Part shown: positions 1 through 64,000 of the stretch, one piece after another
Layout: the number at the start of each line of letters is the position of its first letter
Position numbering within the stretch: the stretch's first letter is position 1
Origin: Acytostelium subglobosum LB1
Taxonomy: Eukaryota > Evosea > Eumycetozoa > Acytosteliales > Acytosteliaceae
NCBI RefSeq assembly: GCF_000787575.1
Contig: NW_012236507.1
Coordinates: 6,253 to 70,252 of the forward strand
Direction of reading: 5' to 3'
DNA: 64,000 bases
The notes under the pieces: model-generated
Told to the model about the DNA's origin: nothing
The model's input: only the letters and a program-made list of their open reading frames with translations
The model's database searches: none
Made by a program: the position numbers and the translations under genes

Positions 1-393
1 TGGGGACATCTGTAACTCACACTCACACTACTGTCTGAGGGTCATCACCGCGGTCATATCATTTGGACCATTCATATTAGTTTGGCCAAGTCTAGATGCT
101 ACTCGATAAGTGGTTTCCAACCAACAAGGGTCGCCCCAGCATCGATGGCTTAAGCGATTAGTGTTTGCGACGACTTATGGGCAAAAAAGACTCTCGCCCT
201 TCAATACTCCAAGTTTGCAGCAATCAAGTCTTACACTCTCACTCTCCATTTGATCTATCACTTCTATCTGGACTCACAGGCAAAACAGATCAAAGACCTC
301 ATCCAGTGGTCCACCACCAACCCTCCCCTCAAGTCAACCAAGCCGCGGCTCCAGCTTCGTGATGTGGAAGTAACATCTTTAATATTATCAATT
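1..393. other. Window edge, no confident gene
   Basis: No gene is supported here. A 49-codon stop-bounded frame on the minus strand (174 down to 28) has a protein-like composition (for example GDPCWLETTYR and GQTNMNGPNDM) but no start codon and no clear splice acceptor. It could be the last exon or a relic of a gene. The plus-strand frames at 165-438 look like chance. Confidence 0.3.
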
Positions 394-2010
394 TTATTGT
401 GTCATCAAATTGACACCTCCTTTATCAAATCCTCCTAATGATTCTCTCTGCTTCAACAACATTACATCACTCTTGCATTTGTCTTTCAGCGGCGGGAAGT
501 TTGGGACTGAGTATGTTTTGGAGTCAAGCCAAAGCTTAGGTACACATACTACGCCCCAGTCCTTTGAGAGTTCGTTGTCCTCAGTCTTGTCATATCTAAT
601 AATATACCCAGATGTATACCTGATGTTGGTGTCTTTCTGAATTGAGACACGGTCAACTATAACAACGTTGACGCCAGCGTGATGCTCTTGGTATCTGTCT
701 CTCAAGAATGTGACTAGCTTGTGGTCCGTCGCCTCATATTGGAGCAACTCCACTGCTCCATCGTCGTTCTTGTCACATTTCTTGACCATCTTTGCTTGGC
801 GATCCTCCAAGAGAGCCAAGTGACGAATTGATCGTTGGTCATCTATGTCAATATGACGGCTCAACGTATTGGTGTCCAGAGAATGAAGAACAAATTGAGG
901 CTTGCCCATGACCACACCATCCTTTGTAGATGTCTTTGTTGGTAATTGAGTGCCAAATTGAACAGGATTGAAATTCCCATGATTGATGTGGGCTGGATCG
1001 ACATGGGCTGGATCGACATGGGCTGGATTGACATGATCTTGATCAATGTTGGCAGGATTGACATTCCCATGTATGATGTGGGCTTGATCGCCATGGGCCG
1101 GATCGACAAGGGCTGGATCGATATGGGCTGGATCGACATGATCATGATAGATGTTGGCAGGATCGATATTCCCATGATTGATGTGGGCTGGATCGACATG
1201 GGCTGGATCGATATGGACTGGATCGACATGGGCTGGCTCTACAAGGGCTGGATCGACAAGGGCTGGATCGACAAGGGCTGGATCGACATGATTTTGATCG
1301 ATGTTGGCAGGATCGACAATCCCATGATTGTAGGGGACAGGATCGATATGATCATGATTGATGAGGACAGGATGGTAGATTTGAACTGGGTTGACTTGAG
1401 CAGTATCGATAGGAGGAGCTGCTATGACTGTAGAGTTGGCAGCTTTGTGGGCTGCTTGTGTATCCTCTATCATACTCACCCATCTAATACGAAGCTCCGC
1501 CATCAGAAAGTCATTGATTTCTGGGGATGGGTCCTTGTATATAGAAAAGGTAGGATTGACCTTCAGATAGATCTCCCTAGCTGCAGCTGCCAATTCTATA
1601 AATGAGTTCTGATAAGCTGGGATGAAGGCACTACATCTTTTTCCATTTATCCCTACACGAAGATGGAGATAAAGACCAGGTTCTACGATTATATTGGGAT
1701 TCTCTGTCTATCACAAATGGAAGTAAGTATTGGTAGAAGGAATCTGACCTGTTCGAAACGAGGTAACCTGAAGTATACTTACCAAGTAAACTGCAAGTGC
1801 TGGTGGATGTCCAGTGAACCAAGTAACCTTGTGTCTCTTTAACATCTTGAAGAAATTATTCTCTGATCTTTTGTTGGTGTTGTCACCAAAAGCATATGTG
1901 ATGTGCTTCCTCTCTAAGTGATCAAAGGAAGGGACAACTTCATAGAGTCTGGTCAACTTCCCTATGTCAAGATTCCTCAAAGTATTTGGATGAATTATAG
2001 TTTCTTTCAT
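394..2010 (-). CDS. Unknown protein with HVDPA-type pentapeptide repeats
   Basis: Two exons (2010-1783 and 1707-394) join across a 75-nt intron (donor GTAAGT, acceptor GATAG, phase 0) to give about 513 residues. I do not recognise the family. Residues 1-175 are ordinary globular-type sequence, including FKMLKRHKVTWFTGHPP. Residues about 176-322 are a degenerate tandem array of five-residue units such as HVDPA, ALVDP and NIDPA, arranged in longer blocks that restart with INHGN. The last 190 residues are non-repetitive, with motifs such as GVNVVIVDRVSI and WGVVCVPKLWLDS, and look folded. No signal peptide or membrane segment is seen. The start is the ATG at 2010; the intron is inferred from splice signals and frame agreement. 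It is divergent from the IplA-type gene. The flanking domains suggest a real protein; its role is unknown. Confidence 0.7.
955..1400 (-). repeat. Coding 15-bp minisatellite
   Basis: The core unit on the plus strand is close to GGCTGGATCGACATG, repeated with drift, with longer blocks of roughly 110-130 bp separated by a CCCATGATTGATGTG-like spacer. The unit length is a multiple of three and contains no stop in several frames, so long frames are open on both strands. Only the minus-strand frame continues into non-repetitive protein on both sides. Confidence 0.85.
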
Positions 2011-2541
2011 TATTTACTCTTATACTAATTATTATTATAAATACAATCAAATAAACAATCAACAAGTTATTATTATTAATCTTCGAACAAACATACAATC
2101 AATGTCCATTGGACAAACATGAAAGACTTGCTTTGCGCGCTGATGTCAACCTGTATCAAAAGAGAGAATTTGTGTGGTATTGAAGTTCGAACTTTCACCA
2201 CACTTGCTCCTGTGACTCTTTTATTCGAAACTATTAAATAAATAATAAATAAATAAATAAATAAATAAATACATATTACAGCTGAAAACTCTAATTTAAG
2301 TGTTCTTTTGGATTTATTAATTATTATTTTGATTTTTTTCAATAATAATAGAGGTCTCAACGTTTTTTTATCCTTTTTCATGGTCCAACCGTCTCAATCT
2401 TTTTGTCACTGAACATAGTTACATTATATATTTATAAATATCTTTTACCTTTAAGATCTTTAGGTTCATTGTAAGTTAGTATTATAAGCTTATTTAACTT
2501 AATATTCAACTAACATTTCTTATCAGTCTATCAACCAAGAA
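2011..2541. other. Divergent intergenic region
   Basis: This AT-rich spacer lies between the starts of two divergent genes and probably holds both promoters. It contains a TAAA-type microsatellite at about 2235-2272 and T-runs near 2330-2370. No conserved coding or RNA gene is seen. Confidence 0.6.
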
Positions 2542-5500
2542 ATGGATTTAGGACTCGAAGATGATGATCAACAGATCAAGAACCTCCGTACAGGAGACTT
2601 GGTCACTTTCTATTCGGATCAGGACGAAGAGGAGGGCTTCTTGAGTAAGACAGCAGACTCTGCCGTCATACTACCCAACAAGTCAAAGGAGTGCGTATTC
2701 AAGATTCATCCAATGACACACTACACAGCGAGAAAGGCACTGAAAAAGAAGGCAAAGAGGATTGGAGGAGTAGCTGGAGCAGGTGCTAGCAGTCCTGCTA
2801 TCAACGCGAGCTCTGTTGTTGGAGCTGATCAAGACCAGGAGAAGGACGCCGACTTGAAGCAACTTGAGGAGTATCAGGACATGGAGGAAGTAACCAACGA
2901 GGCAACAATGATACAACTAGAGGGACGAGATCTTGTGTACGGGCAGATCATTCAACTGTTCCACCAGAAGAGCAACCAGTTCCTATTTGCCAAGCAATAC
3001 AATGCCAAGCATACAGTCGTTGGATTTCGCAGCGGTGGCAATCAGAAGTGCTATTTCAAGATAGCACCCTCACGATCCTTCAGTCGAATGGATGGCTCAA
3101 AAGTACAACACAGCGATCTTGTCCAGCTACGACACGAGAAGTCAGGACTATACTTGCGCATCACCAACTTTTGCAATGAGAAGGGCATGTTCGAGGTGAT
3201 CCTCTCTGAGCAGGGTACTCTTTGGAAGATGTCACTGTCTGATGTAGAGGGCAAGGTGGGCATCAATGTGGCCAAAGCCAACGAACCATTGCGATTCTTT
3301 CACCGCGAGGGAGGATACGTCAACGCCAACGAAGAAGACTCCAACACTACATTCACATACAAGACTAAGACGCCATCATCAGTCAAGACTCTGTTTGAGA
3401 TCGAACTGGACCACAGCTCAAACATTCCCACAAAGTCCATGTTCTTGTCAACCAAGAACCTATTCTCTTCTTTGGCAACATCCAACGACATCACCTTTGG
3501 CCAGCACTTTAAGATACGTCTCTTTGGCACCAAGAACTATCTATCACTTGGTAGGGGCTTCGTGAGCAACGAAGTACCTACCATTACAGTCAATGGCATG
3601 TCAGCGAGCAGCAATTCAGTGCCGGTTGCTGACTCGGCCTCTGACCCCAACTATCAAGATGACATTCCCTTGATACTAGTGCCAGAGTCTGAGAAGAACA
3701 CACCGAATGCAACATTTTACTTTGTACCAAAGGAACAAACCAACACTGAGCATGTGACCTACAACTCATTCGTAAGGATACAGTCCCTGTCAAAGTATTG
3801 GCTTCATTTCATCAATGAAGAGACATTCTTTCATAATGGTGATGTAAGTAATCCTTCACAACAACTACAACAACTCAATTCATATATGTTAACACTCTTT
3901 TTTTATTCTCTAATATTATTATAGTTGGTTGGAACCAAAAAGTACTTCAAATACGATGACTTCCAAATCAAACCAATACCAAAGTCTCAAAAGGAGGACT
4001 ACAAGTACATCACATCGAGGATACAGAGGATCAACAGCTACTTGGCACCAATGCAAGAGCTACGAAAGAAGATATCATTGCAAGAGTTGAGATCCACTCT
4101 CATTGATATGATCAAGTTTTGCACTCAATCAGATGTTGAAGATCCTTTAGAGCGAGAGGGAACTCCAATCAAGACACATCAATCACTGTTGGCTAGCTCC
4201 TACAACCTTTCTGTTCTGTTGGACCTGCTCAAGAAGTTCTTCAATCCCTTGGATCCGCTCACCATCAGTTACATCTATCGAATCTTCAAGCAGATATGCA
4301 AGTCCAATGTAAAGAACGGAATAGCTATCAACAAACATATCAAGACCATCGCTGGCCCACCAGAGATTCGTGAGAAGGCCATATCATTTGGACTTGGCTC
4401 AATCCTGTTGGACATCTACAAGAACAACAATATACTTCTGGAGAACTTGACCGAGGACAAGGTGATCGAGTTCATTGACGATATCCGACTCACAAAGGAC
4501 CCCAGGTACTTGGAGTTGCTGAGCGAGCTCTGTGTGTGCAATGGAAAGCCCATCGTGAAGAACCAACAATACCTGTGTGACCTATTGCTTGAGAGGAACT
4601 CTGATCTCCTACTACGAACCAAGGTTGGCACCACCGTGGAGGTCGAGGTGGCACCAGGTCGATGGATGTCCATGCCAGAGTTCATGAGCAAAGGTGACGA
4701 GAAGACACAGCGCTACTTTGAACAATCACTGTCGCTCTACGCCAACATATCTCGTGGCCGCAACTACAATGGCATTCGACTCATCAATCAGTGCTGTTCA
4801 TTCCAAGAGTGCTTCCTATGCCTCAAGGATGATTCACTTCCATATATGCTTCGTGGTTCATACACCAATGTTGTAATCCATGTCATTATGGATTGCTACC
4901 CACAGAAGCCGTACGCCAAGATCAACTACATTTGGAATCCACTGGTCGTCAGTGAGGCCGACTCTCATCCAAGCACAATTGGAAGGAACACACACAAATC
5001 ATCGGATGGACTTGCGCCTAGCACCAACAATATGAGCTCACCTGTCGGCACTGGACACTTCTCCTCCTCCTCCTCATCTGCAGGCCCGAACGACGATGAG
5101 ATATTCACCACGTTTGCTCCTGTACCTGAGACCATTCACATTGGCGACCCCTCCAACATCTCCCAGTTCCTCATGAACTATGTACTGCGTCCAGAGAACT
5201 TCACCTGGAACGCCATGTACTCATCACAGCCTGCCCTGCAACGACCACAATGGGGATTCTTCCATAAGATTCTCATTGCAGTCAACTACGCCTTTAAGTT
5301 TGGATTCTTCAAACGAAAGGAGAGAATTCTACTCAACAGACTGAGAGACATTCTCGAGTATCAATCAAATGATGCTATGCCCACTGCTTCACAGGTGGAC
5401 CTTGGTCGCACCATTGGTGGTTCTCGACTACTGGAGGATGACTCCACCGTATTGGTGGCCATCAAGATCGAGATCCTCCAAATCCTACACACCATGCTGT

Positions 5501-8500
5501 CACTTCAAAAGAAGACAACGTTTGAGAACTTCCTTCGTGACATGTCCTCCAATGAACAAGTGCGCACCGCCACCACTTCTGGCTCCCACAGCGACAGCTC
5601 ACATGAGGGTGTCAAGCTCCTAATTGTCAACAAGCTCAATGACATGCGTCCAGGCACGATGATCACTCAGAACAAGTTCATCATCACATTGTTTGATCTT
5701 TTGAAGCACGAGAACAACACACTGTCCAGTCTTGTTCTATCTATGCTTGTCAGAGTGTACCGCTACCAAGGCAACGCCCTCCTTGTGAACCCCACCAAGA
5801 AGCTGCTGATCATCTCCAATTCGCCGCAATCACAACTCTACGAGAAGTCAATGAAGAAGATGGAGGAGATGACCAAGTACTGCTCCAATCCACTATCTCT
5901 GGTGGACACTGAGGAAGTGCTCAAGATCCTGGCCTACTTTGTTCACATGTGCGAGAGTGGCGATGCAAAGGCCCAGAAGAATCAGACTATGCTCAAGGTC
6001 ATGGGTATTCATCAGAGGATCATCGGTGTGCTTAAGATGGGTTGCTCCCTCGAGCGTCTCTTTGACGAGAGAGGTGAGGTGTGTCACTATCTACAAACAT
6101 CCTCATCCAAGGTCAACAACACTTTGGCAACTTCCGATGGCAGCTCCTCCAATCTCGGATCACTTGTCTCTACAAGTGGTAGCTTGGGAAATGGCGAGAG
6201 TCAAAGGATACAACAACAGTCCTGCTTTGTGGCCAAGATTTTCAGGAGTTGCTATGAGTTCCTGAGAACCTTTTGCAAGAACAATGCAGACAACCAAGCA
6301 GTACTCTATGGCTACATAGAGTTCCTGATTGGACATCTCATTCGTTACGGCAACATCTTTGGCACAATCGAGACGTTGATGGAGATCTTCAAGAACAATA
6401 TCAAATTGTGTGTCCAGTTTGGAGAGTCTCCCTACATGAAGCTGCTCATCGAGTTCATCATCCATCAGGACATCAAGGAGGTCGACCCATACAGCTTGAA
6501 ATTCCTCAACATGATCATGAAGCCCACTGGTCTGAACGCTGTCACAGAGATCCAGATATCGATATCAAAGATCATCAAACAGTATCGAGTCATCATTGCC
6601 AATTGGCTGCTTCCCTTCTCCACTCTGAAGGAGGTGATGCGTGAGCCAAAAGGAGCGACTATCTCCAAGTTCCACAAGTCCAACAACTCCTCTGCATACA
6701 AGTTACACGCATGTCTTCAAGAAGTGTTGGTCCATTCACTACAGAACGAGCAAGACGGAGCCGAACATCTTTCCTCCACCAAGACATCCAACAACAACAA
6801 CAACAACAACAACCCAAAGTTGATTCGCTCCACTGCCAAGCACATGTTGATCACATCGGAGGAGGTACTGCCAAGAGAGTTTGTCATCAACCTGGAGCTC
6901 GTCTGGCTGCTCACAGTATGTAGCTTTGGTCGCAACACACCCACCGAGATCATATGCAGTGAATTCATATCGATGTATGACTGCTTCGAGGTTCTTGTCG
7001 TCCGCACTGACGGTGCCGGTCGAGAGAACAGCAGTCTGATGATTCACGACACCAAGGAGTACCTGGATCACAATCTCCAGTTCAGATTCAAGAGTGCCTA
7101 CATCAACTTCCTGCATGAGGTCTATTTCAACTCTGACACGCTCAAGGGAGACCTTTTGGCACTTCAACTGAACGAGAATCTGTGGAACCTCGTCGACCAA
7201 TTCACCAATCAGCTCAAGTTCCTCTTCACGAGCTACAGCACCAACCGTTTGTCATTGGACTACTTCACCAGTATTGCGCGATACATTGTGTTGCCAATGG
7301 TAGCCATTCTGGAGAGGTTCTATTCACAGTGCTTCTACTTTGACAAGGCAACACAGAAACACTTGATGTACAGCAGTGTACTCATGGGAAACCTTCTCAA
7401 GTTCTACTCCTATGATGATGCTTTGAGCATCCCACGAAACCAAGCCAACAACAGCACCAAAAAGATCACTTTGGTAACTGATGATGACCCTGGAAGCTCA
7501 GGTGGTATCCACCCCATTTTTGTCGACCTCCGTCTCGACGAGAAGATCTCATTGTTGGTCTCACTGGTCAAGTGTCTCAAAGCTATGGACCGCTCTGCAA
7601 TCGCCCCAGCCTCCACACCGGGCATCTCTGTGGCATCCGTGTCCGAGGTGATCAAGGGCTGTGAGGAGATCACGACCAGACTCGACTACCAGAACTCCAG
7701 ATGGACAAGACAACGTGCAGAGACTGACGACGTCTCCGTCACCATGCTCTCTAAACAATCGTCCATCTTCCTATCCGACAAGAAGGAGCATCCTCTTGTC
7801 ACTCGCGTCAAGGAGAGAGGCTATCAGCAGATGGCCATCATCGCAATGAGCAGTGCAGACGATGGCAACAGCAACAGCAGCAGCAGCATCAACAGCAACA
7901 GTGATAACTCAAACAATGGTTTTCTCGAGATCCTGGTCTTCCAACTTCGAAACTCTCTGTTTGACAACAACGAACTGAAGCTCCATTGTCTCAACATCCT
8001 CCTGTCTGCGCTCAAGAACAACTCGGGATCAAAGCGCGAGCTTCAAATCAAGTTGACCGAGATGTACTGTCACTCTGCCTGTATCGGCTTGATCGGATCC
8101 AAGTCTAACGAGCTGGCAATTGGTGCACTCAACCTTCTCCACAAACTGCTAGAAGAGCAGTACGACGAGACCAACCCACTGGCCAACAATGTTGTCAAGG
8201 AAGCCATCCATTCATTCTTCACATCGTCACCCGATATCCAGTTCTTTAAGAACCTCTACCTGATGATGGATCGCGCCAAGTCCAACCTGCGAGATACGAC
8301 CCGCAACATCAGACTGGAGAGTATCAAGCACAACATATCTGGCAACCTCGTCATTGAGCACCAAAACACCACCATCGGTCTGGTTCACAAGCATGCCGAC
8401 CTCGACATGAACGTGGACCCCAATCCATATGCCACAGAGTTTATGATGATGAACAACATCTTCACGGTGCTCCAACTCCTCTGTCAAGGCTCCTCCAACA

Positions 8501-10819
8501 TGTTCAAGAGCTATATTCGATGCCAACCTGACAACTACAAATCATTCGATTTGCTCCGTGAGCTGTGTCTCTTCCTCAAGGTGCTCGAGTCCATCGTTGA
8601 CATTGACTTTGAGTCGATCAAGCTTGCCACCCACTACTTCTCCTGTCTCAAGGAGATCGTCAAGCACACGCCAGAGAATCAGATAGCTGTGACCAACATC
8701 CAGATGTGCAAGCCAATCTGTAACATCCTGCGCAAGAACGTTCCACCCCGTCTAGAGGAGAAGTTCATGAACTTGAAGATCGTCATCATCGACTTTTTAC
8801 TTCACGTGATTGACAGAGAGGATCCACGAGTGGTCAGCCGTATGATCGAACTGCTCGACTACAGCGTCATTGAAGAGAACACCAAGATGGTCACAGCCAA
8901 GACATCTACAACGTTTGACAATGAATCTCAGTCCATCAAGCTGGCCTCCATGTCGTTCAGACTGATCAAGATTCTGGCCGACAATGACAAGTCTCAGAAC
9001 CCAACACTGGCCAAGCATCTGTTGGCCTGTGGAGAACATTGTAAATCGCGTATCGGTCGTGTGGAGATGTTCAACAACTCCAAACTAGAACGCATTTACT
9101 TCCCAATCCCAAGTTCTTGTCGTCGATTGATCCTGCAGGCCAAAGAGCAGACCAAGATCAGAAGTGATGAGAACCAACTTCAAGAAGACCTCCAGGACTT
9201 CTTCATTGCCAATGGAATCAACTGGAACAAGACGGGTGAGAAGCTCGAGTCATTCATGGAGTGGTCCGAGTACAAGCTTATTGAGATCGAGCATCACTAC
9301 CAACTGAAGCTTCAACCTCTATTGTACTTTGTGGTCAAGAACTACAACAAATGGGCACTGACCAACTTTGCCTTTGCTCTGGTCATCAACGTCCTACTGA
9401 TCGTCTATGCAACTTCTGGTTCCACCAACTTTGAGGATGATTTTGGGTAAGCTTTCAGGATGACGAGAGAGGATCTAGTGTCTGAAACTAACCACCCGAT
9501 ATCCTATATTTATAGACGTTCTGTTTATGTAGCCACAATGTTCCCTCTGTCTATCCTCCAAACAGTGTTCAGTATACTTACCAGTGTATCATTCTACATC
9601 AAGTATGGGTCAGTCATATTGTATAAAGGATGGATCAAGTATCTAAACAATGGCAACTCATTCATGCTACGAGGTAACAATGAGAGAATGGTAAGTCACA
9701 TCCTAGAGAATCCAAAATCACATCACTAACTCACTCTCAATCACTCTACTACAATATATAGCATCACATCAGAGCCAAATATCCACTTCACAAGTACCTC
9801 TATATCAACTTCCTACACTTGATAACGGATGCTGAATCAGTGTACTTCTTCTTCTCGATTATATTCTCATTGCTTGGCCTTTACAACCCATTGTTCTATG
9901 CCTTCCACATTCTACAGATAACACTCAAGACCAAAGCACTTCGTATTGTGATCAGAGTAAGATACATCCAACCATCCATAACATCAATATGATCCTAACA
10001 TCACTCACTACCACCACCACCACAACCGGAACATAGGCAATCAACATCAACAAAGGTACATTATTATTGATGGGATGCTTCATGATACAGTCCACCTACT
10101 TGATGTCGATCTTCTCCTATGCCTTCTTCAGTCAGTACTACTACAACTACAACACAGACACGTTCTTCTGTACGACACTGTATCAATGCTTCTTGGGCAA
10201 CGTGTTCTATGGAGTGCCAACCAGTGGACAACTAGTACAATTTGTCAAGTTCCAGTTTGACAATCCCAACACCAACGCTGGCACCGGACTACTACTGGCG
10301 TGGACAGTGTTCTGTGTGATCTTCTACGTTGTGACCACGATCTTTTTGCTCAACGTCATTCTCGGTATCATTGTGGACACTTTTGGACAGATCCGTGACC
10401 AGAGATCAATCACTGAGGAGTACAAGGCCAACTACTGCTTCATTTGTTCGATTGACCGAGAGACCTTCCAGAAGAAAGGCATCGACTTTAACAAGCATGT
10501 TGAAGATGATCACAACAAGTGGTACTACCTCTACTTCTTTGCCTATCTCAAGGAAAGAATGCACAACAATCAACAGAACCAACTGAGCGACTCTGAACTG
10601 AATGCCCTGGAGAGGATCGAAAGCAATAGCTCGCTCTCCCTTTTCCCTATCGAGTCTGCAATCTCACTGCAACAGGACATGGTCAACGACAACAAGCTAC
10701 AGGACATTGAGGCAAAGATCACATCATCTGTAACATCACAAATCAATCCAACACTGGCCATGCTTCTGGAAGAGGTAAAGAACCTCAGACAGCAAGTAAA
10801 TGACCTATCAAACAAATAA
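2542..10819 (+). CDS. iplA: IP3-receptor-like Ca2+ channel (IplA type)
   Basis: Five exons (2542-3843, 3925-9446, 9516-9690, 9762-9956, 10037-10819) encode about 2,658 residues, close to the usual 2,700 of IP3 receptors. In order: an N-terminal beta-trefoil-like region (GDLVTFYSDQDEEEGFLS), MIR-type repeats from about residue 130, RIH armadillo regions, the RIH-associated block (FTVLQLLCQGSSNMFKSYIR), then membrane segments starting near NKWALTNFAFALVINVLLI and spread over exons 2-5. The last membrane helix (FLLNVILGIIVDTFGQIRDQ) and the following C-x2-C plus HVEDDH metal-binding linker domain match IP3 receptors well. The C-terminus is a coiled coil. The canonical GGGVGD selectivity filter is not present; GVPTSGQL occupies that place. 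All four introns have GT-AG ends and matching phases. The family releases Ca2+ from stores; D. discoideum IplA is needed for chemoattractant Ca2+ responses. Ortholog status is inferred. Confidence 0.92.
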
Positions 10820-10873
10820 TAAAATCATCAGCCTGTATTATTATTATTATATCTGTCCATGACATTGTGTACT

Positions 10874-12376
10874 TTATTCTTTAACTACCAACATTGAAGT
10901 GTCAATACCGGCAGCTACAAAAATCACCTCTCTGTTTGAGATTGACTCGATCAATTTGGGTATATTCTCACCAGCAGTGTTACCATGGCCAAGCTTTCCA
11001 TTGTCTCCACATCCCCAGCTGTATACCTTTCCATCGTCGGTGAGAGCCAGAGAATGAGCACCTCCAGCGGAAACCTGAACAATCTTGATATTATTCTCTT
11101 GGAAGAAGGTGATTTGCGTCGGATTATAGCGATTGATGGTGTTGTCACCCAAACCAAGTCTGCCTTCTGAGCCCCAACCACATGAATATACTCTTCCAGA
11201 CTCTGATAGGAACAGTGCATGTGTAGCGCCACATGCCATACTCTTGACTCTCTCCTTGTCTGGCATCAGTACTTTGGTTGGTTTCATAACTCTGCCTGCA
11301 TTGTCATCATCGCCTATTCCCAGAGTCCCTGTTTCATTGTTTCCTACGGCATAGACATTGCCTCTTGACGAGATGAAGAAGGTACAGTCATATCCACACA
11401 CCACTCTAGCAATCTTGATATTCTCTAGGCCTGGTACCAGTAGAGGTAGATTGAACTCCTCGTCGGCCACCATTGTCCTGTCCATTTCGTCCAAGTTCTC
11501 TGCTGATTCACCATCTGCAGTTTGTACTCTCTTGTATTCCACTATCTTTTGTCCAATCTGACCTTCTATATTGTATCCCCATCCAAATGCATGTCCTGTC
11601 TCTATTATTATTTTCATGATGATCATTAGTTAACAAGGTACCTAAAACTAATAACTTTCCTATTAACTAACCTACTTGTTACTGCGATGGCATGGTCAAA
11701 TCCAGCACCAATTGATACAATTGATTGTTGTGACAATGTCTCGATGACTCTAGGTGTATGTGACCCTCTGACACCAGCACCCAATCCTAATTGTCCAAAC
11801 TCATTTGAACCAAGTGATAACATCTTTCCTTGCTCTGTAGTTTGTGTCTTTGTCGTTAGGGTATAGCCCAGTCACTACTATCACATTCTACTTACTGGTA
11901 AGAATGACTGTGAACGACCTGCCCATGCCAACCTTATCAATGTCCACCATCTTTAGCATGTCAGATTCAGTTGGGAATCTAAAGACCTGGTTGGCAGGCA
12001 GACCCATTTGACCAGCGCTATTTGTTCCCCACATGAACAAATGGTTGTCATCGGTGAGAATGAAGCTCGTTTGCCAAGTAGAACCACCGTCAATCACTCG
12101 TAGTCTGTGAGGCAAATGTGTGATTCTGGTTGGTACCACTCTGTCTGTCTCACCAATCATACCCAGCTTTGATGAGTCGCATGCTCCAAACATCCATACT
12201 GAATGTCTTGTCTTGTCTGTCGTTACAGTAGTATTGCTACTGCTACTACTACTACTACAATATGCCCTCTTGTTTTGTGTTGACAACAACAATGTCGTGT
12301 TGTTGAACAAATTGATTGGTGTCTGTAGTCGTAAAGGGTATATCCCTCTTCGCAGATGTATTGCAATCGACATCAT
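10874..12376 (-). CDS. RCC1-repeat protein, probably mitochondrial (RCC1L-like)
   Basis: Three exons (12376-11896, 11834-11676, 11601-10874) give 455 residues. After a basic, Ser/Thr-rich leader (MMSIAIHLRRGIYPLRLQ) that resembles a mitochondrial presequence, the protein is a chain of RCC1 beta-propeller repeats, for example MWGTNSAGQMGLP, LGSNEFGQLGLG, GWGSEGRLGLGD and SWGCGDNGKLGHG. Both introns interrupt repeats, and removing them restores the repeat register (FDHAIAVTKTGHAFGWG), which supports the model. The first in-frame ATG of the pair at 12376 is taken as start. RCC1L in animals is a mitochondrial protein linked to ribosome assembly and fusion; assigning that role here is inference from the leader and the propeller. 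The gene ends 54 bp from the end of the IplA-type gene (convergent) and is divergent from atg1. Confidence 0.85.
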
Positions 12377-12659
12377 CGTATTGAGTATGTATCTATCTCT
12401 TTGTATGTGTGTGTGTGTGTGTGTGTGATGTGGTGAATGTGTGTTCTCAAGATTGTTCGTGGTGAATCGAAACAACAACTACTTAAGTAGAGAACCAATT
12501 TATTACTTTATTTCATATATCTACACAAATAATTGGAGCACAAATATATATATATATATATATAAATACACATAAATAATATATATAAATACAAAATTAC
12601 ATCATTAACAACCTAATTGTATACAATAGCAATAGCAACAGTAGCAGACATCATCAGCA
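12377..12659. promoter_or_regulatory. Divergent RCC1-like/atg1 promoter with microsatellites
   Basis: The 283-bp spacer separates two divergent start codons. It holds a (TG)n tract at 12405-12427 and an (AT)n tract at 12544-12563, the latter about 100 bp upstream of the atg1 ATG, where a TATA-type element would be expected. The assignment is by position only. Confidence 0.4.
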
Positions 12660-14594
12660 ATGATGGACAGGGGACAAATAGAAAACTATACACTACAATC
12701 ACGATTGGGCTCTGGTGCATTTGCTCAGGTTTTCAAGGCAATTCACAAGACCAGTGGAAATGTAGTGGCCATCAAGATGATTGACGTCTATCGACTTACA
12801 GAGAGAAACTCAAAGCTGAAGGAGAACCTAAACTATGAAATCAGGATCCTAAAGTCTGTCAATCATCCCAATATTGTCACCCTCTACGATGTCTTGGATG
12901 TAAGTTTATGGCTATTGTCAACAGGACACATACATTCTCTCTTACTAACTAACTACATTCACTACTAACAACAGTCTCCCCCTCCTTCAGATTCATACAT
13001 TTACATGATTATGGAATGTTGCGAAGGTGGTGACTTCTCCAAGTATATTAGGAAGCACAAGAAGTTGTCAGAGGACAGAGCACTGTATTTTATGCGTCAA
13101 CTGGCGAATGGACTGCGATTCCTTCGAATGAATGATATCATCCACAGAGACTTGAAACCCCAGAACCTCCTCCTCTCTGACTCTTCTGATACACCCATCC
13201 TCAAGATTGCCGACTTTGGCTTTGCCCGCTTCATAGATGTTCAGTCTCTTTCTGATACATTCTGTGGATCTCCACTCTACATGGTATCTATCTATCTATA
13301 TGTACAATCTATCTTTTAACAAAAACCTTTACTAACTAACTATCACAATATCATCATCCAATAATCATACAAACAAACACACAGGCCCCAGAAATACTTC
13401 ACAGAAAGAACTACACAGTCAAGGCTGACCTATGGTCGGTAGGAGTCATCCTCTATGAAATGTTAATTGGCGAACCACCCTACAACTGCAACACAGTGGT
13501 AGACCTATTACACCAGCTGGAAACAACACGCATCAAGCTCCCTAGCAATGTGTCAATTAGCAGGGAATGTCAAGACCTTCTATACTCACTGCTTCAAACC
13601 AATGAGGCCAACAGGATATCATGGGAGGACTTCTTTTTGCATCCATGGCTAGGTTTCTCACAGAACATACCAATTGCACTGTCACCAACCTCAGCTACAA
13701 ACTACATCAACTCTGCCTCACCATTCATAGACAACAATGCTCTCTACCATCACAATAGTAGTAGCAACAGTGCCACTACTGGAATATACTCTCCATCCAA
13801 ACCTGACCGTATAGTTGGACAACAACAACAACAACACAACCAATTTGTATGTTGGTCTCACTCTATTTCATTATCAATTTGATTGCTAACTCTACTAACA
13901 TATATCTATATTATTAGAATATTAATGATGGACAACAACAACCAAAGAAGAATACTACATCATCATCATCAATCGACTTTGAAAAGGACTGTGTTATACT
14001 GGACGATGAGGAATCTATCAATACCCTCGAAAGAATTGGCAAACGAGCAGTGGCAATAGCAGAATTGGGCGACCTTAGACAGTTCGAACCTAGCGAATGC
14101 GTGCCTCTTTATCTAAAGGCGTTGCTTCTCATCAAGTCCAGATTGCAAGGCAGCACACCCAACTTCTCCTTTGGCTCACCAAACCTCTATCGATACAACG
14201 CAGTCACAGAGAAGCTGCGGGAATCATTGCGCGAATACCTGGACAAGACATTGAAACATTACGCTAGAGGTCTCGAGCCTAGTCAAACATTCTCACCCAA
14301 CAAGTTCATCTACGACACTGCGTTGGAGATGGGCAGGAATGGAGGAGTGGAGGAGATGTACAAAGACTATCCAAAGTCTTTGCAATACTACACTGATGGT
14401 CTCCTACTACTTGAGTACCTATTATCGATATCAGTTGACAAGGAGGATCAAGGTGTTTTGAGCAAATGTATGTGTGATATTTATATTGTTATGTAACACT
14501 CTTAGTCATTACTAACTGGATCTTGCACTATCTTCTAGACATTAATTCGTTCAACGAGAGAATACAGTACTGTACACAATTGTCATCTAGGTGA
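12660..14594 (+). CDS. atg1: Autophagy-initiating protein kinase Atg1 (ULK family)
   Basis: Five exons (12660-12899, 12975-13283, 13385-13846, 13918-14467, 14539-14594) encode 538 residues. The kinase domain spans about residues 12-270: glycine loop LGSGAFAQVFKA, VAIK lysine, HRDLKPQNLLL catalytic loop, DFGFARF, and a GSPLYM-APE activation segment split by intron 2. The order and sequence (MIMECCEGGDFSKYIRKH, LRFLRMNDIIHRDLKPQN) are typical of Atg1/ULK. A Ser/Asn/Gln-rich linker follows, then a helical C-terminal region (from about residue 345, KRAVAIAEL to QLSSR) like the EAT/MIT tandem that binds Atg13 and membranes. It is shorter than yeast Atg1 mainly because of a short linker. The last exon is only 56 nt. 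All junctions keep frame. It acts in the cytosol at the start of autophagosome formation and in dictyostelids supports starvation development. Confidence 0.92.
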
Positions 14595-14695
14595 TAGGTA
14601 GATGGAGCCAATAATCAAATAAAACGACTCGTTTTGTTGGGTTCACATCACTTTATTTGCAAAAGTCATAAATTTAATACAAACATAGAATAAGG

Positions 14696-15922
14696 ATGTT
14701 GGGTCAGATTCAAAGTACTCTGATGAGATTCACCTCTTCATCAACAACGATGAAACTGATGAGAAGTAGCACATTATATACTTCTAGCTATTCAAATACA
14801 TTCTGCAGATGTCCTCCAATCAACAACAACAACAACAACACAAGAGGAAAGAGACAACCACAATCAAAAAGAATCCAATCATCATCATCATCACAAATAA
14901 GAGAGGAGGCATCTATTGTCAATCAAGTTCAGAGAGATTATCAAATTAGACGAGCTGAAGCAAAGCGAGCGAAACATATTCCCGATGGCATTGACGACAG
15001 TACAGAGGAGAAATTTCAACTACAACAACGTGATCGCAATGAGAACATCATTGGATACCAATCAGTGTTGAGTGCCTGGGAGAATCGTAATCCTGACCAC
15101 TTGAAACAACTATATATCACTCGCGACCTATACAATAGAAAGATGGATAGTCTAAAGGCGTTGGTTCAGTTCTTCACACAGGAAGGCAAGTCCTATCGTT
15201 TGATCGAAGACAAAGATGAGATGAACCAGTTGGCTGGCACCATTCACCACGAGGGCATTTGCATGGTGTCAAAGACAAGACCAATGATGACGCTACACGA
15301 ACTGTTTGAACAAGAGACAAGACGTGCCAATGCCAACAGCACTCCACCAAAGACACACTCAACCATTACCTCCCCGATCATCTCCAAAGAGCCCAACAGA
15401 AATCCATCGGTACTGGATCGACCGATCATTGTTGTGTTGGACAACATGGAAATGGACAATGTTGGACCAATCATCAGGTCATGTGCATCATTTGGCGTTC
15501 GCACTGTGATATCACTCAATCAGTCACTGTTGTCCAATGGCGAGAGTATCATCTCACCATCAAGATACCTAACTAGTCGAGGTGCGATGGAGTATGTGGA
15601 CATTGTAGAGACACCTAGCATCACCAAGTTGGGTGACATTTTGATGGAGTTCAAAGTCTATGGATGGGAGATCATATCGATCATTGGTAGGGAACGCAAT
15701 GCACCCTTGTCGATATTCAGTGACGATAGTATCAAATCGCTTGGCACCAAACCACTGATAGTGTTGCTTGGTTCCGATGGTAAAGGTATATCGTCGACCC
15801 TCTTGCGTCTCACTGACAAAGATATCCATGTCCCAAGCTATGTCATCAATGGTGGTCTCAATGCATCACAATCCATATCAATTATCCTTTCAGAGTGCTG
15901 GAGACTGCACGGCAGGAAATAA
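14696..15922 (+). CDS. SpoU/TrmH-family RNA 2'-O-methyltransferase
   Basis: A single exon of 408 residues. The N-terminal 60 residues are Ser/Arg/Thr-rich without acidic runs, consistent with a mitochondrial presequence. Residues about 120-185 resemble the SpoU substrate-binding domain (VLSAWENRNPDHLKQLYITR, IHHEGICMV). The C-terminal SPOUT knot shows motif 1 (DNVGPIIRSCASFGV), motif 2 (IVLLGSDGKGIS, with Asp where bacterial members usually carry Glu) and motif 3 (INGGLNASQSISIILSE). The family methylates the ribose of tRNA or rRNA using S-adenosylmethionine; a mitochondrial 21S/16S rRNA role like that of Mrm1/MRM3 is an inference from the leader. An Asn run interrupts the N-terminus. It starts 101 bp after atg1 on the same strand; 3' of it is a T-run at about 15951-15965. 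Confidence 0.87.
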   Translation: MLGQIQSTLMRFTSSSTTMKLMRSSTLYTSSYSNTFCRCPPINNNNNNTRGKRQPQSKRIQSSSSSQIREEASIVNQVQRDYQIRRAEAKRAKHIPDGIDDSTEEKFQLQQRDRNENIIGYQSVLSAWENRNPDHLKQLYITRDLYNRKMDSLKALVQFFTQEGKSYRLIEDKDEMNQLAGTIHHEGICMVSKTRPMMTLHELFEQETRRANANSTPPKTHSTITSPIISKEPNRNPSVLDRPIIVVLDNMEMDNVGPIIRSCASFGVRTVISLNQSLLSNGESIISPSRYLTSRGAMEYVDIVETPSITKLGDILMEFKVYGWEIISIIGRERNAPLSIFSDDSIKSLGTKPLIVLLGSDGKGISSTLLRLTDKDIHVPSYVINGGLNASQSISIILSECWRLHGRK

Positions 15923-16583
15923 ACCTCGAGGTTCGGGAACTTTTTGCGCTGATTTTTTTTTTTTTATTCATTCGTGCAGGCGACCACTTACTTAAATTAT
16001 GTGTTTCAGCACAGTCTCTCTTCATTCTACAACCTTGTTACACGTAAGTACACCTACAAACACATATCCACCTTCACAACTATTACTACCATGATGAAAA
16101 AATTTTGCTACTTCTGTAACTTTATTGATGACTCATTAATCATCAAGATCTCTGATCCTATCCTATCAATTACTCCAATATATATTTATAATGCTTGTTT
16201 AATTTCTATCTCCTCTTATATTAACTTACACCTTAATCTATTCTTTAGTGATGTCCATGATCGATATGATGACCAATTTAGATGTCAATAAAGATTCTAT
16301 CATTAATGATAAACGTTAAAAACAGTTTTTTGGTGGGGAAGATTGATGGTGTCTGGCTGATGCAAAGGAAAATCGGTTCAAGCCGATATTTCGAATAGAA
16401 ATTTGATAGAAAAGGTGATGTCATCGAGATCTATTAAGTGGTCCACCTAGGTTATGATTATTGATCAACCAAACAGTGTGGCGGTGTAGAAGAGTTCTGG
16501 TCCTTCATCCAAACCTTTAAACAACAACAATTGTTACACAAACAATCATATAATATATATATATTCCAAAACGCACATAGATC
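15923..16583. other. Intergenic region
   Basis: The spacer holds a T-run just after the methyltransferase gene and an ATATAT stretch just before the next start. Around 16390-16430 there are two small adjacent hairpins (ATCGG...CCGAT, and ATTTC...GAAAT). They do not make a tRNA. The 105-codon frame at 15974-16291 is low-complexity and is not called. Confidence 0.5.
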
Positions 16584-19500
16584 ATGAGTCCAGTGCCTTC
16601 CCAACCTTTGGTAGACTTCCAAGATGAGCAGTTGAATACAACTAGAAATGGTATGGATATTTGGATTGCCAATGTATCCTTTGAATGGTCACAGTGTCAC
16701 TAACAAAATACAATACACTCGAATCATAACAACAGAGATTCTTGATTTGATTGACAAATCAAAGGTCCACTATGATAGCCAATTTATTGGAGGTGTCAAG
16801 GCTGTCATCCCAACATACGTGGACTTTGCCTCGTTGTCCAGCTACTCAAAGAGCGACAAGTCCAATGTATTGCGAGGCATCAAGAGCAATATAGCAGGCC
16901 TCATGAAGCAAGTGGCCTCTGCCTTTGATAAAATGGACGCCGTCAACAAGTCCAATGTACAGACTTATATTACAAGGATTGTGATCACCAACGTACCTGG
17001 CAAAGCCTCAACGTCCAAGAAGTCCTCCTTCTCTGCCGATGGAACTCTAGAAGTTGGTACCATATTTGAGGACGCCATCAACTGTTCCTACTATGTTGAG
17101 AAGAAGATCATCACTGCTCTCAACGAGTTCCGTCCGTCACAAGGCGCAGTTGTGCCTGATAAAGTGGCCGCTTTTGAGCCAGCTCCAACTTCAGAACCTT
17201 CCCCTGCAATTGCTGCCGCCATTTCAGCTCCACCTCCAGTCTCTGCCAGCGGTCTTGATCTTTCACAACCCACATATCCTGTTGCTGCCCAAGAGACACT
17301 CAAGCTTGAGATTCTGAGCATCCTCAAGCCAGTCCGCATTGAGTCAGTGGTGCTAGGAAAGCCAGCATTTGAGATGCCAATCTATGTTGATTGGGCAAGT
17401 ATGTCCCTCAGTCCAGATGTCACGAGTGTCCTGCGTTCCGTCAAGACCAACATTCCCAACATTGTCAAGCAGATCGTGCCATCACTCACCAAGGTGGATG
17501 AGGTCAGAAAGGCAGCCGTGGGTGACTACCTTGTGTCAATGGTAGTCCAGAACGTACCTGGTAAAGCCTCAACGTCCAAGAAAGCTTGTCTTACCCACGA
17601 GGGCATGCTTATCATCACCCTGCCACTGGAGGACTCGCTCAACTGTTCCTATTACCTCGACAAGAAGATAACAACTGCACTCAATGAGTTTATTCCTCAG
17701 AGTGGATACCAACCACAGGAGAAGTTCATTTCTCCACCAGTTGCAGTAGTCGCACCAGCGGTCGTTCAAGCTGTCGCTCAGCCAGTAATCCAACAACAAA
17801 GACCACCAGTAGTTTATCAACAACAACCACCAGCAGTTGTATATCAACAACAACCAGTACAACAACCAAAGCCAGTGGCTGTCGCACCACCAGCACCAGT
17901 TCCCGTACCTATTGCTGAGCCAAAGGAGAAGGGTCGTCCAGAGATGGAGTACAAGCCAACATTCAGTGATCCAGCTCAACAATTCCTTGTCCGAGAGATT
18001 GACCAATTCCTCAACCACTTCAAGCTTGTCGATGACAAGGACGTTCCAATTGGTGCACCCATCTATCTGGATTGGGCTTCAATCATGGTCTACCCCACGG
18101 CAGTGAAGCAGAGCACAGTTCTTCGCAATGTCAACCTGACTCTCTACCGAATGTTGAGAGAGACAGTCAATGCCGTCAAGCTGTCCTGTACTGATTTCGC
18201 CATGGGAGGAACTATTCGTGCCTACCTGCGCTCAATGACCTTCCAGAACATTCAAGGTGTATCCACAACTGCAAAGAAAGTTCTCTATGAAGATGGACAC
18301 CTCATCATTCAGACAGTCTTTGAGGACCTTGGAAACTGTGCCATGTACTTTGACTCCAAGGTTATACAGGCGTTCCCAGCTCGCCCATCAACACCCACTC
18401 CAAAGAAGCCAGAGCAAGCGCAACTCATCAGAGAGGAACTGGACATCCGTCTGCTTGCCCACCGTGATGTCACCGCCCAGGAGGGTGGTCACTTGTTGGT
18501 GCCACCCTGTCCAGTCACAATGGATTGGTCATTCCAGACCAACAAGGCATACGAGTCTGCAGGTATTGAGCCCAATCTCATTGGCACCAGCAATCCAATA
18601 ATGACCGATCTCTTGGGTGCCCTCTCCACGTTCAATAGCAAGGAGGTGGAGATATTGAGACGCGAGATCACAAAGATTGTGTTTGTCCAAGCGGCACCTG
18701 GCAAGACAATGTTTGAGAAACGTAGCGTTGTCATGGCAGACGATGGTACTCTCAACATCATCTCTATATTCGAGGACCGTACCGAGGGTGGCAAGGGATT
18801 CCGTGATCGCTTCATCAACAGCTTCAAGGCTCGTCTCTACAAGGTACAGATCAGAGACACCATCATCCCTGCCATTGCCAAGTCAATCGACGAGTCTGTG
18901 CGCTCTCGTGTCAAGGATAACTACCTGGACAAGATTGTCGTGCCCTCCGATGCCAGCTACCAGGCCAACGTCGTCTTTAATTGGACGATCATTGAGAAGG
19001 AGTCACCAGAGAGTCAGGTCAACACATACCGTGCCGTCACTGAGAAGCTTGGAGTTGGTCACGGCTTTGCCGAGGAGCTTCGCAAAGCCATCTGTGATAT
19101 ATGTTCCTATGATGTTGGCAAGAGTGCATTCCTAGCAACCAATCGATTCGTCCTCACCAACATCATGAACGCCAAACAGGAGACCAACAAGTTCTCATGT
19201 GGCAACACATGGGAGTTGACCGCCACCTTCCATGATCCAGCCAACAATCGCAACACTTCGTCTTCGATGAATGTCTACTTCAAGGAGCAACTCAAGGTGG
19301 CCTTCCCCTGTGCCATCCAAGATACATTCCCACAGATCGCCTCGTTGGTTGATGAACTTGCCAGTGCCACATCAAAGAAGGTCCCAGTGGTTATGAACTA
19401 CGATTCATGGAGAACGTATGCCAGGTTCACCAATGATCAGTTTGCCTACAAGTCCATCAAGTCTATCGCGGTCACCGTTCCAGGCTCTGGTCTGAGGTGT

Positions 19501-21276
19501 GTTACCACTCTATGTAGAGATGCTATCGTCAAGAAGGAGTACTGCACCAAGGTCAACTCAATCAACATTGAGTATGATGTGACTGATCAAGTGAAGAAAC
19601 AGAGAAACAAGGATCCAAACGTCGTGGCCACTCTCGACAGTAAGACTGGATGCCTTACCTTCAAGCTAAACTTTGTCGATGGTCTGCTTGGAGAGAAGAT
19701 GCCATCATGGGACTACCAGTTTGAGTTGGCATTGGGTACCCGTCCACTCAAGATTGCCCGCTCAATGGAGAACAACAAGGCAGAGTTGAGTGCAGTCTCG
19801 AGCGAGATTACCTCTCTCATTGGCAAGACTGTGCAGGTCAGCGTCAACTACAAGTCCTTCATTGATCACCGCAACTTTTTGCACGAGCTTGAGGAGCCTG
19901 TCTACACCAAGATCATTGCTTCATTTGCTCAGTGGCTAAGAGCTGGTTGGGTCAAGCACGACCAGACCGCCGAACTCACCACCTACGCCACAGTCAAGGA
20001 GTCACTGCAACGCCAGCTTACCTCCATCCAGTTCCATCTGTGCTGTGAGAACAACCAAAGAGAGGTCTACGACTTTGAACTCAAGGGCACCGAACTCAAT
20101 GTCTCTATCAACCTGTCTGGTGCTATCGATGGCAAGACCATGCCATGGCGCATCACTCTGGAGGGCATATTCAAGTTGCGCAATCTCAAGATCAAGGAGG
20201 AGATTGCCAAGAGAATCGACCTATCAAAGAACAAGGCACTGATCTCCAAGATGGTTGGCAAGAATATCGAGCTGGTGATCGACTGGGCCTCGCTCGAGTC
20301 CGACTCGGCCTTCTCCACCAACGTCGATGACTACATCACCTACATGCATCGCTTTGCCGAGGAGATCCCATCTCGCTTCCCCACTCAGTATGGTTTTGGC
20401 GAGTTGGTCGAGTACCAAGAGGTGCAGCAGACCATTCAGACACAGGTGGACACAATGAAGATCGTCGCCACGTCCAGTGGTTTGGTGGCCGACTTGGTTG
20501 GACGCACATTGGAGATCCACGTTGGTGTGCGCAACATCAACAAGTTCCTCAAAGACACTGCCGATGACTTTGAGTGTTATGGTCGCGAGGTTGAGAACGC
20601 TCTCGGTCTCCGTCTGCAGATCGTTCGTGGCTACATCAAGCGTAACGAACCAAAGTTCCTCCAAGAGACTATTAGACGTCTGACCGATGCCGTGGAGAAC
20701 GTGGTCCGTGTCGAGATTGACTGGGAGTCGATCATCCAACATGCTGGCTTCCTCAAGTACGTTGACTTCAAGCCAGTGTTGGCCAACATTCTCAAGTTGC
20801 CCGCACAACTCCATCCAGTGCAACAGTTGTGCCGTGAGAACCTTGCCGCCAAGAAGGCACTGTCCATCGTACCCACCTACACTTTCAGAGTGGACGGCAC
20901 CAACTCTGTCAACGAATCAGAGTTCTGTGAGAACAAGTTTGGAGTGGACTGGGTGCGAGCATCCTACTTCAAGCCACCTGCAAAGGACCACATCCTGATC
21001 ACCGTCAATGTCGGTCGTATGATCATGGAGCCATGTGACCTCGAGTTGGAGGACAAGATTGAGTTCCTCGTGACACCTGACCTGGCAGAGGAGCGTTACC
21101 TGAAGAAGTTGGCACGTAAGGATCGTGAGGATGACCTCGCCTATCGTCGTAAGCAATCAGCTCGTGAGGATGCCTATCATCAAGAGCAAATGAGAATGGA
21201 TCAGCGAATGCTCGACTCGTCCAATCAACGTAACAGAGAGCTCTCACAGTTGAATCGCAAGCTAAGCCGTTGGTAA
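16584..21276 (+). CDS. Large protein of about nine diverged ~140-aa repeats, unknown family
   Basis: Exon 1 (16584-16650) and exon 2 (16736-21276) join across an 85-nt intron to encode 1,535 residues. I do not recognise the family. The body is a series of about nine related modules of 130-155 residues. Each has a helical start, a strand motif of the form hydrophobic-x-hydrophobic-[DN]-[WYF] (TYVDFAS, IYVDWAS, IYLDWAS, VTMDWSF, VVFNWTI, VVMNYDSW, VSVNYKSF, LVIDWASL, VEIDWESI), a middle helix region and a closing strand-helix. Modules 1-3 (about residues 23-154, 208-341, 437-571) are most alike and share NVPGKASTSKK-like loops; later ones drift. Linkers after modules 1 and 2 are Pro/Ala- and Gln/Pro-rich. 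The last 60 residues are a charged helix (KKLARKDREDDLAYRRK). No signal peptide or membrane segment is seen. Codon use resembles the neighbours. Confidence 0.85.
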
Positions 21277-21587
21277 AAGTCATACTTTGTATAATAAACT
21301 ATTAATTAATTAATTTTGTTTACCACAAAAAACTATGATCAGATTCGAGTGTTTGGTGGGTGTAGGAAGTATCCAACTCTGATCATTGGCAAAGTGAGTG
21401 GGGGACAATCAATCATTCACCTCTCGCTCTCACTCTTTCTTTCTCTTTTGTATCTTGTAAGAATTAAATCTATAAATATTTATATATTATTGTGTCAAAC
21501 ATATTACAAATATCTCTCACAAGGTCAATCAAAAGAGCGAGAGTTACATACATACATTACAACAAACAAACAAACAAACAAACAACT

Positions 21588-24500
21588 ATGGTTGGTGGAC
21601 TACCCAATTCCAAACTCTGGAACATAGAGTACAACGACTTGGTGTTCAAAGAAGTTATAGGCAAGGGTAACTTTGGCAATGTGTATAGAGGATCATATCT
21701 TGGTGTAGAGGTGGCCATCAAACAGATTCCATCCTTTGACGACCCAGACTATTGCAAATATACAGAGCGCGAGGTCAAGGCACTGCGATACATCAGACAT
21801 CCACAGGTGGTACACTTCTTTGGTGCCTGTCACCATACAACAGGATTCTATCTGATCACAGAGTTTGTGGATGGTCCCGACGTTAGACAATTTGTCAAGT
21901 GCACCATCAAGCCACCCAGATGGACACAACGTGTATCACTAGCGTTGTCCGTGGCACAGACCTGCTTCTTCCTGCACTCCAAGAATATAATACATCGTGA
22001 TCTCAAGACAAAGAACGTTCTGATGACCAGAGGCGGTGCAGCAAGTCTGCTCAATAGCACAGACCACTTCAAGACCAAGTTGTGTGACTTTGGTTTCGCA
22101 CGTGTTGGTTCACAGTACTCGACAGGATGTGACAGCAGCAGCAGTGACGACGACTCTCAGTCCGACGTTGATGATGATCTCTACGACACCAATGGAAATG
22201 GCACCAAAGCATCTGGACGTCTCAGGAGGATGAGCATCTGTGGAACACCGAGCTTCATGGCACCAGAAATCCTGCTACAGAAGAAGTATGACTGGAGCGT
22301 CGATGTCTTCTCCTATGGTGTCATTCTGGCCGAGCTCATCACATTCAAGCGACCGGGCAAGGACTTTTGGGTGCGCAACTCTACCAATGGTTTCGATATC
22401 AACGTGGAGGAGCTGAAGGAGAACATCGCCATTCCAAACGATTGTCCTACTGTATTCTATGACCTTTGTATCAAGTGTTGCCAGTACGAGCCAAGCCAAC
22501 GACCAAAGTTCTCAGACATCATACACATCCTGGAGGCCTTGATGCAAACTCTAGAGACAGAGAACGGCGCGACTTCCCCTCTGGTAAATGGTGGTGGCAA
22601 CTTGTCCAACAGTAACAGCGGTTCACTACCAGTTGGTGCTGATCTCACAGTCAGTGACACATCCATTCCCAACATCTATCCAATCACTGTGTTCAAGGAT
22701 CGCAAAAGACAGACATTGGGTACTATTGCCAACAGACTGACTAGCAACAGGAAGCAGTCCAATGCCGCCAGCACAGCAACAACAACACTTGGACAACAAC
22801 ATCAACAGCAAACAGAGCGAGAGGGTGTACTCAAACTACCCATCCACCAGTACTCCAATGGTTGGAAGGAGTTTGGTGTGGATGGCTTTGCCAAAGTCTG
22901 GATAGTCTATCATTCAAATATGATTAGAATCCAGTAAGTAATACTTTTTTGCTTTTGTTATACTTGTTCTTAATAACTGACTATCCCATCATCACTATAG
23001 TGATCGTAAATCTAAACATAACCTTACACAGTTGATAGAGGTGACACCTGCCAGAGTGATAAAGATATCAAAGAACTCAATGACCATTGCATTCTCTGAT
23101 CCAAACATTGCCAATGGAACACCGATCATCAATGTCAAACCATACTATGAGACCTATCCACATGTGCAGTACATTGTCACCAATGAGATGAAGCGATCAG
23201 CATCAATACTCACCAACGGTCTGTGTCTGTCCTACGATGACAAGATTTTCTGGAAGGACAACAATGAGCTCGTTGTCAGACTTCAGTCGTACGCAAGACG
23301 ATGGCTGCATCGAACCCGCTACAATCGCTTCAAGAGCAGTTGGAGCACACCGAGCACTCGTGCAATGTCTGCTCAGGAGCTACATGGTCAACAGAAGCAA
23401 TGGATTGGTTTGGTTGACCAGCTGATCACATCGGAGCACGACTACAGACGTCAGTTGGACTACATCCTCAAGAGCTATCTGGCGCCACTGCAGTCAAAGT
23501 TCCGCATCAACAAGCCACTGCTCAACTACAAGGAGATCGCCTCTATCTTTTCCAACATCGAGACAATCTATGATCTCCACACTGTATTCATATCGACACT
23601 CAAGTTCTTCTCGACACTGGCACCATTCTACACAACAGCTGCCTCTGATGAGACCAGGAGCAACAACGCCAAGATCACCTCGTCCAACAAGGACAACACC
23701 GTCTATCAATACCAGACGATATCACAGTTCTTTATCAAGAACTTCAACCAGATGAAGAACATCTATGGCAAATACATGTACAACTTCAAGTATGCGATGA
23801 ACACTCTGTCATGGTGCCGTCTGAATCCAGACTTTGCCTCTTTCACCAAGCATGCCAACGTGTCTGGTGAAGACGAGTTTGATTTGGCTCCTCTGCTCTC
23901 TCTGCCAATCAATAGGATCCAAAAGTACCAGCTGCTGTTTGAGAACCTGACCAAGTGCACTCCCCTGGATCACCCCGAGAACAAACACATTGCCGCTGCC
24001 TTCTCATTGATCAAGGAGATATCCAGCTTCCTACAGAATCAACTGGAGATGTCAGTCAACTACAGCAGCATCATGTCAATCGAAACGATGTTGCTCGATG
24101 ATGGCAAGGGACGACAGTCACTCATGCAGAGTGGACGTTGGTTTGTCAAGCAGGGCGCACTGGAGGAGACTTCAAGCAAGCAAAAGTACTACATCTACTT
24201 GCTGTCGGACCTGTGTCTTATCACAAAACCATTCAAGTCCAAGAGCTCACAGGACTCTGCCAACAACCAGAAGTACTACTACCGAGAGAAGTTCTGTGTC
24301 CACCTCAAGGACCCAGAGGTGTCGATGAAGTTCAATCCAGATGTCGTGAATGGTGTGATTCTCAACATGGGCCTTCTTACAGGCAACAAGTGCTACAGAT
24401 TCGTTGCAGCAAGCGAGGAGGAGGCCAACGAATGGGTTGGAGAGTTTGAGAGAACAATCTCAAACTGTAGCAAGGCATCAACTCTGACCACACCAGGAAC

Positions 24501-24891
24501 AGAGGAACCATTGAAGTATGGTTCACAGGTGGTTGGTAGTGGACCAAACAACAACAACGACAACGTAATGGATGTTAACTCGAATGGACATCACACAGAG
24601 ACGTTCAAAGAACCATTGGCCGAGAAGGAGAAAGGTTTCATCAAGAGACTTCGACAAAAGAGCGTCTCTTCTGGCTCCCCCGACAGGAGAGAATCTCTTG
24701 CGATTCCACCAACACCTTCCACACCAATTGTGTTGTCTTCATCGGCGTCCAACACACCTACACTCACTTCAGCCAACAACAGCGAGAAGAAGAAGTTCTC
24801 CACTTTTGTCATGAAGAAGTTCAAGAGATTGAGTGTCAACTTCTCAGCCGTCAACGATAAATCAAAGGGAAGAGAAGACAGCGTTGATTAG
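21588..24891 (+). CDS. Protein kinase-RhoGEF fusion (Kxc type)
   Basis: Two exons (21588-22933, 23001-24891) encode about 1,078 residues. The N-terminal kinase domain (about residues 15-345) has GKGNFGNVYRG, VAIKQ, HRDLKTKNVLM, DFGFARV and GTPSFMAPEI, with a Ser/Asp-rich insert between DFG and the APE motif. After a low-complexity linker comes a PH-like segment split by the intron (GWKEFGVDGFAKVWIVYH), an IQ motif at about 540-560 (VVRLQSYARRWLHRTRY), a Dbl-homology domain at about 583-805 (LVDQLITSEHDYRRQLDYIL, LPINRIQKYQLLFENL) and a PH domain at about 820-935 (GRWFVKQGALEE, EEEANEWVGEF). This layout matches the dictyostelid 'kinase and exchange factor for Rac' proteins, which link kinase signalling to Rac and actin. 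The ATG at 21588 is chosen because upstream in-frame sequence is AAAC-repeat leader. It converges with the next gene at 54 bp. Confidence 0.9.
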
Positions 24892-24945
24892 AGTCAATAC
24901 TATATATAAATATTACTATTACAACAAACAACTACATTGTTTACT

Positions 24946-26865
24946 TTATTTGGTTGAAATGAATGCTGGGGTAGTACTACTACCAAGTGATAGAGCGTTT
25001 GTCTCTTTGTCATTGATGGCGTAGAGAGTGAAGAAAAAGTCAGAGTCAATCGTATCTGACACTACTGAGAAGGTGAGCCCGTTTACTGGGTCCAAAGGCT
25101 GGAGAACTATAAAGTTGGGGTTTGGTTGTGGTGGCGGGACTAGAGCCTTCTTTGCCGAGAGATACAATCCTTGATTCTTCATTTTAATCTTGACTTGATA
25201 GGCCTCATATCCATCGAATAGGAATCCAGTATCAATGACTCTCCACCTTGGCGCTTGTCCTCCACCTACGGGTGTCGTTGCAGAGACAAACACCTCCTCG
25301 TTGAGATCGAGTGATCCAACGACCAAGAAAAAGTTGGAAGTTGGGAATGAGAAGTTGAGATTAAGGAACTGGAACTGATTAACCTTGAGCACCTTTTGAT
25401 ATAGTACAGGTATGTCTTTGTCCTTGCCTACGACCTGTGCCAGCTTTGAATTGTTAAAGTTGACATTGAAAGTGAGATTGGATGCCTTTGCATAGGCCTC
25501 TCGATTGGACGTTGTAAATGACACTGATGGAAAGTCTGTTGCCCATGCCTTTGGTATAGTTGGAACAGAGGAGAGCAAGTGAAAGTTGACTTGAAAGAAT
25601 GGGAAGAATTGTGATAGAATGTTCAATGAGGTCCTGATCTCAAACTTTTTCTTCTGTACCAAGGAGTTATTACTCTGGTTGACTTCGGTAGCGTCCATGG
25701 CGTACTTGACATAGATGTTATCCAAATAGATCAAAGTTGATTCTGTCAATGGATGTACTGAAGTGAAGTACATTCCACTGTAAGATGACTTTGGAACATG
25801 TATCCCAATCTAACAACACAGTAATTATGTTAGTGATCTATTAAGTATTGATTATTGTTACAACACATACCTTATTCCAACTATTCTCAACAATTGGTTT
25901 GGTTGGACTACTAAGAGAAGAGAGATTATACTTTGTAATTGGTTCAACTGTTGTTGATGGTACAAATGTTATCTCCACATCATTCCTAAAGATAGACTTA
26001 TCAGGATAGATATGGAACACAAATTGAGTGTCCTGGAACAGTTGTAGATAATAATATTCCAGTTAGTAAGTAGTTATTAAAGAGTATTTTAAACTTCACT
26101 ACTCCTACATACCTTCTTTGTTACAATATTCTTTCTAAATTCAATGTAGAGTCTATTCTTATCTTGCAAGTCAAACTGGATGGATGAAACGTGATCGTTG
26201 TAGACCACATTTGAAGAGTTGAGTTTGATACCATTGACATCTTGAACCAAGACACCAACACCACTGATGCAGTTGGCATACACCTTGAACTCATTCTCTG
26301 CGACATCTCTTTTCTTTAGCTTGATGTCATCGATGAAGATGCTATAGGTGGGATGCTTCTGAACGAACCACAAGCCACGGTAGCTGTTGGATGGGAAGTA
26401 CTCTAGAGATAGTTGAACCTTTGTCCACTGGTTCGGTGTGAGGTATGCCGTGTGCAGTACAGAGTTGATTGGATGGAGAGCATTGATGATTGGTATTGAA
26501 TGCTCCTCCTTCTTGTCGTTGATCAGTGTTAGGGTGAGGTCTTGTAGTTCATGTGTTGGATAGATATAGAATGTGAGATGGGAGTATTCACGCTTGTCAA
26601 TAGTGAAGTTTGAGTCTGTCTTTGTAAAGATATAGAACTCCTTGATGAACTCTATTGAATAGTTGCCACTGTATGACTGTTTGTTACTGTTGGTAACGAT
26701 ACTATATAATGGTATATAGAAGTTGTTGGCATCCAATGTGTCATTATATATAGTAAAGTGTACATCATTTCCTTTGGCTGCACTAGTGTCCAGATTAGGT
26801 ACTTCTAAACTGTAAACCAACAACAATGGTAACAATAAAAACAAAATAGTTAAGGAACTTATCAT
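24946..26865 (-). CDS. Secreted glycoprotein with two jelly-roll-like modules, unknown family
   Basis: Three exons (26865-26113, 26032-25871, 25809-24946) join in phase 0 to give 592 residues. The first 19 residues (MISSLTILFLLLPLLLVYS) form a clear signal peptide; no membrane anchor follows and there are several N-x-[ST] sites. Each half contains a segment ending in a hydrophobic-D-[DN]-I strand (YSIFIDDIKLKKRD and TLIYLDNIYVKY), a pattern common in carbohydrate-binding jelly-roll modules; after the second is a pro- and hydrophobic-rich beta-type region to the C-terminus. It could be a coat, matrix or cell-surface lectin-like protein, but I do not recognise the family and the sugar-binding idea is inference. 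It converges with the kinase-RhoGEF gene and diverges from the PX gene. Confidence 0.82.
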
Positions 26866-27611
26866 TGTTGTTGTATCTTATTCCTCTACTTGTAATAATA
26901 TATATTTATAATGATGATAATGATTGATAGTAGTAGTTTACAGTTGTAATGATGACAATGTTATAGTATATATAACCATTTATGATGGACTCGATCAACT
27001 TATGTTTGTTCAGCCCTACACTCATATATATATATATATATGTCCATCATCACATTATTATTATTATGTGTTGATCTACAACAGAAACATATTATGTCTT
27101 GGACAGACAGAGGAATTAAGAATCATTCTATCTGTTCGCACTTCTTATTATTACTCGTCAGGACGAGTTTCAAATCATACCCGTTCCCACACACCCCAAT
27201 TCCCCCTCCTTCATAAACACACTCATACAATGACATTCACGTCAACTGACAACAATGATCACACACATCTGAAGGACCAGGTCAAACCAGGGGGTGTCAT
27301 ATACCTGGTTTGATGTTGACACCTGGACAACCATCAGATGTCCACGCACGCTTTGGAATTTTCCAAAAGATAAATATTAATATAAATAGTTTTTTATGCG
27401 TTTAGCGGGTAGCAAAGATTGATATGGGGGTGTTTATGTGAGTGTCACAACTTACTAGTTTTGATAGGTATTGACACTATGTGGCAGAAGAACTGAGTGA
27501 CTGTTTATTGAGCTCCCATTACTTATTATTAAATCTATCAATCAATCTTTATCTGTTTATCTATCTATCTATCTCTCTTTTTTATATACCTACCCCCAGT
27601 ATCATTATAGC
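26866..27611. other. Divergent intergenic region
   Basis: This 746-bp spacer between divergent starts contains AT microsatellites near 27025-27045, a 77-nt inverted repeat (listed separately), a small hairpin TTTGGAA/TTCCAAA at 27352-27367, and a pyrimidine-rich stretch just upstream of the PX gene. The 129-codon frame at 26924-27313 is not called. Confidence 0.5.
27265..27341. other. Compound inverted repeat, possible small structured RNA
   Basis: Three paired segments nest around a 12-nt loop (27292-27303): CAAACCAGG (27283-27291) with CCTGGTTTG (27304-27312), CCAGGT (27277-27282) with ACCTGG (27321-27326), and ACATCTGA (27265-27272) with TCAGATGT (27334-27341). Internal loops interrupt the arms. 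The whole lies outside coding sequence. It may be a small RNA gene, a transcribed regulatory hairpin, or a short relic of an inverted-repeat element. Strand cannot be decided. Confidence 0.4.
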
Positions 27612-28392
27612 ATGAACGGTGGTGGCTCAAAGGACTCCAATAGATTGGCAACACTCGAAGCTGAGAATGAGAAGCTAAAGCAAATGTTGAACAAGGTTGG
27701 CAACCTTAACCTACTGGTATGTTGTTTGGGGACATACAGACATTAGTCTCAAACACTGACACACTACACTCTACAACAAACAGGATGAGATATCCAGACT
27801 TGAACAAGCCAATAAAGAACTAAATGAAATGTTGGCCACAGAGATTGCAAAGAACAAGGCTTTGGCCAATGGTTCACCAACATCGGAGCACCCAGCAAAT
27901 GGAGCCATCAGCAAGTCTGCTGTTGCACCACAAATCAGATCCGTAAGCGTTCCAAACAAGATAACAGAGATTGAGAAATCAAGTAAACGAACATATGTGG
28001 CATATGTCATTCAAATTGAACTAGAGAACAATAAGTAAGTAGTTGTTTCAACACTGTCGTGTTCCATGGATGAACACCAATCTAATAATATTAATAATAA
28101 TTACTAACTATATATTTAAAATAGGACATACACAGTGACAAGAAGATACAAACAGTTTGTAATCCTAAACACAATGTTCATTAGGACGTTTGGAGAACAT
28201 GGTATGCCATCACTGCCACAGAAAAAGAATGGCTTCTACTTCTCATCGGAGGATCACACCGAGAAGCGTAGGACTGGACTGCAAGATTACCTGCAGTCGG
28301 TTCTGAGCACCAGTGGACTCAACCAATCCATCCATCTGTACCAATTCCTCAAGGAAGACACTCCCATGGCCTCGGATTCACAGCATCATTGA
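27612..28392 (+). CDS. Small PX-domain protein with N-terminal coiled coil
   Basis: Three exons (27612-27716, 27784-28034, 28125-28392) encode 207 residues. Residues 1-60 form a coiled coil (RLATLEAENEKLKQMLN, then DEISRLEQANKELNEML), interrupted by the first intron. The PX fold runs from about residue 95 to the end: SSKRTYVAYVIQIEL, then the phosphoinositide-binding motif RRYKQF just after intron 2, a proline-containing loop (MPSLPQKK), and the closing helices (RRTGLQDYLQSVL). PX domains with RRYxxF usually bind PtdIns3P on endosomes, so an endosomal adaptor role is likely. No BAR, SH3 or kinase domain is attached. The ATG at 27612 is the first in frame. It converges on the coiled-coil gene at 131 bp. 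Confidence 0.87.
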
Positions 28393-28476
28393 TCACGTTA
28401 TTACTATTATTATTATTATTATACTAATACCAACACCAATGCCATAAAGTGTACAGATTATTTACCAAATGTATTA

Positions 28477-28512
28477 TTTGTTTGTTTGTTGGTTGGTTGG
28501 TTGGTTGGTTGG
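28477..28512. repeat. (TTGG/TTTG)n microsatellite
   Basis: A tract of TTTG units passing into TTGG units lies between two convergent genes, in the shared 3' flank. It is a simple repeat with no other evident role. Confidence 0.9.
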
Positions 28513-28523
28513 CTGTTTGTTGA

Positions 28524-28610
28524 TTACCTCAGTATTCCTCTGGGTGGCTGGGTTGTGGAGGATGGCATTGTAGACATTGGAGTTACTCGTGGTGTACTCC
28601 TCATGCCTCC

Positions 28611-28643
<33 letters not shown>

Positions 28644-30437
28644 ACTGTTTGTTCTTGTGTTGTTGTTATCATCATAATCCAATCTTCTGTTATTATCTTG
28701 AAGCAATCGATTATAGTTGTCCTTTTGTGATTGAATGGCATTCTGGAACTCGAGCTTCTGTCGTCGAACATCATCATTATAGGTATTGACGGCCGATGAA
28801 AGACTCTGGTGATACTCTTGCTCCTTCTCCTTCAATAACCTTGACAGGTATTGACGATCCTTCTCCAATGTGGCCTTCAAATGGATTAACTCCTGATCCT
28901 TCTTGTTCAAAGACTGTTGCATCTCGACTTGTTGTCTCTGAAGTCTGTTTGACTTGTCTTTGATATCTTCATCGAGACCATTGATAATCTTTCCTGCCTT
29001 GGCCAATCCACGATCCTTTTTCTCTACTTCCTTCTTCTTTGACTCTAGTTGCTCGCTGAGCTGATGATTGATTGCCTTCAATGACATTAGCTCTGATTCT
29101 GAATGGTGCCTCAAATCAACCAGTTGTTTCTGAAAGTCCTCCACACCTCTCTGTATCTCCTTCTCAGACTCTTGATACTTGAGCAGCGATGGACGCATTC
29201 GCTCAAGCTCTCCCCTGAAATGCTCAGCCTCTTGATCCTTGGCCGCCATGTCTCTCTGATGGGCCAATGTTTGTTGACTCTTCTCCTCGTGCAATCTCCT
29301 CAGATCCTCCTGCAGTATGTCAACACTATATCGCAGTGTCTCAATTTCTCTCTCCAGAGCGTCCCTTGAGTATCGCTCCTGATCCAACTTCCTAATGTTC
29401 TCCATATGCACACCTTTCAGCTCTTGCAGCTCTCCTTCTCGTTGGTCCGCCCTCATCTTCTCATTCTTGTACTTGACCATCAGTTCTGCGTACTGTTCAG
29501 TCGAGCTCAGATTAAATGATGTGACCTTTGGCGCTACCGGATGTCCCATTGTGGCAGAGGTTGGTTGCGGTGGGGCCATCTTTGTTGAGCTATGGGCATT
29601 GTTGTTGCTGCGAGATGAGTCATAGGTGGAAGATGGCGAGGGAGTCTGAGGGTATGTAACTTGTTCACTAAGTTTCTCATACTTCCTGTAGAGTCCATTG
29701 ACATAGTCTCTTGGGTAGAGAGCAGTGGGGCCCATCGTTGATGATGATTCAACAGTGACTGGACTTGGCATATTGTTGATGCTGTCCACTCCTCCTCCTC
29801 CTCTTGAACTGCTGATATTGTGACCCAAAGGAGAGAGAATCAGTGATTGATGGTGATATGAACTATTCCAATACACTTACAAGTTTGAGCTGTTGTTACG
29901 TTGCAACTGTTCTCTCCTCTGTTGAGATTGTTGCATTGATTCGATTACATTGTTGGCATCATCAGCAAAGTTCTCTTGATAGCCAACTGTATCCTCAAAT
30001 CGAACACCTCTTGTTGTAGTGGATGATAGGTCACCTCTCCTATCGTTGTAGGTGTAGTTGTTGTTGTACAGTCTTGTTGGTGCTCCACCATTTGTAGTTG
30101 ACGATGGTGTTGTAAGTGTTATCGATGGTGCCACTGATGATGGTGTGACAGGTGGCCGTGGCATGCCAGATGGTGTCGTAGTAGTTCGATAGGACCCTCC
30201 TCCTCCATTCCTGTTTGGTGCAATTGGAGTAGCAGGAAAGTTGACAGACTCATCAATCATGCTTCTAGAGTCGTAGAGATTTGTGTCATTGAAGCTATAC
30301 ATCAGAGATGGTTCGTTGTATTGCATTGCTGCTGGTCTCGTCGTAGTCGTGGTGTTTGTAGATGGACCTGTCACTGGTGTTCTGAATGACGTTGTATTGT
30401 TGTTTGATCTAGCTGGTGTATGTGGAGTATAACTCAT
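28524..30437 (-). CDS. Coiled-coil protein with disordered N-terminus, unknown
   Basis: Two exons (30437-29881, 29811-28524) join across a 69-nt intron in phase 2 to give 614 residues. The first 270 residues are Thr/Ser/Pro/Asn-rich and apparently disordered, with a short conserved-looking stretch RGVRFEDTVGYQENFADD. From about residue 300 to 570 the protein is a long continuous coiled coil (AELMVKYKNEKMRADQREGE through KLEFQNAIQSQKDNYNRLL), followed by an Asn/Ser-rich tail with a serine run encoded by CTG repeats on the plus strand. Such a layout fits centrosomal or cytoskeletal scaffold proteins, but no family is recognised. The start is the first ATG, and the intron reading is supported by frame continuity and GT-AG ends. 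Confidence 0.82.
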
Positions 30438-30632
30438 CTCTATCTATATATATATATATCAATGATATTATACCTTTGTCTCTTTTCCTGAACCGATCTC
30501 TACTAGATTGATTCATCAACTTCACCACAATGATCATTGTGTTTAGGCGCCACATTCGAATCAAATGAAAACCTGGAACTTCGATAATTTAAAGTCAAAG
30601 AGATAGTTACAAGAATACAACATATGAATGGA

Positions 30633-31367
30633 CTATGAATCAAGCCACATCACTTTAGCTTGTTGTGTTATTAGATTAGGATCCATTGATTGTAGTGTAC
30701 GGATGAACATTGCAAACTGCTTGTCCAACATTGTCTTTCTGAACGTTCCGAATACATTCTCTTCACATCCATTGAAATTGACCACTGCCTCGAACGATGG
30801 CACAGAGTTGAGCAAGGCCTCGGCCGTCACCCAACCAATGGTATGCTTCTCGACACAGCGCACCCTCTGTGCAAAGTCTTTCTGTTCATTATCTTTGGCC
30901 GCCATAATAAACTCGTCTGGCTGTACATATCGTGCCACTGGTGCTATAAACATATGATACATATTGGCAGGGTTGATCAACCGACACACCACATTATTAC
31001 TATACAACTGTTGATCCGATAAGATCCTCGTCATTGTCTCCATGCTCTTTTGTACTCCTTCTTTGTTGCCTCTATACTCTTTGCTCAAACAAAGTATTCC
31101 CTACAGTGTTTGTAATAAAGGTTTAGTATATTGACTCGAACTCTCTCGAACTCTCTTTCTCTCGAACTCTCTCTCTCTCACTCATTGAGATCTTACAAGA
31201 GTCTCTTCACTAAACTCTCTTGCAGCATTCTGATATCTATTCTCTTTGTACTCGCTGAAACCTCCAAAGTCGCTCAGACCTCTACGTTCCAAACCCAAGA
31301 GGAAACAGAGGGTACCATTCTTATCAAACATATAAGGCAATATGCCTGATGCTCCACATTCCTCCAT
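30633..31367 (-). CDS. Nudix hydrolase-like protein
   Basis: Two exons (31367-31197, 31100-30633) join across a 96-nt GA/CT-rich intron to give 212 residues. The N-terminal exon holds strand-rich sequence (GILPYMFDKNGTLCFLLGL) and a Nudix box of the form G-x5-E-x7-REFSEET: GFSEYKE, then seven residues, then REFSEETL. The position usually occupied by the final Gly of REUxEExGU is Leu. The catalytic RE and EE pairs are present, so metal binding is plausible. Nudix enzymes cleave nucleoside diphosphates linked to another group; the substrate cannot be told here. The C-terminal 130 residues (RLINPANMYHMFIAPVARY) are unassigned. The start ATG at 31367 is the first available; a longer upstream exon cannot be excluded. 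It lies in tandem with the methyltransferase gene. Confidence 0.78.
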
Positions 31368-31538
31368 GTCTATATGTATGTATATTTATATTAATATATG
31401 TGTTTAAATAAATATCTGTTTTAGTGTTGTGATAAATGAGATGATTTGCAGGATCGTCTGAGACTAATCGATTCAAATTTACTTGACCCAGGTGATTGGC
31501 TCAAAACCCTAGCACTCATTTATTGTATTGTAATAATA

Positions 31539-32272
31539 TTAGAGGTTTCTCAAACTCTTTAGGTTCTTAAAGTTGATCCTTGAAGCATTCTTGTTGGAAT
31601 AGATTCTGTTCATATGTGGTCCCTCTACATACTTGACAGAAATGTAGAACACCAGTCCCATCAATGCTGTGCAAACTATTGATAGTGGTGTGAAGTTGTT
31701 AGTGGCCCAAGGTCACATGCTTCATAATATTGATGTCTACTACTTACTGAATCCATTGAGACTTTGATAACGAATGGCGTATCCAATGCAAGAGATTGTG
31801 GTACCAACGTATTGTGGATCATTGAACAATTGGTAGACACCAGATTGAACTGGGGCATCCATCACATGTCCAAAGCTGTCGCCATTGTACATTCCTTTGA
31901 TTCCAAGTGCATGAAGAGTCCACAGGTTGAGAAGGATGCCAAAGATAAAGCAGCTGTTGCCAAGCAGTGTGGCAAACTCATCTGGGAACAACTCGATCTG
32001 ATACTTGTCGTTTTGAATGGCAGTATCGATAAAGTGATCACGAATCAATGCACTCAATATCAAATACACTGCATAGTAGTATATTGTGTATTTACCAATG
32101 GCCTTTTATGATGATGGTGAAGTTTTAGTGTGTGTATCGGTTAGGATCATCATTATCATGATTGACTTACCTTTGTGAATATCCTGGTGTTGTACTCAAG
32201 TTGAGCAGTGAAGTTGTAGTTGGCAACGTGCACTACAATCGACACCAATGCAATGATCAAACTCATATCCAT
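31539..32272 (-). CDS. Phosphatidylethanolamine N-methyltransferase
   Basis: Three exons (32272-32171, 32102-31748, 31675-31539) encode 197 residues, the usual length for PEMT. The signature GVYQLFNDPQYVGTTISCIG, with the preceding HALGIKGMYNGDSFGHVM, matches phospholipid methyltransferases; the C-terminal EGP motif (VKYVEGPHM) is in exon 3. Four hydrophobic segments are visible (near residues 5-15, 38-52, 80-95 and 150-165), fitting an ER membrane enzyme. It transfers methyl groups from S-adenosylmethionine to phosphatidylethanolamine to make phosphatidylcholine. Intron 2 lies in phase 1 between FS/N and CTALMGLVFYIS; all borders are GT-AG. It sits between the Nudix and zinc-knuckle genes, all on the minus strand. 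Confidence 0.9.
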
Positions 32273-32554
32273 TGTCCTTGAATTATGTAAGTTGCTAGAG
32301 AGAGATAGAGAGAGATACTATTGGAAAGACGAAAGAATAATGACTCACCCCATGGGACCTGATAATGATCCTCAAAGTGATCATTGTCTCCTTTTTTGTT
32401 TTTGTGCACAAAGATCATGATAGACAGGTTCCTTTCCTGGCTGGTGATTTGTTATCAACAGGCAGTCAATGCATTTATGTATGAATGAATGTATGTTGGT
32501 ATTGATAATGACATTGGTCGTTGGATTGTGTACAAAGGATCCAGTATCCTATGC

Positions 32555-34444
32555 TTATGAATAGTAGCCATAGGGGTTGTAGTAGTAACCTGGTGCATTG
32601 TTGTTATACTGCTGGTCATAAGACATTTGTGGGTAGTAGTTGTAGGCGTTGGCCATCATGTTGTTGTTGTTGTTGTTGTTGTTGTGGTTGTGGTTGTTGT
32701 TCTGTGGTGGCATCTGGCCAATAGGTGCACCAGATGACGATGGATTTCCACCACGTGTCGGACATTCCTATTGGAGTGTAAGGGTAGGGAAAGGTTGGGT
32801 ATGGGGTATGTTAGTAATGGGCCATATGTCCAAGAAGGATGGATGGACTTACGAATGACTTGTGACCTGTCCTCCTGCAACTGAAACACATCTGACACTC
32901 CTGTTTGTTTGTTTGATTGATTGTGCAAAATGAATTGGTAACCTGTCAGTAAAGTTGCCCAACAAGACACACCGTCGTCTTCGCAACAACCCACCGCTTT
33001 TGCGAAGTGGTTACGGCAGTAGTGAACACTTACTCTAGACTTGTGGCCTCTCTCTCCACAGCTGTGACACACATCGCACTCCTTGAACTTGTGTCCTGGC
33101 TGCTTGCAACTGAAGCACACGTCGCACTCCTTGGCGAGGTGTCCCTCTCTTCCACATGCATAACATGGTGCTCCAGGTCTTGCTTGTTGTGATCTAAAGG
33201 AAAGGAGGAGAAGGAGAGATAAATATATTATGATAGAGATAATGAGGAGAGTAGTAGGGTTAGGAGGTTAGAAGAGGAACATTATATATATATATAATTA
33301 TCAATATATCAGGATAGTAACCTTTCTGGATCTAGTTGGTGGAAAGGATTGGGTTAGTATTTAAAGTGAGTGAGTGTGAGAGATAGTGAGAGAGAGTGAG
33401 AGATAGAGAGAGAGGGAGAGAGAGAGGGTGTTTGAACACTTACCATATTCATTGCTGGCGTTTGGATTGGTACAGTTCCTTTGGATATGACCTGTATCAC
33501 CGCACTTGTAGCACTTCATTGTTGGACAGTTGTATTGGAAATGACCCTTGCCGTTGCATGTGTGACATACCCCCATTGGGCCAGGTCTCGATGGGCAAGT
33601 AACCTNGTTGATGTCCTTCACCTATGAAGATATAATCGATTGATTGATCAAACATTAGTTATTTGTTTGTTGTAGTTTGGGTCATGAAAGTACATACCTC
33701 CGCAACGATAGCAAACAGTAGTTGGACGCGTCTTTTGTAATAATCCTGATAGTTGGTGTAGCTATTTGCGTTATAGTGTTGATTATTGTATTGTTGTGCT
33801 TGATTAGTACCGGTCTGAGCAGTTAACAACGTTCCATTTCCGCCTGCACCATAACCACTACTGCCACTGCTGCTGCCGCCACTTCCATTGACATCGCCAC
33901 TGTTGTTGTTGCCTACACCCACACCGCCACCGCCAACGCTGCTCTCTTCACCATCCAGCTTTCTCTTTATAGCTACATTTGGGGTGGAGTCTAACATGTG
34001 CGACTGTTTGACGATGGGAGGAGGGACAATGTGTGATCTTCCATCGTTTCCATTCGTGCTTGTACCAGTGCTACTGCTGCTGCTGTTGTTGGAGGCAGCA
34101 GTTGATGATGATGTTGCGTGCTTGTGGTTCCTATCTCTTAGATGTTCATCGTCCTCCTCATCATGCTTCTCACTGTCGTCATCTGTGTGATGTTCAAGAG
34201 TGTACTCCTCTTTGTCTCTGTTTGAAGTGCTGCTAATATCTGTTTGATTGACAGTAGTTGTTGTTTCTGCTGTGGACGATGATGAGGTTTCAATCTGAGA
34301 GTTTGAATTATCATTATTATTATTATTATTATTGTTGTTCTCATCATGAGCGTCTACAGGAACATTTGAATCATATACATTATCGTTGTTGCTTGTGTAG
34401 ATGTCATTGACAACATCACTATTATCTATTTTCTCGTCACTCAT
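32555..34444 (-). CDS. CCHC zinc-knuckle protein, CNBP/Gis2-like
   Basis: The best model has six exons (34444-33698, 33621-33444, 33331-33322, 33193-33034, 32900-32853, 32767-32555) and 451 residues. Residues 1-245 are acidic and Asn/Ser/Gly-rich. Six CCHC knuckles follow: CHTCNGKGHFQYNC, CYKCGDTGHIQRNC, CYACGREGHLAKEC, CFSCKQPGHKFKEC, CHSCGERGHKSREC and CFSCRRTGHKSFEC, the last two straddling introns. Exon 3 is a 10-nt micro-exon needed to keep frame between knuckles 3 and 4; its donor (GTTACT) is weak. A further knuckle, CYRCGGEGH, is encoded across the exon 1-2 junction but in a different frame; an N base lies just after it, so assembly error is likely. The tail is Asn/Tyr-rich. CNBP-type proteins bind single-stranded nucleic acids and affect translation. 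Confidence 0.85.
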
Positions 34445-35167
34445 TGTAATCTTATTATTTATTGTATATGTATGTATATATGTATCTATGTAAAAATTAC
34501 AATGACTACTTTTATAACATTGTTTTCAAACACAAAGACAGAGAGAGATTGCAATGGGGTGGGACAAACAAAACGTTGATTGATCTTATATAGTAATTTT
34601 ATTTTATTTAATTAACTTGTTTTGTTGTTAATAAATATATTCCCAATCATTTGTGGTATTTCTATATTAATAAGATATAAATATAACATTTATAACATTT
34701 AAAAATAATGGTACTAATCAAATATGAATGAATATATATATATATTGATGGTTCTCAAATTCATAAAGCCGTTTAATGATACCCATTCAAATAATCTCGG
34801 CTCTACAAATCAGTAAGATGTTGATAATCTAGTTTGATACATACTCTTACCATTCCGACCCAACAAGATCAATGTGTCACAATTAGAAAAATGGTTTGAA
34901 GTTTCAAAAGAGAATCAAATCGAGTGGTGCAAAGACAAACACCTATCCTTATCCGGCCGTGCCTCAACTCAACTAGTTCCAACAAAGATGAAGATGTTTC
35001 GTATGAACTGGTTGTTGAGATCACTCTGAACTCTAGTTCGATGGGTTACTGTTCCAACCTCTTGACAATCATGAGATAACTATTTAAGCCAAAGGACTAC
35101 AATACAGGTTCAATTCTACAAATTGTATCTTGTCATAATCAAACATACATACAGAAACTACACAATC
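34445..35167. other. Divergent intergenic region
   Basis: AT-rich spacer between the zinc-knuckle and CDP-DAG synthase genes. It includes (AT)n near 34734-34744 and a stop-free stretch of 64 codons at 34838-35029 described separately. A TATTTAA element at about 35081-35087 lies 80 bp before the synthase start. Confidence 0.5.
34838..35029 (+). other. Coding-like segment without start, possible gene relic
   Basis: A plus-strand frame bounded by stops reads as ordinary protein, with LEKWFEVSKENQIEWCKDK and LSLSGRASTQLVP, rather than low-complexity intergenic translation. Neither an ATG near its beginning nor a convincing splice acceptor is present. It may be a decayed exon, or chance. The family is not recognised, although the Leu-Ser-Gly pattern is faintly like a SAP helix-loop. 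Confidence 0.3.
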
Positions 35168-36475
35168 ATGTCATCAAACACACTTACTAAAAGATCAAAT
35201 ACATCTCCATCCTCATCATCATCCTCCTCTTCATCTCTGGTTGCAGAGCAATCTGATTCCATTTCAATCACCAACACTGAGAAGATGGCCACCACCTCTT
35301 CAAATATATCGACATCCACCCCAGCCAAGCCTGTTAGTAGGTGGTATGGCTGGTGGATACGCTTTGCTTCCACAGTGGCAATGTTTGCTACCTCGATCTC
35401 TGTGATATATGCCGGACATTTGGTGACAAGTGCTGTCATCTTCTTATCCAACGTCATTGTCTACAAAGAGATCAGTACACTGAGCCGTCTGCAAACACAC
35501 AAGGTCCAATTGTCATGGTTCTCGAGGGCTCTGAACTGGTACTTCTTCCTTGGCGCCAACTACTTTATGATCGGTCGTATATTCTATGGACACTTTGCCA
35601 ACTACTTCCATACCACCGACAACGAGGTCCTTTCATTCCTGTCCTACTACCATATCCTGATCAGCTTCATAATGTACATTGTTGGCTTTGTCCTGTTTGT
35701 AATGACATTGGAGGTGGGCAAGTACAAGCAACAGTTCATTCAATTGGCTTGGACACACATGACCATTATTTCCACCGCTGCCCAGACCACCCTTTGGATC
35801 TCCAACATCTTCCAAGGATTCATTTGGTTCATTCTGCCCACCAGTCTGGTCATCTTGAATGATATATTCGCCTACGTGTTTGGTTTCTTCTTTGGAAAGA
35901 CCCAACTTATCGCAGTGAGTCCCAAGAAGACCTGGGAGGGATTCATCGGAGGCATGTTCACCACCCTCATCGGCTCAATACTCCTGGCCCACTACTTCTC
36001 TGGCTATAGCTGGATGATCTGTCCCAAGACCGACCTGATCCTTCATCCCACCACATGTGTGCCATCGGCCATGTTCACCCGAACTACTACACCAGTGTTC
36101 AAATGGCTTGTACCCTATATGTTTGGTATCGAGTCGTTGCCAGTGTCACCGATCATTCTTCATGCCTTTGTACTTGGTCTGTTTGCCTCGCTGGTGGCAC
36201 CATATGGAGGATTCTTTGCCAGTGGTCTAAAGAGAGCATTTGGAATCAAAGACTTTGGCTCGTCAATCCCAGGTCATGGAGGAATCACAGACAGAACCGA
36301 CTGTCAGTTCTTCATGGGCACCTTCACCTACATCTATCTCTACACGTTTATAAGTCGTCTGCCTGCCGTAGCCACTATTCTCCAACGAGTATCATCACTA
36401 TCACCCAAGGACCAACTGGATATCTATATGAAGTTACAGTCCACTCTATTGGAAAGTGGTTTATTGGTAAACTAA
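35168..36475 (+). CDS. cdsA: CDP-diacylglycerol synthase (phosphatidate cytidylyltransferase)
   Basis: A single exon of 435 residues. The first 55 residues are Ser/Thr-rich, then about eight hydrophobic membrane segments follow. The family signature is complete near the C-terminus: SGLKRAFGIKDFG followed by PGHGGITDRTD, together with the upstream SPKKTWEGFIGG block. The enzyme joins CTP and phosphatidic acid to give CDP-diacylglycerol in the ER membrane, the precursor of phosphatidylinositol and, via other steps, cardiolipin. The ATG at 35168 is used because the in-frame sequence before it starts from TTG only and is leader-like. The length is close to eukaryotic CDS enzymes (about 445). It is divergent from the zinc-knuckle gene. 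Confidence 0.95.
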   Translation: MSSNTLTKRSNTSPSSSSSSSSSLVAEQSDSISITNTEKMATTSSNISTSTPAKPVSRWYGWWIRFASTVAMFATSISVIYAGHLVTSAVIFLSNVIVYKEISTLSRLQTHKVQLSWFSRALNWYFFLGANYFMIGRIFYGHFANYFHTTDNEVLSFLSYYHILISFIMYIVGFVLFVMTLEVGKYKQQFIQLAWTHMTIISTAAQTTLWISNIFQGFIWFILPTSLVILNDIFAYVFGFFFGKTQLIAVSPKKTWEGFIGGMFTTLIGSILLAHYFSGYSWMICPKTDLILHPTTCVPSAMFTRTTTPVFKWLVPYMFGIESLPVSPIILHAFVLGLFASLVAPYGGFFASGLKRAFGIKDFGSSIPGHGGITDRTDCQFFMGTFTYIYLYTFISRLPAVATILQRVSSLSPKDQLDIYMKLQSTLLESGLLVN

Positions 36476-36781
36476 TCAATCATATACTAATAGTAACAAA
36501 CGATGACCAAGTAATAAATAAATGTAAATGTAATCAAATAGAGAGCGTGATAGGATGGATGGTAGAGAGAGAGATAGATTGATATATAGAGAGAGAGAGA
36601 TGGTGGGAATAAGTTGTTCGATAGCAATATGATCTGAATGTACATACAAAGGAATTGTATTGTTCTTTCTTTACACACTCCCTCCTTGATTAATGTTGTC
36701 TGTTGTCTTGTTGTTGTTGTCGTAAGAGAACATGTCATATCATGTCATGTTCACCACTGTTTGTAAAGTCGTCATTGTAGT
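36476..36781. other. Convergent 3' spacer
   Basis: Spacer between the ends of the synthase and SRPK genes, with GA-rich microsatellite (about 36540-36600) and TTG-rich tracts. No gene is seen. Confidence 0.6.
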
Positions 36782-38077
36782 CTACTGGACTAAAGGAGGA
36801 ACATCCTTTAGGAAGGAATGATTCAAACATTCACGAGCGGTGGCACGCTTCTCTGGAAGGTATTGAAGCATTGGCAACAAAAAGTCCTCAAAGTCCTTGG
36901 ACTCGCGATGTGTGAACTTGTACTTCTCTGTCAGGACATTGTAGAGAGGCCACTGCTCGCTGAGTTTCGAAATGTTGCGCAGCTCGCCTCGATGAGTAAA
37001 GTATTGCTTAGACTTTGATCCTTGTGTTGTGATTGGTGAAGGGAACGGTCCCAGCAGCTCGATCATCAGTGCCAGGTGATCGTCTGACTTGTCAAACGTT
37101 TTGCTCGACTTTGGCTTGAACAGATGATCGCCAGTGGCCAACTCGAATGCCATGCATGCAGCGCTCCAAATGTCCACGGGTGTCGACCATCTTGATCGCA
37201 CGATTGCCTCGGGTGATCGATACTGTCTCGTCTGAATGTCGTCTGTAAAGTGTCGATCGATCCAACATGCATTTCCCAAGTCAACTATTGCACATGCAGG
37301 GTAATGCTCTCTGCTTAGCTCCTCTCCTCGTTCGCTATTGTTATGTTGATAGAATGAATGTCCATTGTTATATATAATATTATCTAATTCCATTTCGTTG
37401 TTGTTGTTATGATGTTGATCTATTGATGATGATGATGATATTGATGAAGATGCTGACGATGATACTACTGTTGTTGTTAACTTTGATGACTTGTGTCTAC
37501 ACTTGTACAATCCATACTGCTGTCCCCATGTAAAGTTCTCTGCTCCCATGTCCACTGTACCTCGCAGCAGTACATTCTCGGGCTTGAGATCGGTGTGAAT
37601 GATTGAGCACCTGGTATGTAGATAGTCCAGTCCAACGAGCACCTGCTTCATTATCGATTTGACCAAGGTGAGCGGGATGCCTCTGTATCTGTAGTGTTTG
37701 ATCAGGTCGAGCAGGTTGCTCCCCAGCACTTCAAACACCATGCACACATGATTGCCGTGCGGACCAGTGTGTACAAAGTGATCGAGCAGTGTGGCAACGG
37801 CGGGCGAGCCAGTGCTGGCCATCAGCAACTTGATCTCATCCTCTGCTGTCTCTGTGTAGGACTTTGCTGCGCGTACGATCTTGAGTGCCACATTGCGCTT
37901 GCTCTCCAAGTCTATACATAGCCAAACGGTGGAGAAGTGTCCCCATCCCAATTTGCTGACCACTTGATAACGTTGATTGTAGATATCATTCTTTCGCACA
38001 AGATGGTATCCTCCAACTTTATAATCTGCTACGCCTTCGTCATCAGATTGTGACTGAGGCAAGAAACTGTTTGTCAT
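36782..38077 (-). CDS. SR-protein kinase (SRPK family)
   Basis: A single exon of 431 residues. The start (VADYKVGGYHLVRKNDIYNQ) is the hallmark leader of SRPK kinases. The N-lobe has KLGWGHFSTVWLC and VALKIVRAAKSYTETAEDEI. The catalytic loop is HTDLKPENVLL, with Thr in place of the usual Arg of HRD, and the metal-binding motif is VDLGNACW (DLG), both normal for SRPKs. The activation segment is TRQYRSPEAI. The spacer insert between the lobes (about residues 185-275) is Ser/Asn-rich and shorter than in human SRPK1. The family phosphorylates Arg-Ser dipeptides in splicing factors, shuttling between cytoplasm and nucleus. It is divergent from the PP2C gene. Identity is secure at family level. Confidence 0.93.
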   Translation of the reverse strand: MTNSFLPQSQSDDEGVADYKVGGYHLVRKNDIYNQRYQVVSKLGWGHFSTVWLCIDLESKRNVALKIVRAAKSYTETAEDEIKLLMASTGSPAVATLLDHFVHTGPHGNHVCMVFEVLGSNLLDLIKHYRYRGIPLTLVKSIMKQVLVGLDYLHTRCSIIHTDLKPENVLLRGTVDMGAENFTWGQQYGLYKCRHKSSKLTTTVVSSSASSSISSSSSIDQHHNNNNEMELDNIIYNNGHSFYQHNNSERGEELSREHYPACAIVDLGNACWIDRHFTDDIQTRQYRSPEAIVRSRWSTPVDIWSAACMAFELATGDHLFKPKSSKTFDKSDDHLALMIELLGPFPSPITTQGSKSKQYFTHRGELRNISKLSEQWPLYNVLTEKYKFTHRESKDFEDFLLPMLQYLPEKRATARECLNHSFLKDVPPLVQ

Positions 38078-38973
38078 TGAATGGATCTACTGAACTACTA
38101 ATATTACTTTGTGATAATTACTATTATGTACTATGTATTATATTATTATTATAAGTTGTAATAATTCAACATCACAATTTTGTTTGAATAATGATTGTGT
38201 GTTTACAACTTTTTTGTTTTTAAAATTAATAAAAATCACCACCAGGACAAAAACAGTTTGAACTTGAGCCATCAATTTTTTGATCACCAACAGATATTTA
38301 TTGATCAAAGAGACACCCACATCACATAGGTAAAAAGTTAAGGTGATCAACCTAAAGAAATTAATTTTAATGATGTAAGCAACTTAAACGACCAATAGTG
38401 TGTGTCTATTTATAAGGTGAGGTGTGAGGTCGATCACTCTTCCATCATAGTTGTTGTTCTCACATTGAGGAGAGTTATTAAAGTTATAAAGTTAGGTAAG
38501 TGAACTAGAGTGCTCATAGGCATTAGAAACACTTTAACTATAACTGGAAATAAATGTATAAACATATATATCTTCCAACAAGCATATCATCAACATCAAT
38601 CAAACAAATCTATCACATACTCTCAAAAGCCCATTAAATCATTCATCCGATCAGCTCCCACCCTCCACCTACCACCCCCTCTCCATCGATAGTACACACA
38701 CACACACAATCACCTGACGTTGTCCACTTGAAGGGGTTTTAATCAATCACTCCATTCATCCTCTTACATCATCATCAACATCATAATAATCATCCACTAT
38801 CATGATGCTCGCCATCACTTTTTTGTCCAGACCATACATATTATCAATAATATTATAAAGTGAAGATAGAGAGAGTAGTAGTAGTAGAATAAGTTTGAGC
38901 TAATAGTTTCCTCTTTCCAATAATATCAAGATTAATATATTACAACAACAACAACAACAACAAATAATATATA
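38078..38973. other. Divergent intergenic region and long 5' leader
   Basis: An 896-bp spacer. A TATA-like element and a possible leader exon with a splice donor (listed separately) face the PP2C gene. A 9-bp inverted repeat, TTGATCACC at 38280-38288 and GGTGATCAA at 38342-38350, would form a 71-nt hairpin. CA and CAA repeats occur at 38695-38705 and 38942-38962. No coding sequence is supported. Confidence 0.5.
38407..38500 (+). promoter_or_regulatory. Putative TATA box and non-coding leader exon for the PP2C gene
   Basis: TATTTATAA at 38407-38415 is followed about 80 bp later by TTAG-GTAAGT (donor at 38496), the form of a spliced 5' leader. If transcription starts near 38440, a leader intron would run to an unidentified AG before the ATG at 38974. 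This is inference from motif position only. Confidence 0.3.
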
Positions 38974-41168
38974 ATGAATTCAATTGCAGAGGATGTTGGC
39001 ATGCAGGTGAATCACCAACCACCTGTCATCTATGTTGTCAACAATTGTGATAATAATAATAATAATAATAGTGCTGCAGCTGATCAACTACAATATTGGA
39101 AGGAAGAGGCAATCAAATGGGAATCACTTTGTAAACAATACCAAAAGGAGTCTGAAGATCTTCGTTGCAAACTGGAGGATTTGAGTATAAGATATTATGA
39201 ACTGTATGTCAATTCCTCCCACTTGTGTNGTCCACAATCATCATAACCATCATTTATCATCGTTGTCCCAATACGTCAATCATCCTTATCCTGCATCAAT
39301 CACTAACATAGATTCTTGTGTATTANTTTAGACTTAGTCACAGCAGTGGTAGTAGTGGTAGTTTAGGTAGCGATCATAGTAGTAGCAGTGCCAGTAATAT
39401 CAACAACAACAACAATATGAACGTTGGAAACAAAACAGACAGCAGTAGTTTGGAAAAATCAACAACGACAACACCATCAAAATCCAAACTAAACAGTAGT
39501 AGCAATGGTACAACTCAACCAGTATCGATTGGAAGCGTGAAGAGTAGCACCAGTTTCTCAAGGGAATCAGGTTCATCATCTGCACTCGATAGGATATTCC
39601 TGTCAAAGTCACTGCCTGACCAACATCAGATCGTCGAGAACGAGAAGGACAAGGAGAAGAAGAAGTCAAAGAAGTGGAACAACTTGATAAAGTTCAACCA
39701 TCACAGCAGCAGCAGTAACAAGAAGCATCACAACAACAACAATAATAATAGTAGTAGTAGCAATAGTAATAATGTCAGTGGAATGTTATCATTCTCATCA
39801 TCACATTCATCACCAGCACTTGTAGTGTCACCATCCAAGAGTGATAGTAAGAAGGACCAACAACACCTTGCAACACCAGACACTACTAATGAGTCTGCTC
39901 CACTGTTCTCCTACAATGAGCGTGGCTTGAGCTCACACTTCCATCATCTACCGAGACTCAATGTCAAACCCATCCTATCAAAGTCAAGAGCATGTCTCAA
40001 GTTCTCTGGCCCCGACTACCCTGCTGCCAAGCAGGCCAACATTGTTGCCGGTGGTCCCAAGACACTGTATCAAGTGGAGTATGGCAACAGCATCATGGCC
40101 ATGTCAACAAGCACGTATCCTTACTCGATAGGATCGTTAGGCAGAGATGGTGATCCAATTGCCGATCGATATAATTGCGTGGTGTTTGAGAATCGTCTCG
40201 TGGCATGTCTGGCCGACGGTTGCAATTGGGGCTCTCGACCAAAGGAGGCGGCACAAAAGGCAAGCGATGCCTTCATCGACTACATCCTGACAAAGAACGA
40301 CACTATTCAAGATACAAAGCAGATTGGAAAGATACTCTTCGATGCTTTTGAGACAGCCCACTACGCCATCATGAAGGGCAAGGGTGACTACTCAGAGGCT
40401 GGCACCACAACCGTACTTGGAGGAGTGTTGTTGGAGATCAACAAAGGTGATGACCGATGGGCACCCGAATGGGAGTTTGTTCTTGCCTCTGTTGGAGACT
40501 GCAAGGCCTATCTGATATCGGTGGAAGGTGAAATCTGCGACATCACCGAAGGCAACCGTATCAATCTGGACCCCAAGGACTGTGGTGGCCGTCTGGGACC
40601 GCATCTGGAAGAGGGTCGTCCAGACCTCAGGAACATGAACATCTTTTGTGCCAGCGTCAACAAGGGCGACATCATTCTTATGGTTACGGATGGAGTGTAT
40701 GACAACCTGGATCCACATCATCTTGGCAAGACCCAAGAGGAGATATCACACGAGGTGGACCTGTCCGAGTCTCGATGGGCCGATGTCGATCTCACCAAGA
40801 CACACAAGGCCAAATCAGCATACACTACTGCCTTTTTGGAATCATTGCTCAAGAATGAGAAGACACCATCACAGATCACACACAAGCTGATAGACCACTG
40901 TTGGACCACCACTGCATCGTCCAGGGCATTTATGGAGAACAATCCAGGTAAACATCTGCCACAGGACTATGTCAAGTATCCAGGTAAAATGGATCATACA
41001 ACGATCATCTGTTTCACAGTGGGTCACTTTGACATTGCCGTGGATGAACCGATCAACTCATCATCATTCCCAATGTCACTAAGTCCATCATCATATCTTA
41101 CACCATCACTATTTGACACACCGACCGCCAGTTCATTTACACCACCGAGTAACATAATTCATCCTTAA
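38974..41168 (+). CDS. PP2C-type protein phosphatase with coiled-coil N-terminus
   Basis: Two exons (38974-39203, 39332-41168) encode 688 residues. The N-terminal part holds a short coiled coil (LQYWKEEAIKWESLCKQYQK) and long Ser/Asn-rich stretches. The phosphatase domain covers about residues 340-650: RYNCVVFENRLVACLADG with the metal-binding DGCNWG, GTTTVLGGVLLE, LASVGDCKAYLI, LMVTDGVYDNLD and a closing MDHTTIICF. The aspartates of these motifs match the metal-binding residues of PPM enzymes; the final motif has DH where DN is usual. The domain type is typical of a dictyostelid/plant-like PP2C group in which VTDGVYDNL is conserved. It dephosphorylates Ser/Thr; the substrate is unknown. The intron contains two N bases (39230, 39326), so its exact sequence is uncertain, but the phase-2 junction is consistent. 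Confidence 0.88.
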
Positions 41169-41374
41169 TACTCAATACAACACTACATCCTTAAATTATT
41201 TGTAAATAATAAACAAAGACCACGTGGTCGAGACTTCCGTCAACTATTTGCTCAGATATTTTTGGGTGTAGATAGCCTTTTTTGCAAAACATTGAATGAA
41301 GCTTCATTCTTAAACAATCACGCAAATAATAGTTAGAGATAAAACTACAGATAGATATATATATATATATAACA

Positions 41375-42031
41375 ATGATCAAAGCTATTCTTATTATAAA
41401 CAATCATGGCAAAGCAAGACTAACAAAGTTCTATGATCATGTCGTATGTTTGAAGCAATCACCCGAATCCGATCTGATCACTCTCTAACACACACACAAC
41501 ACCAACACTTAAAATCAACGACTCTAGAGCCAAGACAAACAACAACAGATCATTAGAGATATATTCCTATTGGTATCAAAGAGATCAGATAGAGCATGTA
41601 ACTTTGTAGAGGGTGAGGATATATATGACAGCGATACAAAGATCGTCTACAAACCATTTGCAACATTGTACTTTATCTTTATCGTCGACTCCTCAGAGAG
41701 TGAGCTGTCAATCATCGATCTCATTCAATCATTCGTAGAAACTCTTGATAAATGTAGGTTATATGACTGTTAAGTATTGAATCTATGAACTCTATCAATC
41801 ATACTAACTAACGACTACATAGGCTTTGAAAACGTTTGCGAACTCCACCTTATCTTCAACATTGACAAGGTTCACTATATTTTGGACGAGATGGTCATGG
41901 GTGGACTATTGTTGGAAACAAACTCACAGATCGTTGTATCAAACTATCAACAACAGAACAAGCTGGAGAAGACAGAGAATCCTCTGTTGGCCGGTTTCCA
42001 AGGTGTGATGCAAACCATCAAGCATAAATAA
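41375..42031 (+). CDS. ap3s1: AP-3 adaptor complex sigma subunit
   Basis: Three exons (41375-41443, 41528-41753, 41823-42031) encode 167 residues. The start [20 protein letters not shown] is nearly the canonical AP-3 sigma N-terminus, and exon 2 continues with [25 protein letters not shown], the strongly conserved [19 protein letters not shown], and [18 protein letters not shown] across intron 2. The end, [14 protein letters not shown] then a short tail, also matches, though the animal C-terminal extension is missing. AP-3 sorts cargo from endosomes to lysosome-related compartments and, in dictyostelids, the contractile vacuole. The first exon is only 69 nt, with no long open frame of its own. 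Family assignment is secure. Confidence 0.95.
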
Positions 42032-42060
42032 TGAATCAACAACAATGTACTACTTTATAT

Positions 42061-42155
42061 ATTCTCCTTTACCAATGACTGGAGTACACCTTTGAACTTG
42101 GCAGTGTTAAATGGTCTCCTTGTGCACACACAGGATGTTGCGATCATCCAATACA
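42061..42155 (-). pseudogene. Relic of an FNIP-gene 3' end
   Basis: The sequence is a diverged, internally shortened copy of the 3' end of the FNIP-repeat gene about 0.9 kb away, in the same orientation. Shared blocks are CTTTACCAATGACTGGAG (compare about 43008), ACACCTTTGA, AATGGTCTCC and TTGCGATCATCCAA (compare about 43120). It reads in pieces as LDDRNILCV and KGVLQS-like peptides. It has no start and is not a working gene. Confidence 0.65.
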
Positions 42156-42363
42156 GAGTCTATTTTAATTAATTTTGAAACCCCAGTGGCAGGGCAATCA
42201 GAATAGGGTTGGATTGATTGACTGTTCCCCATTCAACAATGATTGACCAACATGACTTTGCTAAAAGATAAACTTTGCGAACATGTAAGTCCTCCAACAT
42301 CTCATCATAATTCACCATTCTCTACTTAAAATTATTACTATTCATACAGATACTAACTAATAC

Positions 42364-42785
42364 ATGGCTGATAACCAGAACCAACATGATGTCTTAACAA
42401 ATGATGCAGTTGGTGACGCTGCTGCTCTTAATGCCCACCAAGTCAGGGTGTTCTGGGAGGATGGAAGACTGGCAATGGTGTTCGGAGAGGGAGCAACGTG
42501 GGAACGCATTAAGGATGGATTAAACTTGGTCCAAGGCAACCTTGTTCGCTGGAACAGCACTGTCAGAGTAATACCACCGTACCCTCCAGGAGCCTATTCT
42601 CTCGTGGATGTAAAGAAAGATGTATGTTTCGTTTTTTATTCTTTGAGAACTGTTGCACTAATAATATATTAACAGTCATGGCTTAGTTGAAATGGATTTG
42701 GAGAGTTCTGCTCAGATTCAGTCCTGCAATGACTTACATGACAGCTGCCAGAGCTCTCCTTCATTTCCAGAGAAGCATCGATTGA
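42364..42785 (+). CDS. Small Trp-containing protein, unknown
   Basis: Two exons (42364-42621, 42687-42785) give 118 residues. The intron (GTATGT...GGCTTAG) is chosen because it opens a frame that reads LKWIWRVLLRFSPAMTYMTA to the stop at 42785; an earlier AG would stop after four codons. Exon 1 has HQVRVFWEDGRLAMVFGEG and VRWNSTVRVIPPYPPGAYS. No signal peptide, membrane segment or known motif is seen. I do not recognise it. It lies between AP-3 sigma and the convergent FNIP gene, and near an FNIP relic, so the neighbourhood has been rearranged. A short dictyostelid-specific gene is the simplest reading. Confidence 0.55.
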
Positions 42786-42992
42786 GCTATCCACATACGT
42801 ATCTAATAATGAGAGTACAAGTACTTTAGAGATAATAGTTGATTGGAAGGAGAAGTTAATACAAATAGGTGGATATTATGGTTAAACACTCCATGTCAAT
42901 TATTCATCATAGTGTGACACAATCCTAGGATTAAAATATTAATTCCAACAAACTTAAATAGTTTATGAGAGCTTTGAGAATATTGACAATAC

Positions 42993-44720
42993 TTATGTAT
43001 TCTTCTTTACCAATGACTGGAGGACACCTTTGATCTTAGTCTTGGGTGTTCTTTTCAATAATGGAAGTATCTTGTACACAATGGTCTCCACTCCAATCTC
43101 CTTGTACACACAAAGGACATTGCGATCATCCAACATTCGATAGTCAACAACTTGATCAAAGCATTGCATGTTGACCTTTACACGAGTGTGCAATCGATAG
43201 TGTTTGACAGTAGTTGACTTCAGCAGTCCTATTGAGCTCTTGATAAGACGTTGTTGAACTGCCTTTGCACCACCTTTGGGCATCACAACCCGGCTGGTCG
43301 CATAATCTGGACACGAGTAGTCAGCAGAGGCATAGATTGTCAATCGTTGTATAGTAGATGATGACACATGACGTGACATTGAATCAAAAGTGAATGATGC
43401 TTTGTTTCCAACATCTATAAATCTAAACTCAATTGACTCTATGGATGACGGTAACTGTTGAAGATAGATCAACTGTGATAGGTCTTCGATTTGTAGTGAC
43501 TGTAGTTTGCTTGGAAAGACAACAGATGAATGGTACTCTTTGCCAAGTGATAGTGATGTGAGTGACTTGGGCAGTACATCCTTAGTCAATGGCTGGTTGT
43601 AGTTCGATCCAAACGATAGGATGGCCAAAGTGTTTGGTAGACATCCCAATGTGATTGGTTTGGAGTACCATCGTCCAAAGATTAACTTGGTTAGTGATCC
43701 ATTATTGAGTAGATCGGGCATGAGAGTTTGATTGAAGAAGTATCCAAGTTGAAGGTCAGTGAGTGATCGAGGGAGTTTACCTTTAGTAATCTGCTGTTTG
43801 AAGTAGTCTCCGAGTTTGAGTGTCGTGATCGAATCCGGAAGATTACAAAGTGGTCGATTATATAGAGTACTAAACTCAAGCTCCTGAAGTGAACTTGGTA
43901 GTCCACCTGCCAAGATAACCTCGTTATAGTTGGTTCCAAACTTCAACTTTCTAAGTGATAATGGTAGCATTCCAGGTAATAACTGCTGTCTGAATATTGA
44001 TCCAAGCTCCAGAGTGACTAGTGAGTCAGGTAGCGTGCCTGGCTCCCAACTCTTATTGAACTTATATCCAAAGGTCAGATGTGTGAGTGATCGTGGCAGT
44101 GAACCTGGCACTAGTTGTTGATCGAAGCCATATCCGAATGATAGTTTGGTTACTGAATCAGGTATCACACCAGGATGGATACATTCATCGAATCGACCAA
44201 GTATACATAATGTCTTTAGTGATTGAGGTAGAGAACCTGGTGAGAAAATATGATCATACTCCAATCCCAAGGTCAATGATGTTATTTTTGAAGGTAGACA
44301 TCCAGGGTCCAACTGATGATTGAATGATTTGCCAAAGATGAGTGATAAGAGGGATGGAGGCAGCTGACCAGGTTCAATGGTGTGATCGAAACCATCTGAG
44401 AGTGTCAAGTGTAGTAAACTGTTTGGTAGTTTACCAGGTTTGATTGGCTTTGAGAACAGGTGAGTATAGGTCAATGAGGTTGCTGATGGAGGACACCCTT
44501 CATCATTGCCAGGTATCCACGTTATAGTGCTCCTGGGTGTTGATGTTATTGTATATCCTGTGGTTCCCTCTGGTTGTAGAATCCAATGAGAAATGCTTTG
44601 AAATACTCTATTGAGTCTCTTGTTTGTAAGACTTAGTGATAATATATCTAAGTATGCATCTCCAAGTCTCCAAAGGCACTTGTATATGTATTTCAACATA
44701 TAATCACTTATTTGTTCCAT
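42993..44720 (-). CDS. FNIP-repeat protein
   Basis: A single exon of 575 residues. The first 50 residues (YKCLWRLGDAYLDILSLSLTNK) look like a short F-box-like helix region, usual for this family. Residues about 85-420 are some 16 FNIP-type repeats of 21-22 residues with the pattern L-x-L-G-x2-[FY]-[ND]-x2-[LI]-x-P-G-x-[LI]-P-x-S, for example LTFGYKFNKSWEPGTLP and LKFGTNYNEVILAGGLP. The C-terminal part is non-repetitive. FNIP repeats are leucine-rich-repeat-like and strongly expanded in dictyostelids; individual roles are mostly unknown, and pairing with F-boxes suggests ubiquitin-ligase adaptors. The frame is intact. A decayed copy of its 3' end lies at 42061-42155. Confidence 0.93.
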   Translation of the reverse strand: MEQISDYMLKYIYKCLWRLGDAYLDILSLSLTNKRLNRVFQSISHWILQPEGTTGYTITSTPRSTITWIPGNDEGCPPSATSLTYTHLFSKPIKPGKLPNSLLHLTLSDGFDHTIEPGQLPPSLLSLIFGKSFNHQLDPGCLPSKITSLTLGLEYDHIFSPGSLPQSLKTLCILGRFDECIHPGVIPDSVTKLSFGYGFDQQLVPGSLPRSLTHLTFGYKFNKSWEPGTLPDSLVTLELGSIFRQQLLPGMLPLSLRKLKFGTNYNEVILAGGLPSSLQELEFSTLYNRPLCNLPDSITTLKLGDYFKQQITKGKLPRSLTDLQLGYFFNQTLMPDLLNNGSLTKLIFGRWYSKPITLGCLPNTLAILSFGSNYNQPLTKDVLPKSLTSLSLGKEYHSSVVFPSKLQSLQIEDLSQLIYLQQLPSSIESIEFRFIDVGNKASFTFDSMSRHVSSSTIQRLTIYASADYSCPDYATSRVVMPKGGAKAVQQRLIKSSIGLLKSTTVKHYRLHTRVKVNMQCFDQVVDYRMLDDRNVLCVYKEIGVETIVYKILPLLKRTPKTKIKGVLQSLVKKNT

Positions 44721-44815
44721 CTTATTTCTCTCGAGTAAATTCTAGAATGATCATCATTCTGATCAAAAAACAAACAAAACTGGAATATATACAACTACAA
44801 CTTTAATATAAGTTA

Positions 44816-47425
44816 TTACTTCTGTAGCTCAACCAGTGGTGGTCCACTATGACTGGAGCTGGTTGCCATCGATGCAACATTGTTCTGCTCTGGCGACTTG
44901 ACATCCATGTTGGTGGTGAATGTCGATGTCTTCCTGGACAGCATGGACACTGAGTACTTGGTTGGATCACCCAACTTGTCGAGCTTGGTCTTGACCAACT
45001 CAATGAATGGACCCGTCATCTGAGGTAGGTACTCAACCTTTGGCTTCTCTGGACCATTCTTTTCCTCTACATTCTCCTCACCATGGCCATCCATACTGGA
45101 CATTGACGATGTCTGTGTTGTCGTAGTGGTAGTTGGTGTTGATGACTCGAGTGTTGGCGATGAGGTAGATGGTGAGAACAACTTCTTTGACTTCTTTTGC
45201 TCCTTCTCTTGCTTCTTCTTCTTGAGCTCACGCTCAGCAGCCTCCTTCTCCTCCTTTACACGTCTCTCAATGTTCCTCTGCTCGATCCTATACTTCTGGT
45301 ACTCGATGACTTTGTCCAACTCTGGCAACACCTTATCCTTCATCGATGGTGACAGTGGTCCAAATATCTCTGATGTTACATCAACCTCTTCATCCTTGAG
45401 GAACTGCAGTAGACCAAGTAGCCAAGTGACCGATTGAGACAGCAGTCCAGTTGATATCGATCCATTGTTGGATACATTCTGTTTGGCATCAGATGACACC
45501 AAGTCGTGAAACATATCATATATCCTCTCCATCAATATGTAGTTGACATCCTCAAACAATGCCAATCTCTCCTGCATTGTGATCGCCGCACTCTTGTCCT
45601 TTCTAAACTTCTTCTTCAAGACCTTTGCATTGATATCCACTGGTCCTCCCTCCACAGCACAGTTACCTGCTTGCTGTTGTTGTTGTGACTGTTGCTGTTG
45701 CTGGTTATAATGTGGTTGTTGTTGTTGAGGTGATCCAGATGTTGGTGATGTTGACTTTGGTGAGAATAAATTGGATGGTTTGAGCCAATTGAACTTGTTG
45801 AGTAGGTTGCTGCCGCTGCCCTTGTTCTTGTCGTGGGTGACTGGTGATGGAGGCTGTGAATGTGAGGTTGGTACATGATCGACATCTGGAGTCCCGATGG
45901 TAGGTGTATTCCCAACTGACTTGGCAAGTACTGGCGTATTATAGTCATCATATTCCTCGCTGGCACCAGTTGCAGTTTGTTGGAGGTCCAGATCTTGATC
46001 ATCCTCCTCTTTGAGCTCACCAAACTCAGCCACAGTGATGATCTTCTTGATGCAATGCGCTACTCGCTCAAAGTGATATCCAATGTTCGCCTTTGTGAAC
46101 AGCTTGCCCAGTGGTTCGTAGAGCACTGGCAACAACTCTCTGATGATCTCGATCATCTCCTCATTGCCAAGCACCTCGATAAAGTCATCCTTCTCCTTCT
46201 TGCGCTTCTCCATCTTGACATACTCAAACAACAGTGTGAAGTGCTCCTCGGTCAGCGTGGAGATGAGGTCTGGGTCCATCGAAGGACTGGATGGCCACTG
46301 GTACTGCATGATCTGTATGGGCTCAGGCACCTCCTTGAAGGTTGCTATTGGTTTGCCGTCGAACGATTGTATCTTGTCGATGTTCATTACGAATCCCTTC
46401 ATCTTGCCAATTAGCAGCTTGCGGGCATTCTTGTTGGGATGTGACTGGAGTGAGATCTCTGCATCCTTCTGTGCCTTCTTCAATATCTGCTCAGTCTTGC
46501 CACTCTCGACCAACACCGATGTGAACGTTTGAATGAGATTCCTGGCACCAAATGGCTTGGCAAGGAACAGTGCGATGAATCCCTTGAGCAATGTGATTGG
46601 ATTGGCAATGGTCAACGATGCTCTAATAGCCTTGATCGGTGTGATGGTGTAGAGTTTCTTCATCTTTTGCAACTGCTTTGGATCTCTCAACTCACGCTCC
46701 ATCCACAGCGACATGATCTTGATCAAGGTGAGTGTGAACTCGGTGAATTCTGACGGCAGGTCTCTAAAGTTCTTGGTCTTGAGTACGATATTGAACAGAC
46801 CAGATATGCCATTCTGTGCATCGCTACCCTGTGCCTCCTTGCTCTTCTTCTCAAAGTTCATAATGATGATGTGCGTCAACTCAGTGAGACGCTTTTGATG
46901 CTTGGCGATTGACTCATCACGCTCAATATCCTTTGGATTCTTCTCTCTCTCCTCTTCGGCAATATCATTCTCCTTGTCGTCGAGTGTCTGCTGACTTGGC
47001 TTCCTGTTGTAGCGCCTCTTCTGTCTGTTCTTCATCTCCTGCTCGAGGACAGGGTCATCCATCAGCTTGAGCTTCTTGTCGTAGTCCTTCTCCTGGGGTG
47101 TCCTGAGGGCCACGTCAAAGACCTTGACCACGAACTTTCTGAATTGATCGCCAGTCTCTTGTTTGGAGGCCATCTGTGACTGGATGATCATCTTTGGCAG
47201 AGTGTGAATCAGTTGACGGAACTTAATCTTTGCCTGCTCCTTGTGTGTCAGCAGTGGTATCGATGTCAATTGATTGAACAGGAATCTCAGGAACAATGTC
47301 TGATTGAGTGCCTCTGCATCGGCAAAGTACATTGTGATCTCCTCCATCACAGAGTACTTTAGCAATTGTTGCTTAAAGAATGCCTCCTGGTCATGAGTCA
47401 ACTTTATCTCCATTGGTCCATCCAT
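44816..47425 (-). CDS. DUF3818-type (PX-associated) protein without a PX domain
   Basis: A single exon of 869 residues. The N-terminal region (DQEAFFKQQLLKYSVMEEIT, then FLFNQLTSIPLLT) resembles the PXB/PX-associated region of fungal proteins, and residues about 255-330 contain the diagnostic block IKAIRASLTIANPITLLKGF followed by IALFLAKPFGARNLIQ, characteristic of DUF3818. Fungal members carry a PX domain and act in membrane or lipid transport; none is visible here. A Gln/Pro/Ser-rich linker (about 510-600) separates a second helical part, which holds a Lys/Glu-rich coiled coil (IEQRNIERRVKEEKEAAERE). The C-terminus is Ser/Thr-rich. The start ATG at 47425 is followed by MDGPMEIKLTHDQ. The gene lies 96 bp upstream of the FNIP gene start, on the same strand. 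Role: probably membrane-contact or traffic related, by inference. Confidence 0.8.
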   Translation of the reverse strand: MDGPMEIKLTHDQEAFFKQQLLKYSVMEEITMYFADAEALNQTLFLRFLFNQLTSIPLLTHKEQAKIKFRQLIHTLPKMIIQSQMASKQETGDQFRKFVVKVFDVALRTPQEKDYDKKLKLMDDPVLEQEMKNRQKRRYNRKPSQQTLDDKENDIAEEEREKNPKDIERDESIAKHQKRLTELTHIIIMNFEKKSKEAQGSDAQNGISGLFNIVLKTKNFRDLPSEFTEFTLTLIKIMSLWMERELRDPKQLQKMKKLYTITPIKAIRASLTIANPITLLKGFIALFLAKPFGARNLIQTFTSVLVESGKTEQILKKAQKDAEISLQSHPNKNARKLLIGKMKGFVMNIDKIQSFDGKPIATFKEVPEPIQIMQYQWPSSPSMDPDLISTLTEEHFTLLFEYVKMEKRKKEKDDFIEVLGNEEMIEIIRELLPVLYEPLGKLFTKANIGYHFERVAHCIKKIITVAEFGELKEEDDQDLDLQQTATGASEEYDDYNTPVLAKSVGNTPTIGTPDVDHVPTSHSQPPSPVTHDKNKGSGSNLLNKFNWLKPSNLFSPKSTSPTSGSPQQQQPHYNQQQQQSQQQQQAGNCAVEGGPVDINAKVLKKKFRKDKSAAITMQERLALFEDVNYILMERIYDMFHDLVSSDAKQNVSNNGSISTGLLSQSVTWLLGLLQFLKDEEVDVTSEIFGPLSPSMKDKVLPELDKVIEYQKYRIEQRNIERRVKEEKEAAERELKKKKQEKEQKKSKKLFSPSTSSPTLESSTPTTTTTTQTSSMSSMDGHGEENVEEKNGPEKPKVEYLPQMTGPFIELVKTKLDKLGDPTKYSVSMLSRKTSTFTTNMDVKSPEQNNVASMATSSSHSGPPLVELQK

Positions 47426-48414
47426 TGTTATTGTTGTTATAATGATTGGTCAATTTGATTTTGGTTGATTGATTGATTGATTGATTGGTATCTAGTTGTA
47501 TCGGATGGATGGATGGCTTAACTCTGTATTTATTGTTTAGTTTAATAATGTTAGTTTGTGTATATAATCCAATTGATTAATTAATAATTAATGTAAACAC
47601 ACAACAGGAAGCATCGCCCTGATTAACCAAGGATTGGTTTGATTGATTGATTGATTGGCAAGGGGTTGGATGGATATCACCTACACACTTGGCACACACA
47701 CAACACACAATTGACAGAGTCAATATCTGATGGCTGATTACATCTCCTCTTGATACCACTTCACAACCACATCATTCATTCAAATGAAATTCATCATCTA
47801 TGTAAACGCTCTGTCACACAATCAATTGATCAGATAAATCTGTGAACATTCCAACAGTGTGTGTGGGTGATGAGATTGTAACAGATAAACAACAATAACG
47901 GGTGTTGAGGTGTGAATTTAGCCTTACATGGAATGTTGTATCTCTATGTTGAATGTTATTATTATTATTATTATTGAATGATTAGATGATTATGACAAGA
48001 AGTCTAGAAGTTGTGAAGTTGTACACAACTTATTAAACAAACACACTACACTTATTATTATCAATTTACTTGTTTGATAAGTCTTGACTGACCAGGATCA
48101 TCTACCGATGGGCCAACAACCAATGATAGGACCTCACCCCCACTGATGGCAGTTATTATCCTGTCGGTGACCAAAATTGGTCTGGAAACCCACCAACCAC
48201 CTTACAACAAACATCCTTTGGGGGCTAAAACTCTGATAACGATAGAGAGAGAGATTCCCATTTGTTATTATTATTATTGAGTCGACTATTAGTTGAATGA
48301 TCATTCCCAATCACTCACTGAATCAATCAATCAATAGCTACTTACTTACTTGAACGACACAAAGTAATAGTAAAGTCAAAGTCGATGGGTAGTAGTAATG
48401 TCTATGATAGTACT
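47426..48414. other. Intergenic region
   Basis: Nearly 1 kb without a gene. It contains TGAT-repeat tracts (about 47463-47486 and 47642-47657), a TTA tract near 47959-47973, and a small hairpin GACCAA/TTGGTC at 48169-48182. The TGAT tracts and the short inverted repeat look like simple-sequence DNA. Confidence 0.6.
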
Positions 48415-48895
48415 TTATACAACTTTTGGTCTTCTCTTATGAGCAGGCTTTCTTGAGGACTTCTTCTTCTTAATATGTTGTTTCTTCTTTGGTACCTTCT
48501 TCTTCTTTGTAGTAGTAGTATCGTTTGTTTCCATTGATTCATTAGTATCCTCTTCATCATCCTGCTGTTGATCGACAACCACATCCTTTGCTTTGGTAAG
48601 TGCTTGCATCTCTGGTGGAACATTCAAGTCTTTTTGTTGTTGTTGTGTGTGTGTGTGTTAGTGTTTTGAACATTATCCATCTACTTCAACAACAACAATG
48701 GTGAACCAAATGATATTGTTGTTGTTGTTGATCACAGTTCGACAACATACCCATGACATTAGTATCTTGTGTGGCCAAATGTGCGTTCATTTTGTCGACG
48801 ATTCTCTGTAGTCTCATGCTCTCATGAACCACCAACTTTGCTCTCATAGCAGCGACATTCTTTAATCTTCTCTTGGCTCTAACTGATCCTCCCAT
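48415..48895 (-). CDS. Small basic nucleolar protein, LLPH/DUF2423-like
   Basis: Two exons (48895-48751, 48629-48415) join in phase 1 to give 119 residues. The N-terminus MGGSVRAKRRLKNVAAMRAK, followed by an Arg/Lys-rich helix (HESMRLQRIVDKMNAHLA), resembles the short conserved start of LLP-homologue/YBL028C proteins (family DUF2423). The middle is acidic (DDEEDTNESME), and the C-terminus is a lysine/arginine-rich tail (KKKVPKKKQHIKKKKS, HKRRPKVV). Members are pre-60S associated nucleolar proteins. The match rests on a short stretch, length and charge pattern, so it is tentative. The intron contains the (TG)n/(CA)n and CAA tracts at 48640-48730. It is divergent from the mL44-like gene. Confidence 0.6.
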
Positions 48896-49295
48896 TCTCT
48901 ATATATATATGTATTGGTTTTAGTTTAGTTTTATATATATATAATATATAAATGTGTATGTGTATGTAAGAGTTTATTATGATTGATTTCAACACACCAT
49001 TTCAAGTCGAGGGTCTCATGATTCGTTCGGTTGTTTTATTTTTTAATTAAATTTAATTGAATTGTTCAACACCATTGGTCCATGATGTTATTATTTAGTA
49101 GTTAAATAATAATTCATTATTATTATTACTACAATAAAAGGTGTTATCTATTTTATTGTCCATGTCATATAATAGTATACTCATTGTCCAATTCAGGAGT
49201 TCCTATCTCATTTCTAAAGACTAGACACCCTAGGCCAACCAAACAAACAGGACAAACAAGTTTTGTTCCTCAATTCATTGTCAAACGAACGAACA
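48896..49295. promoter_or_regulatory. Divergent intergenic region
   Basis: A 400-bp AT-rich spacer between two divergent genes, both with products expected in ribosome biology (nucleolar and mitochondrial). It holds short AT and TTA tracts. No specific element can be named. Confidence 0.4.
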
Positions 49296-50592
49296 ATGAT
49301 AAGCACTAAACATCTTGTTTCTACTACTACTAGTAATGTCCTATTAAGGCGTACTCTATTATCAACAGCAACAGTAGTATATAATCCTAGATCACTATAT
49401 ACAACAACATCAACAACATCATCAACAACAACTACTACTACACCAAATACCACTAAAGGCAAAGGTTTGAGACATCTGACCTTTGAAAGAGATATATACT
49501 ATGACTTGCACGTCAAGCTAAATGATGAGTTGGCTGTTCAAAGGAGAACAATTGGCATTCATCAACATGATCAACCACTACAACAGTCTGAACAACATGA
49601 ACAACAACAACAACAACAACAGAATCTACAACAGAATCAACAACAACAACAACAACAACAGACAGAGATAAAGGCAACAAATGATAAACAACTTCACAAA
49701 GACCGAATCAAACAACTCAAATCATTGGGCATTTCCTTTGACAACAATCTATTACCAATCTCAGTGTCAGAGAGCTTGACCAATGACCAAATCACACCTT
49801 TCGCATCGCAGAACATGCTTCTCTACTTTGGTATGATTGATCATCACTATCATCATCATCGATCGAGTGTTGATCATGTTCACTAACCTTGTATCGTACT
49901 ACTTAGGTAATCTTGTATATAGTACAGTGATCTCAGAGGTTGTTAAAGAACACTTGGACACAGACATTGAGATAAAAAAGGAGTTCACTGCCATTGCCAA
50001 GAGCGCCTCTTTCTTGAGTCGAAGAGCAGATGTCATTGGTTTGGCAAAGGTAATGCGTATGGAGTTTAATGACAGGGAGTCAAGACATCAGCAGACATTC
50101 ATCGGTCACTATAGATACAAGTGTCTTGGAAAGTTCATGGGTGCACTCTATCTCGAGCAAGGCTTCGACGTTGTAAACAACTTTATCCGAAGACATGTCC
50201 TACTGCCGAGCAACACACCTCTAGAGTCCTACGTACTACAAGAGCCAGAGTCTCAAGTGATTCAGAAGTTCTTCCAATACAAGATGGAACCACCCATTAT
50301 AACGTATGTTTAGCGGTAACAAGTTGTCCAAGTATTGTCCTAACATGTTACCACCTTAAAAACTTCCAGTTCCAGGTTGTATTCAGCACCAGTCTATAGA
50401 TCATCGATTGAGTCTGGCAATCAAAGATTGGTCGAGTCATATGGCTGCACTGAACAAGAGGCCAGATACAATGCATTCGAATCACTACAGACACATTGTT
50501 CATCGCTTACATCAATTCTCACACTGTTGATGGCTTCCAAACCAAAGATTGACAAGTCCACTAACATCAATAAGAAGAGTACACGTCGATAA
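49296..50592 (+). CDS. mrpl44: Mitochondrial ribosomal protein mL44-like (RNase III fold)
   Basis: Three exons (49296-49830, 49907-50303, 50376-50592) encode about 382 residues. The leader MISTKHLVSTTTSNVLLRRT is basic and Ser/Thr-rich, as for mitochondrial import. A Gln-rich stretch follows. The RNase III-like domain begins at LLYFGNLVYSTVISEVV and includes FLSRRADVIGLAKVMRM and YKCLGKFMGALYLEQGF. The catalytic signature ExLEFLGD of active RNase III is degenerate (LLYFGN, Asp to Asn), as expected of a structural ribosomal protein. The C-terminal exon holds a double-stranded-RNA-binding-like segment (APVYRSSIESGNQRLVESYG, TEQEARYNAFESL). Intron 2 has two possible acceptors 6 nt apart (50369 and 50375), both in frame. 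The start is the first ATG after the TTG-only upstream frame. Confidence 0.85.
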
Positions 50593-50605
50593 ACATAACA
50601 GTTCT

Positions 50606-53076
50606 TTACTTAAATAATGTCCAATATCGTCGACGTTTATCCAATCTCTCCTTTTGATTGACTAGATAGTTGGTGATGTGATGATGGATGGTCTCTTTGG
50701 CCAACTCGATGAAGGCCAGTAGGTTGGTGAATGGCTTTGGCGAGCTCTCCAATATATGTCTGACCACTACCATGTATCCATTCTTTATGGCCAACTCCAT
50801 CTCTTTCTCACCATACTGAGGATTGTGACTGTTTAGGAAGATGTACACTGATAGTCGCTCGTGTTGCAAAGCCGTCAGACGGTGTGTCTCTGTAAAGTGC
50901 TTGGGTTGTGCAATGTACTTGATCATACCAATGTCACCATTCTTGCACAGTCTCTGGAAGGTCTTGTCCGGCACCACCAGTGAACCCAGAGATAGACGAT
51001 GTTTACTCATAAACACCTGAAGGATATCAAGATGTCCATAGTAGATCAGACTGTTGGCACATGAATCAATGTTTGATGTGTTACTGTCCACGGGTATCAC
51101 TCTAACAAGGTAGTTTAGGATGTCTGTCTTTCCATGCTGACTGGCCACACCCACCAGAGTGGAGTAACTTATTGACTGTTTGTTGATGGTACTGCGATAC
51201 AAATAGTCAAATGTATCAAGGTGACCAGATGTAATTGCACTGATCATCACATCAGTGCTAATAATCTCATGTGATGAGTTGTCTCCATTGTTCCTTGCAT
51301 ATTCTAATACATATTGAGTGATTACCAAGTCCTTCTTTGCAGCAGCGATCAATGCCTTTTGATAATGATGTTGCTTATCAAATGTCTCACATATAAACTT
51401 GACAATATCAATATGACCACCTTCACATGCCTTGATCAATGTAAGTTTAGAGCATACAGCTGATTGTTTCTTTGATAGGTACTCTACAATCTCAAGGTGC
51501 CCATTCTATTGTAAATTTGAGTTAGTAAGTGAGCCAACAACTTGGTATCAAGATATAACATACCAAACATGAACTCTCCAATGCAAATGATGTGTAGCCT
51601 TCGTTCCTATTCATATCAAGGTACTTTACAACATCCAAATGTCCATTTGATCTATAAATAACATGTTGATTAATATATTAAGGTCTTTGTCCAATACCAT
51701 TATTATACATACGCTGCAAAGTCTATCGCTCTATTTGATCCACCCTCTGACCTACATTGACTTAGGAACTTTACAACATTCAAATGTCCATGGTACCTAT
51801 GATTGAGCAAGTATTAATATCTATCAATCAATCATACAGTCATTCAATCTAGAGGGAGGGATACTTACGCACTACCATTCAATGCTTGTTTGCTTGCACC
51901 TTCACTTCTGTTTGAATGTAGGAATTGTACAATATCCAAATGACCATATGTTGCTGCATTGTCCATGGCTTCAAAGGTTGTACCATCATAGTTTTGTGAA
52001 TGTAGGAAGCTGACGAGATCAAGATCACCGACTTTACACGCGAGGTTCAGAGCATTGGACCTTAGACGACTGTTGATGAATGAGTTGATGTACTTTACAA
52101 TGTAGAAATGACCTTTAGTTGCAGCTCGCTCCAGTGCATAGAAGTAGTTGGCCTGTGTGAACTCGGGATTGCCAATGGCAATATGGACTGATATGTAGTT
52201 GAGTACATGTAGATGTCCGTTGATGGCAGCATGTAGGAATGCCATGAATCCAGCTGGTTCAGTCCTATTCTCCCATAGATATTGTACAATTTCCAAATGG
52301 CCGTTGGCACATGCATTGTTTATGGCATCTAGACTACATCCTTCTGTTCGGTTCAAGTGCAGGAACTTGACCACATCCAAGTGACCATTGGCACAAGCCA
52401 TATGCATTGCCAACTGAGTACATCCTTCGGTCCTATTCAGATGTAAGTACTCCAGGATGTTCAAGTGACCATACTCTGCAGCCAGATCCATGGCACCAAC
52501 AGTACATCCTTCATCACGATACTCGTTGATCCATTCGACCACCTCCAAGTGTCCGTTCTTTGCAGCAAGATCCATGGCATTACTAGTACATCCCTCGGTA
52601 CGATTGTCAGATAGGAATGTGACCAGTTTAAGATGACCACCTTCAGCGGCACTATCCAAACTTGACATGGTGAAGATATCATTGCATTGTGGAATGGAGA
52701 AGAATGAGTGTATGATGTCCAGTCGACCCAGTCGACACAGTTGATCAATGTGACGTGGTATCCAACCAAGTAAAGGACGTTCACATCGTAGCTTGTCCTT
52801 TATAAGTTCAATGTGATTGTTCTCTATAATCCAATCGACACTTATAATAGTATTGTATCGCTTGTGTACACGTCTACATTGACATCGATGTACAAAGTGG
52901 AACACACGATGTCTGACTACCACATTCATTATCAATCGTTTGAACAGTCTGTCAAACTCTGTTGTTGGTTGGATATCATTGTTATAGTCTAGAAGATTGA
53001 AATTGAAATGTGGTCTGTCCAATGGTGTAACTATTATCTTATCACAATAGAGTGTCTCTGTGATTGTTGATGCCAT
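50606..53076 (-). CDS. Ankyrin-repeat protein
   Basis: Five-part model with four coding exons: 53076-51869, 51796-51713, 51651-51564 and 51505-50606, in total 759 residues. The N-terminus contains a conserved-type block (IISVDWIIENNHIELIKDKL). From about residue 120 the protein is a run of ankyrin-like repeats with the dictyostelid pattern NGHLDVVKFLHLNRTEGC and ATYGHLDIVQFLHSNRSEG, continuing through the two tiny exons (YHGHLNVVKFLSQCRSEGG, SNGHLDVVKYLDMNRNEG) and into the last exon (GGHIDIVKFICETFD). Introns fall inside repeats in phases 2, 2 and 0. Proteins of this family are very numerous in dictyostelids and mostly of unknown function. Its stop lies only 13 bp from the stop of the mL44-like gene. 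Confidence 0.87.
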
Positions 53077-53920
53077 GATATGGTCAACCTGTGAATGTAA
53101 CTTTGATTGTTTGATTGATTGTTTGATTGATTGATTAGAGATAGAGTAACTTTAAATAATAATCTATAACATTACAAAAGATAATACAGTATAACAACAA
53201 CAACAAAAACAACATCAACCTATCCTCCTACGAGGAGTTACCACTTCATATCCACCTATTGACCAATATCCAACCAAAGAGTGTGTTGATGTGATAATTG
53301 TTTATTGGATACCTATTTACGTATCAATGATTGGGGTTATACTCGTATGGTGTTGGAAGTGGTAAGTGTGCGAGAGTGATGGTGTGTGGTGAGTGTGATC
53401 AAAGAGATCGGATCATTATTATTAGAATAACAGATAGTGATAATAGTTACCATTATTAGATAAGAAAGGTTTTAGAAAGTAATACCTAAACCAAGTAGTT
53501 CTCAGAGACTTTATATAGAGTTCTTTGGTAACAGAATACCTATCATGTAGAATAGAGTTGGGTATCGAAAATTCCAATCAATCGGATCAATCGAGAATCA
53601 TTTCCCTGATCAGACGCGTCAAAGAATCCTTCTTTCGTATCCATCATTTTTGTGTAGGGCACAATCATATTTACAAATATCTATCTTTATTATTAGATAT
53701 TATAATCTATACAATATATATATATTATTATTTGTTATTTCAACTAGAGAATAAAAGTAAATGTTTAATTAAATTCAATAATAAATAAATTGATGTTGAC
53801 CCAAAAAAACGAACGAAAGACCTTTCTCTCTTTTCAAAACCTGATCTACCCCAAACAAACTATCAAACAATCAAACAAACATTACATATCTCTAATATAT
53901 ACAACTAAACAATAACAATA
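53077..53920. promoter_or_regulatory. Divergent intergenic region
   Basis: An 844-bp AT-rich spacer between divergent genes. It holds TGATT-type repeats, a CTCCTACGAGGAG hairpin at about 53226-53238, a TTATATAG element near 53511-53518 and A-rich tracts close to the RCL1 start. No gene is supported; the 87-codon frame at 53525 is AT-rich chance. Confidence 0.45.
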
Positions 53921-55225
53921 ATGTTAAAGTTACAAGGATCTAAACAGTTTAGACAGAGAATAATATTCTCAACACTCAGTGGTCGACCAATAAAGATTGC
54001 AAACATCAGAGATGACGAGGAGAAGCCTGGTTTGGCAGACTACGAGATCTCATTCCTGAGGCTCATGGACAAGCTGACCAACGGCACAAAGATAGATATC
54101 AACTCCACTGGTACAACAGTCACATATATACCAGGTGTCATTGTCGGTGGCAAGGCAACTCACGACTGTCCACTATCACGCGCAATCGGTTACTATGTCG
54201 AAGCATTAATCTGCATCGCACCATTCGCAAAGACACCAATGGACATCAACTTTAATGGAATAACAAACAATGATATAGACATGACTGTATGTATCATCAA
54301 GAACATCATCAACTCAATCATAGTTAGTCGATATCACTCACTCAATCAATCAATCAATCAAACAACAACAGATAGACACAATTAGAACTACTACACTACC
54401 TATTGTAAGAAAGTTTGGAATAGAGGAGGGTCTGTCGATAAAGATATTGAAGAGAGGAGCACCACCTGGAGGTGGTGGATGTGTTGTGTTTAGATGTCCC
54501 ATTGTACAGCAGTTGAAACCACTGCAACTGATCGATGAAGGAAAGATCAGAAGAATCAGAGGCATTGCCTACGCCACGCGTGTCTCACCTCAGATACCAA
54601 ACCGTGTGCTGGACACGGCCAAGGGCGTGCTGCTCAACTTTACACCAGACATCTTTATCTCTGCCGATCATTACAAAGGAAACGAATCAGGACAGTATGT
54701 GATCATCGAGACAATCAAACAACGATCGACCACTCACTGACTTGAACGATCAATCAACTCCACTCACTTAGGTCACCTGGATTTGGATTGACATTGGTAG
54801 CAGAGACGACAACAGGTTGCTGTATATCGGCAGAGTGCATGGGCGAGCCTGGTGAGGCACCAGAGGATCTAGGTGAGAGGACTGCCAACTTTTTGCTTGA
54901 GGAGATACTCAATGGCGGATGCATCGATAGCAACAACCAGAGTCTGGCATTGTTGTTCATGGTCCTATGTCCAGAGGATATTTCCAAAGTCAGACTTGGC
55001 AAGTTGACACCTTACACGTATGTAGTTTAGTTCTCTGCTCGAGTCTGGGTGATTGATCGATTGATCACATGACTGACAACATACACACACAGAATCGACT
55101 TTATCAGAAACATCAAGGAGTTCTTTGGTGTTACATTCAAGATTGAGCCTGATGAGGAGACCAAGACCATCATCTTCACATGTCTGGGCATTGGTTTCAA
55201 GAATATGGCAAGAAGAACATTCTAA
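53921..55225 (+). CDS. rcl1: RNA 3'-terminal phosphate cyclase-like protein Rcl1
   Basis: Four exons (53921-54286, 54372-54694, 54772-55017, 55093-55225) encode 355 residues, near the usual 370. The family blocks occur in order: LQGSKQFRQRIIFSTLSGRP, FLRLMDKLTNGTKIDINSTG, ILKRGAPPGGGGCVVFRCP, IRRIRGIAYATRVSPQI, SPGFGLTLVAETTTG, LLEEILNGGCIDSNNQSLAL and the end GIGFKNMARRTF. All three introns have consensus borders and restore conserved sequence (NESGQ-SPGFG; LTPYT-IDFIRN). Rcl1 is a component of the SSU processome in the nucleolus, needed with Bms1 for 18S rRNA maturation; it lacks true cyclase activity in studied species. It is divergent from the ankyrin gene. Confidence 0.96.
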
Positions 55226-55346
55226 AGTGATTACATACCGGAGAATAAAGACATCTATCTTCTCCTTTGGTCATTTATTGGTAAGAGCCGCACTAGCTGG
55301 GAGAGTCTATACAATGTGAGAGGCGTGTCCACCTGTCTTTGATCTA

Positions 55347-55868
55347 TCATTGCCAAATCAGGTTGCCAACAACGGTGTACTTGTTCTGGTAGAATTTAGC
55401 CCATTTCTCGACCAGTCCTAGTTCCTTCTCATCGTACGATGATGTGTCTGGTTGATCGAGACAGGTAGGATCCAAGTTATTTTTGCCGAGACACTTGGTG
55501 ACGTCGTGACCAGCAAAGACATGATATCCTCCACCAACACCATAGAGATCACGCTTCTCTGTCACGTCAAAGATAATACCACCGACACTGACAAAGATTG
55601 GCTTGTCAGCACTGGTACCATCGTATTGTGTGATCTCTGCCAATGTATAATCTCTCTTCTCATAAGTTGGTGTAGGTATAGTTGGTGTTGCTGTTGTATC
55701 TGTCATCTTATTGTTATTGTTATTGTTATTTAATGAGTATGCAATTACGATAGTTAATACAGCCAATGCAAATAGAGTGTAATATAATATATATTGATTC
55801 TGTTGTTGTTGATACAAGAATGCTCCTATTCCTGCCGTTATACTTAGTGCTACATAAAGTAATAACAT
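55347..55868 (-). CDS. Cytochrome b5-like heme-binding (MAPR family) membrane protein
   Basis: A single exon of 173 residues starting at the ATG at 55868; the upstream frame begins only at TTG. Two hydrophobic segments are close to the N-terminus (LLLYVALSITAGIGAFLY and YILYYTLFALAVLTIVIAYS), then an Asn run. The domain shows YTLAEITQYDG, PIFVSVGGIIFDVTEKRDLY, and GVGGGYHVFAGHDVTKCLGK, the core of membrane-associated progesterone receptor/neudesin-type cytochrome b5-like domains, which bind heme through tyrosines. The C-terminal KWAKFYQNKYTVVG is the closing strand. The family supports P450 reactions and sterol handling at the ER membrane. It converges with RCL1 at 121 bp. Confidence 0.9.
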   Translation of the reverse strand: MLLLYVALSITAGIGAFLYQQQQNQYILYYTLFALAVLTIVIAYSLNNNNNNNKMTDTTATPTIPTPTYEKRDYTLAEITQYDGTSADKPIFVSVGGIIFDVTEKRDLYGVGGGYHVFAGHDVTKCLGKNNLDPTCLDQPDTSSYDEKELGLVEKWAKFYQNKYTVVGNLIWQ

Positions 55869-55991
55869 TGTTTGTTTGTTCAAGAATGAGTCTAATCAAA
55901 AAAATCGAACCCTCATGTTTGCAAGACTGATCAGAGACCAAAAGTTTCAATTGTCTCATATGCATGAATTATATCAACTTGAACACTTGCA

Positions 55992-57825
55992 ATGTTAATA
56001 TTACTTCCTATTTGGGTATTAAGAAACATTGTTTCATACCTTGACTGTATCGACATTGTTTGCTTTGTCATGTCTTGCAAGATCATCTATGTGTTGCAAA
56101 AGAGCATAGCTCCATCTTTAAAGCATAACATATATGCACTTCACTATCCAACCAATGCCACCACTCATCTAAAGAAGTTGAGATCGTTTAATAATCTAAC
56201 CACGATGCACAGATGTTATAATAGACTCTATCCCGACTCTTTGCGACTCACAATTGACTCTGGTCATATTCAAATACCTTCATCAATCACAAGCCTGGAT
56301 TTGCATCTTGATATCGATCTTCCAGTTGGACTCATTCCACAATCGGTGACCCAATTAACCATTGACAGTCTAAACCAACCTCTTCAAGTTGGACACATTC
56401 CACAATCTGTGACCCATTTATCATTGACAGTCTAAACCAACCACTTCAAATTGGACACATTCCGCAATGCGTATCACAACTGTCAATGCCTCTATTCAAT
56501 CAACCACTTCAAGTTGGACACTTTCCAGAATCAGTAACCCATTTATCCTTGGAGCGTTTTAATCGACCTCTTCAAGTTGGACTTTTTCCACAATCAGCCA
56601 TACAACTTTCATTGTCAACATCACATAAGAATCAACCTCTTCAAGTTGGGCTGATACCACCATCAGTGAAACAACTATCATTGACACGTATGAATCAACC
56701 TCTTCAAGTTGGACACATTCCACAATCAGTGGAGCAACTATCATTGACACGTATGAATCAACCTCTTCAAGTTGGACACATCCCACAATCAGTCACCCAA
56801 TTAACATTGCCAAGTTTCAATCAACCACTTGATGCTGGGCACATTCCACGATCAGTGACAAATTAACCATTGACCGGTTCAACAAACCTCTACAAATTGG
56901 ATATATTCCACTATCAGTGACTCATTTGTCAATGCAAGATTTCAATCAACCTCTTCAAATAGGTCACATACCTCAATCTGTTACCAATTTATCATTTCAT
57001 CAGTTCAATCAACCTCTTCAATCTGGACATATTCCAATATCAGTAACTCTTCTGTCATTGTTTCAGTTCGATCAACCTCTTCAAATTGGACATATTCCAC
57101 AATCAGTGATATATCTGACACTTATATTTTTCAATCAACCACTTCAAGCTGGACATATTCCACCATCAGTGACACATCTGAAACTGTCAGGGGTCAATCT
57201 ACCTCTTCAATATGGGCACATTCCACAATCAGTTGTTGAACTATCTTTAAATAATTTCGATCAACCTCTTCAAGTTGGTTCCATCCCACGACTTGTAAGG
57301 CGATTGTCTTTTGGATTTAACTTTAATCAATACCTCAAAATGGAATACATTCCATCCGTCACGTCACTATCTATTCCTAACAGTCAATTCTCCCAAGATA
57401 ACTTTGGACTCTTGGATCACAATTATCTCCAAGAACTCACCATCTCTCATGAGATCAGCAGACCCGGACAGCCTCCTCTCTCACCAACTCAATTCTATTT
57501 AGATGTGGACAGGACAAGTAACCCAGCCTCCAAAGGACCTTCTCATCTCATCATTCAAGTCCGTGTCAATCGTACCCGTGAAAATATGTATGAAGGTATT
57601 CCACGCTCTTTCTTGAGTATTCAGCTCAAACAATTACTCTCAAACGCTACCAATGTGACCAGCACTTCTTTGATTTCACGACAGTCTGGAGGTTACTTGA
57701 CAATGAAACTGCATTATGTATACCAGTGGCCGATAGCTATGGTGATGGAGTCATGTCACTTTGGAGGATTAAGGGTAATACGCTCCAAAGACCATTACTT
57801 ATATAAATATATTGGGTTGTTATAA
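55992..57825 (+). pseudogene. FNIP-repeat gene with broken reading frame
   Basis: The region reads as an FNIP-repeat protein of about 600 residues in three successive frames (55992-56435, then about 56440-56866, then about 56850-57825). The start MLILLPIWVLRNIVSYLDCI is an F-box-like helix. The repeats are very uniform, close to FNQPLQVGHIPQSVTHLSL, 22 residues (66 nt) each, with at least 18 copies. Both breaks fall inside repeats: near 56430 (after the second THLSL unit) and near 56860 (at SVTN). The repeats continue without loss across the shifts, so the damage is small and recent, or reflects assembly errors in a repetitive tract. The non-repetitive C-terminal region ends at the stop at 57825. 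It is convergent with the DUF3605 gene at 94 bp. Confidence 0.7.
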
Positions 57826-57919
57826 TATATATTATATCTATAACCAGTCGACTACTTGGACAACCATGAGGGCCTAAATTGTGGCAGTTGTTCCATTGCC
57901 ATGTTTGTTTATTGTAGTA

Positions 57920-58582
57920 TTACAAGTCCTTCCAAGTCGATAGCAGTGTACTGACAATGCCAGAGAACTGATGACCAGTGTCTATTCTTATAAATACATG
58001 ATAATGGAATACATCTTTGATACTTTGTAGATGTGGTGGATTGATAAACACAAGGTACTCTTTGCCATATGTGCCCAGTCCCAATGTGTTCTCCAAATGG
58101 TATCTGGCCTGCTCCTCTGTCAGTGGATGAAGACACCACAGTACACAGTGACGTATGTTCTCGTCAATGTTGTAAGGAAAGTCATTCATTCTTATTATGA
58201 TGCGCTGCTCCATTGGACCATCAGGTGTCACCACCCTCTTGAGAGGCGCTGCCACTGTCACACTGATTGGCTCGCCAACATCGCCCGATTCTTGAGCGGC
58301 GGCACTGGCGATGGGTGTCAGCGCTTCGATACCATCGTCGACGATGGGGAAGTCAAACACCAACGAGAGAATATAGTCTCGGGCAGTGCTGTAGTGTTGC
58401 TTGATCCAATCAGAGTGAGCCCACATCCTGCGTAGCCAATCCTCTCGACGACCAAGCTCATGCACTCTTCCCTCTGCTATAATAGTGATCAGTTCATCCC
58501 AACTCCTCTTGACGTAGCCCAATGGTTGAGAGCATTTCGTTTTAGGTTGTTGTTGTTGTTGTGAACTGTCTGTACTGGTCAT
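57920..58582 (-). CDS. DUF3605-family protein
   Basis: A single exon of 220 residues. After a Ser/Gln-rich leader comes KRSWDELITIIAEGRVHELG then RREDWLRRMWAHSDWIKQHY and SARDYILSLVFDFP. The C-terminal block IIIRMNDFPYNIDENIRHCV followed by LWCLHPLT, then EYLVFINPPHLQSIKD, matches the NDFPY...H..LW core of DUF3605, known from fungal proteins induced by N-acetylglucosamine. No enzyme activity is established that I can name. The sequence is soluble, with no signal peptide or membrane segment. The ATG at 58582 is the first in frame. The gene is convergent with the FNIP pseudogene and has a long (0.7 kb) 5' spacer. Confidence 0.8.
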   Translation of the reverse strand: MTSTDSSQQQQQPKTKCSQPLGYVKRSWDELITIIAEGRVHELGRREDWLRRMWAHSDWIKQHYSTARDYILSLVFDFPIVDDGIEALTPIASAAAQESGDVGEPISVTVAAPLKRVVTPDGPMEQRIIIRMNDFPYNIDENIRHCVLWCLHPLTEEQARYHLENTLGLGTYGKEYLVFINPPHLQSIKDVFHYHVFIRIDTGHQFSGIVSTLLSTWKDL

Positions 58583-59298
58583 TGTGCACTTTAGTTATAC
58601 AAGTATATGTAATAATAATAATTGTTGTACTTTCTGTGATCACTTCATGAGTGGAATGAAACACCATCTGAGAACAGAAGTGAGTTCGTTGTGTGTGACG
58701 ATTCATCAACACGGATCAATGAATCTAAGAAAGGTAATGATAAGATAAAAGGAAGACACAGAGAGAAGGTACATTTAATAACAATGTTATTTATTGTAAT
58801 AAAAGTTAATTGATTGATCATTGATTGGTAGTAGAAATAATATTAACTGTAAGGAGGGAATGATTGTTTAAGTTATTAGTATGTGATTGATAAAGATTGA
58901 TTGTGTTTAGATGATTGAATGTTGGGTGTTTGGTTGGTTGAAGGAAAGAGAGGAATGTGCATCAGAAGACTGTCATGAGAACGATGAGGTTACTATCACT
59001 TGAAATCAAAGTGCTGAGTTTAGAATAACGTTTGTATCATCACTGTACGATAGAGTAGAGAAAGAGGGATAGATTGAAAGAAGAGAGTGTAGTTGTTTGT
59101 ATGTGTTTGGTTGTAGATTACTTACATGTTGGACAGGTTGTTGACTGATCACTGGTGCATCTGAGCGAGCCTATCAACCCTTCGCTCGTTCACTTGAGAC
59201 GCCAAAACTACCCTGTTTTACTTGATTTGCCACGTGCCAAATTTAAAGCCCGGGCTTTTATTTATTTGCTGGTGTTCGTCGATTGATTGAATGATTGA
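58583..59298. other. Intergenic region
   Basis: A 716-bp spacer between two minus-strand genes. Near its upstream end, 40 bp beyond the TMEM214-like stop, are CACGTG (59231-59236) and the palindrome listed below. Otherwise it is AT-rich with TTGG-like tracts and no coding signal. Confidence 0.5.
59245..59258. promoter_or_regulatory. GC-rich perfect palindrome beside an E-box
   Basis: AAAGCCCGGGCTTT is a perfect 14-bp palindrome, nine bases after CACGTG. It stands out in an AT-rich spacer. It could bind a dimeric factor, act in a terminator hairpin of the TMEM214-like transcript, or be chance. Confidence 0.35.
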
Positions 59299-61612
59299 TT
59301 AGTTGCTGTTGTTGTTGTTGTTGCACAATAGTTGTGATAGCTGTGTTAGTTGTGCTGGAAGCTTGTCGTTGTATTGACCACTGCAGAGTTGTTGTCTTGC
59401 AAACAATCCACATGCTACTACCAGTGGCAGGATTAAAAGTGGCAAGAGGAGACGAATGGCCTTTGAAGATGATACAATGGATGGCTTGAAACTCCTGATG
59501 ATCGAGTCACATGTGATTGAACACATCTCAAGATCGTTGACCTCCACATTCTTGCCCATCGCCTTCTTCTTTGTCTTGCTCGAGAGTATGGCATCATTGC
59601 TCTGTTTGCAGTACTGTGCCAGATTGTAAATGGTCTCTGAGGACAGTGACCTCTTGAGGTTCAACTGGTCCCAGTTCAATGATATGAATAGGAGTAGATT
59701 GTTGGTCTGTGCCACATTCTTTGGATACACCTGTTTGATGTACTCCACGCTGTTGCCATCCAACTTTATACAATTGATCAATGAGGACAATATCTAGTGG
59801 AGTAGTTGGTGGTTGACTATATTAATAAGTGGCGGCAAGGATGATCATATCCACATCAACATACGATTTCTCTATAGTTCTCATCGGCAATGGCAGTATT
59901 GCTGAGTAGTACGTTGAGGTAGGGTTGAGGTACTGATTTGGATGGGAACAGCGTATCAACATCAAACAATACCTGCCCAATTGTAAGGCAAGTGTCATCC
60001 AATCTAAAGTGTAGGGTGGTGTAAGTATACTTGTAAGTGATGGCCATGATGGGATCCAACTCACTCATATCCTTTTTGGATTGCCCATAGCAATTGCTCC
60101 ACGCTTGATGTCATGATTGATTCGTTGATTCGTGACTTGCCACTTTGGATGTCATTGCTATGTTGTAGGACAAGAAACGTTAGTATGTATCCAAGGTGGT
60201 GGACATTGATTGGTGATTGCTTACCAATGTGCCAACACTGAAGTGGAGAATGATTGAATATAGTCATTGACTGTGGTCGGTATCTTAAGGTGTTGGTTAA
60301 GCTTCAATGGGAAGATTACACTGAACCAGACTGTGAGTATAGGAGGGGCGCGTCAGTGATTGCGGAGGATGGTCTTGTAGTTGGCTTGAATGTGAACTTA
60401 CTGGAGACTGGAACCTCTGGATGAGTTGGGAATGCTTGTGATGCCAACCAAAGGTAGAGCGAGGCCACGTTTGGCTTCAAGCTGTGGATACCTGCAGCGT
60501 TGAATATAGTCTTGAAGGTTTCGACCATTGCCAAGGGCACTGCCTTGATGTGCTTGAACACTACCTGTAGGAATATTATCAAACCAACTCCACTGGTCTT
60601 CAATGCTCCCTTCTCTGTTTGCATGTGTGAGTATGTACATTCGTTAGGTTGATGTTGATGGTCAATGTAACCATGTCCATGTTACATGTCATTATTACCT
60701 TGTTTGATGATTGAAAGCAAGGTGTTGATAAGGAATGTGATGGTCTGGAGGTATTCAGATGTTGGGACATTGTCAAAGTACTTCCTCGTCTCCTTGACAA
60801 ATCGTTTCTCCAAAGTGCTCGTTGGATACTCTGTGAGAGGGGAAAAGAGAGGAGTGATGTGAGTGAGTGAACACTTCTGCTTTAACCGATTGAATGAACA
60901 TACCATAGTTTGCCTCTAGTATCAAGTCACCCAATGATATATCCATCTCTGTCTTGCCAAAGTGCTCCTCAAGGAACTCAGCAATGTACTTGAGTTGGAT
61001 GTCACGTGATGTTGGGTACTTCTTGACGACGGCGATTATCAATTCATAATACTGACTGTATTGGAACTATACCAGGAGGTGAGAAGAGTATCAGGTCAGT
61101 CAGTGAACTCTCACCATGTACATGTTGACACGTGACACACATACAGTCTGCTTGGCATTGTCGAATGATGTTGGACCCTTCTTCTTTGTGTCAACAGCCT
61201 GCCTCTTCTTGGCCATCTCCCTTTGCTTCTGGAGAGCCTTGGCCTTCTTCTTCTCGAGATCGTTGAGATACTTGCTGGTGTAGACGTAGCCCTCCGAGGT
61301 GACAGTGGGCACATCCTTTTTCTTCCTTTGACCGTGTCTCTTTGGATCGTTTCCACCGTCGTCTCCATCCTCCAACACCTCCCAGGGATTGTTATAGCTG
61401 CTGCGTGACTTGTCCGACTTTAGACTGAAGGCGTTGGCAGAGTCTGCAAACATCTCCTTTATACGCTTTTGTTTCTCATCATGTTCCTTCTTCTCGACAT
61501 CACGTCTCTCTTGAATCTCTGCAGCCTTTCTCTGTTTCCTCTGTTGTTGCTGTTGTTGTTTCACTTGTTTAGAGGGTATAGTCTCCCAATCATCATCTCC
61601 ATGGCTATCCAT
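59299..61612 (-). CDS. TMEM214-like ER membrane protein
   Basis: Seven exons (61612-61145, 61066-60904, 60830-60699, 60614-60402, 60330-60225, 60157-59865, 59793-59299) encode about 622 residues, close to animal TMEM214. The N-terminus is Lys/Glu/Gln-rich (DDDWETIPSKQVKQ). A helical, armadillo-like body follows, then the block VYPKNVAQTNNLLLFISLNW with NLAQYCKQSNDAILSSK, which aligns with the YPKHLSQS...LTNQELLRK region of human TMEM214, and a hydrophobic C-terminal anchor (IRLLLPLLILPLVVACGLFA). The frame is interrupted in exon 6 at a five-T run (about 60073-60077 on the plus strand); one base fewer there restores IQKDMSELDPIMAITYKY. This looks like a homopolymer error. TMEM214 acts at the ER, in apoptosis and vesicle traffic in animals; here the role is inferred. 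Confidence 0.82.
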
Positions 61613-61829
61613 CTTAATAAATATTATATTATATAACTGTTGTGTTATCAATACTCGAGAATCATTGTATTAATGATGAAGGAATGAATGTAGGGATAGT
61701 GAGTGATGAATTGAATTGTTGGGGTTTGTTTGATTGTTGTTGAACTTAGTTTGACTTTGTGAACTTCACTCTCAACCCAACATCAGATTGAGTAGACATT
61801 TAAATATAATATATATAATCTAACTTTAT

Positions 61830-64000
61830 TTATAGGTATGATGAGATGGATTCGTCTGTTCCAAGATGATTCTCGATGGTCTTTACCACATCCTGGCATG
61901 CCCTCTCCACATCGGGCACACTGTCCTCCAGTAGCTCCGAAATGAATGGCAGTGTCTCGGGTAGCAGGATGATGAGTCGCTCGCCAAGACGCTTGTGCAG
62001 TGCGTGGATGACGGACAGAGCAGACAGTCTGACCGCGGCGTATGGGTTCCTGGTCTTTATCAGCACCGAGTGGTTCAGTGGCTTCCACAGCATCTCCTGG
62101 TTGATCGTCAGTGCCAGCTGGGTGATGCACGGCACCAGGTACTTCTCCATTCTGTTTCTGTACGCCTCGCTGTTGCTGCCCATCTGGTTCTCCAATTGAT
62201 TTACAAGTGCTGGCATCAGCTTCTCGAAGCGCTGCTTGTCCAAGAAGTTGTCCTTGTCGAATGATAGACACTTCTGGATCGCAGAGAGCACCTGGCATAT
62301 CACCTCCTCCTTGGTGGACATGGTTGCGCCAGACACGCCGCCGTTGGTCAGTGCAGCCGCCGCTGCAGATGAGGCGGATGTCGAGCTCTGGTTGGCTCTC
62401 TTTCTCTTGCCGTTGCTGTTGGTCAGTGCAATGTCATCGTCGTGTTCGTCGTGGGCGTTGTGTCCGGGCGACTTGACGATCAGTGTCTCGAGCAGGAAGA
62501 TCGAGTTCTCCATAAAGTAGGCCATGTAGGGGACAAAGATGGACTTGAGGTGTTGGGCAAGCGCGTTGACAACCTTGTAGAAGAACAACAGGTTGTTGAG
62601 GTCACCAGTGGCGTCAGTGTTAGCGTCGTCCGATGTGTGACTGCTGCTCGAGTGTCCATTCATTGGCTTCTTCTTCTTGTTCTGTTGCTGTTGCTGTTGT
62701 GACTGAGCCCAGTCAGAGATCTTAAGGAAGAGTGGCTTGAACAGGTTCTCATTCAACTTCATGATCAGGGCAATGAACGAGCTGATCAGATGTTGCTCGA
62801 CAAGGTCGATGTTGCGCACCTTGCTGTTGTACTTTCGTCTAAAGTCAAAGCACTGCAGGAAGAACTTGAAGATGTTCTTGTGGTAGAGTGCCACGTCCTT
62901 GGCGCCCAGGTTGGTCGAGATGTCGCCGACAAAGTCAAACAAACAGATGACACTCTGGTCATTCTCTGACACGACGGCAAACTCATAGGCAGATGCGAGA
63001 GCGGGCAGGAGCAGTCTGAACTCTACATTCTTTGTCAACAATGTCAAGATTTTCTTGACCTGTGTGTACACCTTGCCTGTGGCCTGTTTGATGGGTGGAG
63101 GTGCGCATGAGTATGTGATTGATTGGAATGATTCCAGGTGAGAGAGTGGACTTACGTTGGTGCTTGTGAGTCTTGGATGAAGGAGAGCGTTGAGCATTTG
63201 TGGAAGGTATGGTGAGAGGAACTTGGGGATCTTCTTGAGCATCATCTCCAATGAGGAGATACAGGACAGCTGAAGAAGGTTGCGAGTCTCAGACTCTTCA
63301 GATGACTTGAATGATCCTGTCAGCGTGTTGAGAAGCACGGGGAAGAACTGTGGAATGTATGGCACGGTCTTGGCTTGGAGTTCAGAGCACAGGGTGGCAA
63401 TGCAAATGAGCGAGCTGGATACGACCATGTAGTTGCCGGCACCCATGGCCTTGATGATGGTGGTCATCTGCTTCAGGAACACCTTGCTGTGGTTGGTGGC
63501 AAAGTTACGCGCCAGGATCTCAAAGCTGAGAAGGGCGGTCTGCTTGTTGGTGTCGATCTCCTTGGGAGACTCGATCACTTTGGCAAACTCATCAAGCAGT
63601 GAGAGGAACTTGACGATCTGCTCGGGCGTCAGCTGCTTCCTCAGCGTGGAGATCTTCTCGTTGAAGATGACCAGAGAGCGACGGCGCACCTGGGGGTCTG
63701 GGTGGTGCAGCAGCTTGGACACTGACACGACGAAGCCGTCGACAGACAGCAGCTGGTTGTAGCGGTCCATGCAGCGGTTGACGGACGACAGCAGCTTCTT
63801 GAGGTACTTGTCCTTGCCCTTCTTGCCACTGCTCTCAGAGGTGAGGCGCTCAATGCACTCGGTGATGCTGCGCAGCATGACCAGTAGGTTGGAGAATGAG
63901 GACAGGTAGTGCTTCTCGATGAGCTCTCGGTCTGTTGAGGTGATCTTGAATGACAGGTCCTCGAGGTAGGAGGTGGACGAAAGGCGCTCGTCGATAAAGT
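61830..64000 (-). CDS. utp10: UTP10/HEATR1 U3 snoRNP protein, C-terminal part
   Basis: This is the 3' part of a larger gene; coding sequence runs off the window at 64000. Visible exons are 64000-63156 and 63083-61830, about 700 residues. The C-terminal BP28CT region is clear: FKPLFLKISDWAQSQ, KLMPALVNQLENQMGS, YLVPCITQLALTINQEMLWK, PLNHSVLIKTRNPYAAVR, RLIILLPETLPFISELLEDS and the final helix KTIENHLGTDESI all match HEATR1/Utp10. HEAT-type helices precede it. A Gln/Lys/Ser-rich insert and an acidic Asn/Ser loop interrupt it. The 72-nt intron (63084-63155, GTAAGT...CAAACAG) contains no stop in frame, so it can be missed by open-frame calling. The protein acts in the t-UTP complex in rDNA transcription and early 18S processing. 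GC is higher than in neighbouring genes. Confidence 0.95.
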   Translation of the reverse strand, partial: FIDERLSSTSYLEDLSFKITSTDRELIEKHYLSSFSNLLVMLRSITECIERLTSESSGKKGKDKYLKKLLSSVNRCMDRYNQLLSVDGFVVSVSKLLHHPDPQVRRRSLVIFNEKISTLRKQLTPEQIVKFLSLLDEFAKVIESPKEIDTNKQTALLSFEILARNFATNHSKVFLKQMTTIIKAMGAGNYMVVSSSLICIATLCSELQAKTVPYIPQFFPVLLNTLTGSFKSSEESETRNLLQLSCISSLEMMLKKIPKFLSPYLPQMLNALLHPRLTSTNVSPLSHLESFQSITYSCAPPPIKQATGKVYTQVKKILTLLTKNVEFRLLLPALASAYEFAVVSENDQSVICLFDFVGDISTNLGAKDVALYHKNIFKFFLQCFDFRRKYNSKVRNIDLVEQHLISSFIALIMKLNENLFKPLFLKISDWAQSQQQQQQNKKKKPMNGHSSSSHTSDDANTDATGDLNNLLFFYKVVNALAQHLKSIFVPYMAYFMENSIFLLETLIVKSPGHNAHDEHDDDIALTNSNGKRKRANQSSTSASSAAAAALTNGGVSGATMSTKEEVICQVLSAIQKCLSFDKDNFLDKQRFEKLMPALVNQLENQMGSNSEAYRNRMEKYLVPCITQLALTINQEMLWKPLNHSVLIKTRNPYAAVRLSALSVIHALHKRLGERLIILLPETLPFISELLEDSVPDVERACQDVVKTIENHLGTDESISSYL

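Follow-up and report, generated by a model that had tools for sequence, protein, structure and literature searches.

The window (the whole 64,000-nucleotide stretch of DNA that was analysed) encodes a protein with nine modules of about 130-150 residues, whose domain is, within the libraries searched, a family of its own, present also in bacteria and haloarchaea. The explanation that best accounts for the data as a whole, and in which we have fair confidence, is that nine alpha/beta domains of this family have been turned into a multivalent binding scaffold. A fuller history, plausible though a little short of evenly balanced, is that an undescribed family with a fold absent from solved structures, patchily distributed in bacteria and haloarchaea, entered the amoeba lineage and was amplified to a nine-bead scaffold. 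The newness concerns the domain family, and possibly its fold, within the libraries searched, and no new biochemical system is claimed. A definition, an alignment and a predicted structure are now given for a domain that occurs in such diverse organisms as Bacteroidota, planctomycetes and haloarchaea, and in one amoeba.

The gene and its nine modules

The open frame lies where the original prediction placed it, at 16584-21276 on the plus strand, and its 1,535-residue product, with a terminal stop only, is reproduced once 16651-16735 is spliced out; the unspliced reading from the ATG at 16648 gives 1,542 residues. The spliced N-terminal stretch, DEQLNTTRNEILDLID, is similar, as judged by eye, to its module 2 counterpart, AAQETLKLEILSIL. 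All module tests were run on the unspliced reading, in which module 1 was scored as 16702-17127, a span whose first 34 bases belong to the inferred intron.

Table 1. Features of the nine-module gene (window coordinates), with leave-one-out profile scores of the modules and the best score among shuffles of the same module.
Feature	Position	Strand	Basis	Bits (best shuffle)
Exon 1 (inferred), start codon and first 22 residues	16584..16650	+	Splicing gives 1,535 residues	
Intron (inferred), 85 bases, 65% AT	16651..16735	+	GTATGG...CTAAC...CAG read by eye	
Exon 2, remainder of nine-module protein	16736..21276	+	Open frame and splice reading	
Module 1, first helix interrupted by inferred intron	16736..17127	+	Profile matches	42.4 (7.7)
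Pro/Ala/Ser-rich linker, modules 1/2	17128..17259	+	Sequence	
Module 2	17260..17703	+	Profile matches and structure prediction	34.4 (5.8)
Pro/Gln/Val-rich linker, modules 2/3	17704..17964	+	Sequence	
Module 3	17965..18372	+	Leave-one-out profile	22.0 (8.5)
Module 4, weakest	18415..18852	+	Leave-one-out profile; z 11.4 to module 1	8.0 (6.2)
Module 5	18859..19302	+	Leave-one-out profile; alignment	18.7 (8.9)
Module 6	19300..19737	+	Leave-one-out profile	24.6 (5.5)
Module 7	19738..20169	+	Leave-one-out profile	27.7 (9.5)
Module 8	20170..20604	+	Leave-one-out profile; structure predicted on 20170-20622	24.1 (11.9)
Module 9	20605..21072	+	Leave-one-out profile	16.7 (6.4)
Charged C-terminal tail, probably helical	21073..21273	+	Helix inferred from sequence alone	

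The nine-copy repeat that had been proposed is borne out by a leave-one-out test, in which a profile was built without the tested module and scored against 1,000 shuffles of that module: all nine modules score above all of their own shuffles (Table 1). Each of the nine strand-motif sites listed earlier is present in the protein. In the form [VILMF][DN][WYF] the motif is found 12 times, against a mean of 3.8 and a maximum of 11 in 1,000 shuffles, and by itself it is therefore only moderately above chance; the three extra sites (residues 1007, 1372 and 1433 of the unspliced frame) do not mark the beginning of a module. The NVPGKASTSKK-like loop ascribed to modules 1-3 occurs unchanged in modules 1 and 2 but in altered form in module 3 (NIQGVSTTAKK), and module 4 also has an altered loop (AAPGKTMFEKR).

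A steady drift of the modules towards the C-terminus had also been suggested, but the Smith-Waterman z-scores fit better with two groups, modules 1-4 and modules 6-9, with module 5 in between. Within the first group z is 49.5 for M1-M2, 30.8 for M2-M3, 22.6 for M1-M3, 11.4 for M1-M4, 7.6 for M3-M4 and just 2.9 for M2-M4. Within the second it is 8.3 for M7-M9, 7.5 for M7-M8, 4.7 for M6-M7 and 4.5 for M6-M9, with low values for M8-M9 (2.0) and M6-M8 (0.5). Every pair across the two groups has a z of at most 2.3, and module 5 has no strong partner, its best being module 8 (z 3.6).

Prokaryotic relatives, arrays and origin

Relatives had been expected only in Amoebozoa, but the domain is present in bacteria and haloarchaea. 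The route by which the relatives were found, a scan of prokaryotic genomes by motif, gave 37 loci, of which 36 carry the domain; L017, a chance motif match, is left out of all family counts. According to record titles and phylum-wise searches the domain is patchy across seven bacterial phyla and haloarchaeal plasmids. The carriers are mostly unnamed proteins of about 130 residues, and the annotated members encountered, such as the stand-alone relative in Haloferax mediterranei (WP_004061049.1), carry only the label 'hypothetical protein'. They share the domain with the amoeba modules by profile score, as well as the [DN][WYF] strand followed by helix, hinge and hairpin regions. The stand-alone proteins are single domains of about 130 residues, mostly with an MGLxExR start, which is seen in none of the nine amoeba modules, and with the hinge CxDDxGKEA, whereas the amoeba protein strings nine copies together over 1,535 residues, with linkers and a charged tail, and for the most part has no such hinge. 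Three relatives with ambiguous or shortened ends (L003, L011, L018) are omitted from alignment A4 (33 of 36 rows) and L018 from alignments A5 and A6 (79 of 80 segments); the broad domain family is A6, with 79 prokaryotic rows. The window protein, searched directly in viral contigs, plasmids and phages, had no match; viral contigs held no relative for one bacterial protein query nor for the motif, and phage records none for one query.

When a profile made from 71 bacterial segments alone is run against the window protein, it scores 84.5 bits and its nine matches fall on the nine modules, while the best of 1,000 shuffles scores 6.8; an earlier 36-sequence profile gave 66.7 bits and eight matches (best shuffle 5.9). 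In principle the repeats and the bacterial match could both be a chance likeness of short helix-strand patterns, as the moderate excess of the motif and the weakness of the single bacteria-only matches might suggest (at most 15.7 bits, for module 1, with modules 3 and 4 at 2.0 and -1.1). We consider this hardly credible, given nine matches in order, a whole-protein score far above the shuffles, the leave-one-out result for all nine modules, a joint alignment that gives a confident fold prediction, and pairwise Smith-Waterman and profile-profile comparisons that support homology. With prokaryotic rows only, eight of the nine modules score above all shuffles (module 3, for example, has 9.9 bits against a best shuffle of 4.8), and the score of module 4 (5.0 bits) is equalled or exceeded by 4 of 1,000. 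In profile-profile comparisons the bacterial family matches modules 1-4 with P 8.7e-7 and modules 6-9 with P 9.2e-7 (probability 91% in both), and modules 1-4 match modules 6-9 directly with P 7.1e-4 (probability 26%). The two halves thus match the bacterial family better than each other, making the bacterial family a bridge between them.

Some prokaryotic relatives stand alone, others are paired with a possibly Sm-like domain or fused to one, and others form planctomycete arrays of two to four copies. The arrays have four copies in L081/L103 and three in L101/L104, the third as two weak pieces; there are two copies each in L074, L095 and L097, and L020 has two as well as a marginal third. Copies from L020, L074 and L081 also helped to build the profile and those in L095, L097 and L101 did not. 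Like the amoeba protein, planctomycete arrays (four copies in L081, two or three in L020) have several domain copies per chain, but at most four are seen against nine in the amoeba, and those of L081 and L020 have a DUF446/YqcC domain (PF04287) at one end, for which the window protein has no match. The planctomycete and amoeba arrays represent a bacterial-type domain turned into long repeats.

The old tandem duplication of one module that the original prediction proposed is a possible origin of all nine. In a phylogenetic analysis a single clade is supported for modules 1-4 alone (98/92); the nine window modules form a single clade in 0% of 200 bootstrap trees, which, with such long branches, is weak evidence. 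Modules 1-4 are grouped with nine planctomycete rows, mostly array modules (88/82, weak). This grouping, the lack of a nine-module clade and the existence of planctomycete arrays of two to four copies could be explained if an amoeba ancestor had acquired an already repeated gene, for example a planctomycete array, and not a single-domain gene. We regard such an origin as possible but rather unlikely: branches are 2-4 changes per column, the tree-building software flags joins of long branches and a bootstrap that has yet to settle, and we have rejected any placement of the window modules on the bacterial tree as unreliable. The GC3 of the gene, 0.589, is also no outlier among nine neighbouring genes (0.373-0.741) and gives no sign of a recent import. 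Probably, the amoeba carries an expanded version of an old, uncharacterised building block.

Library searches and the predicted fold

The original prediction knew of no family with this layout, and indeed searches of Pfam-A, NCBIfam, PHROGs, PADLOC-DB and PDB sequences gave no convincing match, a match to a family being defined by the curated cut-off or, where none exists, by E < 0.001. For the whole protein the best Pfam match is DUF3014 (E 0.039), under the cut-off, and NCBIfam gives none. The best E-values of the nine modules are 0.026 in Pfam, 0.041 in NCBIfam, 0.042 in PHROGs and 0.017 in PADLOC; all such single-module matches (E 0.017-0.28) involve one member each and were rejected as chance. 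When the 79 members of the prokaryotic family were compared with Pfam, the best E among the 25 of 46 matches listed was 0.01, and none of those 25 was shared by more than two members; the NCBIfam check of this family covered three members.

Structure prediction is confident for module 2 (pLDDT 89.7, pTM 0.82) and moderate for module 8 (pLDDT 80.1, pTM 0.72), from alignments dominated by the same prokaryotic rows. In these two of the nine modules, one early and one late, the predicted order of core elements agrees. Prediction supports a module that opens with helices, continues through the [DN][WYF] strand, a long helix and another helix, and closes with a three-stranded stretch followed by a final helix. 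A Foldseek search of the PDB with these models found nothing at E <= 0.001, the best E being 0.11 for module 2 and 0.24 for module 8. Near the top are Wss1, BACCAC_01431, PPEP-3 and a snapalysin complex for module 2, and M61, aminopeptidase N and astacin for module 8, and a viral structure library gives IrrE, M34, SprT and M61. These resemblances would fit degenerate zincin-type (HExxH) metallopeptidases, or another enzyme fold, the array then consisting of inactivated or substrate-binding domains. We think this quite improbable. The structural resemblance to zincins (Wss1/SprT, M61 and others) is weak, with all Foldseek matches at E 0.08 or worse and TM-scores of at most 0.41 among the best 50 listed per search; HExxH is found in none of the 88 aligned sequences and nowhere in the window protein, and peptidase families are missing from the Pfam and NCBIfam matches returned for the whole protein.

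Hinge residues, a probable bacterial partner and putative function

Position 38, the aromatic site that follows D/N where the first strand ends, is W in 86% of the 79 prokaryotic rows and W, F or Y in all nine amoeba modules, though that motif was itself used to delimit the modules. G101 and L103 are each kept in six of the nine. Of the full hinge CxDDxGKEA, the nine modules have only fragments (C67 in 4/9, D69 in 4/9, G72 in 1/9, K73 in 5/9, E74 in 2/9 and A75 in 2/9), the best being in module 5, where ICSYDVGKSA is nearest to the bacterial motif in the alignment. A canonical set of 33 rows shows no variation at W38 or at the hinge residues, an invariance that for the hinge is built in, these loci having been chosen by the hinge motif. 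In 36 rows from loci not picked by motif, D69 is kept in 26, G72 in 27 and A75 in 27, and 30 have K or R at position 73; C67 (15/36), D70 (10/36) and E74 (11/36) are variable. The partial conservation of D69, G72 and A75 suggests that the bacterial hinge may matter. Judged on these residues, the module might be an active enzyme in bacteria, in which CxDDxGKEA would serve catalysis or ligand binding, and activity might survive in some of the amoeba modules, for example module 5. The selection of the 33 rows by motif, the variable positions in the others and the lack of most of the hinge in most amoeba modules make this improbable. That the residues of the fold are kept and most of the Cys-x-Asp-Asp-x-Gly-Lys-Glu-Ala hinge is lost in most modules sits more easily with a structural array role than with nine active sites.

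In seven of the 36 prokaryotic loci, all from Flavobacteriaceae, there is a paired gene (cluster c2), which directly adjoins the domain gene on the same strand in six and lies 0.8 kb off on the other strand in L025. Further neighbours of this kind are found in L059, L060, L070 and L082, and a fusion in L074. The partner domain, from an alignment (A10) of 12 hand-picked rows that leaves out a weak candidate in L050 (E 0.034), has an LxxGxxIxG pattern, and its best PDB profile match is the LSm protein NAA38 (E 0.14). The likeness to Sm/LSm-like proteins is weak in both pattern and match and is without Pfam support, and the domain is not seen in the window protein. One of the 12 members matched DUF3868 (E 9.1e-6), an identification not used as it concerns only that member. 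Besides the paired gene, the 36 neighbourhoods show no shared function. Other neighbours are shared by groups of only 3-5 loci, mostly close relatives, and look like plain synteny, and a neighbour cluster of 11 proved to be antisense frames; in roughly one locus out of three, gene calling preferred a frame antisense to the domain gene, and this view of the neighbourhoods is rough.

For no organism did we find a functional partner of the domain or any information on its expression, localisation or biochemistry. Our tentative proposal is that the amoeba protein is a multivalent, non-enzymatic binding scaffold, in which each module would bind a partner protein and none would catalyse a reaction. 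In bacteria this role probably falls to the neighbouring or fused protein, in which a possibly Sm-like domain is linked to another copy of the domain. A binding partner of the bacterial proteins would directly hint at the role of the amoeba array, and the bacterial single-domain proteins are small and should be easy to solve and test. In the amoeba there would be nine binding beads, the first three spaced by Pro-rich linkers and the later ones set close to one another. Of the protein's final 77 residues 41 are E, D, R, K or Q, and the charged C-terminal tail may offer further contacts.

The nine-module gene and its setting

The frame that encodes the window protein is open at 16636-21276. The original prediction gave a product of 1,535 residues and this length is obtained exactly if 16651-16735 is spliced out as an intron, while the unspliced reading, from the ATG at 16648, gives 1,542 residues. 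All profile and structure work was done on the unspliced reading, which differs from the spliced one only at the first residues of module 1. The GC3 of the gene (0.589) is inside the range of nine other genes in the window (0.373-0.741). Its neighbours, which were named from their translations, are what we take to be genes for FNIP-like repeats, ankyrin-like repeats and an inositol-trisphosphate-receptor-like protein (see table). In this the surroundings resemble a dictyostelid genome, FNIP-repeat-like and ankyrin-like genes being typical of dictyostelids. A further open frame, 979-1605 (+), is antisense to a repeat-rich gene (394-1503, minus strand) and encodes a repetitive protein that is probably not real.

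The strand motif occurs 12 times in the window protein, with a mean of 3.8 and a maximum of 11 in 1,000 shuffles; taken alone, it is only moderately beyond chance. In pairwise local alignments five of the six pairs among modules 1-4 have z scores of 7.6-49.5, the exception being modules 2 and 4 (2.9). The likeness among modules 6-9 is less firm, with z 4.5-8.3 in four of six pairs (modules 8 and 9, 2.0; modules 6 and 8, 0.5). Nothing between these two groups is above z 2.3, and module 5 gives nothing above z 3.6 with any module. A stronger test is a leave-one-out profile from the joint alignment of 88 rows (the nine modules and 79 prokaryotic domain rows), in which all nine modules outscore all 1,000 shuffles of themselves, and the proposal that the protein is built from about nine copies of one domain is borne out. 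With a profile of the prokaryotic rows only, eight of nine modules outscore all shuffles and module 4 is equalled by 4 of 1,000; the columns of this profile were taken from the alignment containing the modules, and the independent test is the profile of 71 bacterial segments described below.

Relationship to prokaryotic proteins

Modules 5 and 6 contain hinge-like strings, ICSYDVGKSA and LCRDAIVKKE, which resemble IC-x-DD-x-GKEA, a motif of hypothetical proteins in bacteria. When this motif was written as a degenerate DNA pattern, it was found in 37 stretches of prokaryotic genomes, where less than one would be expected by chance on a rough estimate assuming even base composition. On translation 36 of these encode the domain, mostly as a protein of about 130 residues; its ends are ambiguous or shortened in three loci (L003, L011 and L018). 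The translation of the other stretch, L017, is without the domain, and this locus is a chance match to the pattern. A profile of the 36 sequences matches the window protein eight times (66.7 bits; best of 1,000 shuffles 5.9). The profile of 71 bacterial segments matches it nine times, once per module (84.5 bits; best shuffle 6.8), with weak scores for modules 3 and 4 (2.0 and -1.1 bits), and the remaining frames of the window give no match (next best E 4.1). In profile-profile comparisons the bacterial family matches modules 1-4 with P 8.7e-7 and modules 6-9 with P 9.2e-7, whereas the two halves of the protein match each other more weakly than either matches the bacterial family (P 7.1e-4, probability 26%). 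The amoeba and prokaryotic domains are almost certainly homologous.

The whole window protein matches no family above the cut-off in Pfam-A or NCBIfam, no PDB sequence and, in tblastn, no plasmid or phage. Only isolated matches, at E 0.017 or worse, were found for the nine modules in PHROGs, PADLOC-DB, Pfam-A and NCBIfam. Among the matches listed for the 79 prokaryotic members in Pfam the best E is 0.01, with at most two members per family, and the prokaryotic profile finds nothing better than E 1.5 among PDB sequences. Searches of the open-access literature, which leaves out most subscription journals, by accession or locus names and by family peptide strings found no paper on the domain, and keyword searches gave nothing pertinent. 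A name for the family may exist in other sources, for instance CDD, InterPro, COG or AlphaFold DB.

In a phylogenetic analysis modules 1-4 group together as a clade (98/92), and a second grouping, the pair of modules 6 and 7 (88/89), is possibly a long-branch join. Modules 5, 8 and 9 lie on branches of about four changes per column and have no reliable placement, and 0% of 200 bootstrap trees unite all nine modules in a single clade. The domain may have been taken up as one module and later duplicated, taken up as an array, or may have an older shared origin; we prefer none of these, as 137 columns and 88 rows are too little to choose among them.

Predicted fold and possible role

The model of module 2, from the 88-row alignment, has a mean pLDDT of 89.7 and a pTM of 0.82. 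The predicted order is helix, short strand, short helix, the strand carrying VDW, short helix, long helix, helix, three strands and helix. Module 8, one of those that the original prediction had proposed for modelling, has the same core order (pLDDT 80.1, pTM 0.72); the two models are not fully independent because both lean on the same prokaryotic rows. In Foldseek searches of the PDB neither module 2 (best E 0.11) nor module 8 (best E 0.24) had a match at E <= 0.001, and module 2 had none among predicted viral structures (best E 0.083). The weak top matches often name zinc peptidases; HExxH is present in none of the 88 aligned sequences. The modelled fold is possibly new.

The aromatic strand residue at position 38 is found in all nine modules, this residue having also defined them, and the hairpin residues G101 and L103 in six of nine each. 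Hinge residues, those of the Cys-x-Asp-Asp-x-Gly-Lys-Glu-Ala of the stand-alone bacterial proteins, are kept in fewer modules (C67 4/9, D69 4/9, G72 1/9, K73 5/9, E74 2/9, A75 2/9). Outside the loci selected by motif, D69 is retained in 26 of 36 prokaryotic rows, G72 in 27 and A75 in 27, and part of the hinge may therefore matter in bacteria. Modules 1 and 2, like modules 2 and 3, have a Pro-rich linker between them, modules 3-9 are contiguous with little or no linker, and the C-terminal tail is rich in charged residues. The module may be a binding and assembly unit, which in the amoeba would have been multiplied into a scaffold; we suggest this scaffold role tentatively.

Occurrence and gene architecture in prokaryotes

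With matches at E <= 0.001 and seed genomes counted in, the domain was found, in genomes sampled phylum by phylum, in 5 of 188 in the phylum of Polyangium, 6/198 in that of Aquimarina, 6/398 in that of a gammaproteobacterium, 2/149 in that of Solibacter, 9/198 in that of a planctomycete and 4/114 in that of a Bdellovibrionales member. A profile with the window modules added found it in 15 of 392 planctomycete genomes, a sample overlapping the first, and in 3 of 101 in the phylum of an Armatimonadetes member. A tblastn search with one flavobacterial member matched nine plasmid records, two of which were also found with a second query; three of the nine are haloarchaeal (Natrinema, Haloferax and haloarchaeon TuA4; 39% identity, full length). 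Phage records and viral contigs gave no relative with the queries used. The gene is rare and patchy in prokaryotes, which suggests horizontal movement. On the Haloferax mediterranei plasmid pHME505 (L085) the member adjoins very large hypothetical genes (>4,000 bases), which have no domain-profile match within the stretch examined.

The neighbourhood analysis is rough, as in roughly one locus in three the gene caller took an antisense frame instead of the domain gene. A gene of cluster c2, encoding an N-terminal domain and then a second, divergent domain copy, is present in 7 of 36 loci examined, all Flavobacteriaceae. Further examples of this two-gene arrangement are in L059, L060, L070 and L082, and in L074 both partners are fused in one chain. 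This conserved pair, once fused, suggests a heteromeric complex of the stand-alone domain and its partner. The N-terminal domain of the partner has an LxxGxxIxG pattern and, in a profile search of PDB sequences, comes closest to NAA38 (E 0.14), weak evidence that it is possibly Sm-like, a reading without Pfam support. Other neighbours are shared by 3-5 loci at a time, and these loci mostly come from close relatives.

Features of the window and of prokaryotic loci carrying the domain
Feature	Location	Strand	Remarks
FNIP-repeat-like protein	window 42993-44720	-	presumed identity
FNIP-repeat-like protein	window 56932-57825	+	presumed identity
Ankyrin-like gene	window 51865-53076	-	presumed identity
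c2 gene directly adjoining stand-alone domain gene	L010, L022, L024, L026, L032, L037	same	
c2 gene 0.8 kb from stand-alone domain gene	L025	opposite	
Fused partners	L074:772-1968		one chain
851-residue planctomycete frame	L081:226-2778		four domain copies, DUF446 (E 1.7e-22)
764-residue planctomycete frame	L020:2340-4631		two clear copies, third copy marginal, DUF446 (E 4.3e-18)

Multiple copies are also found in other planctomycete frames, one of 463 residues with three copies, the third split into two weak pieces, and two with two copies each. The joining of several domain copies to DUF446/YqcC could be of use in placing both the domain and DUF446. In the Bacteroidota sample one copy is fused to DUF6882 (E 3.1e-28). 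Three copies, in L053 and in both L084 frames, have apparent signal peptides as judged by eye. The L084 frames, from the phylum of the Bdellovibrionales member, are arranged head-to-head (492-1010, minus strand, and 958-1686, plus strand), each with the domain and an apparent signal peptide.
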